Shown: piece by piece, positions 1 through 64,000 of the stretch
How positions within the stretch are numbered: position 1 is the first letter of the stretch
How the letters are laid out: each line of letters starts with the position of its first letter
Source of the DNA: Phycisphaerae bacterium
GTDB taxonomy: Bacteria; Planctomycetota; Phycisphaerae; Sedimentisphaerales; Anaerobacaceae
Assembly: GCA_017993835.1 (NCBI GenBank)
Contig: JAGOLX010000004.1
Location: forward strand, 1-64,000
DNA length: 64,000 nt
Direction of reading: 5' to 3'
Position numbers and translations under genes: made by a program
The notes under the pieces: model-generated
Databases searched by the model: none
What the model was told of the DNA's origin: nothing
The model's input: only the letters and a program-made list of their open reading frames with translations

Positions 1-266
1 CCTTCCCTCCGCGGGGATTAGCCGCTTCTTCGGTACTACGGGCCTTTCCGTCATCCCCTTGGGCATCAGACTTTTCGAGGCCTGCTCAGCGTTCACTCAC
101 GTTACCGCCTGCCGATTCGCGGGACGGTTTAACCGCCCTTTCCGTCGAAGGCTCCCGCCGCTTCGCTGCCTCCGCGACGGCTTCGACTGCTACCGGGTGG
201 AATGACTCCAACTTCCCGGACGGGACTTGCACCCGTTAGACCACAGCGCCTTTCTTCACGGCGCAC
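1..266 (-). ncRNA. Group II intron, 5' end (partial; domain I region)
   Basis: Read on the minus strand, the segment begins at 266 with GTGCG, the usual group II intron 5' end. A short GCGCC/GGCGC hairpin follows, then the conserved block GGGTGCAAGTCCCG. Further in are AGCAGTCGAAGCC and GGTAACGTGAGTGAACGC, phrases typical of domain I of bacterial group II introns. The intron runs off the left edge, so its reverse transcriptase gene, if present, lies outside the window. Short reading frames across this stretch are not real genes. The exon/intron junction lies inside a small inverted repeat (265-270 with 281-286). The class (IIC-like or other) cannot be fixed without the 3' part. Confidence 0.75.
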
Positions 267-323
267 TGCAGGACCGTTTTTGCAGTCTCCTGTGGGGCGA
301 CGAGCCATGGGCTGGACGTTGTC

Positions 324-343
324 ATTCCTGCGAACGCAGGAAT
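324..343. repeat. Perfect 9-bp inverted repeat (ATTCCTGCG / CGCAGGAAT)
   Basis: ATTCCTGCG at 324-332 and CGCAGGAAT at 335-343 flank a 2-nt AA loop. The surrounding GTCATTCC...GGAATCCA context resembles dispersed extragenic palindromes found in many bacterial genomes. It lies about 58 nt upstream of the group II intron on the intron's strand. It could be a repeat unit, a terminator stem, or both; no T-run follows. Confidence 0.55.
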
Positions 344-434
344 CCACAATCCGGGGTCTCCGCGAACCCCGATAGCACGCGTGTAACTGCAGTCATGCAC
401 CCCTTCCCCCCCCTCGCAAAAATCTCTGCCTATC

Positions 435-450
435 TACGAATTATTTCGTT
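435..450. promoter_or_regulatory. Upstream imperfect operator for the BlaI-type repressor (O1)
   Basis: TACGAAT, a 2-nt centre, then TTTCGTT (5 of 7 positions pair). It is the same half-site as the perfect palindrome at 458-473, with centres 23 bp apart, about two helical turns. This fits cooperative binding of two repressor dimers. Inferred as the autoregulatory site of the gene at 526. Confidence 0.55.
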
Positions 451-477
451 GATTTATTACGAATTCATTCGTAGACT
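449..477 (+). promoter_or_regulatory. Promoter of the blaI/M56 operon
   Basis: A -35-like TTGATT (449-454), a 17-nt spacer and a -10-like TAGACT (472-477) precede the repressor gene at 526. The perfect palindrome 458-473 fills the spacer and overlaps the -10, so a bound repressor would block RNA polymerase directly. Confidence 0.5.
458..473. promoter_or_regulatory. Perfect palindromic operator for the BlaI-type repressor (O2)
   Basis: TACGAAT at 458-464, TC at the centre and ATTCGTA at 467-473 form a perfect 7+2+7 palindrome between the putative -35 and -10. MecI/BlaI repressors are known to autoregulate through dyads of this size next to their own promoters. That this family member uses it is inference. 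Confidence 0.6.
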
Positions 478-525
478 ACCGATATAGAGTGCGAACGCAA
501 CGCGGATCGATCCAGGAGAACGACG

Positions 526-915
526 ATGGCGCGAAAGAAAAGCAGCGGACCGACGGATCGGGAAATGGCCATTCTGGGCGTGCTGTGGGAGAAGGGCCCG
601 AGTACGGTCCGAGAGGTCCACGAGGCCCTCGACGCCGATTCCCAGACCGGCTACACCACCACGCTCAAGCTCATGCAGATCATGGTCGAGAAAGGTCTGC
701 TCGTCCGCGAGGACGACGAGCACAGGCGCGGACACGTCTACCGGCCCGCCCTGTCGGAGGAGCGGACGCAGAAGCAGCTCATCCAGGACCTGCTCGACCG
801 GGTCTTCGCGGGCTCCGCGGAGAAACTGGTCATGCGGGCCCTGTCCGCGAGAAAGGTCTCGCCCAAGGAACTCAAACGAATCCGGGAGATGTTGGATCAA
901 ATGGAGGGAAAGTGA
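526..915 (+). CDS. BlaI/MecI/CopY-family transcriptional repressor
   Basis: A 129-residue winged-helix repressor of the MecI/BlaI family. The N-terminal half reads like the family helix-turn-helix (DREMAILGVLWEKGPSTVRE, then a YTTTLKLMQIMVEKGL recognition-helix region). The C-terminal helices match the dimerisation part. Length is normal for the family (about 120-130). The ATG at 526 has an AGGAG-type ribosome site at about 513. The gene ends with TGA at 913-915, only 2 nt before the ATG of the M56 protein at 918, so the pair is cotranscribed and probably translationally coupled. In this family the M56 partner senses a signal and leads to repressor cleavage or inactivation. Two palindromes sharing the TACGAAT half-site lie upstream. 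The regulon and inducer are unknown, and there is no beta-lactamase gene here. Confidence 0.9.
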   Translation: MARKKSSGPTDREMAILGVLWEKGPSTVREVHEALDADSQTGYTTTLKLMQIMVEKGLLVREDDEHRRGHVYRPALSEERTQKQLIQDLLDRVFAGSAEKLVMRALSARKVSPKELKRIREMLDQMEGK

Positions 916-917
916 GT

Positions 918-3900
918 ATGTCACTGTGGCAAGGTCTGCTTTCCGAAGGCGTGGTCGTCCGGCTGGGCTGGACGCTCGTACACTTCCTGTGGCAAGCGAC
1001 GGCGGTCGCCCTGCTGCTGGCGCTGCTGCTGAGATTGCTGCGACGCGCCACCGCGAATCTGCGCTACGCGGCCGCCTGCGGGACGTTGCTCCTGATGATG
1101 GCGATGCCGCTGGTCACGATGCAATTCATCGACGTCCCGGGGCCTGTAGCGGAGGGGGGCCCCTCGCTTGAGGTCGTGACACCGCCAATGCCGGTGGTCA
1201 TGCAGACCGTGGATGCGTTGCCGCCGTTGCCTGCCGCATCTCCCATAGAGGTGGCAGACCTGACCGTCTCGGTCCCCTGGCGTCAGAGGCTCGCGACCGC
1301 CCTGGAGCCTGCGCTGCCCTACATCGTGCTCGGCTGGCTCGCCGGCGTCTTCGGCCTGTCCGCCTGGCACCTGGGCGGCTGGGCCCAGTTGCAGCGATTG
1401 AGACGCCGGATGGTCCGCGAAGCCGGCGACACCCTGCACACGACGCTGGACGAGCTTGCGACCCGTCTCCGCGTCCGTCGGGCGGTGACCCTGCTCGAAT
1501 CGGCGCTCGTCGAGGTCCCCACCGTCGTGGGCTGGCTAAGCCCGACGATCCTGTTGCCCGCCAGCGCCTTGACCGGCCTGAGTCCCGACCAGTTGAAGGC
1601 GATCCTCGCCCACGAGCTGGCCCACATCCGACGGTACGACTACCTCGCGAACATCGTGCAGACCGTGGTCGAGATCCTCGGCTTCTACCACCCTGCGGTC
1701 TGGTGGGTCTCACATCGGATCCGCATCGAGCGGGAGAACTGCTGCGACGACCTCGCAGTTCGCGTCTGCGACAATTCGCTCCAATACGCGAGGGCCCTGG
1801 CGTCGATGGAGGAGATCCGACACAGCCGGAGCGAACTGGCGATGGCCGCCAGCGGCGGCAGTCTGATGGCACGCATCGCGCGCCTGCTGGGCCGGCCGGT
1901 CGTGGACGACCGGCGTTTCACCTGGCTTCCCGGCTTGATCGCCCTGCTGCTCGTCGTCGGCGTCGTGATCCCCGCAGCGTTCGCGCTGACCCGTTCGGCC
2001 CCGCGTGAGCCCGAATCCCAGGGTGATGCCACCTCTGCCTCGGCGACCGAGAGTCAAGGTGCGCCAGATTCTCCCGAATCAACCCAGACTCAAATCCAGG
2101 TCACGCTCGTCCTGGCGGAACTCTATGCTGACGCGGTGCTCGATCCGCAGACAGCCGAGGAAGCGGCAGGGCTCCTGGTACGCATCTCGGCCCACGACGG
2201 CGAATCCATCCCCCCGCCGACCCGCGAAGAGCTTCGCCGGCCTTTGGCGGACGTATTGTCCACATTCACACCCGCGCCCGGCCGGGCCAGGGAATTCGTC
2301 GATCTGCTGCGCCGCAAGAAGGATTGTGTGGCACGCACGTTGTCCGCTCCCCGAGTGACGAGTCTGTCGGGCGAGTCGCTGCAATTCACGATGGGCGACA
2401 TCCCGAGCCCCGATGAACCGCTGCCCCAGGACGATGAGTTCATCTTCGTGCGATGCGCCATGACCGCTACGCAGGTCTCGGACCAGAATGCTGTCCGGAT
2501 GGCTATCGACATGGTCCGGATGTACCCTGCCTACGAGCCTTCCGAGCCGAATGGACGAACGGCAACGTGGACGCTCGATACCACCATGGTGGCGGCCAAC
2601 AACGAGTGGATGACAATCGCTGACAAGCTCCTCAGACGATTGGACAGCAGCGGAAGGAAATGCATCCAACTGCCGCTGGTCCTCGCGACAATCGTTCCCA
2701 ACTCCGAAGCAAGGGATATGGACGCGCCGGGCACCGTGCCCATGATACCCTCGGCAGACGGCACCATTCACCTGCCGCCAGGCATGGGCGGCTTGCGTCC
2801 GACGACGTCGCCTGACCCGATTGCCGCTCCACAGCCCAGCGTACCCGCGCCGGACGAGCCCGCTCGCACACAAGTGCTGTTGGCGTTCACAGTCCTCGAT
2901 GTCGTCACTGATCGTCCGCTCGACGCGGACGCAGCGGCCCAGGCCAGACACTCCCTGATGAGAGAGCAGCCCACCGAAGGCAGCACAGCTTCCGCTTCTG
3001 CGGTGCCGCCGCTCGTGGAGGAACTCCTGCTGCCCCTGCGGGACATCTTCACCCGGTTCGCACCGATCCCCGAGAAGAGCAAGGAACTCACCGATCTGCT
3101 GATCTCAAGCGGCTATGCGACGATACTGAGCAAGCCCATGATTCTGACCTTCGCGGACGAGCCAACGTCCCTCTCGCTGGGAGAGCCGGACGATCCCAAT
3201 GCCGCCAACGGGTACATACGTTTGAGCGTCACAGCCCACGTGCTGGACGACCGAGACGCCACCCGATTGGAAATCGACTACAGAGATCGGCGCGCAATAG
3301 ACGATTCCGACGATCCGAACCGCCCCATGTCGAGCACGCAGATCGCCTCCACGCTCGTGGTCCCCAACGACGAATACGCAGCCATCGTCGGGCTGAACCC
3401 CAGCGCGCCTGCCGACAACATGCGCATACTGCTGATCGGCCCGACAAAGGTCTATCGACCGCAACGCGCCGCAGAGCAGGACCCGAACGCAAACGCACAA
3501 TCGAGGAGCGACGAGCCCAACTCAAGTTCGACCGCGGGATCTACCGCTCAGGCTGAAGAAAGCCGCAGTCGCCCTCGCCAGATTCTGTTGGACACGCGTG
3601 TGGTGGAGATAGACCATAGCAGCCTGGCGTCGCGGGGGGTCGAATGGGACTCTGCGTTACAGACAATCTCGCTCGGCGACAAGCCATTCGCAGATACCCT
3701 GCTGGCGAGACTGAACCAGCTTGAGGCCACCAAGCAGGCGCAGATCGTGTCCCATCCGCAGTTGGTTGCCCTGGATGGACGCATGGTGCAACTGCGATCC
3801 TTTGAACAAGAGTGGTTCATGACAACCGATCCGTCCGCCTCGCCTGCGGAATTCCAGCAGAAAACGGAGTCCGGAACGATCCTGAACATCACGCCACATG

Positions 3901-6116
3901 CGGGAGACAGCAACGAGATCACGGTCGATGTGGAGGTCGAGATCATCGAGGTGTTGCAGCCTGAACGAGGTCCCGGCGACTTGCCCATCGTGACACGCCG
4001 TAAGGCCCAGAGCAGAATCACCGTGAGAAACGGCGGCACCGCGGCCATCGCCGGGTCGGTCAATGCCCCCGGCATGCAGAAGGACAAAGCTCCCAAAGAA
4101 AACGTCATCCTCGTGACGGCGAGTCTCGTCCCAGAGACGAGCGAGGTTACTCACCCTGTGCAAACAGGCCGAGCTCGTGCAGCCCAGTCAGAAGACTCGG
4201 GAGCCCTGTACGGGCGCGTGCTGTTCGAGGACGGCACGCCGGCAGTGCTCCAGCCGGCTCCCAGGCCGGGGGCACACACCCGGATCGCACTGGCCATGAA
4301 AGGCAGGAGCACGGAGGTCGCCCAGGTGGATGACGAGGGGTACTTCGTGCTGCGCCTGGAGGACACACAACGAGAGGCACTCGCCGCCCACAGGGAGGGC
4401 GTCCACCTTTGCATCGATCTGCCGACCGATCGCAAATACCCCTGGGAGGGCGTGGGCGTGTTCCCATTTGAGAAGCTGGCCAAGACCAGGCAGGATGCCG
4501 GCACGATCACGGTGAGACGCACGCTGCCGACGATCACGTTGCCGATAGAGCTGCGCCGGGGCGGTCCGCTGCCGGATGGATGGCGTTTGGAGTATCGACC
4601 CACCCCGGCTACCGGCAGGATCGAGGAGATCCTGTTCAATGCCGAGGTGGTCGATTCGCATTTGGGTCTGAAGGTTGGCGAGTTACCGGGCGACGAGGAA
4701 TTCGTGGTCTACGACCCGAATGGCAAGGAAGTCGAGAGGTTCCGAAGCCAATCCATGATGGCGATGTACAAGACCGTGCGATACACGCTGATCGGGCGGA
4801 AAGGCGAAGGCCGGAATGCCGACGACTGGCGGATCGTCCATGGCCCGTACATCTTGGACATGACTCGCTCCGGCTGGTACAAGCTGACCATCGACCTTGG
4901 GGCAATCCCCGAGGCAGACTCCCAGGACGAAGACCCGAGCGGTGTGACGCCATCGCGGCACTCAACCATCACGACGGCATTCACGAACATCGATCTACTC
5001 AAGGCACTGGGGGAAATCAGTAGGTGCTCTGGTGTGACCATCGCGGTTGATCTTGCGGTCAAGCCGCAGCCAATCACTGTCGAACTGGTCAACGCATCCG
5101 TCGAATCGGCGATCCGGCAAATCCTCAAGGGGACTCCCTACACGTTCAAACGGCAGCCTGAGACCGAGCCGGCAACTTATCTGATCTATCGTCCGATCAC
5201 GGCCACGTTCGAAGACGCCGATCTGCCGGAGGTCCTGCGGGACATTGCCCGCAAGGCCGAGGTGCCGATCATCGTTGATCCTGATGTCCATGGCCGAGCC
5301 TCCGCCCAGTTCGAGGATGTACAACTGGAGAAGGCATTGGAGATTGTACTGGCGGGTACGCCCTACAAGCTCAAGAGGACAGCGAGTCATTACCTCGTTG
5401 CAGAGGACCCCTCTGCAACCAGATTGCCTCCCCTCTCACAGGATCAGAGGACATCCCCAGGGCAAGAGCAGGCGCCGTCCCAGGCGTGGACGATTATGCA
5501 ACGTGCGGGTTGCCCGCCGCTGCTGTTGGGACTTACGCAGCAGCTTGCCAAGGTGCTCGATCCGTCGCGGCAGAACGATCCGGCGTGGAAGGAAGTCAAC
5601 AACGGCGGTACGCTTCGCGTACAGGTAGATGTCGGAGGGAAGGATGCGGGCGAAGTGCTCATCGGTCTCTTTGCCGATGCCCGATGGCCGAAAGAGCCCG
5701 TGGCGGTGCGCCGGGTCGCCGGCTCGGGCGAGCACGTGCTGACCGGCCTGCCCGCCGGGCAATATCAGATCGGTGCAATGATCGGCAAGCCGCCGGTCGC
5801 GACCATGCTCGGCGTCCAGCGGCAATGGCCGCAAGAGGTCGAGATCGTGCGGGGTCAGACAAGAACGGCCGAAGTATTTCTCTCGGAAGCGTTCCAGCAA
5901 TGGGCATCCGGCTGGTACAACGAGGGGGTCTCGAAGGACTACCTCGGGGACTGGAGCGGACTGCATCAGAACCGCCAGCTCCAGGGCCAGCTCCTCGGGC
6001 CAGATGGCCAACCCATCCGCTTTGGCGAGGTCCTCGTCCGCGAGTACAAGGACCCCTCCCGCAGACAAGGCGGCATCGCAGCCCCGAACATCGGGACCAG
6101 CGAGCAGGGTTACTAG
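918..6116 (+). CDS. Giant M56 (BlaR1-like) metallopeptidase antirepressor with secretin-like and STN domains
   Basis: 1732 residues, far longer than BlaR1 (about 600). The N-terminus has hydrophobic membrane segments and an M56 zinc-peptidase domain: HELAH at residues 232-236 and the family motif RENCCDDLAV near 270-280. After a further membrane segment (about 335-350) the chain is probably periplasmic. Two related segments follow (from about 390 and 650), then a secretin-like beta domain (about 886-1075, ending in GTAAIAGSVN). Next are a module starting LYGRVLFEDGTPA (about 1095-1335), two STN-like repeats (about 1354-1500; FTNIDLLKALGEISRCSGV and FEDADLPEVLRDIARKAEV) and a regulatory-type beta sandwich. 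ATG 918 is chosen because it directly follows blaI; an in-frame GTG at 912 overlaps the blaI stop. The frame ends at TAG 6114-6116, but homology-like sequence continues in the same frame to 7325. Role: signal sensor for the upstream repressor; the ligand is unknown. Confidence 0.8.
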   Translation: MSLWQGLLSEGVVVRLGWTLVHFLWQATAVALLLALLLRLLRRATANLRYAAACGTLLLMMAMPLVTMQFIDVPGPVAEGGPSLEVVTPPMPVVMQTVDALPPLPAASPIEVADLTVSVPWRQRLATALEPALPYIVLGWLAGVFGLSAWHLGGWAQLQRLRRRMVREAGDTLHTTLDELATRLRVRRAVTLLESALVEVPTVVGWLSPTILLPASALTGLSPDQLKAILAHELAHIRRYDYLANIVQTVVEILGFYHPAVWWVSHRIRIERENCCDDLAVRVCDNSLQYARALASMEEIRHSRSELAMAASGGSLMARIARLLGRPVVDDRRFTWLPGLIALLLVVGVVIPAAFALTRSAPREPESQGDATSASATESQGAPDSPESTQTQIQVTLVLAELYADAVLDPQTAEEAAGLLVRISAHDGESIPPPTREELRRPLADVLSTFTPAPGRAREFVDLLRRKKDCVARTLSAPRVTSLSGESLQFTMGDIPSPDEPLPQDDEFIFVRCAMTATQVSDQNAVRMAIDMVRMYPAYEPSEPNGRTATWTLDTTMVAANNEWMTIADKLLRRLDSSGRKCIQLPLVLATIVPNSEARDMDAPGTVPMIPSADGTIHLPPGMGGLRPTTSPDPIAAPQPSVPAPDEPARTQVLLAFTVLDVVTDRPLDADAAAQARHSLMREQPTEGSTASASAVPPLVEELLLPLRDIFTRFAPIPEKSKELTDLLISSGYATILSKPMILTFADEPTSLSLGEPDDPNAANGYIRLSVTAHVLDDRDATRLEIDYRDRRAIDDSDDPNRPMSSTQIASTLVVPNDEYAAIVGLNPSAPADNMRILLIGPTKVYRPQRAAEQDPNANAQSRSDEPNSSSTAGSTAQAEESRSRPRQILLDTRVVEIDHSSLASRGVEWDSALQTISLGDKPFADTLLARLNQLEATKQAQIVSHPQLVALDGRMVQLRSFEQEWFMTTDPSASPAEFQQKTESGTILNITPHAGDSNEITVDVEVEIIEVLQPERGPGDLPIVTRRKAQSRITVRNGGTAAIAGSVNAPGMQKDKAPKENVILVTASLVPETSEVTHPVQTGRARAAQSEDSGALYGRVLFEDGTPAVLQPAPRPGAHTRIALAMKGRSTEVAQVDDEGYFVLRLEDTQREALAAHREGVHLCIDLPTDRKYPWEGVGVFPFEKLAKTRQDAGTITVRRTLPTITLPIELRRGGPLPDGWRLEYRPTPATGRIEEILFNAEVVDSHLGLKVGELPGDEEFVVYDPNGKEVERFRSQSMMAMYKTVRYTLIGRKGEGRNADDWRIVHGPYILDMTRSGWYKLTIDLGAIPEADSQDEDPSGVTPSRHSTITTAFTNIDLLKALGEISRCSGVTIAVDLAVKPQPITVELVNASVESAIRQILKGTPYTFKRQPETEPATYLIYRPITATFEDADLPEVLRDIARKAEVPIIVDPDVHGRASAQFEDVQLEKALEIVLAGTPYKLKRTASHYLVAEDPSATRLPPLSQDQRTSPGQEQAPSQAWTIMQRAGCPPLLLGLTQQLAKVLDPSRQNDPAWKEVNNGGTLRVQVDVGGKDAGEVLIGLFADARWPKEPVAVRRVAGSGEHVLTGLPAGQYQIGAMIGKPPVATMLGVQRQWPQEVEIVRGQTRTAEVFLSEAFQQWASGWYNEGVSKDYLGDWSGLHQNRQLQGQLLGPDGQPIRFGEVLVREYKDPSRRQGGIAAPNIGTSEQGY

Positions 6117-6128
6117 CACTTCGACGGG

Positions 6129-7325
6129 ATGGGATGGCCCTATTTCGTGCTCGCCAGATGGCGGGACCCCATGCCTTCCGTGTTCGGCTGCCGTTCTCAA
6201 CTGATGAAGTTGAAGCGAGTCATGGAAGGCCCGCAACAGGTGGACTTCAGGTTCAAGCCCTTCCCGGCAGGCACGGCCAAGGTGGCCGGTCGCGTAACGG
6301 ACCAGGAAGGACAATCTGTCCGAGGGTTCTTCCTCCATGTCACGACGCCACCCATCTCTGCACGGCAATCCGAGAACATGGATGGAGGATATGAGACCAG
6401 TATCGCCTATGAAGTGCCGTTCATCTCTGAAGAGGGTCGGTTCGAGCTGGGTGGATTGCCGGATGGGCCCGCGCAAGTGTACCCCTGGCCCTTCGACAGC
6501 CAGAAGTACGAGATCCAATGGGGCAGGGAGACGACGCTGGCAACAGAAGGTACAACCATGATGGACTTCGAACTGGTTCGCCCGCAGGTGCGTTCTTTGT
6601 ATGGGCGCGTGCTCTTCGAAGACAGCACACCAGCGACCCCTCAGCCGGCCCCCTGGCCCGGCGCAACGACCCGAATCGTGACGTGCCGGCACACCTTCCC
6701 TGTGAGGGCGGGCGCCTCCGCGGACTTGGACGCGGACGGCTATTTCACGCTCAAGTTGCGGAAAAACCAGTACGAACTGCTTGCCAGCGGCGAGCATCAG
6801 CTACTCATCGGTCTGCCCAACCCGGACCGGCATGGGTGGCGGCCGTCGGGTGAGTTTCCGTTTGACAAACTGGCGGAGGATCGAGCCCAGGCCGGCGTCG
6901 TGAGGGTCAAACGTCTCATGCCGGCGCCTGTGTTCCAGGGTCAACTGGGACCGGGGACACCGCTGCCACCGGGGTGGCGGCTGGACCGCAAGAATGCCAG
7001 CGCGAGATCAGTCGGAGAAGACGCGTATTTCAACGCCAAGGTCACCGCATCGAATCCACAAGAGGGAGCGAAACCCGAAGACCTGGAGTTCGTGATCTAC
7101 GATCCCAACGCCAAAGAGGTCGAGATCTTCAAAAGGCAGTCCATGATGATCATGCCCAAGGCCCAGCAGTACAGACTGATCACCAGGCAGGTCAAGGACG
7201 GGCGAGTCACGCACGGGCCGTTCCTCTTGGACATGACCCAGCCGGACTTCTACGAGTTGATCGTGAACCTTGGCATCAGCTCTGAGCCGGACGCAAAGAG
7301 CAAAGGACAGAACGTTACAGAATAG
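6129..7325 (+). CDS. Detached C-terminal part of the M56 sensor, beyond an in-frame TAG
   Basis: 398 residues in exactly the same frame as the preceding gene, separated from it by one TAG (6114-6116) and 12 nt. The sequence continues the broken domain: the upstream frame ends TSEQGY, and this part resumes within four codons as MGWPYFV. From about residue 155 it carries a second copy of the module seen before the stop: LYGRVLFEDSTPA, then EFPFDKLAEDRAQAG, FVIYDPNAKEVE and GPFLLDMTQ. There is no ribosome site before the ATG at 6129. It has no signal peptide, so if translated alone it would stay in the cytoplasm. The simplest reading is a nonsense mutation of a Tyr or similar codon, or a base-call error, in a protein of about 2130 residues. 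Programmed readthrough is possible but unproved. Confidence 0.6.
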   Translation: MGWPYFVLARWRDPMPSVFGCRSQLMKLKRVMEGPQQVDFRFKPFPAGTAKVAGRVTDQEGQSVRGFFLHVTTPPISARQSENMDGGYETSIAYEVPFISEEGRFELGGLPDGPAQVYPWPFDSQKYEIQWGRETTLATEGTTMMDFELVRPQVRSLYGRVLFEDSTPATPQPAPWPGATTRIVTCRHTFPVRAGASADLDADGYFTLKLRKNQYELLASGEHQLLIGLPNPDRHGWRPSGEFPFDKLAEDRAQAGVVRVKRLMPAPVFQGQLGPGTPLPPGWRLDRKNASARSVGEDAYFNAKVTASNPQEGAKPEDLEFVIYDPNAKEVEIFKRQSMMIMPKAQQYRLITRQVKDGRVTHGPFLLDMTQPDFYELIVNLGISSEPDAKSKGQNVTE

Positions 7326-7521
7326 CCGCAGGCGATCGAGTCAATGCCAATCCGCATAAGTACGTCCACGATGACTACTCTGTCATCCTGAGCCATACGC
7401 GAAAGATCTGGGCTGGGGGCAAGGCATTACACTCGGTCGCCGACCAGATCCTCCACTCCACTGCGTTTCGTTCAGGACGGCAAATGTAGCGTCTTCTCGC
7501 TGATTCGTGTCGTTCCCACCA

Positions 7522-10500
7522 CTACGGCTGGCCCGGCGTCGGAGCGGCCGCTTGCCAGTTGGCTGGGTCGTTGCCGCTGCTTGCCGCGTCGAGATTGACC
7601 TTCACCAGCGAGTTGCCTTGGCCGTCCGCGCCGGAGGGCCAGGGGGCCGCATCGCTGTAGACCACCTCGTCCACGACCACCCAACCGTCGGCGTCTGTCA
7701 AGTCCTCAGCAGGCAGTGTCTTCTCCAGAACCAGGCGCTCGCCGGCATTGGACAGGTCACCCTGCCAAGGACCGAAGATCTGGACACCCGCGGTCAGTCC
7801 CGCACCGTCCGCGACGGCAACAAGCGCCGCCAGTCGGGAGGTCTCCACAGCCGGGTCGAAGCCAACGACCACCACTCGCCCACCCGCGGGGATCGAGGCC
7901 CCTGTCGGGAAGCCGTATTCCACCGCGCCGTCCAGACGCCAGACGATGTCCCCCTCGGACAGTGTCACGGCCTGACTCGTCGGGTTGTGCAGTTCGACGT
8001 ACTCGTCGTTCGGATCGATCGGATGGTACATGACCTCGGAGATCATCACGTCGAGGATGGGAGTCGCGTTTGTCAAGCCTTTCGAGGGCGTCATCCGCAG
8101 CCAGTACGCCCCGCCATCGGGGTAGCGGCCGCGACTGATGTCCGGCTCCTGGGCCTGGAACGAGACCGCGTCCACGATCCGGTCCTCGCCCGTGCCAGGC
8201 AGGTAGGAGAGCACGACCTCTTCGCCGTCCCAGGCGAGGCCGAAGCCGTCGAGGTTGTCGAAGGCCTTGCAGCCATTCGCTGGGATGGAACCGGAAGGAA
8301 TCGCCCACTTCGCAGGCTCGGACACGTCGTCGCTGAGGTACCAGCCTGCCAGGCTCACCGCGGAAGCGGTCGGATTATACAGTTCGATCCAGTCCCCGCC
8401 GCTGGTCGCGTTGGCCATGAACTCATTGATGACAAGCGTCTGCGCTGGCGCGGGATCGTCCTGGCCGGGCGAACCGTCGGGATACGTGCTCGCCCGCCAG
8501 TTGCCGCGGTAGTTCAGAGATCCCTGAGGCTCACCTGCCAGCGCCGAATCGAGCGGCACGAGCGAGTGACCGCCGCCGTCGGCCCAGATCGGCCAGAGCG
8601 AGCCATCGCCATACTCGAAGTCGGCGATCATGCCGTTCCAGTAGTCCACGAGCGTGACCTGCTCGCCACTGTTGGTCAGCTTGCCCTCGTACTGGCCTGC
8701 GATGAGGCTCGAAAGGGCCGAGCCGTAGCGGGACTCGAATGCGGTCTGGTTCCTGACCACCAGGACGAACTGTCCGGCGTCGAGCGTCGTGACCGCGCCG
8801 CTGGCGAAGTCGAAGGCGATCCCGTTCGTAAACGAGACGTTGCCCAGATCGAGGGGCTCGTTGCCCGTGTTCTTCAGTTCGATGAACTCGAACTCATCAC
8901 CGTCGAGCGCATCGCTGGGCGCGGGGTTGTACATCAGCTCGGTGACTCGCAGGTCCGCGAGTGTCCCGGTTGCGACGGGCTCACCCGCGACGAACTGGAC
9001 CGGGCTGGACCAGTGGCTCCATCGGCCGCTAGTATCCTTCATCTTGCAGCGGACGCGGTAGGTACCGCCCGGCGTGACCACGAAGCCCGGGATCGTCACG
9101 CTGCTCTGGAATGTAGTCAGCTCGTCGCTCTCCCAGGCCGCGTTGATTTCGTACTTGCCTGGGGTCTTCTCGTAGACTGCATAGGTCGCCGTGGCGGTGG
9201 ACCCGCCGCCCGACGTGGTGGATGCCTCGGCCGTCAGTCGGACATCGACGAAACAATCCGAGCTGCTATGCGAATTGTTGAGCACCTGGACTGCGATCAC
9301 GTTCTTGCCCTGAACCAGGCGGGCGGACGGATCGCCAAGCCCATACTCCCGGAAAGTTGAATCCTCGATGGAGGACGGCGCAAAGGCATTGTAGGCCGGT
9401 TCCGCGGAAGCGACGTTGTCCTGATAGATGAGAGCACCGTTAAGCCAGACGTTCACGCCGTCGTCATACAGGACCTCCAGAAGCAGATCGCCGAGACCGC
9501 TGAGGTTGCTCACGTTGAAGGTCTTTCGCAGGTAGATGGTGCTGTAAGCGCCGGGCATATCGCTCAGATTGGTTGCGACGATGGCTTCGCGAGTGTCGTA
9601 GCCGATGGGCGCATTGCCGGTGAGCCATGAGGAATCGTCGAAGCTCGGGAGCCGCCAGGCGCCGGAGGCGGTCGAGGGCTCCGAGAGGCCCTTGAAATAG
9701 CGCCACGAGGCGCCGCTCGAGACCAGCGTCGTGCCACTGCTGGTCCCGGTGGTCGTACTGGTGGTCTGTGCATGGGCACCGGCGCTCACCTCGCCGATCC
9801 GCCACTTCATCGCGGCGAAGGTGCCCGTCCCCTGCGGATCGCTGAACCCGCTCGTTTCGAATGTCAGGGCATTGGCGGGGAAATCGCTGGAGCAGGTGGC
9901 TGTCACTGCCGGCGTGCTGGGCGCCGACGTGTCCTCCTTATACGTGTTGAACTCGCGATTGCCGGACACGATGTAGTTCTTCATGATCTGGACCATGCCA
10001 CGGAAGTCCTTCGTGGAGGCCTCCTGGTAGAACCGCCCCTGGCCGGCCTTGCTCGGATTCACGTAGCCTGAGGCCAGGATCGGGTTGTAGTCCCACATGG
10101 CGCGGTCGGCACCGACGAAGGTCGGGCCGCCGGTCGGCGGGTCGATGATGTTCGCCAGGTCGTCGAGCATCTGGTACGCCTGGTCGCTGTTGTAGAGCAG
10201 GTCGTGGAACTCGCGGAGGCGATTGCGGTACTCCAGGAGGATGTTGGCGTTGTTGAAGATCGCGCCGTTGGATTTGAAGACATCCTCGCCGTTGCCGTAC
10301 ATGCTGTTGGCCCAGGTCAGGTCCACGTCCCAGGGCAGCATGGTCCACACGTTCGTCTCGGGATTGAGATAGAAGAACCAGTTCTTGCCGTAGCCGATGT
10401 CGCCGTGATGGACGCCTTCCACGACACAGCGGTAGGCGTAGTAGGCGTCGAGATGGACGTTCTGTCGCCACCAGGTCTCCTGGGGCCTGCTGTTGTAGCC

Positions 10501-12174
10501 GCTCATGAAGGCGGTGAGATCGGAGCCGTTGCTGACGGCCGTCGGGCCCTCGTTGTTCAACTCGCCACCCCCTTCGATCTTGTACAGGTTCCCGTCGGGC
10601 AGGCCATGCTCATCGAGGAATCGGCCGTCCATCTGCTCGATGGTCATGTAGAGCCCCCAGAAGTCGCCCTCGTACTGGGTGGCGCCGACCTCTGCGGCCT
10701 CGTCGATCACGCGGAAGTGTACCCAGCTCGTCTTTGGAGCGTCGCAGCCCATCAGGTTGAAGAGCTTGAACGAGGCGGCTTCGAACATGCCCTGCTCGCC
10801 GCGATGGTCGTAGTCGCCCTGCTGGATACAGGCAGAGAAGTTGATCTTGGCCCATTTCGTGTCGTATTTGCGGCCGTAGTCGTCGCGAGCCTGGAAGTAA
10901 TGGCCGCGATTGAGATCGAATTTGATCATATTCTTGCCCATGGAGTAGCGCCAGACGCCGCCGCGGGCTCGGAAGTGGATGTGGTCGTAGACCTCGCCAT
11001 CGTAGACGAGGGTCCCCGCCCACGGGTAGTCGCTGCCGCCGTACTGGCCCTTCTTGGCGCCGGGCATGTAGAGGGCGTCGACGACGTCCTGCTTCCTGGC
11101 GATCAGGTGGTAGACCGGCAGACTCTGCATCACCTCGGCGCTGTAGGTCACGGCAGTCTGGCCGGACCTAACCGCCCCCTGCCAGGCAGGCACCCCGTCA
11201 TAGACGAAGTAGGCGAAGTTCGGCTGCGGATCGTCCTCATAGGGAACCGTCACAAAGCCCCCGAGGGCGTCCACCGCAACAATCTTGTAGCGGACGAGTC
11301 GGCGGTGTTCCTGCACCGACGCGGGGATCTGGACGCTGAAGACATCGTCTCCGGCGGCGGCATCGCCGTCGAGGCCGTCGTCGTGCATTGTCTCCGTCGT
11401 CCAGTTCGCGCTGTATCGCGTGTCGTCGATCGTGACATAGGTGCCGGGCTCGACCACCTGGTACATCAGTCCGACGCTCCGGATGCCATCGAGGGCGGTG
11501 ATCTTCGCGGTGATCGTCACGACCTGGCCGGACGCGGGCTGCTTCGGCGAATGCGCCACCTGCCGAATCGCAGGGTCAGTGCCGACGGACAGGACCACAC
11601 TGTTGGCGGCCATGGGCGTGGGCAGCGCGGACCGCCAATGGCCCCCGAGGTCGTTGTCCGCGGCGGGGTCGATCAGTTGCATGGAACCGCCTGTGCCCGC
11701 GGCGCCGGAGATCGGATCTCCGACCGTGGGCCAGGGGAAACCGAGCTGATAGGTGACCTCGTCCACGGTCTGACCGGCCGCATCGCAGAGAACCACGGAG
11801 TCGCCCTCGTTGTCCAGTTTGCCGCCGAACGGTCCCAGGACACGAGAGGCGTAGGCCGCCTGTTTCAGCGTGGTCCACTTGGCCTTGACGTCGGCCAGGT
11901 CCTGGACCACGATCAGATAGCCGCCTGCCGGCAGGCTCGTCCCCGCGGAGAAGGTGAAGAAGACGCCGCCGTCCAGCACCCAGCCGTCCAAGCTCACGGC
12001 CTCCGTCCCGATGTTGTACAGTTCGACGAACTCGACCTGCTCCGTCTTGACGTCGGGATCGACGTGCAGCTCGTTGATGACCACGTTGGCAGCCGCCTGC
12101 GTCGCAGAGGCACCGAGGAAACAGAAGACCACCGCCAGAACGACGAGAGATGTGAACCTTCTTGATGTGAGCAC
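7522..12174 (-). CDS. Exported CotH-kinase-like protein with several lamin-tail domains
   Basis: 1550 residues. A signal peptide (SLVVLAVVFCFLGASATQA) is followed by a lamin-tail domain (NVVINELHVDPD...), a beta domain, and a CotH-like kinase domain from about residue 345 to 640. Typical signatures there are MIKFDLNRGHYF, HGDIGYGKNWFFY and LPWDVDLTW. Then comes a galactose-binding-like region (about 825-975), a Fn3-like stretch, and three more lamin-tail domains starting near 1070, 1243 and 1373. CotH domains phosphorylate spore-coat proteins in Bacillus; in planctomycetes they appear in large secreted proteins of unknown target. The GTG at 12174 is preferred over the TTG or other upstream starts because AGGAACAGGA precedes it and the signal peptide then sits at the N-terminus. 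A good promoter lies at 12259-12288. Confidence 0.82.
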   Translation of the reverse strand: MLTSRRFTSLVVLAVVFCFLGASATQAAANVVINELHVDPDVKTEQVEFVELYNIGTEAVSLDGWVLDGGVFFTFSAGTSLPAGGYLIVVQDLADVKAKWTTLKQAAYASRVLGPFGGKLDNEGDSVVLCDAAGQTVDEVTYQLGFPWPTVGDPISGAAGTGGSMQLIDPAADNDLGGHWRSALPTPMAANSVVLSVGTDPAIRQVAHSPKQPASGQVVTITAKITALDGIRSVGLMYQVVEPGTYVTIDDTRYSANWTTETMHDDGLDGDAAAGDDVFSVQIPASVQEHRRLVRYKIVAVDALGGFVTVPYEDDPQPNFAYFVYDGVPAWQGAVRSGQTAVTYSAEVMQSLPVYHLIARKQDVVDALYMPGAKKGQYGGSDYPWAGTLVYDGEVYDHIHFRARGGVWRYSMGKNMIKFDLNRGHYFQARDDYGRKYDTKWAKINFSACIQQGDYDHRGEQGMFEAASFKLFNLMGCDAPKTSWVHFRVIDEAAEVGATQYEGDFWGLYMTIEQMDGRFLDEHGLPDGNLYKIEGGGELNNEGPTAVSNGSDLTAFMSGYNSRPQETWWRQNVHLDAYYAYRCVVEGVHHGDIGYGKNWFFYLNPETNVWTMLPWDVDLTWANSMYGNGEDVFKSNGAIFNNANILLEYRNRLREFHDLLYNSDQAYQMLDDLANIIDPPTGGPTFVGADRAMWDYNPILASGYVNPSKAGQGRFYQEASTKDFRGMVQIMKNYIVSGNREFNTYKEDTSAPSTPAVTATCSSDFPANALTFETSGFSDPQGTGTFAAMKWRIGEVSAGAHAQTTSTTTGTSSGTTLVSSGASWRYFKGLSEPSTASGAWRLPSFDDSSWLTGNAPIGYDTREAIVATNLSDMPGAYSTIYLRKTFNVSNLSGLGDLLLEVLYDDGVNVWLNGALIYQDNVASAEPAYNAFAPSSIEDSTFREYGLGDPSARLVQGKNVIAVQVLNNSHSSSDCFVDVRLTAEASTTSGGGSTATATYAVYEKTPGKYEINAAWESDELTTFQSSVTIPGFVVTPGGTYRVRCKMKDTSGRWSHWSSPVQFVAGEPVATGTLADLRVTELMYNPAPSDALDGDEFEFIELKNTGNEPLDLGNVSFTNGIAFDFASGAVTTLDAGQFVLVVRNQTAFESRYGSALSSLIAGQYEGKLTNSGEQVTLVDYWNGMIADFEYGDGSLWPIWADGGGHSLVPLDSALAGEPQGSLNYRGNWRASTYPDGSPGQDDPAPAQTLVINEFMANATSGGDWIELYNPTASAVSLAGWYLSDDVSEPAKWAIPSGSIPANGCKAFDNLDGFGLAWDGEEVVLSYLPGTGEDRIVDAVSFQAQEPDISRGRYPDGGAYWLRMTPSKGLTNATPILDVMISEVMYHPIDPNDEYVELHNPTSQAVTLSEGDIVWRLDGAVEYGFPTGASIPAGGRVVVVGFDPAVETSRLAALVAVADGAGLTAGVQIFGPWQGDLSNAGERLVLEKTLPAEDLTDADGWVVVDEVVYSDAAPWPSGADGQGNSLVKVNLDAASSGNDPANWQAAAPTPGQP

Positions 12175-12258
12175 GTTGCGTCCTGTTCCTTTTGGTTTCT
12201 TTGTACGCTGGGCTGCCGAGGCAATCCACAACCAACATCCGCCCTCGCAGTTCTGCTT

Positions 12259-12288
12259 ATTCTACCCAACTTGACACCGTCTCGTCAA
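12259..12288 (-). promoter_or_regulatory. Promoter for the CotH/lamin-tail gene
   Basis: On the minus strand TTGACG (12288-12283), an 18-nt spacer and TAGAAT (12264-12259) make a near-consensus sigma-70 promoter. It lies about 85 nt upstream of the GTG start at 12174 and downstream of the stop of the kinase gene at 12334. Confidence 0.5.
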
Positions 12289-12333
12289 GCCGGAACCGCA
12301 CGTCGCGGATTCTCGGACCTGATCGCCCGCCGG

Positions 12334-13368
12334 TCACGGCCGGGCCAGCATGACCTGGCGCAGTTCTCGGCGGTTGCGACGGAGCCATTTGGTCTTACGC
12401 AGGATCATCTCGAGAAAGGCCGGGCCGGAATGGCTGCCGAAGAACCCCGTCGCGGCTACCGGCAGGACCGCCTCTGCGATCATGGCCTCGATCATCAGGT
12501 CGATCAGGCCGTAGCGCTTCCGCTCGCTGAGCCGGACGATCTCGTGGTAGCCGTTGAAAAACTCGAAGAGCCGGTCCCGATTGAAGTGAGCGGACCACTG
12601 GGTCGGGTCCGGCCGGTCCCCCACGATCGAGAACTGCAACATCCCGTTGGCAACGTCCGTCACCGCGGGCGCGCAGCGGATCGAGTCGAAATCGACCACC
12701 GCGACGACCTTGTGCCCGTCGAACAGGAGGTTCCCCGGGTGCCAGTCGCCATGCACGACCTGGCGTTTCCAGGATCGAAAGCCGACCTGATTCACGCGGA
12801 CGCAGGACTTCTCGTAGCGCAAGGTCAGCTCCGCCGCGACCGCCTGCATCCGGCGGGCGGCTTCCGTACGCTTGTCGGAACTGAGCAGCTTCAGGTGCCG
12901 ACGAACGAGGGCCGCGTCGTGGAAGCACCAGGGGGACGACTCATCGTGTCCCTTGAAGTCCGCGAGATACTTGTGAAACAGCGCCAGTTGGCGTCCGGCC
13001 TCGCGGGTCGCCTCGAGCGAGCCGTCGTGACGCGAGCCCTCCACGTATCGGAAGAACTCGTAGATGTGGTTGTCCATGCTCAGCGCAGTGACCTGCTCGT
13101 CCATCGTCACCAGCAGGGTCGTGACAGGGAAACTCTTGGCGGCCAGTTGCTTCTGAACTGCGTGGGCAAAACCGACCCGCTCCAGGTCGTCGCGCCCCTT
13201 GGGCCGGCGTTTGAGCAGGTAGGTCCCTTTGTCCGCGACGACGATCATCTTGGGCGCCTTGCTGTTGCCCACGGACAGGGGCCGGACCTGGTGCACGACC
13301 CCGATGTCGTACCGACTCAGGACCCGCACCAGCTCCTCCGAAGAAAACTTGGCACCGCCTCTGGGCAT
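12334..13368 (-). CDS. Phosphotransferase of the aminoglycoside-phosphotransferase/CotS fold
   Basis: 344 residues with the APH/choline-kinase fold. A beta-rich N-lobe has a candidate ATP lysine in KGTYLLKRRPKG. The catalytic loop is VVHGDWHPGNLLF and the metal-binding Asp motif is VVAVVDFDSIR. The layout is close to CotS-type and YsxB/homoserine-kinase-like bacterial kinases of small molecules or sugars. The substrate cannot be told. Nothing next to it is an antibiotic cluster, so a resistance role is not indicated. The ATG at 13368 is preceded by GGGGG and, only 6 nt upstream, by a perfect TATAAT (13380-13375 on the minus strand), so the mRNA may be nearly leaderless. It stands alone, with the next gene divergent. 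Confidence 0.8.
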   Translation of the reverse strand: MPRGGAKFSSEELVRVLSRYDIGVVHQVRPLSVGNSKAPKMIVVADKGTYLLKRRPKGRDDLERVGFAHAVQKQLAAKSFPVTTLLVTMDEQVTALSMDNHIYEFFRYVEGSRHDGSLEATREAGRQLALFHKYLADFKGHDESSPWCFHDAALVRRHLKLLSSDKRTEAARRMQAVAAELTLRYEKSCVRVNQVGFRSWKRQVVHGDWHPGNLLFDGHKVVAVVDFDSIRCAPAVTDVANGMLQFSIVGDRPDPTQWSAHFNRDRLFEFFNGYHEIVRLSERKRYGLIDLMIEAMIAEAVLPVAATGFFGSHSGPAFLEMILRKTKWLRRNRRELRQVMLARP

Positions 13369-13516
13369 ACCCCCATTATATCGACAGACCCAGCCGCTGG
13401 CTTGCCCACACCCGGCCCTTTTGCCCCCACGCCCCCAGGCCCGATAACCGTGCCGCCTGCCATCCCCTCACAGCAGGAATCTCCAATGCCACCTTCTATC
13501 TCTTGTCACAAACCGA

Positions 13517-13536
13517 ATCGCACGGGTCCGTGCGAT
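13517..13536. promoter_or_regulatory. Perfect 20-bp palindrome, candidate operator
   Basis: ATCGCACGG at 13517-13525, GT at the centre and CCGTGCGAT at 13528-13536. It ends 22 bp before the putative -35 of the glycoside-hydrolase-like gene at 13664. Size and position suit a dimeric regulator. As RNA it would also fold into a 9-bp hairpin, but no T-run follows. Confidence 0.45.
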
Positions 13537-13558
13537 GGAGGCTCAAGAACAACCGGTA

Positions 13559-13587
13559 TTGCAGTCGAGAGAGTGTGACGATAGAAT
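13559..13587 (+). promoter_or_regulatory. Putative promoter of the sialidase/glycosidase-like gene
   Basis: TTGCAG (13559-13564), a 17-nt spacer and TAGAAT (13582-13587), about 75 nt upstream of the start at 13664. The -10 is good and the -35 weak. Confidence 0.4.
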
Positions 13588-13663
13588 GAATTTGGTAGTA
13601 TTCAGACTCATGATCTGCTGTATCGAAGCGAAGCGTTCGTAGTCGAAACGTGACGGAGGTGCC

Positions 13664-16552
13664 ATGATGAAAACATCGGTCGCTATCATGTATGCCGCAT
13701 CCCTTGTCGGACTTCATCCTTGTTTGGCCGAGAGTCCCATCAACCTTGATCCCCACGCGGTGCATGTGCGGCACATCAACCTGGCAGTCGATCCGCTCGG
13801 CCAACACGTTTGCGTCGTCTATGCCAAGGCGTCAGAACCCAAAGACGACAATCCTATGTGGCTGTACCTGGCACGTTCCCAGGATGGCGGCGGCACATTC
13901 CGCGAGGCTCGTATCCATCCGTCATGCTCCAGAGATCATAACGTGTGGAGCCAGTGTCCCCAGATCCGCTTTGACGCCGATCGAGGGCTGCACATTCTAT
14001 GGAATATGTGCCAGAACGGGCGTTCACCAGTGTACTCACGGTCGGCCGACGGCGGCTCTTCGTGGACTCCCTGTCAGGACATCGGCGGAGGCACGCGGCC
14101 CTACCACTACGGCATGGCGTTGGGAGTATCTGCCTCCGGACAGAGGTTGTGTGCAGTGTATTTTGACAACGACACGCATGTTTACGCTTCTGAGTCGACG
14201 GACGCCGGAGACTCGTGGTCGGTTGATCAAACCCTCTACGACACCCAATGGCAGAATCCGACCGAGGGAGCGTTCGTGGGCGGCGGCTGGTTGGATCATC
14301 GCAGTTCGGGGGCCGGCGCTGGCTACTTCTACGCGAGTTGCCTGCGCGTCGACAATACACATGCCATGTGGCTGGCAGTCTACGTTTTTGAGCCCGACGG
14401 CGATAAACGCAGGCGGTCGGTGGCGCTCGATGGTTCGAAGATCACCATGGCCAACGACCACACGATCCTCACGGATGAACAGGGGTGGGTGTGGGTCGTC
14501 TGGGGTCAAGATGGTAGCATTCTCTTGAGAAGATCCACCGACCAAGCAGTGACCTTCCAGAAGACGATCACGGTTGCCGCATCACAGGCATCCCGCACCG
14601 GAACGCCCGCACAGGGCGCTCGTCCGGTCATCGCGAGAACAGCAGCGGGTGTCTACTATGCAGCTTGGGAGGATACCCGATCCGGGCGTGCCCAGATCTA
14701 CATATCATCCTCCACCGAGGGGACCATTTGGTCCGACGCAATACCCGTCTGGCCGAGTGGGTCCGATCAAACCGAGATCGCTTTGGTGGCTGTCGATAGC
14801 GTGTTGTACTTCTGCTGGATTGAGAAGAATTCACCGTGGTTCTATCGCCTGGCGACGGATGCCTCGGAGACGTTGCCCGCGGCCCAAACCGTAGATCGGT
14901 CCAATTCGTTTCCGAATCCCGGTTTCGAGGAATCCACAGGGCCCGTACCAACGGGCTGGTCGATTGAGGCGTCCGGACCTGTGGTCTTCGGCCCTGTTCG
15001 CCCCGGGCGCAATGGCCAAGGGGCCTGCTTGGCCTGGAACCTGCAGCACGAAGACGCCGCCATAACCCTGGCTGGTCCTCCCATAGCAGCCAAAGCGGAT
15101 ACGCCCTATGTGTTTATGGGCCACTATGCTTCGGAGTGCAACGACATTGAATGCCGGATCGATTGGCAGGATGATGCCGGCCGGGTGCTGGCTTCCAAGC
15201 GATGGGCGCTGCCCGAAACACAAGGGCAGTGGATCGAGTTCTTCGAGGACATCACATCCCCGGCCGACCCGTTGACCTCTCCGAGCAGCGTCAAGACGCT
15301 CCAGATCCACATCGCGCACGGCGGCGCGGTCGGACAGGTCCGGCTGGACGATTTCTCTCTGCGCCAGGGCGAGTTGCGGGACTTCCCGGATGACATTTGC
15401 CTGCCACCTCTGCCCAAGGGCGCGAACGATTTTCCTATCTTCGGCTGGATGGAGCCTGCGTTGTGGAACCACTTCATGGACTTCTACGACCGCGGCACAG
15501 AGTACGATCTAGACAGGTATCACGCTGAATTCGCCATGGCAGGTTTCACCGTCGGACGCCAGGCGAGGTTCGGGCTCCGTCGTTATGTCACGCCCTATCC
15601 AGTAAACTATGACGACCTCATGGAGGGCGCTACCGATCCTGATGTGATATGGATCAGTGCGTCAAACGACGAGCCTTGGCCACACGAGTTTGCCACGCTG
15701 GCTGAGCAAAACGAACGGGTACTCAAGTATGCCCCCTCGAAGCCTCTCTGGGCGAACCTGCTTCCCACCTACGGGTTCGCTTTCTATGAAAGCTACCAGG
15801 TGTACATCGACTACATCCGGGGCTATATCGAAACCGTGCACCCGACGTTCTTCACCTTCGATCACTACCCGTTCGCCTTGCGAGACGACGTGCGGCCGGA
15901 TTTCTTCCCCAACCTGGAGATCGTCCGGGACGAGACGCGATCCGCGTCGATTGACTTCGGCGTTATTGCTCTCGTCCACCAAGCCAATGAAACCCGCCGA
16001 AATCTGGATGAGAATGAACTAAAATGGCAAGCCTATAGTTGTCTGGCCTACGGCGCAAAGGCCCTGGGGTGGTTCACCTATTTCACCCACACGGACTACG
16101 CAGAACGAGTCGGCGGTCCAGGAAGCGCCGTTATCGACTGGTATGGCAACCGGACGCGCCAGTATTCAATGCTCAAACGCATCCACGCCGAGATACGCAT
16201 GCTGGGAGACACCCTGTTGGATTTGCAGTCCACCGGGGTCTTTCATACCGACCCACTCCCCCATATGACGCACCCGGTCTCTGAGTCGGACTGGATCCAG
16301 ACAGTCGCCGGCGACGAGTGCATCCTCGGCGAATTCCGGCATTCATCCGGGCATCGCTACCTGATGGTGCTGAACCGGGACCTTCTCGGCCGCCGTGAGT
16401 ATCGAGTGACGTTCCGCACCCCGCACGCAAGCGCTGCCGAGGTCAGCAAGACGACCGGCAGCCTCATCGAACTGGGTAACAACCAATTTGACGGGCAGAC
16501 CCTTACGGTGTGGGTGGCGTCCGGAGACGGCCGGCTCTTCCGCATCGAATGA
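13664..16552 (+). CDS. Exported sialidase-like (BNR) / glycoside-hydrolase-like multidomain protein
   Basis: 962 residues. A short signal peptide (MMKTSVAIMYAASLVGLHP) leads to a six-bladed-propeller-like region (about 25-405) with BNR/Asp-box-like pieces such as SRSADGGSSWTP and ESTDAGDSWSV. A carbohydrate-binding-like jelly roll follows (about 415-565; NPGFEE...GWSIEASGPVV). The C-terminal part (about 590-962) looks like a TIM-barrel glycosidase (FFTFDHYPFALR, AYGAKALGWFTYFTHTD) with a small beta tail. The fusion suggests release of a sugar from host- or algae-derived polysaccharide outside the cell or in the periplasm. I cannot assign a CAZy family or name the catalytic acids with certainty. 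The ribosome site GGAGGTG is at 13653-13659. A strong palindrome and promoter lie upstream. Confidence 0.7.
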   Translation: MMKTSVAIMYAASLVGLHPCLAESPINLDPHAVHVRHINLAVDPLGQHVCVVYAKASEPKDDNPMWLYLARSQDGGGTFREARIHPSCSRDHNVWSQCPQIRFDADRGLHILWNMCQNGRSPVYSRSADGGSSWTPCQDIGGGTRPYHYGMALGVSASGQRLCAVYFDNDTHVYASESTDAGDSWSVDQTLYDTQWQNPTEGAFVGGGWLDHRSSGAGAGYFYASCLRVDNTHAMWLAVYVFEPDGDKRRRSVALDGSKITMANDHTILTDEQGWVWVVWGQDGSILLRRSTDQAVTFQKTITVAASQASRTGTPAQGARPVIARTAAGVYYAAWEDTRSGRAQIYISSSTEGTIWSDAIPVWPSGSDQTEIALVAVDSVLYFCWIEKNSPWFYRLATDASETLPAAQTVDRSNSFPNPGFEESTGPVPTGWSIEASGPVVFGPVRPGRNGQGACLAWNLQHEDAAITLAGPPIAAKADTPYVFMGHYASECNDIECRIDWQDDAGRVLASKRWALPETQGQWIEFFEDITSPADPLTSPSSVKTLQIHIAHGGAVGQVRLDDFSLRQGELRDFPDDICLPPLPKGANDFPIFGWMEPALWNHFMDFYDRGTEYDLDRYHAEFAMAGFTVGRQARFGLRRYVTPYPVNYDDLMEGATDPDVIWISASNDEPWPHEFATLAEQNERVLKYAPSKPLWANLLPTYGFAFYESYQVYIDYIRGYIETVHPTFFTFDHYPFALRDDVRPDFFPNLEIVRDETRSASIDFGVIALVHQANETRRNLDENELKWQAYSCLAYGAKALGWFTYFTHTDYAERVGGPGSAVIDWYGNRTRQYSMLKRIHAEIRMLGDTLLDLQSTGVFHTDPLPHMTHPVSESDWIQTVAGDECILGEFRHSSGHRYLMVLNRDLLGRREYRVTFRTPHASAAEVSKTTGSLIELGNNQFDGQTLTVWVASGDGRLFRIE

Positions 16553-16678
16553 ACGGAACCCGGATCCCTGCACGCATCACGCACCACGCGGGAATGCTCG
16601 GCACCTGTCTCCGTACCGAGTCGGCTGAAGACACGAACAACGAGATACCTGCGAAGACCGCTGAACCGCCCGCTGGCG

Positions 16679-17902
16679 TCACAGGACCAGCATGCCCACG
16701 ATGATCAGGATCGCGATGGCGGAGACGGCGCCGAGGATCAGGAGGTAGAGACGATAGCGCGTGATGATCTCGTCGGTGTCCGTCAGGTGCTCGATCTCGA
16801 CGGTCTCGCCGTCTTCGAGCTTCTCGAGCATCTCCACGTCGAAGCGCTTGTGGGCCTGGAGGGGCGGGTGGCCCTGGCGGAGGGCTTCAAGGTCCAGGAG
16901 CAGCTCCTCGACGTTGTTGTAGCGGTCTTCGCGGCGCTTGGCCAACATGATCTCGATGACCTCGGAGACGCCGGCGGAGAGCGATGTGTTGATGTGGTCC
17001 GGCGGGACGAGCTTCTCGCGGAGGTGGCGCTTCATGATCTCCGCGGAGTCCTCGCCCGTGAAGGGAACGCGTCCGGTGACCATGTGGTAGAAGGTGGCGC
17101 CGAGGCCGTAGATATCGGCCCGGCCGTCGATGTCGATCTTGCCGCGGATCTGTTCGGGGGCGATGTAGTACGGCGTGCCGTAGGCCTTGCCCTCCTCGCT
17201 CTGAGCGGCCTCGATGTCCGTCGTCTCGCGGGCCAGACCCATATCCGCCAGCTTCACGACGCCTTGCGTGTTGATCATGATGTTCTTGGGCTTGACGTCG
17301 CGGTGGACCAAGCCGTGCGCGTGGGCGTGCTGGAGCGCGTGGCAAACCTGGATGATGATCTCGATGCCCTCCTGCTCGCCGAAGATGTGGCCGTTCGAGA
17401 TGTCGTCGGCGATGGTCTTGCCCTCGACGTACTCCATGACGAAGTAGTGGTAGCCGCCTGCTTCGCCGACGTCGATGGCCTGTACGATGTTCGGATGGTT
17501 GAGCTTGCCTGCGGCCTGGCCTTCCTTGTAGAACCGCTGGACGTACTCCGGATTCTCGCTGAACCGGCGGGGCAGCACCTTGATCGCGACGCTCCGATTG
17601 AGGCTGAGCTGCTTGCCCTTGTAGACGACGGCCATGGCGCCCGCGCCGAGCTTGCCGAGGATCTTGTAGCCGGGGATCTGCGTCGCGGCGACCTTGCTCT
17701 CTTTGACGCTGGTCTTGAGCCGTTCCGCCTGGCTGGCCGTGAGGTAGCCGAGCTGGACCATCAGGTCCTGGAGCATCAGTGGATCGGTCTTGCGGCGTTC
17801 CTTGCATTCCTGGATGGCCTTGCGCAGCTCCTCGTCTGTGCAGAGCCCCTGATCCACCGCCATTCGCCCGAATAGCGTGTCGTAAGAGGTCTCAGTACTC
17901 AT
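16679..17902 (-). CDS. Membrane-anchored Ser/Thr protein kinase (PknB type)
   Basis: 407 residues. An N-terminal helical domain (about 1-65; FGRMAVDQGLCTDEELRKAI) resembles the small domain often placed before planctomycete kinases. The kinase domain spans about 72-345: glycine loop GKLGAGAMAVVYKG, ATP lysine in VAIKVLPRR, catalytic loop VHRDVKPKNIMI, and APE in YYIAPEQIRG. The magnesium motif is DMG (KLADMGLARE) instead of the usual DFG, a variant seen in several active bacterial kinases. A single hydrophobic C-terminal segment (LYLLILGAVSAIAILIIVGM) anchors it with the kinase in the cytoplasm. No extracellular sensor follows the helix. A hairpin at 17911-17927 overlaps the likely ribosome site. 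It converges with the gene at 13664 and diverges from etfB. Confidence 0.92.
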   Translation of the reverse strand: MSTETSYDTLFGRMAVDQGLCTDEELRKAIQECKERRKTDPLMLQDLMVQLGYLTASQAERLKTSVKESKVAATQIPGYKILGKLGAGAMAVVYKGKQLSLNRSVAIKVLPRRFSENPEYVQRFYKEGQAAGKLNHPNIVQAIDVGEAGGYHYFVMEYVEGKTIADDISNGHIFGEQEGIEIIIQVCHALQHAHAHGLVHRDVKPKNIMINTQGVVKLADMGLARETTDIEAAQSEEGKAYGTPYYIAPEQIRGKIDIDGRADIYGLGATFYHMVTGRVPFTGEDSAEIMKRHLREKLVPPDHINTSLSAGVSEVIEIMLAKRREDRYNNVEELLLDLEALRQGHPPLQAHKRFDVEMLEKLEDGETVEIEHLTDTDEIITRYRLYLLILGAVSAIAILIIVGMLVL

Positions 17903-17910
17903 TCATGTCG

Positions 17911-17927
17911 CCCTGGGTTACCCAGGG
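17911..17927 (-). promoter_or_regulatory. Hairpin over the kinase ribosome-binding region
   Basis: CCCTGGG, a 3-nt loop and CCCAGGG form a perfect 7-bp stem ending 8 nt before the kinase ATG at 17902. On the minus strand the AGGG that could serve as the ribosome site is in the 3' arm. This suggests translation is damped by structure. The sequence fact is clear; the regulation is inference. Confidence 0.45.
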
Positions 17928-18157
17928 GTCGCATCCTTTCGGTCAAGAATCCAACGTCAACCCCGACTCGTACACCCGATAAAACCTCTGTCGCCGCGAG
18001 GGCTATTATGAAGTTATCGGGGCTGAAGTCAAACCATTTTTCCATCATTCTTGTGGGCACGATCCCCAATCGGGTTATCCTTCGGCGATTTTCCGGCACA
18101 GGATTAGCTGCTTTCCCGCAACGTCCGCAAACGCAAGGCTCGCCGGGAACTTTTGGG

Positions 18158-18185
18158 TTGACCGCAACGCCTTCTCCGCTACACT
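18158..18185 (+). promoter_or_regulatory. Promoter of the etf cluster
   Basis: TTGACC (18158-18163), a 16-nt spacer and TACACT (18180-18185), about 52 nt upstream of the etfB GTG. Both boxes are close to consensus. Confidence 0.5.
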
Positions 18186-18237
18186 ATGGCGGTCTGAAAA
18201 CCTCTATGTATGCCAAGACAACTATAGGAGACCATAG

Positions 18238-19149
18238 GTGGGGTATAACTGCGTAGTGTTGGTCAAACAGGTGCCGGATACTCACCGGATCACCGGCCAG
18301 GTCATGAACGACGACGGCACGGTGAACCGGGCGGCGCTGCCGGCCATCTTCAATCCGGAAGACCTCAACGCCCTGGAAATGGCGTTGCAGATCAAGGACC
18401 GCTTCGGCGGCCGGGTCACCGTCATCACGATGGGCCTGCCCGCCGCGACCAGGATTCTTCGCGACGCCCTCTATCGCGGCGCCGACGACGCTGTTTTGGT
18501 AACCGATTCCCGGTGCGCAGCCAGCGACACCCTGGCGACCAGCTACATCTTGAGCTGTGCCGTCCGCAAGCTGGATTACGACATCGTTCTCTGCGGCAGG
18601 CAGGCCATCGACGGCGACACCGCCCAAGTGGGTCCGCAGCTTGCCGAGAAGCTCGGAATTACCCAGATTACCTACGTCGAGTCGATGGAAGGCATCGAGG
18701 ACGGCAAGATTACCGCCCGGCGGAACCTCGGCAACGGCTGGCAACTGGTCCGAGCCCCCCTGCCGGCGTTGCTGACCGTCACAGGCGACGCCCCCACGGC
18801 GCGAGTGGCCGCCGCGCGAATGATGATGAAGAACAAGAACGCCCGGACACTGGCCGAGATCGAGCAGAGCGTAAAGGCCGCCAATCCGACGGCGGACGAC
18901 GCGACCGTCAAGACCATGGCCAAGCAGCAGGCGGACGACCTGGCCAAGCGGGGCATGCTCATCCAGCAGTGGGACCTGACCCAGTTGGCTGCGGACCTGA
19001 CGTGGTGCGGCCGGAGCGGCTCGCCGACCAAGGTCCATCGCATCCAGAGCGTCGTCCTGGCCGCCAAGGAGAGCAAGGACATCGCCCCGACGGACGAAGG
19101 CGTCGCGGCCATGGTCCACGAGTTGATCCAGGACAAGATCATCGCATAG
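18238..19149 (+). CDS. etfB: Electron transfer flavoprotein beta subunit
   Basis: 303 residues. EtfB pairs with EtfA to carry electrons from acyl-CoA dehydrogenases to the quinone pool or other acceptors. Typical features are the N-terminal VLVKQVPDT, the NPEDLNALEMALQIKD segment, and the nucleotide-binding signature region CGRQAIDGDTAQVGPQLAE. It is longer than the usual 250-260 residues because of a C-terminal extension after residue 260. The start is GTG 18238, with AGGAG at 18226-18230. In related genomes etfA follows directly; here a foreign-looking gene (19167) and a repeat region separate the two. The acyl-CoA dehydrogenase at 21724 is the likely electron donor. Confidence 0.93.
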   Translation: MGYNCVVLVKQVPDTHRITGQVMNDDGTVNRAALPAIFNPEDLNALEMALQIKDRFGGRVTVITMGLPAATRILRDALYRGADDAVLVTDSRCAASDTLATSYILSCAVRKLDYDIVLCGRQAIDGDTAQVGPQLAEKLGITQITYVESMEGIEDGKITARRNLGNGWQLVRAPLPALLTVTGDAPTARVAAARMMMKNKNARTLAEIEQSVKAANPTADDATVKTMAKQQADDLAKRGMLIQQWDLTQLAADLTWCGRSGSPTKVHRIQSVVLAAKESKDIAPTDEGVAAMVHELIQDKIIA

Positions 19150-19166
19150 GCAACAGGGACGAATGG

Positions 19167-20153
19167 ATGGGATCATTGGCATGCCCAGTATGTAAGACAG
19201 AGGACCCAAGGGTAACGACTCCACGTGTCGGATCCTTCAGGCAGGGATGGTCATGCCCCCGATGTGGGCCTTTCGCCTTGGATGAGCACTTGGCGATGCC
19301 TGGCGCGCTGGGCATCGTACTTGGAGATGATCTGAACAAGAGAGCGCTGCTCAGCCACTGGATTCGAACCCAGTGCGAATCAAAGAAGAACACGGATTGG
19401 GTCCTCAGTTACCAACTCGTGGACTCGATCATCGAGAATCCGCGTCGCCCATCTCCCGCAGAACAAGCCGACAACTTTATCCGGTGGATAGGTGACAACA
19501 GCAAGACCTTTGACGAGTACGTCGATGTCGAGAAGTTCGCCATTCAGGCAATTGTCGGTTCTGCTACTTTCGACGAGTTCGTGTTTGTCTTCGGACACCT
19601 AAGGGACAAAGGAGTCATCCAGCACCAAGGAGGCAGAGACAACATTTACAGCAAGGCTAGATTGTCCTTTCTCGGCTGGGAACGCTACCGCGAACTGAGC
19701 CGGGCAACGTCTGACAGCCGCAAGGCATTCATGGCCATGCAGTACGACAACGAGCAGTTAACAACCATCTTCACAGGCGTGTTCAAGGAGGCCGTCGAAA
19801 AGACTGGGTTTGATCTGCGCAGGCTTGTAGATATGCCACAGCCGGCGGGACTGATAGACGACGACCTTCGAGTGAAGATACGGGCATCGCGTTTCCTGAT
19901 TGCCGACCTGACGGACAAGAACCCCGGTGCCTACTGGGAAGCTGGGTACGCTGAAGGACTGGGGAAGCGAGTCATCTACACCTGCAAGAAGGAGGTGTTT
20001 GAAGACCCCAATTCACGTCCTCACTTCGACACAAACCATCATCTGACAATACTGTGGGAATGGGACCCGGACAAGCGAAAAGAAGCTGGCGAGAAGCTCA
20101 AGAACACGATCCGAGCCACATTACCGGCGGAGGCGAAGTTGTCAGATGATTGA
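19167..20153 (+). CDS. Zinc-ribbon protein with a nucleoside 2-deoxyribosyltransferase/TIR-like C-terminal domain
   Basis: 328 residues, inserted between etfB and etfA. The N-terminus has a four-cysteine zinc ribbon (C6-x2-C9 and C30-x2-C33). A helical middle part (about 50-180) follows. From about residue 186 the chain looks like the nucleoside 2-deoxyribosyltransferase/TIR-like fold: KAFMAMQYD, then SRFLIADLTDKNPGAYWEAG with a candidate catalytic Glu at 258, and GLGKRVIYTC. Such folds cleave N-glycosidic bonds, including in NAD-degrading immune effectors; activity here is inference. ATG 19167 is 17 nt after the etfB stop; a second ATG at 19163 is out of frame. Base composition is lower than the neighbours (a 60-base line counted here is about 48% GC against about 68% in etfB). 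That supports horizontal acquisition. Alternatives are a nucleotide-salvage enzyme or a defence effector. Confidence 0.75.
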   Translation: MGSLACPVCKTEDPRVTTPRVGSFRQGWSCPRCGPFALDEHLAMPGALGIVLGDDLNKRALLSHWIRTQCESKKNTDWVLSYQLVDSIIENPRRPSPAEQADNFIRWIGDNSKTFDEYVDVEKFAIQAIVGSATFDEFVFVFGHLRDKGVIQHQGGRDNIYSKARLSFLGWERYRELSRATSDSRKAFMAMQYDNEQLTTIFTGVFKEAVEKTGFDLRRLVDMPQPAGLIDDDLRVKIRASRFLIADLTDKNPGAYWEAGYAEGLGKRVIYTCKKEVFEDPNSRPHFDTNHHLTILWEWDPDKRKEAGEKLKNTIRATLPAEAKLSDD

Positions 20154-20588
20154 TGTCCACCAAGCCTCTGACACGGAGTTCAGGCGGCTCGTGCGTACCA
20201 TCGGGCCCGGCAAAGCCCAAAGACCGGGGACTCTGTCCCCGGACCCCTGGCATTTTGCGCTTTTCGCCAGCAGCATGGTGCAAAAGCAAGGCGATGCCTC
20301 CGTACTGACGGCATCGCCCATGCCACTGGACTGCCGCGGCGCTCGGGGTGCTTGCCAGCAGAGCCCTACCCTCCGCAGCAGCACCCCCAGACTACCGGCA
20401 ACGCGATTCGCGGGCAAGAACAAGGGGCAAGGTGAATACATCTGCCATCCTGTCATGCTATTGGCCCAAAGCGAAAAATGCCGGGGGTTTGGGGGCAGCG
20501 CCCCCAAGAACACAGGATGCCCGTCTGGGCTAATGATTACTGAATAGAGATATTGCTTCGACGAAGTTAGGACGACGAGAAACGAGAA
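20154..20588. other. Intergenic region with an inverted-repeat element, before etfA
   Basis: 435 nt without a convincing gene. It is filled mostly by the imperfect inverted-repeat element at 20224-20505. The last 60 nt, AT-richer, may carry the etfA promoter and ribosome site. Confidence 0.6.
20224..20505. repeat. Element with imperfect terminal inverted repeats (MITE-like)
   Basis: The arm at 20224-20278 (CCGGGGACTCTGTCCCCGG, then ACCCCTGGCATTTTGCGC) matches, in reverse complement, the arm at 20453-20505 (ending GGGGGCAGCGCCCCC). The shared core is ACCCC-GGCATTTT-CGCTTT-GCC plus AGCATG. Each arm also ends in its own small palindrome. The 174-nt middle encodes nothing recognisable. Size and structure fit a non-autonomous mobile element or a paired dispersed repeat. 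It lies directly beside the foreign-looking gene at 19167. Confidence 0.6.
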
Positions 20589-21623
20589 ATGATTGAAGTC
20601 AACAGACAAGGGGAAGTGTGGGTGTTTGCGGAGCAGCATGGCGGCCGTCTGGAAGATACGCCGCTGGAGCTCATGAGCAAAGCGAGGCACCTTGCGGATA
20701 CGTTGCAGGTCAAACTGGGGGTTCTGCTCCTGGGCGACGGCGTCAAGAAGTTGGCCAGCAAGCTGGTCAAGCATGGGGCCGACAAGGTCTACCTGGTCGA
20801 GAACCCCCTGCTCGGGGCCTACCAGACCAACAGCTACGCGAAGGTCATCCTGGACCTGATCCACAAGCACAAGCCGCAGGTCGTGCTCTACGGAGCGACC
20901 GTGTCGGGCCGGGACCTGGCTCCGCGGATCGCCAGCGCCGCCAAGGCGGGTCTGACCGCGGACTGCACGGATCTGCAGATCGGCGACCATGAGATCACCA
21001 AGACCGGCGAGGTTCACAAGAACCTGCTGTTCCAGATCCGTCCCGCGTTCGGCGGCAACATCATCGCGACAATCATCAACTTCGACCGCTGGCCGCAGAT
21101 GGCGACCGTCCGCGAGGGCGTCATGCCGATGCCCGAGCCGAACGGCAGGCGAAAAGGCGAAGTGGTCATCGAGAGCGTCGGCATCGCGCAGAGCGACCTG
21201 CCCATCGAGATTCTCCAGCAGCACACGCGGGCCAAGAAGGTCGATCTCAAGGCCGCCAGGATCATCGTCGCCGGCGGCGCGGGCGTCGGCAGCAAGGAGA
21301 ACTTCAAGCTGGTCTGGGACCTGGCCAACTGTCTGGGCGCCGCGCCGGGCGCGACGCGGGCCGCGGTCGATCTCGGCTTCATCGATCACGACCACCAGAT
21401 CGGCCAGACCGGCACGACGGTCCGTCCGAGCCTGTACGTCGCGGTCGGGATCAGCGGTGCCATCCAGCACCAGGCGGGCATGGCCCAGAGCCAGAAGATC
21501 GTCGCGATCAACAACGATCCCGAGGCGCCGATCTTCGGCGTCGCCCACTACAAGATCGTCGGCGACCTCAACGAGGTCGTGCCGCGAATGATCAAGGCGA
21601 TCAGGGAAAAAGGAACGAAGTAA
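20589..21623 (+). CDS. etfA: Electron transfer flavoprotein alpha subunit
   Basis: 344 residues, normal for EtfA. The N-terminal half shows WVFAEQHGG and the adenine-nucleotide-like [10 protein letters not shown]. The C-terminal FAD domain has the classic signature: [17 protein letters not shown], then [17 protein letters not shown] and [19 protein letters not shown]. It forms a heterodimer with EtfB (18238) and takes electrons from the acyl-CoA dehydrogenase encoded next. The start is ATG 20589 with a weak GACGAGAAACGAG ribosome site. Because it is separated from etfB by 1.4 kb of inserted DNA, it may need its own promoter. Confidence 0.95.
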
Positions 21624-21625
21624 TT

Positions 21626-21713
21626 TACTATCTACAATTTACTATTTACGATTTGTCGCCGGCAGGGACTCCGTCTCGGGCAGTCAAATAGTAAATAGTA
21701 ATTAGTAAATCAT
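21626..21713. repeat. Paired inverted arrays of 7-bp units
   Basis: Left arm 21626-21653: TACTATC, TACAATT, TACTATT, TACGATT. Right arm 21686-21713: AAATAGT, AAATAGT, AATTAGT, AAATCAT. The units have an exact 7-nt period, and the arms are reverse complements in character, so the RNA can fold. It fills the gap between etfA and the acyl-CoA dehydrogenase gene. Confidence 0.7.
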
Positions 21714-21723
21714 AGGATAGGGC

Positions 21724-23526
21724 ATGGGAAACTTCTACCAAGACAACGACGACATTCGGTTCCTGTTCCGGCACATCGACCTGGCGCCGTTGGCGGAGAC
21801 AATCGAAGAGGGCTTCCGCTTCGCGAACCAGTTCGACTACGCTCCGCGAAACGCCGAGGAGGCGATCCGCAACTACGAAATGGTGCTCGATTCGGTCGGC
21901 GAACTCTGTGCGGACTTCATCACACCGCGGGCCGAGAACGTGGACCGCGAGGGCAACACCCTCAACGAAGACGGCTCGGTGACCCGGCCCAAGGGAATCA
22001 CGGAGGACATCGAGAAGCTGGCCCAGGCGGAAGTGATGGGCTTCACGCTGCCCCACCGCTTCCACGGGCTGAACTTCCCGAGCCTCGTGTATTCGATGGC
22101 GAACGAGATCCTCTCGCGGGCAGACGCGTCGCTGATGAACATCTTCGGCCTCCAGGGCATCGCGGAGACGATCAACGCCTTCGCCTCGGAGGAGATCAAA
22201 CAGAAGTACCTGCCTCTCTTCGCGAACGGCAAGGTCACCGGCGCCATGGTGCTGACGGAGCCCGACGCGGGATCGGATCTGCAGGCGGTCAAGCTGCGGG
22301 CCTTCCAGGACAGCGAGGGCAACTGGTTCCTCCATGGCGTGAAGCGATTCATCACGAACGGCTGTGGCGACGTCCTGCTAGTCCTGTCCCGTAGCGAGCC
22401 CGACCGCGCCGGCGGCCTGGGCCTGAGCCTGCTGCTGTGCGAGCCCGGCCCGACGGTCCACATCCGCCGGCTCGAGGACAAGCTCGGCATCCACGGCTCG
22501 CCCACCTGCGAAATCTTCTTCGACAACACGCCCTGTGTGCTGATCGGCGAGCGGCAGCGAGGGCTCGTCCCCTATGTCGCGACGCTGATGAACGGCGCCC
22601 GGATCGGGATCGCGGCCCAGGGGTTGGGGATCGCGGAGGCCACGTACCGGATCGCCCGCGACTACGCGGCCAGCCGCAAGCAGTTCTCCGTCGCCATCGA
22701 GAAGCTGCCCGCCGTGCGGGATATGCTGATCGATATGAAGATCGCCATCGAGGCCGGACGCGCCCTGCTCTACGAGACCAGCCGGGTCGTGGATTTGGCC
22801 ATCGGCTACAACAATCTCGTCGAGAACCATCCGCCCGCGGACAAGGACGCCCAGAAGAAGCTCAAGGACAACGCCCGCGTCTACAAGCGATTCGCCGGCA
22901 TGCTCACCCCGATGAGTAAGTACTACTGCACGGAGATGTGCAACCGGGTGGCCTACGATTCGATCCAGGTCCTCGGCGGCAGCGGCTTCATGCGGGATTA
23001 CGCCTGCGAGCGGCACGCCCGCGATGCGCGGATCACGACGATCTACGAGGGCACCAGCCAGTTGCAGGTCGTCGCGGCGGTCCGCGGCGTCTGCAGCGGG
23101 ACGACCGAGAAGTACCTGGCCGAGCTGGCGGCCCTGTCCTACGACGCCAGCGTGAGCGACCTGCTCGCCAAGCTGGTCGAGGGAACGCAGCAGTTGAATG
23201 CGGCCATCGAGTTCACGAAGCAACAGGGCAACGAGTACATGGACCTCTATGGTCGGCCGCTGGTGGATATCGCCATCGACCTGATCAACGGGTACCTGCT
23301 CTGCGGCCAGGCCAGCACAAAGGTCGAGATGAACGTGCCGGTCGCGGGCGGCGCCGCCAAGAACGGCCAGACCGTCCCGATGAAGCAGCGAAAGCTCATG
23401 ATGGCCAGACGGTACGTCGAGAAGAACGCCCCGAAGATCAAGGCATTGACCGAGTTGGTCCGCCAGGGCGATAGATCCACGTTCAGCGAGTACGAGGCGT
23501 TGATCGGGCCGGTGCCGGAAGTGTAG
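21724..23526 (+). CDS. Acyl-CoA dehydrogenase (large, about 600-residue type)
   Basis: 600 residues, about 200 longer than classical short-chain enzymes, like the long ACAD forms with an extra C-terminal domain. FAD- and substrate-binding signatures are visible: MVLTEPDAGSD, FITNGCGD, and IQVLGGSGFMRDY. The catalytic base region is ITTIYEGTSQLQV, with Glu before GTSQ. It oxidises an acyl-CoA to the enoyl-CoA and passes electrons to EtfAB, encoded directly upstream. The start is ATG 21724 with AGGATAG at 21714-21720. The chain length it prefers cannot be told. A HAD phosphatase gene follows after 48 nt. Confidence 0.93.
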   Translation: MGNFYQDNDDIRFLFRHIDLAPLAETIEEGFRFANQFDYAPRNAEEAIRNYEMVLDSVGELCADFITPRAENVDREGNTLNEDGSVTRPKGITEDIEKLAQAEVMGFTLPHRFHGLNFPSLVYSMANEILSRADASLMNIFGLQGIAETINAFASEEIKQKYLPLFANGKVTGAMVLTEPDAGSDLQAVKLRAFQDSEGNWFLHGVKRFITNGCGDVLLVLSRSEPDRAGGLGLSLLLCEPGPTVHIRRLEDKLGIHGSPTCEIFFDNTPCVLIGERQRGLVPYVATLMNGARIGIAAQGLGIAEATYRIARDYAASRKQFSVAIEKLPAVRDMLIDMKIAIEAGRALLYETSRVVDLAIGYNNLVENHPPADKDAQKKLKDNARVYKRFAGMLTPMSKYYCTEMCNRVAYDSIQVLGGSGFMRDYACERHARDARITTIYEGTSQLQVVAAVRGVCSGTTEKYLAELAALSYDASVSDLLAKLVEGTQQLNAAIEFTKQQGNEYMDLYGRPLVDIAIDLINGYLLCGQASTKVEMNVPVAGGAAKNGQTVPMKQRKLMMARRYVEKNAPKIKALTELVRQGDRSTFSEYEALIGPVPEV

Positions 23527-23574
23527 AATTCGTAGGACTCATGGGACCTGTGTCGCTTCACCAAGAGCGAACCT

Positions 23575-24255
23575 ATGCTGAGAGCAGTGATCTTCGATTT
23601 TGACGGCGTCATCACCGACTCGGAGATCCTGCACTTCCGCGCGTTCAACACGGTGCTGGCGCCCCACGGCTTCGAACTCAGCAAGCGCGAGTACTACAAA
23701 GACTACCTCGGTCTGTCCGATAAGGACTGCTTCAAGGCCCTGATCGGCGAAGGTCGCCTCCCGATTCCGGAGAGCCAGGTGCCCGCGTTGATTCAGCAGA
23801 AGACGCAGGTCTTCGAGCACCTGGCCCGCACCGAGGGCCGAATCATCGAGGGTGTTCGGGAGTTCCTCGCCCTGCTGGGCGGGGCAGGCGTTCCGATCGC
23901 CATCTGCTCGGGGGCCCTGCGACCGGAAATCGAGCTGATCCTGGAGGGGGCGGCGCTGCGAGGCCATTTCGATGTCATCGTCTCCGCGGAGGAGGTCCAT
24001 CGCGGCAAGCCAGACCCCGAGGGATTCCTCCTGGCCCTCCAGAAGCTCAACCACGTCTGGCCCGATCCCATCGCGCCCGAATGCTGCGTCGTCATCGAGG
24101 ACTCTCACTGGGGCCTCAAGGCGGCGCGAGCCGCCGGCATGCACACCATCGCGGTGACGAACACGTACGACGCCGCCCAGCTCAAACAGGCCGACAAAGT
24201 CGTCCGCCGGCTCGACGACCTCACGCTCGACAACCTCCGCGGAATCTGCTCGTGA
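23575..24255 (+). CDS. HAD-superfamily phosphatase/phosphomutase (beta-phosphoglucomutase-like)
   Basis: 226 residues of the HAD subfamily with a helical cap after motif I. Motif I is FDFDGVITDS (nucleophile D8, acid D10), motif II is AICSGA, motif III lysine is in RGKPDPEGF, and motif IV is CCVVIEDSHWGLKAA. This matches beta-phosphoglucomutase, phosphoglycolate-phosphatase and related sugar-phosphate phosphatases. The substrate is not decidable from sequence. It follows the acyl-CoA dehydrogenase gene and may be cotranscribed with it. Confidence 0.88.
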   Translation: MLRAVIFDFDGVITDSEILHFRAFNTVLAPHGFELSKREYYKDYLGLSDKDCFKALIGEGRLPIPESQVPALIQQKTQVFEHLARTEGRIIEGVREFLALLGGAGVPIAICSGALRPEIELILEGAALRGHFDVIVSAEEVHRGKPDPEGFLLALQKLNHVWPDPIAPECCVVIEDSHWGLKAARAAGMHTIAVTNTYDAAQLKQADKVVRRLDDLTLDNLRGICS

Positions 24256-24555
24256 CACTCGCATTCACGGCAAGAAGAGCCGCAAGAAGGAAGGGGAATT
24301 GAGCCCAAAGAAACGAAAGAAGGCGAAAACTTCAGATAAGGAGGCGGCGGGTTTCCCCTTTTTCGTCCCTTTTGCGTTTCTTTCGGCTGTTGCTCTTCGG
24401 GTTGCGGCCGAAGGCCGCTCCAAGCACTTCATGGATACCGGCACTCTGCAGAATCCTTGACGACGACCGGTGCGCCTGATACGATGCCGCCAGATCGTCG
24501 TCGGCGTGCGACAGGAGATTCGAGTGTCATGGCTTTCCTTTGGCGAGGAATTGGA
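24256..24555. other. Intergenic region before the tricorn-like gene
   Basis: 300 nt. It holds the A/G-rich inverted repeat at 24303-24387. In-frame codons extend upstream of the protease start from 24457, but the signal peptide and ribosome site place the real start at 24556. Nothing else is recognised. Confidence 0.55.
24303..24387. repeat. A/G-rich imperfect inverted repeat
   Basis: The left arm (GCCCAAAGAAACGAAAGAAG, 24303 on) matches the reverse complement of the right arm (24359-24387, ending GTTTCTTTCGGC) at most positions over about 28 nt. It can form a long hairpin after the HAD gene and may act as a terminator. It could also belong to the same family of low-complexity intergenic repeats as the 7-bp arrays. 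Confidence 0.5.
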
Positions 24556-27795
<3,240 letters not shown>

Positions 27796-27837
27796 CTCTA
27801 CTATCCAGAGATTATAAGGATGCCGGGATAGCAGGGA

Positions 27838-28253
27838 TCAGCGGATATGGTCAATGTGGACGGTCCCACGACCATGGCAACCGTCCCCATCGCAGGGTGT
27901 CTCATTGTATCCAGGCTTGATCCCGCTCCCACGGCACTTTCCGCAGACAACGCGAGGGAATCCTCCTGTCTGAACTCCTCGCCCGTCGCAAAGAGACATT
28001 GTGTTTCGTTGTAGCCGGGCTTGATACCCGAACCCTGGCAGAAGCCACAAAACACGGGACCCCAGTCAAGGGTGCGGTCAGCGTCTTCAGGAATCAGGAG
28101 TTTCCTCTTGCCTGTGCCACCGCACGAGGGGCAACTCGTTTCGTTGTAGCCTGGCTTGATGCCTCGACCGCCACACATGGCGCAGGTCACGATCCACCCG
28201 ACCGGCAACCGTTCGACGACAACAGCCTCATACCGCTCCACGACGACTCTCAT
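27838..28253 (-). pseudogene. Frameshifted CxxCxGxG (DnaJ-type zinc finger) small protein with three GIKPGYNET repeats
   Basis: From ATG 28253 (GGGGAG ribosome site) the frame reads TCAMCGGRGIKPGYNET, SCPSCGGTGKR, CGFCQGSGIKPGYNETQCL and then loses the pattern. In the next frame the pattern goes on: CDGRGVQTGG, VVCGKCRGSGIKPGYNET, DGDGCHGRGTVHIDHIR, stop at 27838. Restoring one nucleotide near 27990-27996 (an AAAGAGA run) would give CLxCDGRG and a protein of about 138 residues. It would have six cysteine-glycine motifs in three near-identical units. The zinc-binding core of DnaJ has the same CxxCxGxG units, but there is no J domain here. It is either a recent pseudogene, a base-call error, or a programmed frameshift. 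Function is unknown. Confidence 0.65.
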
Positions 28254-28361
28254 CGCAATTCTCCCCTGCGTGTTCCCGCAACAACTGGGCGGTTGTGCCC
28301 GCGCATGGCGGAGAGTTCATTGGGACCTGGGGCAACCGCCTATCCCCAACCCACTACTCGT

Positions 28362-28607
28362 CTATGCTTCCTCTGAGATACTGCACTTGGCACGGATGAA
28401 TTCGGGATCCAGGTCTACGCCGCACTCCCATTCGACCGTATCAAATGCGATCCGTACTCGCCTGAACTGCTCGAAGTCCTTGATCTGCTTGAACACGCCG
28501 AAGTCGAGGTACGGGGTCATGTCGAGGACACCTCTTGCGCCGTCCTCAAAGACTACTGCAAGAGAGAAATCCTCGTTTGGGTGGACGCTCACAACAGCCT
28601 GATACAT
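28362..28607 (-). CDS. DUF2442 family protein
   Basis: 81 residues with the family pattern: FEDGARGVLDMTPYLDFGVF and a C-terminal part ending with VEWECGVDLDPEFI. DUF2442 proteins are commonly encoded next to DUF4160 proteins, and the pair is often listed as a putative toxin-antitoxin-like module; I know of no firm activity. The ATG at 28607 lies 12 nt after the stop of the DUF4160 gene. Its ribosome site (AGGAGA) overlaps that stop, so the two are translationally linked. Base composition is lower than in the surrounding housekeeping genes. Confidence 0.85.
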   Translation of the reverse strand: MYQAVVSVHPNEDFSLAVVFEDGARGVLDMTPYLDFGVFKQIKDFEQFRRVRIAFDTVEWECGVDLDPEFIRAKCSISEEA

Positions 28608-28619
28608 TCCCGCGATCTC

Positions 28620-28886
28620 CTATTCCAGAGGGCGAATCCTGAACGGCTGATCCCCGTTCATCACCAAGTCCCAGTTAGCCAGCAACTCCTCCTGGTGCAA
28701 TTCCGCCCAAGCTTGAACAAGCTTGCACTGTCGCGGTGGAAGAGAACCTTCGATCATCGCTCCCGTACGGATGTCAACAGAGGCTTTGAACTCGTTGTAG
28801 AACGCGTGGAAGTGCGGAGGATTGTGTTCGCCTGGGGCGAAGTACAATCGAATGATAATGCCATAGAACATGGATATGGTCGGCAT
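28620..28886 (-). CDS. DUF4160 family protein
   Basis: 88 residues with the conserved start MPTISMFYGIIIRLYF and the motif HNPPHFHAFYNEFKASVDI, the hallmark of DUF4160. The histidine-rich PPHFHA stretch could bind a metal or nucleic acid. It is the first gene of a two-gene unit with DUF2442. The start is ATG 28886 with AAGGAAAA before it. It belongs to a small accessory island between the tricorn gene and the GNAT gene. Confidence 0.87.
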   Translation of the reverse strand: MPTISMFYGIIIRLYFAPGEHNPPHFHAFYNEFKASVDIRTGAMIEGSLPPRQCKLVQAWAELHQEELLANWDLVMNGDQPFRIRPLE

Positions 28887-28983
28887 AACGATTTTCCTTT
28901 GCCGCCCTGCCGGGCCAGGTCTGATTCACGCACTGCGTTATCAGAGCAGTATACTCTCAGACACCAAGTCGTCGCAAGGTACA

Positions 28984-29499
28984 CTACGAACCGGGATTGA
29001 CAGATCGGTCGCGGCGCCAGCGGGTGAGCGGGCCGTCTTCCGGGTCGTCCCGTTCGCCAATTCGGTGGAAGCGGTTCTTCTCCAGGACCCGCTGCGATGC
29101 GGGATTGTGGACCGAGGCTTCCGCGAGCACCGCGTCCACATCGATATGGGAGAATGCCTCCACGACGAGACCGGCCACCGCTGCGGACGCATACCCCTTG
29201 CCCTCGCAGGCGGTCGCGATGCCATAGCCGATCTCGACCACGCCCTCCACCGGCGCGCCCTTGAAGCAGCCCGATCCTACGATCAACCGCTGCGACTTGT
29301 GGCAGAACAGCCGAGGCGCACACCAGAACCAGTCCTGTCCAGCCTGGTATCCCTCCATCGCACAGCGGGCGACGACCGTCGGGACCAGATCGCCTGCGGC
29401 ACAGGGGTAACCTTGCCATTCGCGCAGGGCAATGCCCGACAGGATGTGCTGGACCTCCGTCGGCGTCAACTGGATCAACTCGATGTCCCCATGTTCCAT
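28984..29499 (-). CDS. GNAT-family N-acetyltransferase (RimJ/RimL-like)
   Basis: 171 residues. The acetyl-CoA loop is visible as IATACEGKGYASAAVAGLV, preceded by the strand GVVEIGYG and followed by SVHNPASQRVLEKNRFHRIG, as in RimJ/RimL-type acetyltransferases. The acceptor (a protein N-terminus or small molecule) is unknown. ATG 29499 lies 34 nt after the S9 peptidase stop, so it is probably the last gene of that operon. The C-terminus ends with a short basic tail. Confidence 0.88.
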   Translation of the reverse strand: MEHGDIELIQLTPTEVQHILSGIALREWQGYPCAAGDLVPTVVARCAMEGYQAGQDWFWCAPRLFCHKSQRLIVGSGCFKGAPVEGVVEIGYGIATACEGKGYASAAVAGLVVEAFSHIDVDAVLAEASVHNPASQRVLEKNRFHRIGERDDPEDGPLTRWRRDRSVNPGS

Positions 29500-29533
29500 C
29501 GGACTGTGCCCTTACAAAGATCGTTGCGCCACA

Positions 29534-31498
29534 TCAGGGCGAACCGAGCAGGTACTGCCTGACGAACAAGACCGTCGCATAGAACTGGAAATCCGCATTC
29601 GCCTTCTTACGAAAGCCGTGGCCCTCATCCTTGGCCATGAGATACCAGACAGGCGTTCCGTTCGCGGCGACCCGCTCCACCATCTGCTCGGCCTCGGAGC
29701 GTGGGACGCGAGGATCGTTGCCGCCCTGGACGACGAAGAGCGGTTTGGCGATCTTCTGGGCGTTGTTCAGCGGGGCGATTCGCTCGAAGAACGCCTGCAT
29801 GGCCGGATCGCGTTCGTCGCCATACTCGGCCCGACGAAGGTCCCGTCGGTAGCTCTCCGTGTTCTTGAGGAACGTGTTGAAGTTGGAGATCCCGACGATG
29901 TCGATCGCACAGCGGATGCGGTCGCTGTAGTGCGTCGCACAGGCCAGCGTCATGTACCCGCCGTAGCTGCCGCCCATGATCATGACCCGCGAGGCATCGA
30001 GGCTCGGCTGCTTCGCGATCCAGTCGAGCAGAGCGCCGATATCCTTCACCGAATCCTCGCGTTTGGCGCCGTTGTCCAGCTTGGCGAACGTCTTGCCGTA
30101 GCCGGTGGAGCCGCGGACATTCGGCAGCAGCAACGCGACGCCACATTCGTTCAGGAAGTAGTTGTATCGGCCGCCAAAACCGGGCCGGGACTGGCCTTCC
30201 GGCCCGCCGTGAATGTCGATGATCACAGGCCGTCTGCCCGAGAAACGGGTCGGCGGGTCGTAGAGAAACCCCGTGATCTCGCGCCCGTCGAAGCTGGGCC
30301 AGCTTGCGAGTCTAGGCTCCGAAAGCTCGGTGGCAACAAGCCCGCCCAACTCGCTCTCGGTCCAGCGGGACAACTCGCCCGTCTGGGTGTCGATGGAGAA
30401 GACATCCGACGGCGACCTGGCGGACAAGACGGAGAACGCGAGGTGCCGCCCTTTCGGGTGCCACTTGAGTCCGTGGACGCTGCCCGTCGGTACGGCTTCG
30501 AGCCGCCGCGATCTGCGGTCGGCGATGTCGAACAGGTGGACACGCGAGACGCCCGCTTCGTTCGTGGTGAAGGCAATCGTCCGCCCGTCGGGCGACAGAT
30601 CCAGGTCCTCAGCGTCCCACGGAATCGAGTCCACCAGCGTGGTGATCCGCCTGGTCGCAAGGTCCATGTGGGAGAGCCGCTGGAACTCGCTGTCCTTGTC
30701 CGTCGTTAGGTACAGGCCGGTTCCATCCTTGCTGAACTGGGCATTGCGATAGGAAACCGGCTCCGGGCCGGGCTCGGTGAGCAGGGTCTTGACGCCGGTG
30801 GCCAAGTCGAGCAACCATCCGCGGCTTTCGTTGACGGAGATGTACTCGCCGATCAGCAACTGCCGGTCGTCCGGCGACCAGTCGAGGACGGACCAGCCGC
30901 CCCCGCGGACCTGCAGGACGAGCCGATCGGTCTTGGGGTCGAGCGGGTCCATGACGTAGATGTCGCGATCGGCCCCGTTGCGGCGCGTCGAAGCGTAGGC
31001 AATCCTGTCCCCGCGGGTGCTCCACTCGATCCCGCCATTCTGCGAGCGGCCGCCATCGGTTAGCAGCGTGGTCTGCCCATCCGCCAGATCACAACGACAG
31101 ATCTGAGCAAACTCGTTGCCACCGACGTCCTTCGTAAGAAGGAAGTACTGTCCCGTTGTGGGCTCGTACGTGGCTCCGGAGATCGGCTCCTTGAAGAACG
31201 TCAGTTGGGTCCGCGCCCCGCCGGGCTGTTTCACCCGGTGGATCTGGGCCGTGTCGGCGAATCGAGTCGAGATCAGGATCGACGGTTCCGTCGGATGCCA
31301 GTCCGCCAGCGACGCGGAGCGAGACTCCGTGTACCGCCGGACCTCGTCGGCCAGCGACGCCGGGATGGGAGGCAGACCCTGCACAACCAGGTTCTCTCCG
31401 GGACGAATCTCGCCTGTCTGCCCGAGGGCGACTCGCACGGAAGAGGAAATGCAAACCCCAATCACAACCGCCAGCAGCAACACACTTTGCCTGGTCAT
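29534..31498 (-). CDS. S9-family (prolyl-oligopeptidase type) serine peptidase, exported
   Basis: 654 residues. The signal peptide (MTRQSVLLLAVVIGVCISSS...) is followed by a beta propeller with TolB/WD40-like repeats (about 50-400; FADWHPTEPSIL-like and DLSPDGRTIAFTTNE). The C-terminal alpha/beta hydrolase has the family triad: GGSYGGYM (S511), GGNDPRV (D595) and DEGHGF (H627). It cleaves short peptides, probably in the periplasm. ATG 31498 was chosen over upstream starts because GGAGAGGCAGG precedes it and the signal peptide begins there. It lies 50 nt after the LptC-like gene in the same run. Confidence 0.93.
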   Translation of the reverse strand: MTRQSVLLLAVVIGVCISSSVRVALGQTGEIRPGENLVVQGLPPIPASLADEVRRYTESRSASLADWHPTEPSILISTRFADTAQIHRVKQPGGARTQLTFFKEPISGATYEPTTGQYFLLTKDVGGNEFAQICRCDLADGQTTLLTDGGRSQNGGIEWSTRGDRIAYASTRRNGADRDIYVMDPLDPKTDRLVLQVRGGGWSVLDWSPDDRQLLIGEYISVNESRGWLLDLATGVKTLLTEPGPEPVSYRNAQFSKDGTGLYLTTDKDSEFQRLSHMDLATRRITTLVDSIPWDAEDLDLSPDGRTIAFTTNEAGVSRVHLFDIADRRSRRLEAVPTGSVHGLKWHPKGRHLAFSVLSARSPSDVFSIDTQTGELSRWTESELGGLVATELSEPRLASWPSFDGREITGFLYDPPTRFSGRRPVIIDIHGGPEGQSRPGFGGRYNYFLNECGVALLLPNVRGSTGYGKTFAKLDNGAKREDSVKDIGALLDWIAKQPSLDASRVMIMGGSYGGYMTLACATHYSDRIRCAIDIVGISNFNTFLKNTESYRRDLRRAEYGDERDPAMQAFFERIAPLNNAQKIAKPLFVVQGGNDPRVPRSEAEQMVERVAANGTPVWYLMAKDEGHGFRKKANADFQFYATVLFVRQYLLGSP

Positions 31499-31548
31499 CC
31501 TGCCTCTCCATACCGACAAAAGCCGCGTCGGGTCCGCCCGACGCATCG

Positions 31549-33768
31549 TCACGGGCCGACCTGGAAGACGCTCGTCGTGGGGGCCTCGGCCTCGAACTGG
31601 CCCGTTTTGCGATTCAGCACGATGTGATCGACGAGGACGCCGTTCATTCTGCACGGCCGGGCCTCGTCGCCTCGGATGGTCATGAGGTCCGTCGCGCGGT
31701 CGTACACCAGTTCCGAGCCGGAGAAGTCGGCCTGGTCGGCTTCGCTGTCATAGGCGATCCCCCGCGACGCGACGAGCGAAGCCAGGTCCATCTTGCCCTC
31801 GACGACCTCCACCAGCGTGGCCTCGACATGGCCGGCGACAACCCGCGTCAGCGGACCATATCCGCCGTTGACAAGCGGGACATAGTCGACCTGAAGCTGC
31901 TGCGCGTCGTCCTCGGCCACGATCCGATTCGACAGCGACCAGTACCGCAGAGCATCGAAATTGGCCAGGCGGACATAGCACGGCTCGAGAGTGACTTCGT
32001 TCGGATCGTCCTTGGAGCGAATCGTCGCATTGTTGTTCAGCCAGATGACTCCGGGGCCCATCGCGGTGAACTGTCCGGCGTCCGCGTCGTACTGCAACTC
32101 GGCGGTATTGAGCGATCCCCAACCCAGGAGTTCGCCCGCGACGCGGCGCGACATGCTCACCGCAACAGCAGAGCCCGCGCCAGGATCGGCCGAGCCGGCG
32201 GGGGCTTCGCCTGCGTCGGCCACGAACCTGCGGACATCCACGTTGACATCGCCCGCGGCATTGGAATCGACCGCCAGATCGGCGATCAGGCGCGGCGCGG
32301 TCAGGCGATGCTCGTCGTCGGCATTCGGGTCGGATCTACGCAACACCGCGGTGCAATCCCCTTCCAGGACGACCTGCCGGGTGGCCGCAAGGAACCGGAC
32401 CATCTTCCTCGCCGTCACTACGGCGGGCATGGGCTTGCCGCCCGCCTTCTCGCCGAGACGATTGGGATCGATGGCAAGCTTCGCCGCGAAGGGGCCGAGA
32501 ATCGTCGCATCGCGCGTCGAGTAATCGTAGTCGATGCGCCGCGCCACGACCTGGTTGGGCTCGGACAAGGCAATCTCCTCCGAGGCAAGCTCCGCGGGTG
32601 GATGGTCGTTCGCATCCGTCGCGACGGGGCCGACCGCTCCCTGCGGGCCATTCATCAGCGTGATGTCGGCGCCCCCGTCGCATGTGACCACGACATCGTA
32701 GAGTTCCTCCGGTATGGAAGTGAGCGAGCCATGCGAGGAGACGGTGGTATCCAGGGCGCCGGCGCTCGGCGGCGCAGGGGGCCGCGACTCCTTGGCCTCG
32801 GTCCGCCGGCGGGACGCGCCGTCGCGATCGCCCGGTCCGGACCACTGGATGTTGTTGATGGACAGCGCCTCGCGTGCCAGGAACGCGCCGTCGGGACTGA
32901 CGAGCCGGGCGTTCTTGCGAAAGACGCACTGGTAGATGTCCGTCGGCATCGAGTTCGAGTCCGCGACGGTCGCTTTCGGTCCTTCGCCCGCCGCCAATTC
33001 GATGGAGTCCTTTTCGACCTCCGCACGATCCGCGGCGGGACGTTCCACATCGGGCCGCTCCTTGTCATGAGAACGCGCGCCAGCGACGGCCTTCAATTCG
33101 CTGATCCTCATTCGCAGACTGTCCAGGTCGAAAATGCGGAACAGCTCGATCCGGCTGTGAGCGGTGTTGTAGACCAGCTCCATGCCCGTGCCGGTGAGCC
33201 GGACCGGCCGGGAGAGGAACCGAACCGCTCCCGTCGAGGAGAACAGCGACTTCTCGGCCAGGAAGCCCACGTCGTCCAAGTGGATGAAACACTCCCAGGG
33301 GTTGTTCGGGTCCAGCGGCGTGAGGTGGATAACGACGTTGCCGGTGAACCATGCGTCGGTCGGCATCGGCCGCCCGAACGTGTCGTCGAGACGGACCCTC
33401 GCGCGGTCGGCGGTCACGCGGCAGATGGCGTCGGAAAACAACTGCTCCATGTACGGCATGGTGCCCTCCCACTGGTTGCCCTGCGCGTGGAGCAACTCGT
33501 GGAAGCCGAACTTGCGATCGATCCGACCCGTTTGGTCGCAATGAACGAATTCGGTTTCCCGAACGTTCTCGACGTCGATGCCGACGATCGTACCGACCGC
33601 GTTCCGGGCGGCAGGGTCGCTCCCCTCCTTCGTGGACACGGGCGCCGGCCTGTCGGGCTCGACGACAATGGGCGGCGTGCGATTGAATCGCATGTAGAGC
33701 AGAAAGACCCCCGCCAGCGCGCCCAGCGTGGCGAAGCCTACAGCGAATTTACGCACGTTCAAGCCCAT
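31549..33768 (-). CDS. LptC/OstA-like periplasmic protein, very long
   Basis: 739 residues. One N-terminal membrane anchor (FAVGFATLGALAGVFLLYMRF) is followed by a long beta-rich chain of the OstA/LptA/LptC type. Recurrent strands include GNVVIHLTPLDP, GAVRFLSRPVRL, KMVRFLAATRQVVLEGD and a C-terminal YDSEADQADFSGSELVYD. LptC of proteobacteria has about 190 residues, so this is roughly four times longer and may span more of the periplasm. Its place right after kdsC and kdsD supports a role in lipopolysaccharide export. The ATG at 33768 follows the kdsC stop by 17 nt, with GAGGCGCGG as ribosome site. No lptB, lptF or lptG gene is in the window. Annotation by family profile alone could fail, so the name is moderate. 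Confidence 0.65.
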   Translation of the reverse strand: MGLNVRKFAVGFATLGALAGVFLLYMRFNRTPPIVVEPDRPAPVSTKEGSDPAARNAVGTIVGIDVENVRETEFVHCDQTGRIDRKFGFHELLHAQGNQWEGTMPYMEQLFSDAICRVTADRARVRLDDTFGRPMPTDAWFTGNVVIHLTPLDPNNPWECFIHLDDVGFLAEKSLFSSTGAVRFLSRPVRLTGTGMELVYNTAHSRIELFRIFDLDSLRMRISELKAVAGARSHDKERPDVERPAADRAEVEKDSIELAAGEGPKATVADSNSMPTDIYQCVFRKNARLVSPDGAFLAREALSINNIQWSGPGDRDGASRRRTEAKESRPPAPPSAGALDTTVSSHGSLTSIPEELYDVVVTCDGGADITLMNGPQGAVGPVATDANDHPPAELASEEIALSEPNQVVARRIDYDYSTRDATILGPFAAKLAIDPNRLGEKAGGKPMPAVVTARKMVRFLAATRQVVLEGDCTAVLRRSDPNADDEHRLTAPRLIADLAVDSNAAGDVNVDVRRFVADAGEAPAGSADPGAGSAVAVSMSRRVAGELLGWGSLNTAELQYDADAGQFTAMGPGVIWLNNNATIRSKDDPNEVTLEPCYVRLANFDALRYWSLSNRIVAEDDAQQLQVDYVPLVNGGYGPLTRVVAGHVEATLVEVVEGKMDLASLVASRGIAYDSEADQADFSGSELVYDRATDLMTIRGDEARPCRMNGVLVDHIVLNRKTGQFEAEAPTTSVFQVGP

Positions 33769-33785
33769 AGTCCGCGCCTCGACCG

Positions 33786-34313
33786 TCAGGTCAGGTACCG
33801 CTCCATCAGGCCCGCCCACCGGCCGGAACCCTTGAGAATATGCTCGATCACCTCGCGGACCGCCCCCTCCCCTCCCCGACGGGCGGTCACGTAATCCGCG
33901 TGCTCTTTGAGCTCGTCCACCGCGTTGGCCACCGCCACGCCGAACCCGACGTAGCGGACGATCGGGAGGTCCATCAGATCGTCGCCGATGTAGGCCGCCT
34001 TCTCGGGCGACAGGCCAAGCTCGCCCAGCAGTTGCTGGAGGGCAGGCAGCTTGAAGGCACAGTTCTGAATCACATGCGCGATCTCCAGCTCCTGTGCCCG
34101 GCGGGTGGTCGCCTGGGAGGCCCGCCCGCTGAGCAGCGCGACCTTGAGCCCGGCCCGCTGCCACATCCGAATCCCGTGCCCGTCCAGGATATGGAAGCAC
34201 TTGCTCTCGCCGCCGTCGCTGTGTAGGATGACGCGCCCGTCCGTCAGCACGCCGTCCACGTCCAGCACGAGCAATTCGATGGCCTCAAGATTGGGCTCGG
34301 GTTTGCGATTCAT
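33786..34313 (-). CDS. kdsC: 3-deoxy-D-manno-octulosonate 8-phosphate phosphatase (KdsC)
   Basis: 175 residues, C0-type HAD phosphatase without a cap, the KdsC layout. Motif I is LLVLDVDGVLTDGR (D18, D20), followed by FHILDGHGIRMWQRAG and VALLSGRAS. Motifs III/IV are in EKAAYIGDDLMDLPIV, ending with YVTARRGGEGAVREVIE. It removes phosphate from Kdo-8-P to give Kdo. ATG 34313 is preferred; an in-frame TTG lies upstream at 34346 and a GTG at 34325. It follows kdsD on the same strand, with a 7-bp repeat array between, and precedes the LptC-like gene. Confidence 0.92.
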   Translation of the reverse strand: MNRKPEPNLEAIELLVLDVDGVLTDGRVILHSDGGESKCFHILDGHGIRMWQRAGLKVALLSGRASQATTRRAQELEIAHVIQNCAFKLPALQQLLGELGLSPEKAAYIGDDLMDLPIVRYVGFGVAVANAVDELKEHADYVTARRGGEGAVREVIEHILKGSGRWAGLMERYLT

Positions 34314-34376
34314 AGCATGATCCACGCCGAGGTCTGCAATCCACAATTCACGATGTGAGAGGTCCCGTCGATTCTC

Positions 34377-34411
34377 AAATCGTAAATCACAAATCGCAAA
34401 TCGTAAATGAC
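34377..34411. repeat. Array of 7-bp units between kdsD and kdsC
   Basis: AAATCGT, AAATCAC, AAATCGC, AAATCGT, AAATGAC at an exact 7-nt period. It is related to the arrays at 21626-21713 and 42280-42321. It begins 13 nt after the kdsD stop. Confidence 0.7.
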
Positions 34412-34424
34412 TCTTTCCGGTCCA

Positions 34425-35402
34425 TCACCCGACCACCTTGATCGTCACGATATCCTGCACGTCGATCAGTCCAACGGGCCTGTCCTGTGCATCCACGACC
34501 GGCAATTCGTCGATGCGGTACCTGTGAAAGAGGGCGGTGGCTTCCGCCGCGAGGGCATCGGCCCGAATCCTCTTGCAGCTGGCGGTCATCACGTCGCTCG
34601 TCGTCAGGTCGAGGGCCGCGGGACCCTGCCGGGTCAGGAGCCGCCGCAGGTCCGCGTCCGTGATGATCCCCGCCAGGCGCCCCTCGGCATCCACGATCAT
34701 CACCGCGCCGTGGCGCTTCACGTCGTTGGTCTTTTCCAGCATCTGACGAATGGAATCCCCTGCGCCCGCAAGGGGGAGCTTCTCGCCCGGGCGGAACATC
34801 ATCGACTGATCCACGGTCATCAGCTTGGCGCCGAGGGAGCCGCCGGGATGGAAGCGAACGTAGTCTTCCACACTGAAGTCGCGGGCCTTCATCACGGTGA
34901 AGGCCAGCGCGTCGCCGATGGCGAGCATGCAGGTCGTCGAGACGCTCGGGGCCACGCCCAGCGGACAGGCCTCGTTCACCTTGCCCATGCACAGGACCAC
35001 GTCGCTGTGCCGGCCGAGGGTCGAGTCGCTGCCTCCGGTAATGGCGATCAGCTTGATCTGGAGCTGCTTGACGAGATTGATCAGACGGGCGATCTCGTCG
35101 GTCTCGCCGCCGTAGCTGAGAACCAGCACGATGTCGCCGTCGCGAAGGCGCCCCAGATCCCCATGTACGGCCTCCGCGGGGTGCAGGAAGTGACTGGGCG
35201 TGCCGGTGGACGCCAGCGTCGCGCTGATTTTGCGGCCGATGATGCCGGCCTTGCCAATCCCGCTGACGATGCACGATCCGGGACAACGATAAACCATCTC
35301 GGCCGCCTTGGCGAAATCGTCGTTGACGACCGGCGTCATCAGCGAGATGGCCTCGGCCTCGGCCCGAATCACATTCCGCGCGTACTCAAGATCGAATTCC
35401 AC
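34425..35402 (-). CDS. kdsD: Arabinose-5-phosphate isomerase (SIS plus two CBS domains)
   Basis: 325 residues. The SIS domain (about 30-190) has CIVSGIGKAGIIGRKISATL, the HPAEAVHGDLGRL stretch and SVSTTCMLAIGDALA. Two CBS repeats fill the C-terminus (MIVDAEGRLAGIITDADLRR and PVVDAQDRPVGLIDVQD). It interconverts ribulose-5-P and arabinose-5-P, the first committed step to Kdo. The start is GTG 35402 with AGGGAGG about 11 nt upstream. It follows the RNase gene by 21 nt, so it is probably in the same operon. Confidence 0.95.
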   Translation of the reverse strand: MEFDLEYARNVIRAEAEAISLMTPVVNDDFAKAAEMVYRCPGSCIVSGIGKAGIIGRKISATLASTGTPSHFLHPAEAVHGDLGRLRDGDIVLVLSYGGETDEIARLINLVKQLQIKLIAITGGSDSTLGRHSDVVLCMGKVNEACPLGVAPSVSTTCMLAIGDALAFTVMKARDFSVEDYVRFHPGGSLGAKLMTVDQSMMFRPGEKLPLAGAGDSIRQMLEKTNDVKRHGAVMIVDAEGRLAGIITDADLRRLLTRQGPAALDLTTSDVMTASCKRIRADALAAEATALFHRYRIDELPVVDAQDRPVGLIDVQDIVTIKVVG

Positions 35403-35423
35403 GGTCTTCGGCCTCCCTGCCGG

Positions 35424-36950
35424 TCACAGTTTCACTTCGCCGCCGCGGTCGTTGAAACACATCAGCGTGCGCTGCTCGCCGGCGAAGTCGGGCGAAGAAC
35501 GAATGATGATCCGCTTCTCGGTCGCCTGCTCGATCTGGGCGATCGCCGCTCGCTTCTCATTCTGGAGGAACTCCCCCACCTCCTTCGGGACCGTCAGTTC
35601 GATGCGTTTGATGTGGTCCCTCGATACCGCCAGGTTCAGCAGACGGATGATCTCGAGCGCCAGGGATTCGTGGCTCTTGACAAAGCCAGAGCCCGCACAA
35701 TGGGGACAAGCCAGGAACGTGCTGAACTGGAGGGAGGGCCTCATCCGCTGCCGCGTCATCTCGATCACGCCGAACCGGCTGATGTGGAGCAGCTTGGCCC
35801 GCGCCCGATCGGCCTTCATCGCGTCGCGGAATGCCCGCTCCACCTCCTTGCGGTGTTTGGCGTTTCGCATGTCGATGAAGTCGCAGACAATCAACCCGCC
35901 GAGGTCCCGCAGACGCAGTTGCCGGGCGATCTCGGTGGCCGCCTCCAGGTTGTTCTCATAGGCCGTCTGCTCAGCGTTCTTCTGCGTGCGGAACCGCCCG
36001 CTGTTGACGTCGATGGCGACCAGCGCCTCGGTCTGCTCGATCACGATCGAGCCGCCGCTCTTGAGATCCACCTCGCGAGACTGGATCTTGGCGATTTCGT
36101 CCTCGATTCCGTACTTGTGGAAGACCGGGATCTTCTCCTCGTAGAAGACGATCTTCGGCTTCAATCGCGGGGCCGAGATCGAGAGGAAATCCTTGATCTT
36201 GCGGACGGTGGCGTCCGAATCGCACACGATCCGCGTGATCTCGGGACCGAAAGTGTCCCGCAGGGCGCGAATCACGAGGTCCGACTCCAGGTAGATCTCG
36301 CCCGGCGCCTTCTCGCTTTCCATTCGGCTTTGCATCGCCCGCCAGAGACGGTCGAGGTACTTCAGATCGGCCTGGATGTCGCGTTTCGAGGCCCCTTCTC
36401 CCGCGGTGCGGATGATGAACCCATGCCCTTTCGGCGCCTTGCACTCGTCGAACACGCCCGCCAGGCGTTTCCGCTCCTCCTCGTCCTCGATCTTGTGCGA
36501 GATCCCGTAGTTCTTCATCCAGGGCATCATGACGAGATGCTTGCCCGCCAGAGCGAGATAGGTGCTCAGCGTGGGGCCCTTCGTCTTGAGACCTTCCTTG
36601 GTGACCTGGACGACGATCTCCTGGCCGCGGCGAAGGCAGTTCTGCATCGGTGGACGGTCCTTTAACGCCTGCCGTCGGCCGATGACTTCCAGCGAGTCCT
36701 TCTTGCCGCCGGGAAAATAGCGGGGATGCAGATCGCTGATGTGGAGAAAACCGTTCTTGTCCGTGCCGATATCGATGAAGGCGGCCTGAATCCCCGACTC
36801 GATATTGACGATCCTGCCCTTGTAGATGCTGCCGACATGCGTGCCGGCGCTGGCCCGTTCCACGTAGAGTTCCTCGAGTCTGCCGTCCTCGACGACGGCC
36901 ACGCGACACTCCTCGCGCTCTGCGACGTTAATCAACATCTCTCGTGCCAT
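35424..36950 (-). CDS. rng: Ribonuclease G/E family endonuclease
   Basis: 508 residues, RNase G size, without the long RNase E scaffold tail. An N-terminal S1-type RNA-binding part (HVGSIYKGRIVNIESGIQAA, HISDL) is followed by the catalytic core. The metal-binding aspartates are in VAIDVNSGRF and GGLIVCDFIDMRN. The zinc-link CPHC in FLACPHCAGSGFV indicates dimer/tetramer assembly. It processes rRNA and mRNA in the cytoplasm. ATG 36950 overlaps the end of the TIGR03936 gene by 23 nt, with GAGGATAT as ribosome site. In many bacteria an RNase G gene stands next to a TIGR03936/DUF2344 gene, as here. Confidence 0.95.
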   Translation of the reverse strand: MAREMLINVAEREECRVAVVEDGRLEELYVERASAGTHVGSIYKGRIVNIESGIQAAFIDIGTDKNGFLHISDLHPRYFPGGKKDSLEVIGRRQALKDRPPMQNCLRRGQEIVVQVTKEGLKTKGPTLSTYLALAGKHLVMMPWMKNYGISHKIEDEEERKRLAGVFDECKAPKGHGFIIRTAGEGASKRDIQADLKYLDRLWRAMQSRMESEKAPGEIYLESDLVIRALRDTFGPEITRIVCDSDATVRKIKDFLSISAPRLKPKIVFYEEKIPVFHKYGIEDEIAKIQSREVDLKSGGSIVIEQTEALVAIDVNSGRFRTQKNAEQTAYENNLEAATEIARQLRLRDLGGLIVCDFIDMRNAKHRKEVERAFRDAMKADRARAKLLHISRFGVIEMTRQRMRPSLQFSTFLACPHCAGSGFVKSHESLALEIIRLLNLAVSRDHIKRIELTVPKEVGEFLQNEKRAAIAQIEQATEKRIIIRSSPDFAGEQRTLMCFNDRGGEVKL

Positions 36951-37752
36951 CTTCTATATCCTCTGCCTCGCCCTTGGCGCGGGGCTGCTCTGGTGTGTTC
37001 TGAAGTCTGGAGGTCTCCCATACGACATGAGTCCTGCAGATCGGCCCCTCCACGTCGTCGGTCCGCAGACCGAAGAGTTGCAGGATCTCGTCAACCCGGA
37101 TCGAACCGGCATCGCCCATCGTATGCTGGACGACGAGCTTGTCCCCCTGGAGGCGAATGGACAGAAGGAAGGGCCTGACATCAATGCTTCGCACTGTCCG
37201 GCGATCTGCCGAAGCCCTCTGGACCATGCAGTGCTCGCTGTCCATCACCCTGGCGATCTCGTCTGCAAGCCGGGCCGTCAGGTCCGGATGCTCGTGGACC
37301 CGGAGGGGCAGAATGTATTCCGCCGACCGCGGCTGGAACGAGGCATTCGAGGCCGCCAGTGTCACGTCGAACACCTCGATTCCCGCCGGCAACTGGCCGG
37401 CCAGGGCCCGCATCATGGCCGCCTGGACGCCCGCAGGGCCTGACGGCGAACCCGTCATCGAGGCACCGCAGAGCCTGGCGACCAGCAGTTCGTCGTCCGA
37501 TTCCACCCCCACCGGTCTGGGCAGCGGCAGGGACAGTCGGGGGTGAGGATTGAACCCTTCGCTGTATCGCACCGGGATGTCCGCCCGGGCACAGGCCCGC
37601 TGAAACAGGCGAGCCATTTCCGCGTGAGACAGCATCGCCGCCGGCCCGACGACGCGGAACCGGATGGCGGCCGTCGCTCGCGCGGATAACGCCCCTCCCG
37701 CGCCACCTTCGGAAGAACCAAGCGAATTGTCACTCACCGTCTCGATGCCCAT
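36928..37752 (-). CDS. TIGR03936/DUF2344 (radical-SAM-linked) protein
   Basis: 274 residues. The family pattern is clear: RFRVVGPAAMLSHAEMARLF, then VRYSEGFNPHPRLSLPLPRP, then DELLVARL. In other bacteria this domain is fused to, or next to, a B12-binding radical SAM protein; none is in the window. It overlaps the start of the RNase G/E gene, suggesting a link to tRNA or RNA metabolism, but its activity is not established. The ATG at 37752 has a very close GAGGA, so a GTG 15 nt downstream is an alternative start. Confidence 0.83.
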   Translation of the reverse strand: MGIETVSDNSLGSSEGGAGGALSARATAAIRFRVVGPAAMLSHAEMARLFQRACARADIPVRYSEGFNPHPRLSLPLPRPVGVESDDELLVARLCGASMTGSPSGPAGVQAAMMRALAGQLPAGIEVFDVTLAASNASFQPRSAEYILPLRVHEHPDLTARLADEIARVMDSEHCMVQRASADRRTVRSIDVRPFLLSIRLQGDKLVVQHTMGDAGSIRVDEILQLFGLRTDDVEGPICRTHVVWETSRLQNTPEQPRAKGEAEDIEDGTRDVD

Positions 37753-37789
37753 TCCTCACATCATCCATCGCCCATCGTCCCTCTTCGAA

Positions 37790-39529
37790 TCAGAACGCCT
37801 CCGGGAGAATCTTTCTGGCCGCGTTGCGGAGATAGCCGGAGATCTGCCGCTCGGAGTTCATCGCCAGGACCTCTCTCGCCAGGTGGTTGCAGTCCTCCAT
37901 CGTGACGGACCGGATCACCTGCTTGATCTCCGGGATCATGGGCGACGTCATGGAGAGCGTTCGGACCCCCAGTCCCAGCAGGAGCATGACGTATTCCGGC
38001 TCGGAGGCGGTCTCCCCGCAGACGGAGACGTCGATCTGGGCCTTGCAGGCATCCTGGATCACCGTCCGGATCAGGCGCAGCACCGCCGGGTCGGAGGCCG
38101 AGTACAGCGTCGAAACCAGCTCGTTGCCCCGGTCCACCGCCAGCGTGTACTGGGTCAGGTCGTTTGTGCCGATGCTGAAGAAGTCCGCCTCACGGGCCAG
38201 GGACGACGCCGTCAAGGCCGCGGACGGCGTCTCCACCATGATGCCCACGTCCAGTTCCCGATTGTACGCGATTCCCTCCTCGTCCAGGTCCTCCATCACG
38301 TCGTGCAGAATCATCTTGGCCTGCATCAATTCCTGGATGTTCGTGATCAGCGGGAACATGATCTTGATATGGCCCAGGACGGAGGCCCGCAGGATGGCCC
38401 GCAGTTGGGTCTTGAACATGGCGAGGTTCTGCAGGCAGAACCGGATGGACCGCAGGCCCAGGAACGGGTTCGGCTCCGGCGCCACCCGGCGGCTCTGCGT
38501 GTATTTGTCCGCGCCGAGATCGAAGGTGCGGATGACCACGGGCTTGTCCTTGAAGACCCGCATCACCTCGGCGTACGCTTCGTACTGCTCCTGCTCGAGC
38601 GGCTCGGTAGGCCGATTGAGGTAGAGAAACTCCGTGCGATACAGGCCGACGCCTTCCCCGCCCTTCTGCAGGACGATCTGGGCCTCGTCCGGGAATTCGA
38701 TGTTGCCCAGGAGGTGCACCCGGACGCCGTCCCGCGTGACCGCGGCCTTGGTGCGAATGCCGTCGAGCTTGTGTTCGAGGGCGAGAAACTCGCGGGAGTA
38801 CGCCTCGTACTGGCGGATCGTGTCCTCGTCGGGGTTGACGATGACGATGCCGCGGTTGCCGTCGATGATCACGGGATCGCCCCCGCGAACGACCTCCGTC
38901 AGGTCCTCCAGGGCGACGACCGCGGGAATGCCGAGCGATCGGGCGACGATCGCGGTGTGGCTGGTTCGCCCGCCGGCGTCGGTGGCCATGCCTTTGACGT
39001 AGTCGCGGTTGAAGCCGGCCGTCTGCATCGGGCTCAGCTCCCGCGCAACGACCACGACCTCTTCTCGCAGGTGCAGGATGTCCTCGCGCTTGGTCCCGAG
39101 CAACTGGCGGAGCAGACGGCGCTCGATGTCGTAGATGTCCGCCGCACGCTCGCTGATGTAGGCGTCTTTGACGTGGGTGAAATGCTCGGCGATCTCCCTC
39201 AGAACGGTCGAGACCGCGTACTCGGCCGTCACGGACTCAGTGTGGATCAGATCGGTGATCTTGCGGCGCAGACTCCGATCCCGCAGGAACCGCATGTGCA
39301 CCGCGAAGATGTCCCGAATGCGCCCACCGCTGGCCTGCTCCTGGCCGGTTTCCAGCTTGGTCAACTCCTCGATGCCGTCGCGAAAAGCATTGCGAACGCG
39401 CTGGATTTCCAGGATCCTCTGAGAGGACTCGATTTCTCGCCGGGGGATGCGATAATCCTCGGAGTCGAGGATGAGCGATTTGCCGATCGACACTCCCGGC
39501 GAGACGGCTATTCCCTTCTTTATCTCCAT
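37790..39529 (-). CDS. ptsI: PTS Enzyme I (phosphoenolpyruvate-protein phosphotransferase)
   Basis: 579 residues, full length for Enzyme I. The phosphorylated histidine is H191 in GGRTSHTAIVARSLGIPAV. The PEP-binding barrel shows GVGLYRTEFLYL, RTFDLGADK and GIMVETPSA. The catalytic cysteine is in DVSVCGETAS. It transfers phosphate from PEP to HPr, encoded just upstream. No sugar permease (EIIB/EIIC) is in the window, and the only EIIA is of the nitrogen-regulatory/fructose type. A regulatory rather than sugar-uptake role is therefore likely. It starts at ATG 39529, 21 nt after the HPr stop. Confidence 0.95.
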   Translation of the reverse strand: MEIKKGIAVSPGVSIGKSLILDSEDYRIPRREIESSQRILEIQRVRNAFRDGIEELTKLETGQEQASGGRIRDIFAVHMRFLRDRSLRRKITDLIHTESVTAEYAVSTVLREIAEHFTHVKDAYISERAADIYDIERRLLRQLLGTKREDILHLREEVVVVARELSPMQTAGFNRDYVKGMATDAGGRTSHTAIVARSLGIPAVVALEDLTEVVRGGDPVIIDGNRGIVIVNPDEDTIRQYEAYSREFLALEHKLDGIRTKAAVTRDGVRVHLLGNIEFPDEAQIVLQKGGEGVGLYRTEFLYLNRPTEPLEQEQYEAYAEVMRVFKDKPVVIRTFDLGADKYTQSRRVAPEPNPFLGLRSIRFCLQNLAMFKTQLRAILRASVLGHIKIMFPLITNIQELMQAKMILHDVMEDLDEEGIAYNRELDVGIMVETPSAALTASSLAREADFFSIGTNDLTQYTLAVDRGNELVSTLYSASDPAVLRLIRTVIQDACKAQIDVSVCGETASEPEYVMLLLGLGVRTLSMTSPMIPEIKQVIRSVTMEDCNHLAREVLAMNSERQISGYLRNAARKILPEAF

Positions 39530-39550
39530 GACGGGATCTACTGAGTTTCG

Positions 39551-39898
39551 TTATCCTTTTCCCGGGGGCGGCGGCTCCCCGAACAGACGCATCTCGACCA
39601 GATCGCGCAGGGCCTCGATCGCTTTCTCCGCGTCGGGCCCTTCCGCTCGGATCTGCAGACGCGTCCCACAGGTGGCCGCCAGCATGCTCATCTGCATAAT
39701 GCTCTTGCCGTCCACCGGGATCTGGCCGTTGCTGACGGAGATCTCGCAGTCAAACCGGCTCGCCGTGTCCACGAATTGCATGGCGGGGCGCATGTGGAGA
39801 CCATCCGCATTCTTGATCTCCACCGTTGTCTGAGACACCAGTTTTTCCAAAACCTCTTCTCCCATCAGCACACCGGGACTGCCGGATGTCGCGGGCAT
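39551..39898 (-). CDS. ptsH: HPr-family phosphocarrier protein
   Basis: 115 residues; the HPr domain covers about residues 22-108, with an N-terminal extension. The phosphorylated histidine is H35 in NADGLHMRPAMQFV; the usual motif is H-A-R-P, so Met replaces the common Ala. The regulatory-serine region reads VDGKSIMQMSMLAA, which keeps a serine at the Ser46-like place. It accepts phosphate from Enzyme I and passes it to EIIA (gene upstream). An inner ATG at 39865 would give a more typical length. The C-terminus ends in a short proline/glycine tail. The gene starts 6 nt after the EIIA stop. Confidence 0.92.
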   Translation of the reverse strand: MPATSGSPGVLMGEEVLEKLVSQTTVEIKNADGLHMRPAMQFVDTASRFDCEISVSNGQIPVDGKSIMQMSMLAATCGTRLQIRAEGPDAEKAIEALRDLVEMRLFGEPPPPGKG

Positions 39899-39904
39899 CC
39901 GCGC

Positions 39905-40378
39905 TCACCACGAGGGGTTTTCATCCGCCTCGTTGAGCAGGTCTTTGAGGTCCGCCGCGTTCCGGCATTGCCGGAGGAACTTGCGGAACCTCTCTTTCTG
40001 GAGATGACGGAAGATGTTTTCCATCGCCTGCAGGTGTTTGTCGGGATTGTCGACCGGGCTGATCAGCAGGATCACCGAGTAGACAGGCTGCTCGTCCAGC
40101 GAGGCGAAGTCAATGCCGGCGGCGCTGTGTCCGACCGCCGCCACGACGCTCTTGACCGCCGTATGCTTGACGTGAGGCACAGCCACGCCTTTGCCCATGC
40201 CCGTGCTGGCCTCGTTCTCCCGCTTGATCACGGCCTTGGTCACCTCTTTGCCCGACTCGGGCGGGATCTTGCCCCCACTGACCAGGGCCGCCACCAATTC
40301 GGTGATCGCCCCGTCGCGATCCTTTGCCTGCAACTGAGGGATCGTCGCCTCGAAACACACAAACTCTTCGAACTTCAT
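39905..40378 (-). CDS. PTS EIIA domain protein (PtsN/fructose type)
   Basis: 157 residues, a single EIIA domain of the mannitol/fructose/Ntr class. The active histidine is H69 in GMGKGVAVPHVKH, preceded by KRENEASTG, and SVILLISPVDNPDKHLQ follows. With HPr and Enzyme I but no permease, it probably acts as a phosphorylation-dependent regulator like PtsN, though its target is unknown. It stands between the hibernation factor and HPr genes, an order known from nitrogen-PTS loci. The start is ATG 40378; the ribosome site is weak. Confidence 0.9.
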   Translation of the reverse strand: MKFEEFVCFEATIPQLQAKDRDGAITELVAALVSGGKIPPESGKEVTKAVIKRENEASTGMGKGVAVPHVKHTAVKSVVAAVGHSAAGIDFASLDEQPVYSVILLISPVDNPDKHLQAMENIFRHLQKERFRKFLRQCRNAADLKDLLNEADENPSW

Positions 40379-40453
40379 TCTTTGCGTCCAGCCTTAACCG
40401 TAACCGCAACCATCCACTGACACGAGAATCGCGCCAACCCCCTGGGCTCGGCC

Positions 40454-40795
40454 CTAGGCCTGAGTCGGCTTGCCAAAACCATCCCCCTCGCGAACGTGTT
40501 TGTCATCACGCTCCTTGGCCTTCTTCTTGCGAAGCTGCTGTTCGAGCTTGTGCACGGCTCCGTCGATACACGGGTAGGCATCACTGCCCGCCTCCGTCGC
40601 CACGAAGACGTTCCCATGCTCTCCCCTGGCAATGATTTCCACGCTGACCTTGTTCGTCCCATGCGTGCTGTCGACAACCACCTCCACCTGGCTGATACTG
40701 TCATAGTACCGCGGAAGCTTCGAGGTCTTCTCCTGCGCGTAGTCCCGGATGGAGTCGGTGATAGTCACGTGTTTGCCTGAGATAGTGAACTGCAA
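40454..40795 (-). CDS. hpf: Ribosome hibernation-promoting factor (HPF/RaiA family), short form
   Basis: 113 residues, the short HPF class. The pattern MQFTISGKHVTITDSIRDYA, then LPRYYDSISQVEVVVD, then DAYPCIDGAVHKLEQQLRKK is typical. It binds the 30S decoding region and stabilises inactive ribosomes during slow growth. The start codon is TTG at 40795, supported by AAGGAGACAGGAA directly upstream; no ATG fits. It is the first gene of the PTS block. A structured leader lies upstream (40913-41024). Confidence 0.9.
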   Translation of the reverse strand: MQFTISGKHVTITDSIRDYAQEKTSKLPRYYDSISQVEVVVDSTHGTNKVSVEIIARGEHGNVFVATEAGSDAYPCIDGAVHKLEQQLRKKKAKERDDKHVREGDGFGKPTQA

Positions 40796-40912
40796 TTCCT
40801 GTCTCCTTATTCAATCGAGATTGCCAATCGAACCACCCCTGCGTTCTCCCGTTCAGACAGACCATGTCCTCCTTCGGGATCGGGCACACCCAACCCGCGA
40901 ATGAAGCAACTC

Positions 40913-41024
40913 CTAGAGCGTCCTGCAATGGTCATGGACCTGTAACAACCTCACGCCGCCGGCCATCGAGTACCCCATCAGGGTCCGAGACCCGGCAAAT
41001 CGCGGCCCAAACAACGCCGATAGC
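40913..41024 (-). other. Structured leader or small upstream ORF before hpf
   Basis: Between the flippase stop (41025) and hpf the minus strand can form a GGGTC-TCG-GACCC hairpin (40981-40993). This sits within larger pairings such as CGGC/GCCG. A 21-codon frame from ATG 40978 to TAG 40913 (MGYSMAGGVRLLQVHDHC...) also lies here. It has no clear ribosome site. I cannot decide between a leader RNA, a small peptide and chance. Confidence 0.3.
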
Positions 41025-42071
41025 CTAATTTCCACCCTCCCGACAGTCAATAGAAATATCTTCCCGCGGCAGGTGGGCGCCGAGCAGGTGAACCGCGGCG
41101 CCGGGAAGCGACGCGAGCACCCAGACAAACCGCTGGCAGAATACCAAAGCCAGGACCTTCTCGTCGGGGGCCCCGGTCAGGTGGCAGAAGAGCCCGACGG
41201 TCCCCGCTTCCACAATGCCCAGGCCAGCGATGCTGATCGGCACAGCACCCACCACCCACATGACCGGGAAGACGAACAGATAGTAGTCCAGACCCGCTTG
41301 GATCCCCAGATCGCGCCCGAGGAGCCAGAAAGCCACGATCACAATACTCTGTCCGACGAACGTCAGGACCATCGTCCACAGCAACACCCAGGGCCTCGAG
41401 CAGTACGCCACGACGGCGTCCCTGACTCGTCGCAGTAAGGAGGCGCCCCGAAGACGGATGATCCCCGCCAAGCGCCCAGGTGCCGCGCGACCCGCCGGAT
41501 GGGCCAGCGAGACCGCCAGCAAGACGCCCAGGATCACAACCGCGCCAGGAATCACCCAGGGATGCTGTGAGAACCACCCTGCCCCCCCCTCCTTTGCCGT
41601 GAAGAACGCGGGGACGCGGCCCTGGAGAGACAGAACATACGTGAGAATCGCCATCAGGACCAGGCCGATCAGTCCGATAACCCGATCCACGAAGACGCTT
41701 AAAGCCCCTTCGAGGCGCTTGTTCGTGTGCTTTGTGATGTACCAAGCCTTGACGAGGTCGCCGCCGACCGATCCCGGCATGACGTTGCTGTAAAACAGTC
41801 CGAGAAAAAACAGCTTCACAGCCGCCAGAACATCGATATGGATCGATTGCGCCCGCAGCAGGAACCACCATCGGACCGCGATGACCACCTGCGCAAACGC
41901 ATAGACCGCCAGACTGAGCGTGAAATACCCCAGACTCAGACTGTGGAATACCGCGGCCAGCTTGCCCCAGTCCTGGCCGTGCAGAAGCCAGAGAATCGCC
42001 CCCGTCGCGACCGCAATCCGAGCGATCCACGAGACGTATCCTTTCTTTCCAGCGTTCTGGGCGTTGGGCAA
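41025..42071 (-). CDS. Lysylphosphatidylglycerol synthetase-like membrane protein (flippase family, UPF0104 type)
   Basis: 348 residues with about eight hydrophobic segments. Family features are [20 protein letters not shown] near residue 90 and the C-terminal [18 protein letters not shown]. Only the membrane part of MprF is present, not the soluble synthase domain, so it may move a lipid or isoprenoid-linked molecule. The start is TTG 42071, backed by GGGAGACAGG 5 nt upstream; no ATG fits. It leads the long minus-strand run and lies upstream of hpf. Confidence 0.85.
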
Positions 42072-42279
42072 AGCCTGTCTCCCGGAAATCCTTTCTCATA
42101 CCAAAGCATAGTCGCTAAAACGTGCCTTCGCAAGAGGTTATCATCCGAGAAGTACAGGGATGCGAACCCCGATGCGAATGGGGTCATTGACTCTTTGCGG
42201 TCCGCCGCGTACCATTTATGCTTCACGGATGAAGATCGGGGCGTGTTGCAGTTCGGCGTTCATCCCGGCCTGCACCGTC

Positions 42280-42321
42280 GAAACTCGAATAGCAAATCGC
42301 AAATGGTAGATAGTAGATCCC
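42280..42321. repeat. Array of 7-bp units before hisI
   Basis: GAAACTC, GAATAGC, AAATCGC, AAATGGT, AGATAGT, AGATCCC at a 7-nt period. The ATG at 42303, a possible hisI start, lies inside it. Related arrays are at 21626, 34377 and 42767. Confidence 0.6.
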
Positions 42322-42335
42322 AGAGGGTGTTGCCG

Positions 42336-42749
42336 TTGGAATCGAAGCAGATTGAAGAAGGTTTGGAGTTTGCACCGAAGTTCAACGCCGAGGGTCTGAT
42401 CCCGGCCATCGCCCAGGACGCCGGCACCGGCCAGATCCTCATGGTCGCCTGGATGAACCGCGAGGCCCTGGACCTGACCATCGCCACCGGCCGGGCGACC
42501 TATTTCAGCCGGTCCCGCAAGAAACTCTGGAAGAAAGGCGAAGAGAGCGGCCACGTTCAGACCGTCCGCCAGATCCTCGTGGACTGCGACCAGGATTGCC
42601 TGATCCTGAAGGTCGCGGTGGACGAGGGCCAGTGCCACGTCGGCTACCAGTCCTGTTTCTACCGGGCCGTCAAGCCCAAGAGCACGACCGACCTGGAGTT
42701 CGTCGCGCAAAAGGTGTACGATCCCGCGACCGCGTACAAGAAGAAATGA
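42336..42749 (+). CDS. hisI: Phosphoribosyl-AMP cyclohydrolase
   Basis: 137 residues from the chosen TTG. HisI opens the ring of phosphoribosyl-AMP in histidine synthesis, a zinc enzyme. Signatures are [49 protein letters not shown], and the metal/cysteine region [12 protein letters not shown] and [13 protein letters not shown]. It lacks the HisE part. AGAGGG (42322-42327) sits 8 nt before TTG 42336. ATG 42303 and GTG 42327 are alternatives, but the ATG lies in a repeat and has no ribosome site. The rest of the histidine pathway is not in the window. Confidence 0.92.
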
Positions 42750-42766
42750 CCGCTCCGCGGGAACCA

Positions 42767-42916
42767 CGAAATCCGAATGTCGAAATCCGAAACAAGCACG
42801 AATCACTAAAACCCGAAACTCAAAACGGCTCGTTCGAGGGACGCCAGCGTTTCGGCCATTTGGGTTTCGTGCTCAGAATTTGTTTCGGATTTCGTGCTTC
42901 GAGTTTCGGATTTCTC
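42767..42916. repeat. Paired inverted arrays of 7-bp units between convergent genes
   Basis: The left arm 42767-42829 runs CGAAATC, CGAATGT, CGAAATC, CGAAACA, AGCACGA and so on. The right arm 42848-42916 ends TTTCGGA, TTTCGTG, CTTCGAG, TTTCGGA. Both keep a 7-nt period and are complementary in character. Together they form a long imperfect hairpin between hisI and the tautomerase gene, a possible two-way terminator. Confidence 0.65.
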
Positions 42917-43270
42917 TTACCCGAACGTCTTCCCGTTCCACGCCCAGTTGCTGGCCGCTAGTTCCTGGAAGGTGATATAGACGCGATCCGCCGGGATGGC
43001 CAGCTCCTTCTGGAGCATCTGGCAGATCTTGCCGGCCAGGCTCTGGTTGACGGTCTTTGTCAGCCCGCCGATGGCCTTGACGGTCACCAGCGCGCTGGGA
43101 CCTGCCTGGCCACTCATCGCCATGGCCACCTTGTCCCGCACGCAGGCCATGACGTACTGCTCGGGTTTGCCCGTCCCTTCCGCGACAACCCGCGAGAGGG
43201 CGCCTGCCAACTGCTGCCTCTTCCCGGCGTCGGCCACTTCGCACGACGCATCCAATTCAATCAAAGGCAT
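42917..43270 (-). CDS. MIF/tautomerase-family protein
   Basis: 117 residues of the macrophage-migration-inhibitory-factor type, in which Pro2 becomes the catalytic base after Met removal (MPLIELD). Later strands read GKPEQYVMACVRD, GLTKTVNQSLAGKICQML and YITFQELAASNWAWNG, the last close to the MIF C-terminus. Such proteins can tautomerise phenylpyruvate-like keto/enol compounds; the natural substrate is unknown. ATG 43270 is firmly set by AAGGAGATAACG. An upstream in-frame extension to 43384 lacks a ribosome site. Confidence 0.88.
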   Translation of the reverse strand: MPLIELDASCEVADAGKRQQLAGALSRVVAEGTGKPEQYVMACVRDKVAMAMSGQAGPSALVTVKAIGGLTKTVNQSLAGKICQMLQKELAIPADRVYITFQELAASNWAWNGKTFG

Positions 43271-43465
43271 CGTTATCTCCTTTTCACCATGGACCGAGAG
43301 ATTCGTCGCCTTCACGTTACCATCGACGGCCTTGCCCGGCAAGGCGTTCCCGTCCGCCAGCGGCAAGGTGGCCGGGATTTCCATGTTGACCAGGGTTCCC
43401 CCCCCCGTAAGATGGGAATCAGCGTTGACGAGATGTTGTGGGCGATGCCAATCAGGAGACGGAGA

Positions 43466-44602
43466 ATGCGGATGAACAAGCGACTGGCCTTGATGGCGGT
43501 ACCGTTGGTGTTGGTGGTAGTAACGAGAGGAGCCGTGTCAAGCGAGGACACGGCGCCGTCCAACACACGTCAGATGAGATGCATCGTGAAGGTAACGGCC
43601 GACCCCAACGTGATGCCGATGAGCTTCGACGTTTTGGAGTCCCTGCTGCGAAGCGACGCTGTCGCGGGCAAAGCTGCCCAACAGACGTGGCCAGCGGGCT
43701 ATGGCGCACGCGATACGTTCTTCGATGTCAGCCCGTTGGCAGATTCCGGCCCGCAGAAGAGAACTGCGAACGACCTCGCATCCCGCGAGGCGCGAATGAT
43801 GTTGTTCGAGTTGCAGATCCACGTCAGTAATGACGTCGCTCCCGCTGCGAGGGAATTCAGCGGCGCCTTGATCGAGAATCTCGAGACCGAGTTGCAGAAA
43901 CTGTTCGCCGCACGCGATTCAGCCCTTAGAAGGCAACTTGCGGAAGCCAGGACGTTACAGGATGCGATTCACAGACAGTTCGACAGTCTGGTGGTGCAGA
44001 GCAGGTCTGCCCACATCGAACATATCCGGCTGGACCCTGAGGATGAAGCGGTCCGCAGACAACTGGAGGAGGAACTGGATCGTCTGCAATTGCGTCAGGC
44101 TCAGATCTACCAGCAGAAGGAGACTGGGAAGAGGCAGGCCATGCAAGAGACACTCCGGGCGACGGCAAGCGACCTTTTCGCCGCGGCAGCCGAACTCAGC
44201 AACATCCAACTCAGAATAGCAGAAGACAAACTCGACGCCGCAGAGCACCAGAAGTTCCAACAGACGATCCGGAAGATCAAGCAATGCGGGGACCGCTGCA
44301 ACCAGATCCAACTGAACAGCGGACCCGTCCTGGACAAGGAGCTCCCCTGGCTCGACAAGAGCGAGGAGGGAACTGTGGTGCTCCGCATCGCAGCCAAACA
44401 GAGGGACCTGCGTGAAGTCAGTCGCAGGATTGCAGACATTCAGGGAGCGATGGTCCGTCCGGCAGCAATCGACACCGAACTCGGCCGCATCCAATGGACA
44501 ACCCGAGAATACAAACGGGCAGACGCGCAAGTCCAATTTCTCGAGGACCGTATCGCGGACCTTCAACTCTGTTCGGTGACCATCATCGGAGCAGCCAAAT
44601 AA
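43466..44602 (+). CDS. Exported coiled-coil protein of unknown function
   Basis: 378 residues. A short signal peptide (LALMAVPLVLVVVTRGAVS) is followed by a small alpha/beta segment (about 35-140; QMRCIVKVTADPNV). Long helices follow: residues about 140-345 are rich in Glu, Gln, Arg and Leu with heptad-like spacing (EAVRRQLEEELDRLQLRQAQ). I do not recognise the family. It resembles the periplasmic part of a membrane-fusion or secretion-linked protein, but there is no second membrane segment. The start ATG 43466 follows AGGAGACGGAG. It stands alone, convergent with the MscS gene 19 nt away. Confidence 0.6.
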   Translation: MRMNKRLALMAVPLVLVVVTRGAVSSEDTAPSNTRQMRCIVKVTADPNVMPMSFDVLESLLRSDAVAGKAAQQTWPAGYGARDTFFDVSPLADSGPQKRTANDLASREARMMLFELQIHVSNDVAPAAREFSGALIENLETELQKLFAARDSALRRQLAEARTLQDAIHRQFDSLVVQSRSAHIEHIRLDPEDEAVRRQLEEELDRLQLRQAQIYQQKETGKRQAMQETLRATASDLFAAAAELSNIQLRIAEDKLDAAEHQKFQQTIRKIKQCGDRCNQIQLNSGPVLDKELPWLDKSEEGTVVLRIAAKQRDLREVSRRIADIQGAMVRPAAIDTELGRIQWTTREYKRADAQVQFLEDRIADLQLCSVTIIGAAK

Positions 44603-44621
44603 TCCTCAAACCGGCAATGCC

Positions 44622-45614
44622 TCACGCGGTCTTCGCAGTGGGCGTCGGCTTCGTATGGACGTAGACCTCCTGCTGCGGGAACGGGATGGTCAGGCCGTTC
44701 TCGTCCAACGCAACCTTCACCTTCTCCGTGAGACTCCAGTAGACCGCCCAGTAATCGGCCACCTCGACCCAGGGACGGACCACGAAATCCACGCTGCTGT
44801 CGCCCATCTTGTTGACCGCGACCACCGGGGCAGGATCCGCGAGGAGTCTCGACTCGGCGGCCAGGACGTTCTCGATCACCCGACGGGCCTTCTTCAGATC
44901 GTCGCCATAGGAGACGCTGACCACCAGATCAACACGCCGGGTGCCGTTGATCGTGTAGTTCGAGATGCTCCCGCCCGTGACCGTGGCATTGGGCACGACG
45001 ATTCGGACGTTGTCCGGCGAATTGAGAACCGTGTTGAAGATCTGGATCGCCTGGACAGTCCCGCTGACGCCTCCGATCTGGACGTAATCGCCCACGCGGA
45101 AGGGCTTGAAGATCAGCAACAGCACGCCGGAGGCGAAGTTCGCCAGGGAGCCCTGCAAAGCCAGGCCCACCGCCAGTCCCGCGGCGCCGAGCACCGCAAT
45201 GAACGAAGCCGTCTGGACGCCCGCCTGACCCAAGGCCGCGACCACCACGAACACCAGCATGGCGGTGTAAGCGAGATTCTCGATGAAGGGCACGAGCGTC
45301 GGGTCTACCTTCGCCTTCTTCAGAACCTTGACAAGCAGCCCCGACACCAACTTGGCCACCCATCGTCCCACCAGGAAGATCAGTATGGCGCCGAGCACCT
45401 GAAGCCCGTATTTGACCAGCATCTCATAGACCTGCGTCAGAATGCGCTCGGCGTTGTCAAGGGAGATGACCGGGGCCGTGGAGGTCTCAGCGGGCGCCGC
45501 TGTCGCCCCGGCGGCATCGCCCGACGCAGCCTGCGAGGCCGCCAGACTCGAACTCCACAGTATCAGGGACAGAACCAGTACCGAAACGCGGGAGAAGACC
45601 GGTGAAGCACGCAT
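44622..45614 (-). CDS. MscS-family mechanosensitive ion channel
   Basis: 330 residues, small MscS class. A signal-like N-terminal hydrophobic stretch and an Ala/Thr-rich segment lead to three membrane helices. The pore helix region is IAVLGAAGLAVGLALQGSLA, followed by NFASGVLLLIFKPFRVGDYV, the most conserved MscS block. The cytoplasmic beta domain has NATVTGGSISNYTING. It lets solutes out upon osmotic down-shock. The start ATG 45614 is preceded by AAGGATTAGACG. It is transcribed alone. Confidence 0.93.
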   Translation of the reverse strand: MRASPVFSRVSVLVLSLILWSSSLAASQAASGDAAGATAAPAETSTAPVISLDNAERILTQVYEMLVKYGLQVLGAILIFLVGRWVAKLVSGLLVKVLKKAKVDPTLVPFIENLAYTAMLVFVVVAALGQAGVQTASFIAVLGAAGLAVGLALQGSLANFASGVLLLIFKPFRVGDYVQIGGVSGTVQAIQIFNTVLNSPDNVRIVVPNATVTGGSISNYTINGTRRVDLVVSVSYGDDLKKARRVIENVLAAESRLLADPAPVVAVNKMGDSSVDFVVRPWVEVADYWAVYWSLTEKVKVALDENGLTIPFPQQEVYVHTKPTPTAKTA

Positions 45615-46143
45615 CGTCTAATCCTTTCACACAGAACCACCACTATCGTAGGGCCGGGGACGCGGACACCCCCTATTCCCGGCCGATTCACCAAAACGGC
45701 CCATCATGTTACCCATTTCCAAGTCCTGTGCAAGACTCAGCCGACGGCTGACACCCCCGGCCGCTCTCGTACCGCCCAGACGCCGCCGCGTGTCTGTGAA
45801 AAGAAACCGGCCATCGGCTGGTGATAACAAGCGCCGGCCGCACGGAAATAGATTGCCTGCCAAGCGGGCAGATGGTATAAATAACGAAGTGGTCTTTAAG
45901 GCGGTTCTGTCTCCTCGGAATCGTTCTGGGGCGCGGGCACGTGCGTCCCGTGGAAACAGGCCCCTGGCTCTGTCATGGGTTGACATCGGAGGCGCAGGGT
46001 TATGTGTCATGGCGATCACACCACCGAATCGCAGTTCGGCAATCCACCCTTTCTGCGTTTTCCGTCCATCCGCTTGCTCTCGTCGCACCGGCTGTGTGGG
46101 CCGCGCGATCGTATTGTTTCTGTTGTTGGGAAGGAGGACACGT
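45615..46143. other. Intergenic region, MscS / LamG protein
   Basis: 529 nt. An open frame runs on from the LamG gene back to 45706, but signal peptide and ribosome site (GGAAGGAGG at 46130-46138) put the start at 46144. A possible -35 TTGACA is at 45980-45985, with a poor -10. A short CTGCC/GGGCAG stem lies near 45856-45872. No RNA family or repeat is recognised. Confidence 0.45.
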
Positions 46144-48981
46144 ATGTTCAGGACACTCAACCGCTTGATCCTATGTTTGGCCGTGGTGTGCCTGGCGGCG
46201 CAGGCGGGCCACGCTGGTCTGGTGGGCCACTGGAAGCTGGACGACGGCTCGGGCACCGTGGCTGCCGACGCCACAGGCAACGGCCACAACGGGACGCTCC
46301 TCAACGGTCCCACCTGGGTGGAGGGCTACCTGGGCGGTGCCCTGAAGTTCGCCGGCAATTCGCAGAAGGTCGACATCCCTTATAGCGCCGCGCTGAACCC
46401 CACCGATGAGTTCTCCATCAGCGTTTGGGCGAACGTGGACCCGACGGGCACCAGCCACCGCTCGCCGATCACGTCACGAGACGACTACCCCCAGCGCGGA
46501 TACATCCTGTACGTCGAGCCGGGCAACACGTGGCAGTTCTGGAGCGGGACCGGCGCCGGCTGGCACACCACGGCAGGCCCGGCCGTCACGTTCGACGAAT
46601 GGACCCTGGTAACGGGAACCTACGCGGGCGGACAGAAGAAGCTCTACATCAACGGCAGTCTGGCTGCTGAGAACGCGGCCGCATTCGGTCCGAACACACA
46701 GCAGGTCCTTCGCATCGGCGGCGGGGCCACTGAAAGCGCGGGCAATTACTTCTTCGTGGGCATGATCGACGACGTCCGCGTCTATAGTCATGCTGTCAGT
46801 GAACTGGAACTGAACTACCTCGTCGAAGGCAAGCCGTATCCGTTCGCCAGCAGCCTGGCCCCCAAGAACGGCGCAATGACCACGACCGGGCAGGTGACGC
46901 TCCAGTGGACCCCAGGGGAACTGGCCGCGTCGCACAACGTCTACTTCGGCGAGGATCAGGAAGCGGTGGCAAATGCCACGCCGGACGATGCCGACCTGTT
47001 CCGCGGCAGCACAACAGCCACCACACTGGGCGTCACCGGGGCGGGGACCCAGTACCCGGACGGCCTGACGCCGGGGATGACCTACTACTGGCGGGTCGAC
47101 GAGATCAACGACGACGACCCCGAGAGCCCCTGGAAGGGAGAGGTTTGGAGCTTCTGGGTCCAGCCCCTGACGGCCTACAACCCCTCGCCGGTCGATGGGA
47201 GCGAGTACATCCTGCTCGATCAGGATCTGAGCTGGTCGCCGGGCCAGAAGCCTCTGTTCTACACGGTCTACCTCGCCGAGAGCTTCGAGGCGGCCCAGAC
47301 CGCCACACAGAGCATCTCCATGACCACGAGCACCACATGCGATCCTGGCCCGCTGGCACCCGACACGACCTACTACTGGCGGGTCGACACGTTCACCATG
47401 GGGAATATCACGCAGAAGGGCCCGGTCTGGAGCTTCCGCACCGTGCCCGAGATTCAGGTGGCCGATGAGAGCCTGCTCGCCTGGTGGAAGTTGGACGAGG
47501 GGATCGGCAACAACGTGCTGGACTGGTCGGGCCATGGCCACCACGGCACGCTCGGCGGCAATCCGCAGTGGGTAGGCGGCTACGCCGGCGGCGCGTTGTC
47601 CTTCGACGGCCAGGACGACTACGTCGCGTTCGGAACGCCGGCCGATCTGTACCTGCCGCAGACCTACTCGTACTGTGTCCGGTTCAAGGTCGCCAACAAC
47701 GTCTTCGACAACATCGGGACCCAGTATCTCCTGTGCATCGGCTCGCGCAGCGACCTGATTATCGGCGTGGAGGATTCCGTCGGCCTGTCGGGCGACCTCA
47801 TGCTGCACTATTACGACACGACCCCCGCTTTCAACGCCTTGGGTGTCGGCCAGGTCGTCTGGGACTCTGACGACTGGCACATGGTCGTCGCAACGAAGGA
47901 CGCTGCCGGCCACAAGATCTACCTGGACGGCGAGTTGATCAACTCCGATACGAACACGAACAACGACAACTACGCCACCACGCGGATCATCTCGCTGGCC
48001 GCGAGGGCCTGGACCAGCCCGCAGGTCGAGTTCTTCAACGGCCTGCTGGACGACGTCCGCATCTACAACCGAGCGCTGAGCGCTGCGGAGATCGAGGCCC
48101 TCCTCGTCGCCGATCCGCTGCAGGCCACCGAGCCAAGCCCGGTCCGCGATGCCACGGTGGACATCCGGGACGTGGATGCGCTGACCTGGGTGGCAGGCGA
48201 TTCGGCCGTCTCGCACGATGTATACGTCGGCGCCGACCGGTCGGCCGTCGCCGCCGCGGGCAAGGACGCCGCGGAATTCCAGGGCAACCAGTCGGGGACC
48301 AGTTTCTCGCTGGCCGATCTCGTCACCTTCGGCGGCGGCAGCTACTACTGGCGGATCGACGAGGTCGAGGCCGACGGGACGGTCCGTACGGGCGACGTGT
48401 GGAAGTTCACCGTGCCCGCGTACCTGCTGATCGACGATTTCGAGAGCTACACGGACGATGACGTCAACGAGATGACCATCTATCACACGTGGGTCGATGG
48501 CTTCACCGACCAGCTCAGCAACTCGATCGTCGGCTATATGAACTCCGCCGGCGGCACGTTCGGAGAGAGGACGATCGTCCACGGCGGCGGCCAGTCCATG
48601 CCCCTCGAATACGACGACAGCAAATCGCCGTATTTCTCCGAAGCCACGCGAACCTGGGCTTCCGCGCAGGACTGGACGGCCGAGGACGTGGACATGTTGA
48701 CCCTGTTCGTCCACGGCGCGGCGGGCAACGCAGCGGACCCGCTGTATGTGGTGCTCAAGGACAGCACCGGCAAGACTGCGTCTGTAACGCATGGCAACCT
48801 GGAAGCGGCGACGACTTCCCGCTGGATCGAGTGGAACATCCCGCTCAGTGAGTTCGGGGGGCTTTCCCTCAACCGGATCAAGACGATGTGCGTCGGCCTG
48901 GGCGACCGCACGGGAACGACGCCGGGCGGGACGGGCCTGATCTACATCGACGACATCTGGCTGACCCGGACGCAGCAGTAG
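46144..48981 (+). CDS. Exported LamG-domain protein with Fn3-like modules
   Basis: 945 residues. The signal peptide is LNRLILCLAVVCLAAQAGHA. A LamG/concanavalin-like domain follows (about 24-225; GLVGHWKLDDGSGTVAADAT). Two Fn3-like modules come next (each with TYYWRVDE- or TYYWRVDT-type strands), then a second LamG domain (about 445-655; LLAWWKLDEGIGNN), another module and a C-terminal galactose-binding-like domain (about 760-945; LLIDDFESYTDDD). Such proteins are abundant in planctomycetes and probably bind glycans at the cell surface; no catalytic residues are evident. It shares layout with the protein at 50315. A strong terminator follows at 49036. Confidence 0.82.
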   Translation: MFRTLNRLILCLAVVCLAAQAGHAGLVGHWKLDDGSGTVAADATGNGHNGTLLNGPTWVEGYLGGALKFAGNSQKVDIPYSAALNPTDEFSISVWANVDPTGTSHRSPITSRDDYPQRGYILYVEPGNTWQFWSGTGAGWHTTAGPAVTFDEWTLVTGTYAGGQKKLYINGSLAAENAAAFGPNTQQVLRIGGGATESAGNYFFVGMIDDVRVYSHAVSELELNYLVEGKPYPFASSLAPKNGAMTTTGQVTLQWTPGELAASHNVYFGEDQEAVANATPDDADLFRGSTTATTLGVTGAGTQYPDGLTPGMTYYWRVDEINDDDPESPWKGEVWSFWVQPLTAYNPSPVDGSEYILLDQDLSWSPGQKPLFYTVYLAESFEAAQTATQSISMTTSTTCDPGPLAPDTTYYWRVDTFTMGNITQKGPVWSFRTVPEIQVADESLLAWWKLDEGIGNNVLDWSGHGHHGTLGGNPQWVGGYAGGALSFDGQDDYVAFGTPADLYLPQTYSYCVRFKVANNVFDNIGTQYLLCIGSRSDLIIGVEDSVGLSGDLMLHYYDTTPAFNALGVGQVVWDSDDWHMVVATKDAAGHKIYLDGELINSDTNTNNDNYATTRIISLAARAWTSPQVEFFNGLLDDVRIYNRALSAAEIEALLVADPLQATEPSPVRDATVDIRDVDALTWVAGDSAVSHDVYVGADRSAVAAAGKDAAEFQGNQSGTSFSLADLVTFGGGSYYWRIDEVEADGTVRTGDVWKFTVPAYLLIDDFESYTDDDVNEMTIYHTWVDGFTDQLSNSIVGYMNSAGGTFGERTIVHGGGQSMPLEYDDSKSPYFSEATRTWASAQDWTAEDVDMLTLFVHGAAGNAADPLYVVLKDSTGKTASVTHGNLEAATTSRWIEWNIPLSEFGGLSLNRIKTMCVGLGDRTGTTPGGTGLIYIDDIWLTRTQQ

Positions 48982-49035
48982 AGTTGGAACACCGGACCGC
49001 CGGTGTGTGAACATGGCAACATAGCCGATAGACAG

Positions 49036-49080
49036 CAGAGGGCTGCGAGGGTAGATTACTTGCAGCCCTCTGTGTTTCTC
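49036..49080 (+). terminator. Intrinsic terminator after the LamG gene
   Basis: CAGAGGGCTGC (49036-49046) pairs perfectly with GCAGCCCTCTG (49062-49072), with a 15-nt loop, followed by TGTTTCTC. The 11-bp GC-rich stem and T-rich tail make it convincing. It separates the LamG gene from the prepilin-like gene. Confidence 0.7.
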
Positions 49081-49107
49081 TGGTCGTATCTGAGGACAAG
49101 GTGGAAT

Positions 49108-49887
49108 ATGACGATGCGAAGACACGCGTTCACCCTGATCGAGCTGCTCGTGGTCGTGGCCATCATTGCCCTGCTGATGTCGATTCTGCTGCCCAGCCTG
49201 AATCGAGCCCGCAAGCAGGCCCGCACCGTCGCCTGCCTGTCCAATCTCAAGCAGTGGAGCTACATCTGGCACATGTACACCGAAGAAGGCGGCGGCAAAT
49301 TCAACTCCGGCGGCACCACGGGCGGCGACGCGGCGAACGATTGGCCCGTTGTCATGATGCCCTACTACCTGGATCGGGGAGCGCTGACCGTGTGTCCGTC
49401 AGCCACTCGCCCGATGAACATACCGGGGGACTGGTCCTCCCGTGCGTGGTTGTGGGATAAGCAAGGGTGGACCAATATCAAGAGTAAGACGTCGCAAGAC
49501 ATCGGCAGCTACGGCCAGAACGAGTGGATTTGTAACCGTACGGGGGACCAGTACTGGAAGAACCGCAACACGATCAAAGACCCGGTGAACGTGCCACTGT
49601 TCTTCGATTGTGCCTACGTGGACGTGTTTCCCAGCGCGACGGCGGGCCCGCCTACAATCGAGGGAGATGTCTCCGGCCTGAACGAGTGGGTCCTGGTCTG
49701 CATGAATCGGCACAGCGGATATGTGAACTATCTTTTCGCTGACATGAGCGTCCGCAAGGTCGGACTCAAGGAACTGTGGACCCTCAAGTGGAACCGCACG
49801 TTCAACACCTCCAACGCCTGGACCACCGCCGGCGGCGTCACCCATGACGATTGGCCCCTCTGGATGAGAGGCTTCAAAGACTACTGA
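49108..49887 (+). CDS. Prepilin-type N-terminal cleavage/methylation domain protein
   Basis: 259 residues. The type IV prepilin signal is clear: a short basic leader MTMRRHA, then [20 protein letters not shown], a class III signal in which the E at mature position 5 is needed for assembly. The globular part has no firm family, but contains [15 protein letters not shown] and [18 protein letters not shown]. This matches the pseudopilin-like proteins that are extremely numerous in planctomycetes. They may form a fibre or secretion pseudopilus, or be cell-surface proteins. ATG 49108 is preceded by AAGGTGGA. It lies between two LamG protein genes. Confidence 0.87.
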
Positions 49888-50314
49888 GGCGTTCTCGCGA
49901 CACAAACCCCCTTTCCAGCCCGCAGGGCAAGGGACGCGGTGGAGAGCCGTACGGCAGAGCCGGGGATATGGTTCCGTGCCTGAGGCGAACCCATCCCCGC
50001 GACACTCAAGTTCGCAGACGTAAGTGCCGATATGAATTGAGTTTAGAGAAAAGGGTTCGATTTCTGGTTGATTTGCGGTCGATTGATGCGGTAAGATGGA
50101 ACGAAGCCGTGCAGGGGGTGCTATTATGAGACCCTGCAAGCGGTGATTTTTCGTCCGAGGAGGAGTCGGTACGGTAGCAAATGCAGCGACACATCGAAGC
50201 CCATCCTCTCGTCCATCTTCCTGATTTCCCTGCAAAGCAAGGCGCTCGGTGCTCTCAGTAGGCAATTGTAGCGTGATGGCATCGGCGCATGACAGATTCC
50301 GAAGGAGGACTGTA
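49888..50314. other. Intergenic region, prepilin-like / LamG-discoidin
   Basis: 427 nt. It holds a fair promoter (50068-50097) and, just after it, a GCAGGG/CCCTGC stem (50111-50137) followed by a T-rich stretch near 50147, which could be an attenuator or a terminator. The ribosome site GAAGGAGG precedes the gene at 50315. Nothing else is recognised. Confidence 0.5.
50068..50097 (+). promoter_or_regulatory. Putative promoter of the LamG/discoidin gene
   Basis: TTGATT (50068-50073), an 18-nt spacer and TAAGAT (50092-50097). It leaves a leader of about 210 nt before ATG 50315, with a stem at 50111-50137. Confidence 0.4.
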
Positions 50315-53275
50315 ATGTTGAGAAAGTCGGTTCTTGCAGCGGTCTGCATGGTGGCGTTGGGGTCGGCCGGGTCGGCCTTGGCCGGACTCGACCCGAACCT
50401 CGTCGCCTGGTGGTCCCTGGATGAAGGGACAGGCGCCATGGCGTACGATGGGAGCGCCAATGGGAACGACGCGACCCTGACGAACAACCCGACCTGGGTG
50501 GAGGGCAAGCTGAACACTGCGCTGCAGATGAGCGGCGGCAGCCATATCTCGGCGCCGCACATCCCCCTGGACAGCCGCAGCTTCACGGTGGCCCTGTGGA
50601 TGTGTCCCGTCCTGACCGGCGGCTCCAAAGTCCTCTTCTCGCAGGTCCAGAGTGGGAACACCAACCAGAGCATGCACTACCGCCTCGGTGGCGACAGCAG
50701 CTCCGATGCACCCGTCCGCGGCATCCTTATGGGTTTCTACGGCAACGACCTCAGTTCGCCCGCCAATCTCTTCCAGGACAACACCTGGTACCATCTGACC
50801 TTCTACTATGATTACGAAAACAAGGTCAGAAGGATCTACGTGGACGGCGAGCCGGTCGCGGAAGGCACGAGCACCAACCCCTACTTGGGGACAACGGGCA
50901 ACACAAAGGTGGGAATCTGGGACACGGACACGGGCCAGGTCTACGTGGGCATCGTGGACGATGTCCAGATCTACCAGAAGGCCTTGTCCGACACCGAGGT
51001 CAAGAGAATCATGAAGGGCCTGGCAGACACCTCCGTCGCGTCCGGTCCGTGGCCGCAAGACGAGGCAACCGAAGTGCTTCGCGACGCGGTCCTGAGTTGG
51101 ACGACGGGCGAGTACGCCGCCACGCACAATGTGTACTTGGGGACGAGCTTTGAGGATGTCAACGCAGCCAGCGTTTCCAATCCGCGAGGCGTCCTCGTCA
51201 GCCAGGGTCAGACGGGCACCGACTTCGACCCCGACGGTGTGTTCGAATACGGCCAGACCTACTACTGGAGGGTCGATGAGGTCAACGGCGCACCTGATTA
51301 CTCCGTCTCCAAGGGAACGACCTGGAGCTTCGCCACCGAACCGTACGGCTATCCGATCACCGGCCTGACAGTCACCGCCTCCGGCCAGGAAGGCACCTCG
51401 CCCGCCATCCGAACCATCGACGGTTCCGGACTTAAGGACGACCTGCACTCCACGGAGCTGAAGGAGTCGTGGATGGCCAGGTCCGTGCCCGCCTGGATCC
51501 AGTACACCTTCGACAAGGAATACGTCCTGGATGAGCTGCGGGTCTGGAACGCCAACTCCATCGTCGAATCGTGGATGGGTCTGGGCGCCAAGGACGTCAC
51601 CGTCGAGTACTCCACCGACGGCCAGACCTGGACCGCGATCGAGAACGTGCCCCAGTTCGCCCAGGAAACCGGCGCGGCGCCCTGCCCTGCGAACACCACC
51701 ATCAGCTTCGGCGAAGTCTCCGCCAGGCACGTCAAGCTCACCATCAACACCGTGTGGGGCAGCGGTATGGGAGCCGGGCTCAGCGAAGTCCGCTTCTCCT
51801 ACGTCCCGGTGCAGGCATTCCAGCCCGATCCGGCCGACGGCGCCACAGGCATCGCCGTCGATGCCCAGTTCAACTGGCGACCCGGACGCAAGGCGACCTC
51901 CCACCAGGTCTACCTTGGGACCGACGCCAATGCCGTCGCCGAAGGAACGGTGGCCGCCGAGACCGTGACCGACCACCGCTACATCCCCGACGCCCTCGAT
52001 TTCGGCACAACCTACTACTGGAAGGTCGACGAGGTGGGCGACAGCGGCACCTACGAAGGCGATGTCTGGAGCTTCGCTTCCCAGGAGTACGGTGAGATCG
52101 ACACCTTCGAGGCCTACAACGACGACGACAATCGCATCTACGACACCTGGCTCGACGGCTATGTGGACAAGAGCAGCGGTTCGCAGGTCGGGTACATAGA
52201 CTCCAGCAACAGCACCTTTGGCGAGACCGCCGTCGTTCACAGCGGGCTGCAATCGATGCCGTTGTTCTACAACAACACGGCCGCCCCCTACTACTCGGAG
52301 GCCAAGCGGACCTTCGACTCGGCCCAGGACTGGACCGCTCGCGGCATCAAGAGCCTTGCGATCTACTTTGCAGGCAAGACCGGCAACGGCGGCCAACTGT
52401 ACCTCAAGATCAACAACACCAAGGTGCCCTACGACGGGGACGCGACGGACCTGGCGAGGAGCATCTGGCAGCCGTGGAATATCGACCTGTCCAAAGTCAG
52501 CGGCGCGAATGCCGTGCGTTCCCTCACGATCGGCATCGAGGGGTCCGGCGCCACGGGCACCCTGTACATCGACGACATTCGATTGTATCCCAAGACGCCC
52601 GAGTGGATCACGCCGGCAACGCCGGACGCCGCTGGCCTGGCAGCCCACTACACCCTCGACAAGGATGGCAAGGACAGTTCCGCAAACGCTCTGAACGGGA
52701 CCGTCGAAGGCAACACGGACTGGGTGCAGGGCATGGTCAACAATGCGATGCTGTGCAACGGCGCCAATACCCGCGTCGTCGCGCCTCACATCGCCCTGGA
52801 CAACCGGAGCTTCACGGTCGCCATGTGGATCAATCCGGTCCTGTACGCGGCCGAGCAGGTCGTCTTCAGTCAGACGCAGTCATCCGCAACGAACACGGAT
52901 CTGCACTTCCGGCTCGGAGGCCCCGGCGCCGCGTCCGGGAACGTGCCCGCGGGCGGCGTCCGCATGGCGTTCTACTCCAACGATCTCGACACGACCGGCG
53001 GAGTCATCCAGGACAACCAGTGGTACCACATCACCTTCCGGTACGATTTCGAGAACCAGGACAGGAGGATCTACATCGACGGCGTGCTGGCGGCTCATCA
53101 GACCTCGGCTACGCCATATCTGGGCGCTACGGGCAACACGATCATCGGGGCCTGGGGCACCGGCCAGTGGTTCAGCGGCATGATCGATGACGTTCAAATC
53201 TACCAGCGGGCGTTGTCCGATGGGGAAATCGCCGGTCTCGCCGGCAGGACCCTGCCGATCCACAAGGCATTCTAG
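50315..53275 (+). CDS. Exported LamG / F5-8-type-C (discoidin) protein
   Basis: 986 residues. The signal peptide is KSVLAAVCMVALGSAGSALA. A LamG domain (about 25-230; LVAWWSLDEGTGA) is followed by a Fn3-like module and a discoidin/F5-8C-like domain (about 348-505; SWMARSVPAWIQYTFDKEYV). Then come another module (TYYWKVDEVGDS), a galactose-binding-like domain (about 595-765; DTFEAYNDDDNR) and a second LamG domain (about 770-980; LAAHYTLDKDGKD). It probably binds polysaccharide at the surface, with no visible catalytic site. The two LamG domains are similar to each other, a sign of internal duplication. It converges with the GH5 gene through a terminator at 53324. Confidence 0.83.
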   Translation: MLRKSVLAAVCMVALGSAGSALAGLDPNLVAWWSLDEGTGAMAYDGSANGNDATLTNNPTWVEGKLNTALQMSGGSHISAPHIPLDSRSFTVALWMCPVLTGGSKVLFSQVQSGNTNQSMHYRLGGDSSSDAPVRGILMGFYGNDLSSPANLFQDNTWYHLTFYYDYENKVRRIYVDGEPVAEGTSTNPYLGTTGNTKVGIWDTDTGQVYVGIVDDVQIYQKALSDTEVKRIMKGLADTSVASGPWPQDEATEVLRDAVLSWTTGEYAATHNVYLGTSFEDVNAASVSNPRGVLVSQGQTGTDFDPDGVFEYGQTYYWRVDEVNGAPDYSVSKGTTWSFATEPYGYPITGLTVTASGQEGTSPAIRTIDGSGLKDDLHSTELKESWMARSVPAWIQYTFDKEYVLDELRVWNANSIVESWMGLGAKDVTVEYSTDGQTWTAIENVPQFAQETGAAPCPANTTISFGEVSARHVKLTINTVWGSGMGAGLSEVRFSYVPVQAFQPDPADGATGIAVDAQFNWRPGRKATSHQVYLGTDANAVAEGTVAAETVTDHRYIPDALDFGTTYYWKVDEVGDSGTYEGDVWSFASQEYGEIDTFEAYNDDDNRIYDTWLDGYVDKSSGSQVGYIDSSNSTFGETAVVHSGLQSMPLFYNNTAAPYYSEAKRTFDSAQDWTARGIKSLAIYFAGKTGNGGQLYLKINNTKVPYDGDATDLARSIWQPWNIDLSKVSGANAVRSLTIGIEGSGATGTLYIDDIRLYPKTPEWITPATPDAAGLAAHYTLDKDGKDSSANALNGTVEGNTDWVQGMVNNAMLCNGANTRVVAPHIALDNRSFTVAMWINPVLYAAEQVVFSQTQSSATNTDLHFRLGGPGAASGNVPAGGVRMAFYSNDLDTTGGVIQDNQWYHITFRYDFENQDRRIYIDGVLAAHQTSATPYLGATGNTIIGAWGTGQWFSGMIDDVQIYQRALSDGEIAGLAGRTLPIHKAF

Positions 53276-53323
53276 TCATCGAGAAGACGGCGGATCAAGC
53301 CGTAGCACAGAGTTGCAGCATCA

Positions 53324-53365
53324 AGCGGGGCCCCAGTCGCAAGACGAAGGCCCCGCTCCTCTTGC
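53324..53365 (+). terminator. Terminator between the LamG/discoidin and GH5 genes
   Basis: AGCGGGGCC (53324-53332) pairs perfectly with GGCCCCGCT (53349-53357), with a 16-nt loop and CCTCTTG after it. It lies between two converging genes and may act in both directions. The T-tract is poor. Confidence 0.55.
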
Positions 53366-53407
53366 GCCGGGACGGCGGGGAAACGCGGTTTTCGTCTCCG
53401 CGTGCCC

Positions 53408-55045
53408 TCAGTCCACCGCGATCCAGTCCAGATGCGCCGTCCCGCTCTTGGCCAGGACCCGGATCTGGTTGGCGCCTCGGGACAGAGCGACGGCCTTCGC
53501 GGGGATATCCGTCCAGTCACCCTGTGGAATACGCAATTCCTGCGCAGAGCCGCCGACGGTCAGTTCAAGAACCGCCGGACCCGCCGGGGCCATCGCTCGC
53601 ACGAGGACCGAGTACTCGCGCGACGTCAGGCTCTGGACCGTGTAGGCCGTCCATTCCCCCTCGCCGAGCCGAATCCCCTGTTGCGAACTCCAGCGATCCC
53701 TGCCGGAAATCGACTCGACCGGCACCGGCTCCGAAACGCGGTATTGCTTCGACAGTTGCGATACATCCTTGACGTAGTATGACCGATTCAGGCCGTCGGG
53801 ACGGTAGTTCTCCGCCTCGATGCGCACGGGCGCCCGTCGAAGCATCGCATGGACCACGTCCGCAAAGAACACGCAGTTCTCCAGGCGGATATTCTCGAGC
53901 AGCTCGTCGAAGGCCTTCTGGGCTGCCTCCGCCGACGGTTTGGCCCCGTCGCGGGAGTAGAGCCGGATCGCATCCCACCCTGCGGGGGCCTTGACAGAAC
54001 AAGGCCCGTTCGTCGCATCCATCTTCTTCCACGGCCAGAACGACCACCCGATGTTGTTGGCCTCGAAGTACTGCGTCGTCGCCCAGTAAATGGCGTTGTC
54101 CTTCTCCCCTGTTTCGCCGACCCAGACGGGCGTGTTCAGTTGCTTTCGACGTTCGATGAATCGGCCGATGTCGTTGAGCTTGTCCGGCCGGTCCCAGCAG
54201 TAATAGTGGAACTGATGGAACAGGTTATCGTCGAAGGGAGTCGAAAAGACGGACCAGTCGTTGGCCCAGTCGGCCCCCTCCAGGGTGATCATGTGGCGCG
54301 GGTCCACCTCGCGAATGGCCTCGGTGATGCGCCGGTAGAGGGGTTCGAGCTGGTCCTTGTGTTTCTCCGCTGCGCCGGTCCGCTGTGGCAGCGGCTCGTT
54401 CAGCAGGTCGTACGCCGCCACGGCCGGCTCGTCCTTGTACCGGGCGGCGATCTTCACCCACAGATCGACGAGCCGATCCTGGTTCCTCTTGTCCATGAAC
54501 AACCCCGGCTGATCATCGGGACTGTCGTCAATGTTCGCGCCGGTCTGGCCGCCCGGCGCGCCGTGCATGTCGATGATCACGTAGACCTCGTGCCGGCGGC
54601 ACCACTCGACGAGCCGATCCAGCAACTGGAAACCCTCATCGACGTAGACCGCGTTGTCGCCCTCCGTCAGGAACAGACGCGCGTTGAGGGCGGGACGCAC
54701 GGAGTTGAAGCCGAGTTCCGCGATCCGGGCGATATCCGCCTGCGTGATGTAGTTGCGCCGGTACTCGGACCAGAACTTCGCCGCATTCTCCTGGCCGATC
54801 AGGTCGCTGACGATCTTCTCGATCTTGCGCGGACGGTCCCCCTGGTCCCCGAACTTCCACATGTACCCTTCGGGGAGCATCCAGTTGCCCAGGCCGACGC
54901 CTCGCAGCAGGATCTTCCTGCCGCTCTCATCGACCATGTCCTGCCCGTCGGTGCGCAAGAAGGTCAGGGCCCCGCACGCCGGGATACCCGCCCATGTCAT
55001 TGCGACCATCACGCCGAGCGCTGCAATTCCCATTCGATCCCGCAT
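53408..55045 (-). CDS. GH5-family glycoside hydrolase with a carbohydrate-binding tail
   Basis: 545 residues. After a signal peptide (IAALGVMVAMTWAGIPACGA) lies a TIM-barrel GH5 domain (about 30-380). The acid/base is E217 in YDLLNEPLP and the nucleophile E311 in VWVGETGEKD. Other family marks are GVGLGNWMLPEG, VIIDMHGAPGGQTG and HQFHYYCWD. The C-terminal part (about 405-545) looks like a CBM6/35-type sandwich (RIEAENYRPDG). GH5 enzymes cut beta-glucans, mannans or related chains; the exact bond is unknown. ATG 55045 is chosen because GAGGAAACACG precedes it. It sits beside several glycan-binding proteins, supporting extracellular polysaccharide use. Confidence 0.92.
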   Translation of the reverse strand: MRDRMGIAALGVMVAMTWAGIPACGALTFLRTDGQDMVDESGRKILLRGVGLGNWMLPEGYMWKFGDQGDRPRKIEKIVSDLIGQENAAKFWSEYRRNYITQADIARIAELGFNSVRPALNARLFLTEGDNAVYVDEGFQLLDRLVEWCRRHEVYVIIDMHGAPGGQTGANIDDSPDDQPGLFMDKRNQDRLVDLWVKIAARYKDEPAVAAYDLLNEPLPQRTGAAEKHKDQLEPLYRRITEAIREVDPRHMITLEGADWANDWSVFSTPFDDNLFHQFHYYCWDRPDKLNDIGRFIERRKQLNTPVWVGETGEKDNAIYWATTQYFEANNIGWSFWPWKKMDATNGPCSVKAPAGWDAIRLYSRDGAKPSAEAAQKAFDELLENIRLENCVFFADVVHAMLRRAPVRIEAENYRPDGLNRSYYVKDVSQLSKQYRVSEPVPVESISGRDRWSSQQGIRLGEGEWTAYTVQSLTSREYSVLVRAMAPAGPAVLELTVGGSAQELRIPQGDWTDIPAKAVALSRGANQIRVLAKSGTAHLDWIAVD

Positions 55046-55181
55046 CGTGTTTCCTCGTCTTTCTATTGGTTCCGGCATTCCCCGTCCATCGGGCCCCCGC
55101 CGTGCCGTGTTCCTCGCGGGGAGCACCCGTTGGCCTTATGATATCCCACAATCCGCGGAACGCACAACAGGACGATGCGAG

Positions 55182-55228
55182 CCAAAATGAAACAGGGGCG
55201 TGGACAATCGTAACTTGCCCGCGCCCCT
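55182..55228 (-). terminator. Intrinsic terminator of the first GEVED gene
   Basis: On the minus strand AGGGGCG (55228-55222) pairs with CGCCCCT (55200-55194), then the T-rich run GTTTCATTTT (to 55182 or so). It lies about 40 nt after the stop of the gene ending at 55265. Confidence 0.6.
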
Positions 55229-55264
55229 GGAAGGCGAGAGATATCGAAACAAACCGGCCGAGAG

Positions 55265-58200
55265 CTATTTCTTCTCCTCGGTCTCGGCGGTGGTTCTACC
55301 GGCACTGTCGTCCTTGTCGTCTTTGGTGTCGCCTTTCACGGACAAGCTGGCGAACGGCTCGCCAAAGAGCACGAAGGACATGTCCTCGATCTGGCCGGTT
55401 GGATCAAGGAGCTGCATCCATGATGCCGCGGCGGTCGTGCTGCTGGCGGTCGTGTACACGGCGCCTTCATTCCTTCCGGTGCCGGCCAGGATCAGGACCT
55501 CCTCCGAAGTCAGTAGGGACGCATAGACGCGGACATCGTCGATCAGACCGTTGAAGTACTCGTCGTCGGCCGCACCGCGAGCACCGATGACCAACGTCGC
55601 CTGCGTCGGCGTGACAAAGCCCGCCTTGTTCGTGGCGGCTGCGTCGAGCAGACCGTCGACGTAGATGCTCATGGTCTTGGTGTCGGCGTCGAACGTGCCC
55701 GCGACATGATACCACTGGCCCGCTCTGAGGGCCGTCTCCGACTGCCAGGTGTTCAGGCCAACGCGGAAGTGGACGCAGCCGTCTGCGTCGAGCCACAGAC
55801 CGAAGCGGTTTCCATAGGCGCTGTCGCGATCATACTCCAGGATCGCACGATACTGGCCGGTGGTTTCTCTCGGATAGATCCAGGCACAGACCGAGAAGGA
55901 GTCGGGGGCGAAGTTGAAACCCGTGGGCCTGTCCACCTGGATGTAGTCGCCGCGACCGTCGAAATCGAGCGCCCCGTCGAACCAGCCGCCGGAGGTCTGC
56001 CAGACGGGATTGCCGTGCAGCGTGCCGTGGTTTCCGTTGCCGGAACTATCGGCTGCGGTGACGCCCGAGGATTCATCGAGCTTCCAGTACCCTACGGGCG
56101 AGAGATTCTCCAGATCCCAGGCTGCGTAGGCGTGATTCGTCCAGCCCCAGGGATAAACGATCGACTTGCTGGACGTGTAGACCGCCTGGACGCTCAGCCA
56201 GAGCACGTTGTAGGTTCCGTCCTGGCGATACCAACTGTCCTCGGGAAGACGGACCGTATAGCGATAGACCGGCTCGTATCCCTCGACGGAGGAGCTGATC
56301 GACAAGGAATCCCGGTCGAAGCCGACGAGGACCTCGTCGTAGGAATCGGCCTTGTACTCCCAGACCTTGCGGTTGGGGTAGCCATAGCCTTTCGAGTTGC
56401 TCTTATCCGTGCTGGGCACATCCGACCAGAGCGACAACAGGAAGTAGTCGGGCGGCTGCGGAGAAGTCCTCTGCTGGCAGGCCGAGGGCGAGTAGTCGTA
56501 GCCGACGTAGGAGCCCCACCACACGATAGCGGTCACCGCCTGCGCGGAGGTGCATCGCCAGTCGTCGGCTACGGTACGCCGCGACGACACGGTGTTGCTG
56601 CCGGTGCCAAGGGATTGTTCATCTTCATAGTAGGGCCAGTCCCGAAGGTCGGTGAAGGCCTGTTCCCACTTGATGTAGGTCGGATCGGTGTCCAGCTCGA
56701 AGGCCAGATCATACGCAACCGACTCGTCACAGAGCAGGGAACTCGTGATCGGCTGGGCAGTCGCGGAGTCTAGCACCAATCCCGCTCGGATGTCGTCGCT
56801 GCGAAAGGTGGCCGCGATAGCGGCGCCCTCCCACACCTGAGGCCTCGTCTGCCAGCCCCAGGGATGAGTGGGTCCCGGAGAACCCGTGTAGACCGCGGTG
56901 ATGCTGATCCAGAACACATCGTCCTGCGTGCTCTCGATATACCGACTCTGGTCGAAGTACTCCGACGACGTCAGCGCCAGACTGCATCGGAAAGAAGTGT
57001 CGATGGACCCCTCGGGAAACTCGTCGAAGCCCGCCCACTCCTGCTCGACTCGGTCATTCGTGGCGTTCACGACCCAGAGCAGCGAGTCCGGGCGGCTGTA
57101 GTTGTACCGACTGTCGGCCGGAGCGTTGCTCCAGAAGGCAATCCGCCAGGAGGCCGGCTTGACACTCGGCGCCTCGTCTCCGTTCCAGCCCTCGTAGGAG
57201 CCCCACCAGTGCACAGACGTCACGGGCATGTCCCCGATGCAGCGGAAATCATCCGCCGGCACATACCAGGTGCCGGTGGAGTACTGTGACAACTTGCTCA
57301 CATACGACGCCTGATCCCACCCGCAGAAGACGGGCGTGTCCAGGCCGGGGTCCGTCTCAATGGGAGGCTGCGACCACTTCAGGTGTTCCGTCGGCGGCAG
57401 CGCCGAGAACCCCTTGACAATCCAAACCTGATAGTCCTCCACCTCTCCGTCCGGAGCCAGACCGTAGTATTCAAGACCTCGCGTCGTGCTGAAGCGGAAC
57501 CGCGCGAACGTCTCGCCCGCGTCGGCCCGACCGGGCACGGTGATCACCAGCGTGTTCGTGCCCGAGACCAGCGCCACGTCGGTCGCAACCTGTTCGTCGG
57601 CATCGTCCCAGTCCCCATCCGCGTTCCAGTCGATCCAGGCACTCAGGGCGCCTATGGTCGACGCGGTCACCTGGAGGGTAGCGGCCTGGCCGGGGATCAG
57701 GTCCGTCAGGAAGACGACGCCATCCTCGTCGTCCGTATCGACGACATCGTCGCCGGTGGCGGCGGCATTGGGCTGGCCGTCCTGCTCGCCATCGACGCCT
57801 CGACCCAGATAGACGTCGGGGGCGATGACGTGCCGGGCGCCGTTGCTGGAGAGCCAGGTCGGATAGGTCAGGTCCGGCGCATCGCCGAAATCCATATCCT
57901 CCTGCGTGATGCTCGCGACGACGAAGGCCAGGTCCAGCGGCTCACGATACCACGTGTGGGGCTCTGGGTATACCAGAGGCCGCCAGCCCTCATCCGGATC
58001 GAACCAGACCGCATTGTCCTCATACTGGTACATCCGCCGGGTCGCCTTCCACCCGATCGCGTACCGGGCATTCTTGTCCGGGAAATCCCTGACCTCGATC
58101 CAGTACGTCTCCCCGCGCGTCATCTGGAACAGGTCGTCGTTCTCATCGAGGCAGATGTCGTATTGCCAGGTGCGGTTGTTGTCGCCAGCTTCATAGACAC

Positions 58201-59392
58201 CCGTGTTCGGGTCGTACCAGGCTCCCCAGATTTTGTTGCTGATCTCGGTGAAATCGTAGGTGTACGGCAGGACCTGCGTCTTCCAGAGCAACGTGCCCGG
58301 CCGGCTCCACGGTGTGACCATGTCCGCCGGTCGATTCGAGTAGATACTGATCTCAAAGGTCAGTCCGTCGATACTCGCCGTGGGCATGACGTTGTCCATG
58401 AAGGTCGCCCAGAAGTGAATTTCGGTGAGCGGACCGTTTTCTGTGGCCTCGAAATCATCGGCGAGCCGAGCGTTGGACAGACTGACGCCCACCCCCGTGG
58501 TCTGCGTATCGGGCAACTGGGCCCAGTGCATCACATGGGGATCGCCCGGTTCCCAGGTGCAGAATTCAGGGGCCGGCTGAACGTAGAGCAGGTAGTCCTC
58601 CGTTTCGCCGTCGTTGAAGATGCCGTCGCCGTTCCAATTCTTGGCGACGGGCTCGTCGGTGATCGAGCATCGCACCCAGACGTAGCCATCGACCGGCCCG
58701 ATCTCGAAGCTCGACGGGCTCAGACCCGACAGAAGCCCACTGTACCCGTACGGCACAGGGAAGTTGACCACGGTGTGCTCAGGCACGTCCACGCCGCTGC
58801 ATCGCGTCGATCCGGCCCAGAGGCCGTCGTGATTCCAGTCGAACAGGACGTTCACATAGGCCACCTGGCCCTCGGAACTGGTGTTGTGAACCCGAATATC
58901 GATGTTCGTACCCCACATGGCGAACGTGCAGGCGTTTCCGAGCGACCGGAAACCGATGGTACTCAGCGGCATAACGGCCTGAGACCCGGCTGGCCCCATG
59001 ATCGTGTAGGCCCGCGGCTTGGTCAGACCGGCGTCGCCGTCGGTGCTGATGGTCTCATCCTTGTTGTACTGATTCGACACAAAAGTCGGACATTGGCCGC
59101 CGTTGCCATCTGCCTCCAGGTCCACCTTGGCCCCGAAGTACATGGCTCCCCGACCGGCGTGTTGAATCCAGGAGGCTGGACCGACACCCACACATGTCGG
59201 GAACATCCCAACAACTCCTTCATCCGGGTAGGCAATCACCCCCTCCGGGGCATCACCGAAATCGTAGTCCGCTCCACCCGCAGCCGAGACTTCGTCATCC
59301 TTCGCGCCCCAGGCAACGCCCCACCCCACGAGCAGGGTAATCAGGGCGGCGACCACCGCGCGTCTACTGGACAGTTCCTTCAGCCGGCTCAT
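55265..59392 (-). CDS. Very large exported GEVED/LamG protein
   Basis: 1375 residues. A signal peptide (VVAALITLLVGWGVAWG) is followed by DYDFGDAPEG, the usual opening of GEVED-type proteins. Two GEVED modules are visible (FNDGETEDYLLYV near 245 and PDGEVEDYQVWI near 650), with FGDAPDLTYPT between. The middle part (about 660-1120) has repeated beta segments of the kind VHWWGSYEGWNGDEAPS and IVWWGSYVGYDYSPSA. A LamG domain fills about 1130-1330 (VGYWKLDESSGV), then a Lys/Asp/Glu-rich tail. Function is probably glycan binding or cell-surface structure. ATG 59392 is preceded by GGGAGGATC. The gene at 61774 is a shorter paralogue. Confidence 0.82.
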   Translation of the reverse strand: MSRLKELSSRRAVVAALITLLVGWGVAWGAKDDEVSAAGGADYDFGDAPEGVIAYPDEGVVGMFPTCVGVGPASWIQHAGRGAMYFGAKVDLEADGNGGQCPTFVSNQYNKDETISTDGDAGLTKPRAYTIMGPAGSQAVMPLSTIGFRSLGNACTFAMWGTNIDIRVHNTSSEGQVAYVNVLFDWNHDGLWAGSTRCSGVDVPEHTVVNFPVPYGYSGLLSGLSPSSFEIGPVDGYVWVRCSITDEPVAKNWNGDGIFNDGETEDYLLYVQPAPEFCTWEPGDPHVMHWAQLPDTQTTGVGVSLSNARLADDFEATENGPLTEIHFWATFMDNVMPTASIDGLTFEISIYSNRPADMVTPWSRPGTLLWKTQVLPYTYDFTEISNKIWGAWYDPNTGVYEAGDNNRTWQYDICLDENDDLFQMTRGETYWIEVRDFPDKNARYAIGWKATRRMYQYEDNAVWFDPDEGWRPLVYPEPHTWYREPLDLAFVVASITQEDMDFGDAPDLTYPTWLSSNGARHVIAPDVYLGRGVDGEQDGQPNAAATGDDVVDTDDEDGVVFLTDLIPGQAATLQVTASTIGALSAWIDWNADGDWDDADEQVATDVALVSGTNTLVITVPGRADAGETFARFRFSTTRGLEYYGLAPDGEVEDYQVWIVKGFSALPPTEHLKWSQPPIETDPGLDTPVFCGWDQASYVSKLSQYSTGTWYVPADDFRCIGDMPVTSVHWWGSYEGWNGDEAPSVKPASWRIAFWSNAPADSRYNYSRPDSLLWVVNATNDRVEQEWAGFDEFPEGSIDTSFRCSLALTSSEYFDQSRYIESTQDDVFWISITAVYTGSPGPTHPWGWQTRPQVWEGAAIAATFRSDDIRAGLVLDSATAQPITSSLLCDESVAYDLAFELDTDPTYIKWEQAFTDLRDWPYYEDEQSLGTGSNTVSSRRTVADDWRCTSAQAVTAIVWWGSYVGYDYSPSACQQRTSPQPPDYFLLSLWSDVPSTDKSNSKGYGYPNRKVWEYKADSYDEVLVGFDRDSLSISSSVEGYEPVYRYTVRLPEDSWYRQDGTYNVLWLSVQAVYTSSKSIVYPWGWTNHAYAAWDLENLSPVGYWKLDESSGVTAADSSGNGNHGTLHGNPVWQTSGGWFDGALDFDGRGDYIQVDRPTGFNFAPDSFSVCAWIYPRETTGQYRAILEYDRDSAYGNRFGLWLDADGCVHFRVGLNTWQSETALRAGQWYHVAGTFDADTKTMSIYVDGLLDAAATNKAGFVTPTQATLVIGARGAADDEYFNGLIDDVRVYASLLTSEEVLILAGTGRNEGAVYTTASSTTAAASWMQLLDPTGQIEDMSFVLFGEPFASLSVKGDTKDDKDDSAGRTTAETEEKK

Positions 59393-59956
59393 ACTTGATC
59401 CTCCCAAAAAAGCTCCACGTACAGTCCCCCATATCCAGCAACGAGGCGGCGGACTGCACGGCGGCGTCTCCCACGCACGAACCACGGCGTTGGGAAAACC
59501 CCAAATGCTCGCATGGACAACTCTTCCGCGTCATCTTCGAGAAATCGACCTGCGCAGCCCTTGTCTCAAATAAAAAGTGCAGACCCAAAGCGAAAACCAC
59601 TTCACCATCTCCTGTGACGCCACCACGGCAAAATCCACATGCGCCGGGTCTCCGATGACAAACCCACCCGGGCGTTATCGGACCGGCCTCGACTCGCGAT
59701 GCAGGTCAGCAGGATGCGGACGAGCACGTTGACCACCGGCACCCGAATCAGAGCGATCGGACAGGGTTATGTGCCATAACGCCTCGCGGATGTAACGGTT
59801 TTGCGTGCGAATTGTTGCTCCTGATCTCGAAGAACACGAAGGCAGAGCCGTGAAGGCGTGGCGACCCCGCCATTTCTTGTGGCAATCTCACGGTCTGTAT
59901 CGAGCCGGCTTGTAGTCACCCGGGCCGGCAGGGAACCTGTGCGGGCGCCCCGGCCG
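59393..59956. other. Intergenic region between two GEVED genes
   Basis: 564 nt on the minus strand between the stop of the gene at 59957 and the start at 59392. Its last 20 nt carry the ribosome site of the downstream gene. I see no RNA, repeat or convincing promoter. A GC-rich GCCGGC-containing stretch at 59896-59960 may be part of a terminator. Confidence 0.45.
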
Positions 59957-61774
59957 TCAACGCTCCAGAGGCGCGAATGTGGTCAGTTGGAAGGCCATGT
60001 CCAGGTCATTGAACCGGGAGTCAGTCAACGAGCTTCCGGTTTCCCACTGGCACCCGACAGCCGGTGGCCAGGACGACATGCCCGAAGAAGAGAGGATCGT
60101 CCGCACGGACGTGCCTGCGGCGCCGGTTGCCGTCGTACGGAGTTTCCACTTCCAGAGGTTCTTCGGCTCGTCGTCAGTCACATCGTACAGAGCCGCGATG
60201 CTTAACCAATAGACCCTCGATCCGGCGCCGTCCTTCGCCTGGTCGATCTCAATCCACTGGTCCTGCGACAGCAGACAACTGAACAGAAAGCAGGTCTGGC
60301 CCAAGTCGGTCCCATGGTCAGCCCCCTCGGTACCCGCGACCGCCCAAGCCCAACTCGTGCAGCAGGTGCCCCAGATCATCGAATCCGGGTGGGCGAATGT
60401 CGAGGAATCCGAGGAATTCGTCCAGACGCCGATATGGAACGCCACCGGCAGGTCGGACGGCGGATAGGACTCCGTCCATCCATCGAACACACCCCACCAG
60501 TGGACCCCTGTAATCGCCTGGTCCTCGACGGGTTCCCAGTCGTCGGCCACCATTTCATGGAGGTGAAGCGAGGAGGACACGCTGCCGCCATCGAAGACGG
60601 TCGTATCACTGTCCGTCACAAGGGAAGGCGGTTGGCTCCACACCAAAGAAGACGCGCCGGAGACCGCTTCGGATGTCTCGCCAGCGGCAACGATCTGGAC
60701 GCGGTAGTCCTCGACTTCCCCGTCGTCCGCCGGGCCGTAGCTGCCCAACGACCCGCGGGTGTTGAAGCGAAATCGGGCGTACGTGTATCCCGGCACGGCG
60801 TCCCTCGGCACCGTAACCGTCAGCACATTGGCGCCACTCTTGAGGACCCGATCCGAGAAGATCCGGTCGTCGTTGTCAAACTTGGCATCGCCGTCGAAGT
60901 CAATCCAGGCATTGAGATACCCGTTGGCGGATGCGACGACCAAGATGCTTGCATCCTGCCCGGCCTGCATCGTTGTGGTGAAGGTAACGCCGTCTTCATC
61001 ATCGCCGTCGCCGGCAGCCCCGGTAGTGGGCTGACCGTCGGGTTCCCCATCGACGCGGCTGCCCAGGCAGACGCCCGACACGATCGTGTGACGGGCTCCA
61101 TTGCTGGCCAGGAGCGTCAAGTATCCGGAGTCTGGAGCATCGCCGAAGTCGGTAGTGAACGTCTCCGTGTTCGGGTCATCATCATCGCCGTGGGAGGTCC
61201 CGGGCGTGCACTCGTGGAACACCCCACGGTAGACATAGGCATTGCGGACCTTGAGCCCGATGCAGACCCACTCGGGATTGTAGTCCCTGACGGTAAATTT
61301 CCGGTCGGTCTCGTAGCTTGTGGTCACGATGCTGTCCACCGCGTAGATTCGCAAACCGGTCATGTACTGGCTTTCCAGGGACGTGGAGCCCATGTCGCTG
61401 GGCAGTGGCGGGCGACCCAGCCCCCGACTCGACCATTCGGGCGTCGTCCAGCCGCAATAGGCAATCATGTGGGTCGCCGTAGTCGGATCGATCGCCTTGG
61501 TGTAGACGTGATACTCCAGACTCGCCTGGCGGGCGGCATCGTAGGAGCCGTTGTAGAACCACATCCGCCACGTGTCGCTGGCCGGGTAGTAGTACCACCC
61601 CTCGCCGTCCCCTTCCCCCTCGACGAGGTTCCCATTGCCGTCGACCAGGAGCCGATACCACACGCCGGAGTAGTATTCCGGACTCTCGATGTCGTTCTGA
61701 CCGAAAGCAGGCGACAGGAAGCATACCAGAACGAGCATCATGCCACAAACGAGAGCAGATCTGTTTTGCGTCAT
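59957..61774 (-). CDS. Exported GEVED-domain protein
   Basis: 605 residues. The signal peptide is LVCGMMLVLVCFLSPAFGQ. The N-terminal part (about 20-190) has WYYYPASDTWRMWFYNG and is of unknown family. From about 205 FGDAPDSGYLTLLASNGARH opens a GEVED-type region: DGDDEDGVTF, NAWIDFDGDAKFD and DDGEVEDYRVQIV. The C-terminal part (about 390-605; HWWGVFDGWTESYPPS) matches repeated beta segments of the larger protein at 55265, so the two are paralogues. ATG 61774 is preceded by GAGGAGTTTC. The leader has three hairpins (61885-61953). Confidence 0.8.
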   Translation of the reverse strand: MTQNRSALVCGMMLVLVCFLSPAFGQNDIESPEYYSGVWYRLLVDGNGNLVEGEGDGEGWYYYPASDTWRMWFYNGSYDAARQASLEYHVYTKAIDPTTATHMIAYCGWTTPEWSSRGLGRPPLPSDMGSTSLESQYMTGLRIYAVDSIVTTSYETDRKFTVRDYNPEWVCIGLKVRNAYVYRGVFHECTPGTSHGDDDDPNTETFTTDFGDAPDSGYLTLLASNGARHTIVSGVCLGSRVDGEPDGQPTTGAAGDGDDEDGVTFTTTMQAGQDASILVVASANGYLNAWIDFDGDAKFDNDDRIFSDRVLKSGANVLTVTVPRDAVPGYTYARFRFNTRGSLGSYGPADDGEVEDYRVQIVAAGETSEAVSGASSLVWSQPPSLVTDSDTTVFDGGSVSSSLHLHEMVADDWEPVEDQAITGVHWWGVFDGWTESYPPSDLPVAFHIGVWTNSSDSSTFAHPDSMIWGTCCTSWAWAVAGTEGADHGTDLGQTCFLFSCLLSQDQWIEIDQAKDGAGSRVYWLSIAALYDVTDDEPKNLWKWKLRTTATGAAGTSVRTILSSSGMSSWPPAVGCQWETGSSLTDSRFNDLDMAFQLTTFAPLER

Positions 61775-61884
61775 ATTGAAACTCCTCGACGTCCTGAAAG
61801 CACTCCAAAACCACACGCCACAGCGCGTGTGCAGTCGTATATCCATCGGATGGTCCACAGACCTCCTCCAGAAAAACATACCCT

Positions 61885-61953
61885 GGTACAGGCGTACCCC
61901 CCATCCTTGCGGCCGGATGTCCTTCGTCCGTTCGGGCCCTTGCGACAGGGCCC
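61885..61953 (-). promoter_or_regulatory. Leader with three successive hairpins
   Basis: GGTAC/GTACC (61885-61898), CATCC/GGATG (61902-61919) and GGGCCCT/AGGGCCC (61934-61953) stand in series 110-180 nt before the ATG at 61774. A known riboswitch was looked for and not recognised. Confidence 0.35.
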
Positions 61954-62166
61954 GGTCAATCCCTTGGTCCTCTAATGTATCGTTTTCCCACCGCGTCGTC
62001 CAGAGGAAAAAAGGCACGTCCACCCCGCCGATCAATGCCTGCAAGACCCCATTTTGCGGACATCCGGCCTCCCGTACGAGGGTCGAATCGTCGTGCGCCG
62101 GACACGATTCGAATCCCGAAAGCCCGATTTGTCCCGAATTTCGGCTGTCCGACTGAATAGGACCCG

Positions 62167-62172
62167 TATAAT
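62167..62172 (+). promoter_or_regulatory. -10 box (TATAAT) for the universal stress gene
   Basis: A perfect TATAAT 66 nt upstream of ATG 62238; no good -35 lies at the proper distance. Confidence 0.35.
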
Positions 62173-62237
62173 AGGGCGCAATTGGCGGTTCGTGACCGAC
62201 GCGGTGGTGGATGACTCTTGGGAGGTTCCGGAAACGT

Positions 62238-62729
62238 ATGGATACGATCGATCTGGCAAAGACGCACTTCCGGCGGATTCTATTTTGCACGGACTTCTCC
62301 GAGAATGCGGATTTCGCATTCTCGTTCGCGGTGGACGCCGCGGGCCGCCGGCCCGGCTGCGAACTCTACCTCCTGCACGTCATCCCGGAATCAGACGCCC
62401 AGTTCTGGAAGACCTACATCTACGAGGTTGACGGCGTGGATAACAAAGCCAAACAGGACATCGACGAGCGGATCGACCGAACCTACCGGTCCCGCCTGCC
62501 CCAGGGCATGGAACTCCGCGTCGAGATCCGTGTGGGCAAGGACCACCAGCAGATCCTCGAATTTGCCCGCGAGCAGCGAATCGACCTGATCGTCCTGGGT
62601 CGCCACGGGCACAAGGCCCTGGAGAAGGCCCTCTTCGGGGCCGTCACGGAGAAGGTCGCCTCTCGCGCCGAGTGCGCGGTCCTCGTCGTGCCCCTGACCT
62701 ACCGGAAACGACTGCAAGAGGAATCGTGA
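62238..62729 (+). CDS. Universal stress protein (UspA family)
   Basis: 163 residues, one Usp domain. The first strand reads FRRILFCTDFSENADFAFSF, with YLLHVIPES after it. The C-terminal ATP-loop region is DLIVLGRHGHKALEKALFGA, followed by TEKVASRAECAVLVVP. The G-x2-G-x9-G-S/T motif is RHGHKALEKALFGAVTEK, somewhat changed from the classical one, so ATP binding is probable but not sure. Expressed proteins of this family help under stress or stationary phase. ATG 62238 follows GGAGG at 62221-62225. Confidence 0.9.
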   Translation: MDTIDLAKTHFRRILFCTDFSENADFAFSFAVDAAGRRPGCELYLLHVIPESDAQFWKTYIYEVDGVDNKAKQDIDERIDRTYRSRLPQGMELRVEIRVGKDHQQILEFAREQRIDLIVLGRHGHKALEKALFGAVTEKVASRAECAVLVVPLTYRKRLQEES

Positions 62730-62736
62730 TCCCCCG

Positions 62737-63561
62737 CTACTCTTCCAGGGGCAACAGTTCCAGCTTGCGGAACTGCGTGGGGGCGCTCTCAGCCTGGATC
62801 GCAATGTAGCCTTCGCCGAGCGTGAGCCCAGCGCCGGCCTGGAGGCGTTTCTGCGCGTCGGCGTCACGCTCGTCGAGTTGCGGCTCGGTGTATTCGAGCA
62901 CGGCTTCGCCGTTGATGATGTGGCGGATCAGCCGATTGCCATGAACCTCCACCTCGGCCGTCACCCACTGGTCGCCGTGACAGGTCTTGGACGACGAGTT
63001 GGTGCAGTGCTGGGTAACGAGCTGGCCGTTCATGACGACGTTTGTGCCGGGCGTACACAGATTGCCGGTGGAGCGCTCGTTCGTCCCGTCGCCCCCGAGC
63101 AACTGGACCTCGATGCTGACGGGAAAGTCCTGGTCCTTGGCCATCGTCGCCGGCGGCTGGCAGTGGAGCATCAAGCCGTTGTTGCGGAAGGCCCAGCCGG
63201 GCCCGCCGGGAACCTGCTCGCCGACAAACCGGTACTCCGCGCGCAGGCGGTAGTGCGAGAAGGAGTCCTTGTAGAACAGATGCCCGAATTCGCTGTCGAA
63301 CTTCTCGTACTGGTCGTAGGCGACGGTCAGCAGGCCGTCCTGGACGCCAAACGTATCTTTGTAGTTCACGCCCAGCTCGCTACCCGCGAACTTCGGCGTC
63401 CAGCCCGTGAGATCGTTGCCGTTGAACAGATTGATCCACCGGCCCTCAGGCTCGGTCGCCTGCTTCGTCACACAGCCCCCTGTGAAGGCTGCCGCCAGCA
63501 CGCAAACACCGACCAGATTCCAGCCAGATCGCGTGTCACGATAAGAACGTCCTGTCTTCAT
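62737..63561 (-). CDS. DUF1080 (3-keto-disaccharide hydrolase domain) lipoprotein
   Basis: 274 residues. A lipoprotein signal with lipobox FTGGC places it on a membrane facing the periplasm. The DUF1080 fold starts at INLFNGNDLTGW and shows HYRLRAEYRF, NNGLMLHCQPP, SIEVQLLGGDG and GYIAIQAES. DUF1080 proteins are very numerous in planctomycetes. Several act on 3-keto-sugars formed by oxidation of disaccharides; others have unknown substrates. It is convergent with the universal stress gene, 7 nt apart. The start is ATG 63561. Confidence 0.9.
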   Translation of the reverse strand: MKTGRSYRDTRSGWNLVGVCVLAAAFTGGCVTKQATEPEGRWINLFNGNDLTGWTPKFAGSELGVNYKDTFGVQDGLLTVAYDQYEKFDSEFGHLFYKDSFSHYRLRAEYRFVGEQVPGGPGWAFRNNGLMLHCQPPATMAKDQDFPVSIEVQLLGGDGTNERSTGNLCTPGTNVVMNGQLVTQHCTNSSSKTCHGDQWVTAEVEVHGNRLIRHIINGEAVLEYTEPQLDERDADAQKRLQAGAGLTLGEGYIAIQAESAPTQFRKLELLPLEE

Positions 63562-63599
63562 AATTCGTCACTTTCAGAAGCGGAAATCGGAATAGTCCA

Positions 63600-63971
63600 T
63601 CAGCGAGAGGCCTGTCCAACACACTGACATCGAAGTCTGGCCCGGAGCCAATCCCCGGTCTTGAATCCCACTCCAAGACCGACGCCCGTCAAGGCGGAAA
63701 GCCGGGCATAGAATAGCAGAGAGGACGCCGCATCGGAAGGATGAAACAAGCCAATCAGGACGACACCCACTCCCAGCAAGCCGGCGGCAAAGACGACCGA
63801 CCAAACCACATAGGTGCCCACGGCCTGCACCCATCGACGCTGACCAAGGACCCGAACGTTGAGAAAGACCACGCCGACCCACATCGCCATGAGAATACCC
63901 GTGTGGATCAGGATTCGCGGCCCGGATCGCACGGTCGCGACGCTCATGGCGACGGCGATCAGTGTGCCCAC
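63600..63971 (-). CDS. Small integral membrane protein of unknown function (possibly cut by the window edge)
   Basis: 123 residues from GTG 63971, or shorter from ATG 63947. Three to four hydrophobic segments are visible (HTGILMAMWVGVVFLNVRVL, TYVVWSVVFAAGLLGVGVVL and FYARLSALTGVGLGVGF). The frame stays open to the right edge, so the true start may lie outside. I recognise no family. Another overlapping frame (63574-63996) looks like a shadow, since its composition is arginine-rich and not membrane-like. Confidence 0.5.
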   Translation of the reverse strand: MGTLIAVAMSVATVRSGPRILIHTGILMAMWVGVVFLNVRVLGQRRWVQAVGTYVVWSVVFAAGLLGVGVVLIGLFHPSDAASSLLFYARLSALTGVGLGVGFKTGDWLRARLRCQCVGQASR

Positions 63972-64000
63972 TGCAGTGTACCGTCCCGGCGAACATCGCC

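What the first reader, a model, noticed from the sequence alone, without database searches (positions are those of the whole stretch)
918..7325. BlaR1-like antirepressor fused to secretin-like, STN and duplicated modules
The M56 peptidase is followed by about 1400 more residues: two related N-segments, a secretin-like beta domain, two STN-like repeats, and two copies of a LYGRVLFEDxTPA module. STN and secretin domains normally work in outer-membrane secretion or TonB signalling. Fusing them to a protease that controls a repressor suggests sensing of an envelope or secretion state rather than an antibiotic. I know of no described system of this layout.
Basis: partly seen in the sequence, partly recalled or inferred. 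Interest (0 to 1): 0.7.

Follow-up and report, generated by a model that had tools for sequence, protein, structure and literature searches.

The report
Antirepressor protease with secretin-like sensor tail
In a group of uncultured planctomycete-type bacteria, the membrane protease that normally switches on antibiotic-resistance genes carries, in place of the antibiotic sensor, a tail built from pieces of the pores used to export proteins, so it may watch the state of the cell's own secretion machinery.

Summary
The layout is mostly real. A BlaI-type repressor gene (526-915) is followed by a BlaR1-type M56 protease ORF (918-6116, 1732 aa) with an intact HELAH motif and a ~1370-residue tail. 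The tail holds a PF00263 secretin domain and two STN domains; predicted folds agree with both. One correction: an in-frame TAG at 6114-6116, at a position that is Tyr in the closest full-length relative, cuts off the last 402 residues (second LYGRVLFED copy), although homology and codon usage continue. Two operators (ACGAATTNNTTCGT, 23 bp apart) lie before blaI. That tandem occurs once per genome in 10 of 89 family genomes; in most of those loci the M56 protein carries secretin-like modules. Outside this operator group secretin tails were seen only in close M56 relatives. The genome has 16 other M56 genes, 14 other BlaI genes and 11 other secretins. No described system of this layout was found in the held literature. 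Best reading: an autoregulated BlaI/M56 switch with a secretin-derived periplasmic sensor. The cue (secretin or envelope assembly state) is inferred, not shown. A new variant of a known kind.

The parts
436..449 (.). operator dyad 1, ACGAATTATTTCGT
   Evidence: conserved with its partner in 10 genomes
459..472 (.). operator dyad 2, ACGAATTCATTCGT, starting 23 bp after dyad 1
526..915 (+). BlaI/MecI-type repressor (Penicillinase_R, 129 aa)
   Evidence: PF03965 E 9.4e-28
918..6116 (+). BlaR1-type M56 antirepressor with secretin/STN tail, 1732 aa; start codon 2 nt after the blaI stop
918..1952 (+). M56 metalloprotease and membrane part, residues 1-345; HELAH at residues 232-236
   Evidence: PF05569 E 4e-29; HELAH invariant in the 9 aligned sequences
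1932..1988 (+). last predicted membrane segment (residues 339-357), after which the tail should be extracytoplasmic
   Evidence: hydropathy scan; topology from BlaR1 (PMC9834060), inference
2088..2717 (+). N-segment 1, degenerate secretin-like domain (residues 391-600)
2868..3527 (+). N-segment 2, degenerate secretin-like domain (residues 651-870)
3579..4166 (+). secretin beta domain (residues 888-1083), without the VPxLGxxPxxG motif
   Evidence: PF00263 E 5.5e-17; PDB profile hits all secretins, best GspD E 7e-19; model and fold search; motif scan
4203..4937 (+). LYGRVLFED module, copy 1 (predicted beta-sandwich domains)
4965..5195 (+). STN domain 1 (residues 1350-1426)
   Evidence: PF07660; fold match to FecA signalling domain and an anti-sigma factor
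5187..5417 (+). STN domain 2 (residues 1424-1500)
   Evidence: PF07660; FpvA Z 11.5
5460..6113 (+). 'QAWTI' module (residues 1515-1732), 53% identical in G002 and 46% in G035 over its best-matching stretch
6114..6116 (+). in-frame TAG stop; Tyr at this position in G002
6117..7325 (+). same-frame continuation after the stop, 402 aa, CarboxypepD_reg-like then LYGRVLFED copy 2 (6594-7307)

Best explanation
This is a self-regulated BlaI/BlaR1-type switch whose penicillin sensor is replaced by a periplasmic tail assembled from secretin beta domains and STN domains. BlaI sits on two operators and holds down its own operon. The tail, on the outer side of the inner membrane, meets a periplasmic protein partner, most likely secretin subunits or other envelope assembly parts, through secretin-to-secretin or STN contacts. 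That changes the membrane part, activates the cytoplasmic M56 protease, removes BlaI and opens the operon. Shown by sequence or structure prediction: the gene pair, an intact protease motif, the conserved tandem operators, the secretin and STN folds, and recurrence in relatives. Inferred: topology, protease action on BlaI, partner, cue and output genes.
For: BlaI and M56 domains; catalytic HELAH and ERENCCDD invariant in 9 aligned sequences; operators exactly once per genome as a 23-bp tandem in 10 of 89 family genomes, 0 in the reversed-pattern control, and upstream of the blaI-M56 pair in the loci read; M56+secretin fusion in the window, G002, G061, G062, G064 and G065, in G032 in a second overlapping frame, and further out in G015, G031, G037 and named MAGs; secretin-bearing M56 rows cluster on the M56 tree, 4 changes against 13.4 shuffled; secretin and STN folds; the window secretin module groups with the organism's own ligA-linked free-standing secretin family (99% SH-aLRT); tail under purifying selection against G005 (dN/dS 0.30 and 0.47; M56 0.19); the cell holds 11 other secretins and 18 T2SSE matches. 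Precedent for a response that recognises secretins at the inner membrane: the Psp response (PMC5596341).
Against: No target gene other than the operon itself is established. The tail varies greatly in length and module order between relatives, and other M56 proteins carry quite different tails (WD40, LRR, CarboxypepD, HEAT), so a tail need not have a precise partner. The window copy has a premature stop and the G005 and G032 copies have frame breaks. G003's protein has a tail of only 213 residues without a secretin.
Confidence: 0.45

Rival explanations
1. The tail is a general extracytoplasmic scaffold or small-ligand sensor: in these bacteria M56 proteins take up any periplasmic or surface domain by shuffling, and the secretin and STN modules have no special link to secretion.
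For: Other M56 tails in the own genome and in Planctomycetota are WD40, LRR, CarboxypepD, HEAT, SecDF_P1_head and beta-helix; module order differs between relatives; the secretin modules mostly lack the channel motif (27 of 30).
Against: Secretin-type modules recur 1 to 4 times per protein through one M56 clade, more than expected of random uptake, and one set stays close to the organism's own secretin.
Confidence: 0.35
2. The window gene is decaying: the stop at 6114 marks a gene being lost, and the tail no longer matters here.
For: In-frame TAG at a position that is Tyr in G002; frame breaks in G005 and G032; higher dN/dS in the tail than in the protease.
Against: HELAH, operators and all secretin/STN modules lie before the stop and are intact; the downstream frame is still coding-like; tail dN/dS is below 1; single breaks in draft metagenome assemblies can be errors.
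Confidence: 0.15
3. It is an outer-membrane secretin channel that acquired an inner-membrane protease, and still forms a pore.
For: PF00263 match and GspD-like fold; G002 carries STN, Secretin_N and a secretin domain in the native order.
Against: In the window the domain stops at profile position 124 of 169 while every other secretin in the genome reaches 167-169, the motif is absent, a segment present in relatives is missing, and the protein is anchored through M56.
Confidence: 0.05

Closest known systems
BlaR1/BlaI and MecR1/MecI of Staphylococcus and Bacillus
   Same: BlaI-type repressor next to an M56 membrane protease with HExxH; palindromic operators upstream of the pair
   Different: No penicillin-binding sensor domain; a secretin/STN tail of about 1370 residues instead; no beta-lactamase or mecA gene seen under the operators
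Secretins GspD/PilQ (PF00263)
   Same: Secretin beta domain and N0-type STN domains by profile and by fold
   Different: Tied to an inner-membrane protease, modules reordered and repeated, most lack the VPxLGxxPxxG motif
TonB-dependent signal transducers FpvA/FecA/PupA with FecR-type anti-sigma factors
   Same: STN signalling-domain fold (Z 11.5 to FpvA); envelope-to-transcription signalling by regulated proteolysis (last point from general knowledge)
   Different: No TonB plug or barrel matched; the partner is a BlaI repressor, not an anti-sigma/ECF pair
Phage shock protein (Psp) response to mislocalised secretins (PMC5596341)
   Same: Would be a switch at the inner membrane that responds to secretins
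   Different: As generally known, Psp uses neither an M56 protease nor BlaI nor a secretin domain of its own; only the proposed cue is shared, and here it is untested

Membership tests
BlaR1/MecR1 antirepressors | M56 domain with HExxH zinc site between membrane segments | tested here: met
   PF05569 E 4e-29; HELAH invariant in 9 aligned sequences; hydrophobic segments 20-38, 50-71 and 339-357
BlaR1/MecR1 antirepressors | adjacent BlaI/MecI repressor gene and operator dyads upstream | tested here: met
   PF03965 E 9.4e-28; tandem dyads
BlaR1/MecR1 antirepressors | C-terminal penicillin-binding sensor domain | tested here: not met
   Pfam scan of the whole 1732-aa protein at E up to 1 lists none; NCBIfam blaR1_generic matches residues 28-309 only, 93.5 bits against a cut-off of 400
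BlaR1/MecR1 antirepressors | signal-dependent removal of BlaI | not testable with these tools
   needs biochemistry
Secretins (PF00263 channels) | secretin domain by profile and fold | tested here: met
Secretins (PF00263 channels) | complete C-terminal part with the VPxLGxxPxxG motif | tested here: not met
   profile positions 2-124 of 169 only; motif absent in window
Secretins (PF00263 channels) | outer-membrane multimer | not testable with these tools
   needs membrane fractionation and gels
TonB-dependent signal transducers | STN domain | tested here: met
   PF07660; FpvA Z 11.5, rmsd 1.4 over 73
TonB-dependent signal transducers | TonB plug and 22-strand barrel | tested here: not met
   no plug or receptor family listed in the Pfam scan at E up to 1

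The most novel reading that the evidence does not exclude
A regulated-proteolysis switch that reads the state of the cell's own secretins: a tail made of secretin domains docks onto free, misplaced or partly assembled secretin subunits at the inner membrane and relays this through an M56 protease to a BlaI repressor.
Probability: 0.27. Interest if true: 0.75.

Novelty: new variant of a known kind. Interest (0 to 1): 0.58.

Why it matters
BlaR1-type proteases are known as antibiotic sensors. A clade whose sensor part is built from secretin and STN modules would extend them to monitoring envelope machinery, in cells that carry a dozen secretins. Across 33 sampled M56 proteins the tails range over quite different domain types, which suggests a general exchangeable-sensor receptor family in Planctomycetota, testable with one reporter design.

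Tried and rejected
Reading 918-7325 as one protein: rejected, in-frame TAG. Programmed frameshift as a common cause of the broken frames: rejected as unlikely; shifts differ in direction, and the L104 break lies in a run of N. Wider regulon: single dyads elsewhere were not seen at the same genes across genomes, except one that overlaps the start codon of an ECF sigma gene in G000 and G005 only; left as a lead, and most of the single sites were not examined. The careful M56 tree did not finish; the quick one is used. Literature searches for M56/BlaR1 with secretin or with Planctomycetes gave no description of this layout. Fold searches matched the LYGRVLFED and QAWTI modules only weakly to beta-sandwich domains, so no function is claimed for them. 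The distribution rests on one M56 clade and a sample of other M56 proteins, not on all M56 proteins.

Full report
What is there. The window starts at the beginning of contig C111 of a 6.37-Mb draft genome. A BlaI-type repressor gene lies at 526-915 and an M56 protease gene starts at 918, two bases after the repressor's stop codon. The M56 frame ends at a TAG at 6114-6116, giving 1732 residues, and continues in the same frame to 7325. The finding's single 918-7325 protein is therefore interrupted. In G002, a same-genus relative, the matching position is Tyr and the frame is open for 1957 residues. Coding-type GC by codon position persists after the stop. A recent nonsense mutation and an assembly error are both possible.

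Domains. Pfam gives M56 (E 4e-29), Secretin (E 5.5e-17) and STN (E 3.7e-11). The two N-segments have no Pfam match. An alignment of them with relatives matches an alignment of secretin domains by profile comparison at E 3.7e-7, 93% probability, and its best PDB match is a type II secretin, chain 5wln, at E 2e-5. The secretin alignment matches only secretins in the PDB, best E 7e-19. The window therefore holds three secretin-type domains and two STN domains.

Structure. The model of residues 381-1095 has modest confidence (mean pLDDT 65.7, 12 sequences) but repeats one order of helices and strands three times. Foldseek's 40 best PDB matches are secretins or complexes that contain them, and VIA-align gives Z up to 11.5 to GspD, with rmsd 4.0 over 135 residues for the third module; some InvG rows align with N-segment 1 (Z 10.7, rmsd 6.1). 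The model of 1096-1732 (mean pLDDT 75.1) has STN domains at high confidence, matching the FpvA signalling domain (Z 11.5, rmsd 1.4 over 73 residues), anti-sigma regulators, FecA, and secretin N0 domains.

The fused secretin modules differ from real secretins. The VPxLGxxPxxG motif, searched by a loose pattern, is absent from 27 of 30 fused modules (one of these keeps a truncated form) and present in all five free-standing secretins of the ligA-linked family. In the own genome the window match is the only one of 12 that stops at profile position 124; the others reach 167-169. The window module also lacks a segment seen in relatives. A pore is unlikely.

Regulation. Two dyads, ACGAATTATTTCGT and ACGAATTCATTCGT, start 23 bp apart at 436 and 459. 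The same tandem occurs once in each of 10 of 89 family genomes and never in the reversed control: four genomes of this genus, one of genus g25 and five of g48. In the loci read it lies upstream of a blaI-M56 pair. Of the 14 other BlaI genes of the genome, those with a clear dyad have a different one; one, at C26, again has two dyads 23 bp apart. This supports a repressor specific to its own operon.

Distribution. Among the ten operator genomes, M56 proteins with secretin domains are seen in the window, G002, G061, G062, G064 and G065. In G032 the secretin lies in a second overlapping frame. G005 shows N-segments and then a frame break. G063 is cut by the contig end, and G003 has a 213-residue tail without a secretin. 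Outside the operator group, secretin tails occur in G015, G031, G037 and MAGs L102, L104 and L109. On a quick M56 tree of 106 rows the 14 labelled rows need 4 changes against 13.4 in shuffles; 13 of them fall in one 15-row fork and G037 in a sister fork. No secretin-bearing row appears among M56 proteins of other phyla by the local profile, and PF00263 is not among the 25 commonest families of 33 other M56 proteins.

Origin of the modules. On a quick tree of 35 secretin domains, the window module, two G002 modules, one module each of three g48 proteins, a G032 module and the five free-standing ligA-linked secretins form a 12-row group (99% SH-aLRT); the C-terminal modules of g48 proteins fall elsewhere. 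At least two kinds of secretin module were thus combined, one close to the cell's own secretin.

Selection. Against G005, dN/dS is 0.19 for the protease, 0.30 for N-segment 1 and 0.47 for N-segment 2: constrained, though less than the protease.

Mechanism. From BlaR1 (PMC9834060), the metalloprotease domain faces the cytoplasm and the sensor lies outside. By analogy the secretin/STN tail is extracytoplasmic. The most likely chain is: BlaI represses its operon, the tail meets a periplasmic partner, the protease is activated, BlaI is removed. A secretin-related cue is plausible because the modules are secretin domains, one set is close to the organism's own secretin, the genome holds 11 other secretins and 18 T2SSE matches, and mislocalised secretins are a known inner-membrane stress cue (Psp, PMC5596341). 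It is not shown. The main rival is that tails are exchangeable scaffolds, as other M56 tails of WD40, LRR or HEAT type suggest.

Limits. All relatives are draft genomes, many of them metagenome-derived; both trees are quick ones; pLDDT of the secretin model is modest; the literature library lacks most subscription journals, and the two papers cited were used from their abstracts.

Noticed in passing
L076 (G000:C75:9879-9892) and L206 (G005:C68:1499-1512): A perfect dyad ACGAATGTATTCGT overlaps the start codon of an ECF sigma-factor gene in two same-genus genomes; it could be a second BlaI target or merely conserved coding sequence.
   Followed up: partly
G000, 17 M56 places, e.g. L065 (C12): The genome has 17 M56 matches and 15 BlaI genes; one M56 protein is 3376 aa long with SecDF_P1_head, HEAT and beta-helix domains.
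   Followed up: partly
L057 and L059: The QAWTI module of the window tail also occurs in proteins that hold a thioredoxin-like AhpC-TSA domain.
   Followed up: no
L091, L102, L104 tails: Tails of related M56 proteins hold segments like 'GTNVLFNDGHVEF', resembling the H-x-DG motif of planctomycete pseudopilin-like proteins (recalled from memory).
   Followed up: no
L238 upstream of the C26 blaI paralogue: Another BlaI gene has two TGTTAC-GTAACA dyads, also 23 bp apart.
   Followed up: no
L056, L058, L067, L068: A secretin gene lies close to the NAD-dependent DNA ligase gene in several genomes of the family; in L056 it has repeated beta-type N-terminal domains, STN and a complete secretin domain.
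   Followed up: partly
window 7522-12231, minus strand: A 1569-aa ORF on the opposite strand whose translation looks, by eye, like a secreted CotH/lamin-tail-type protein; no search was run on it.
   Followed up: no
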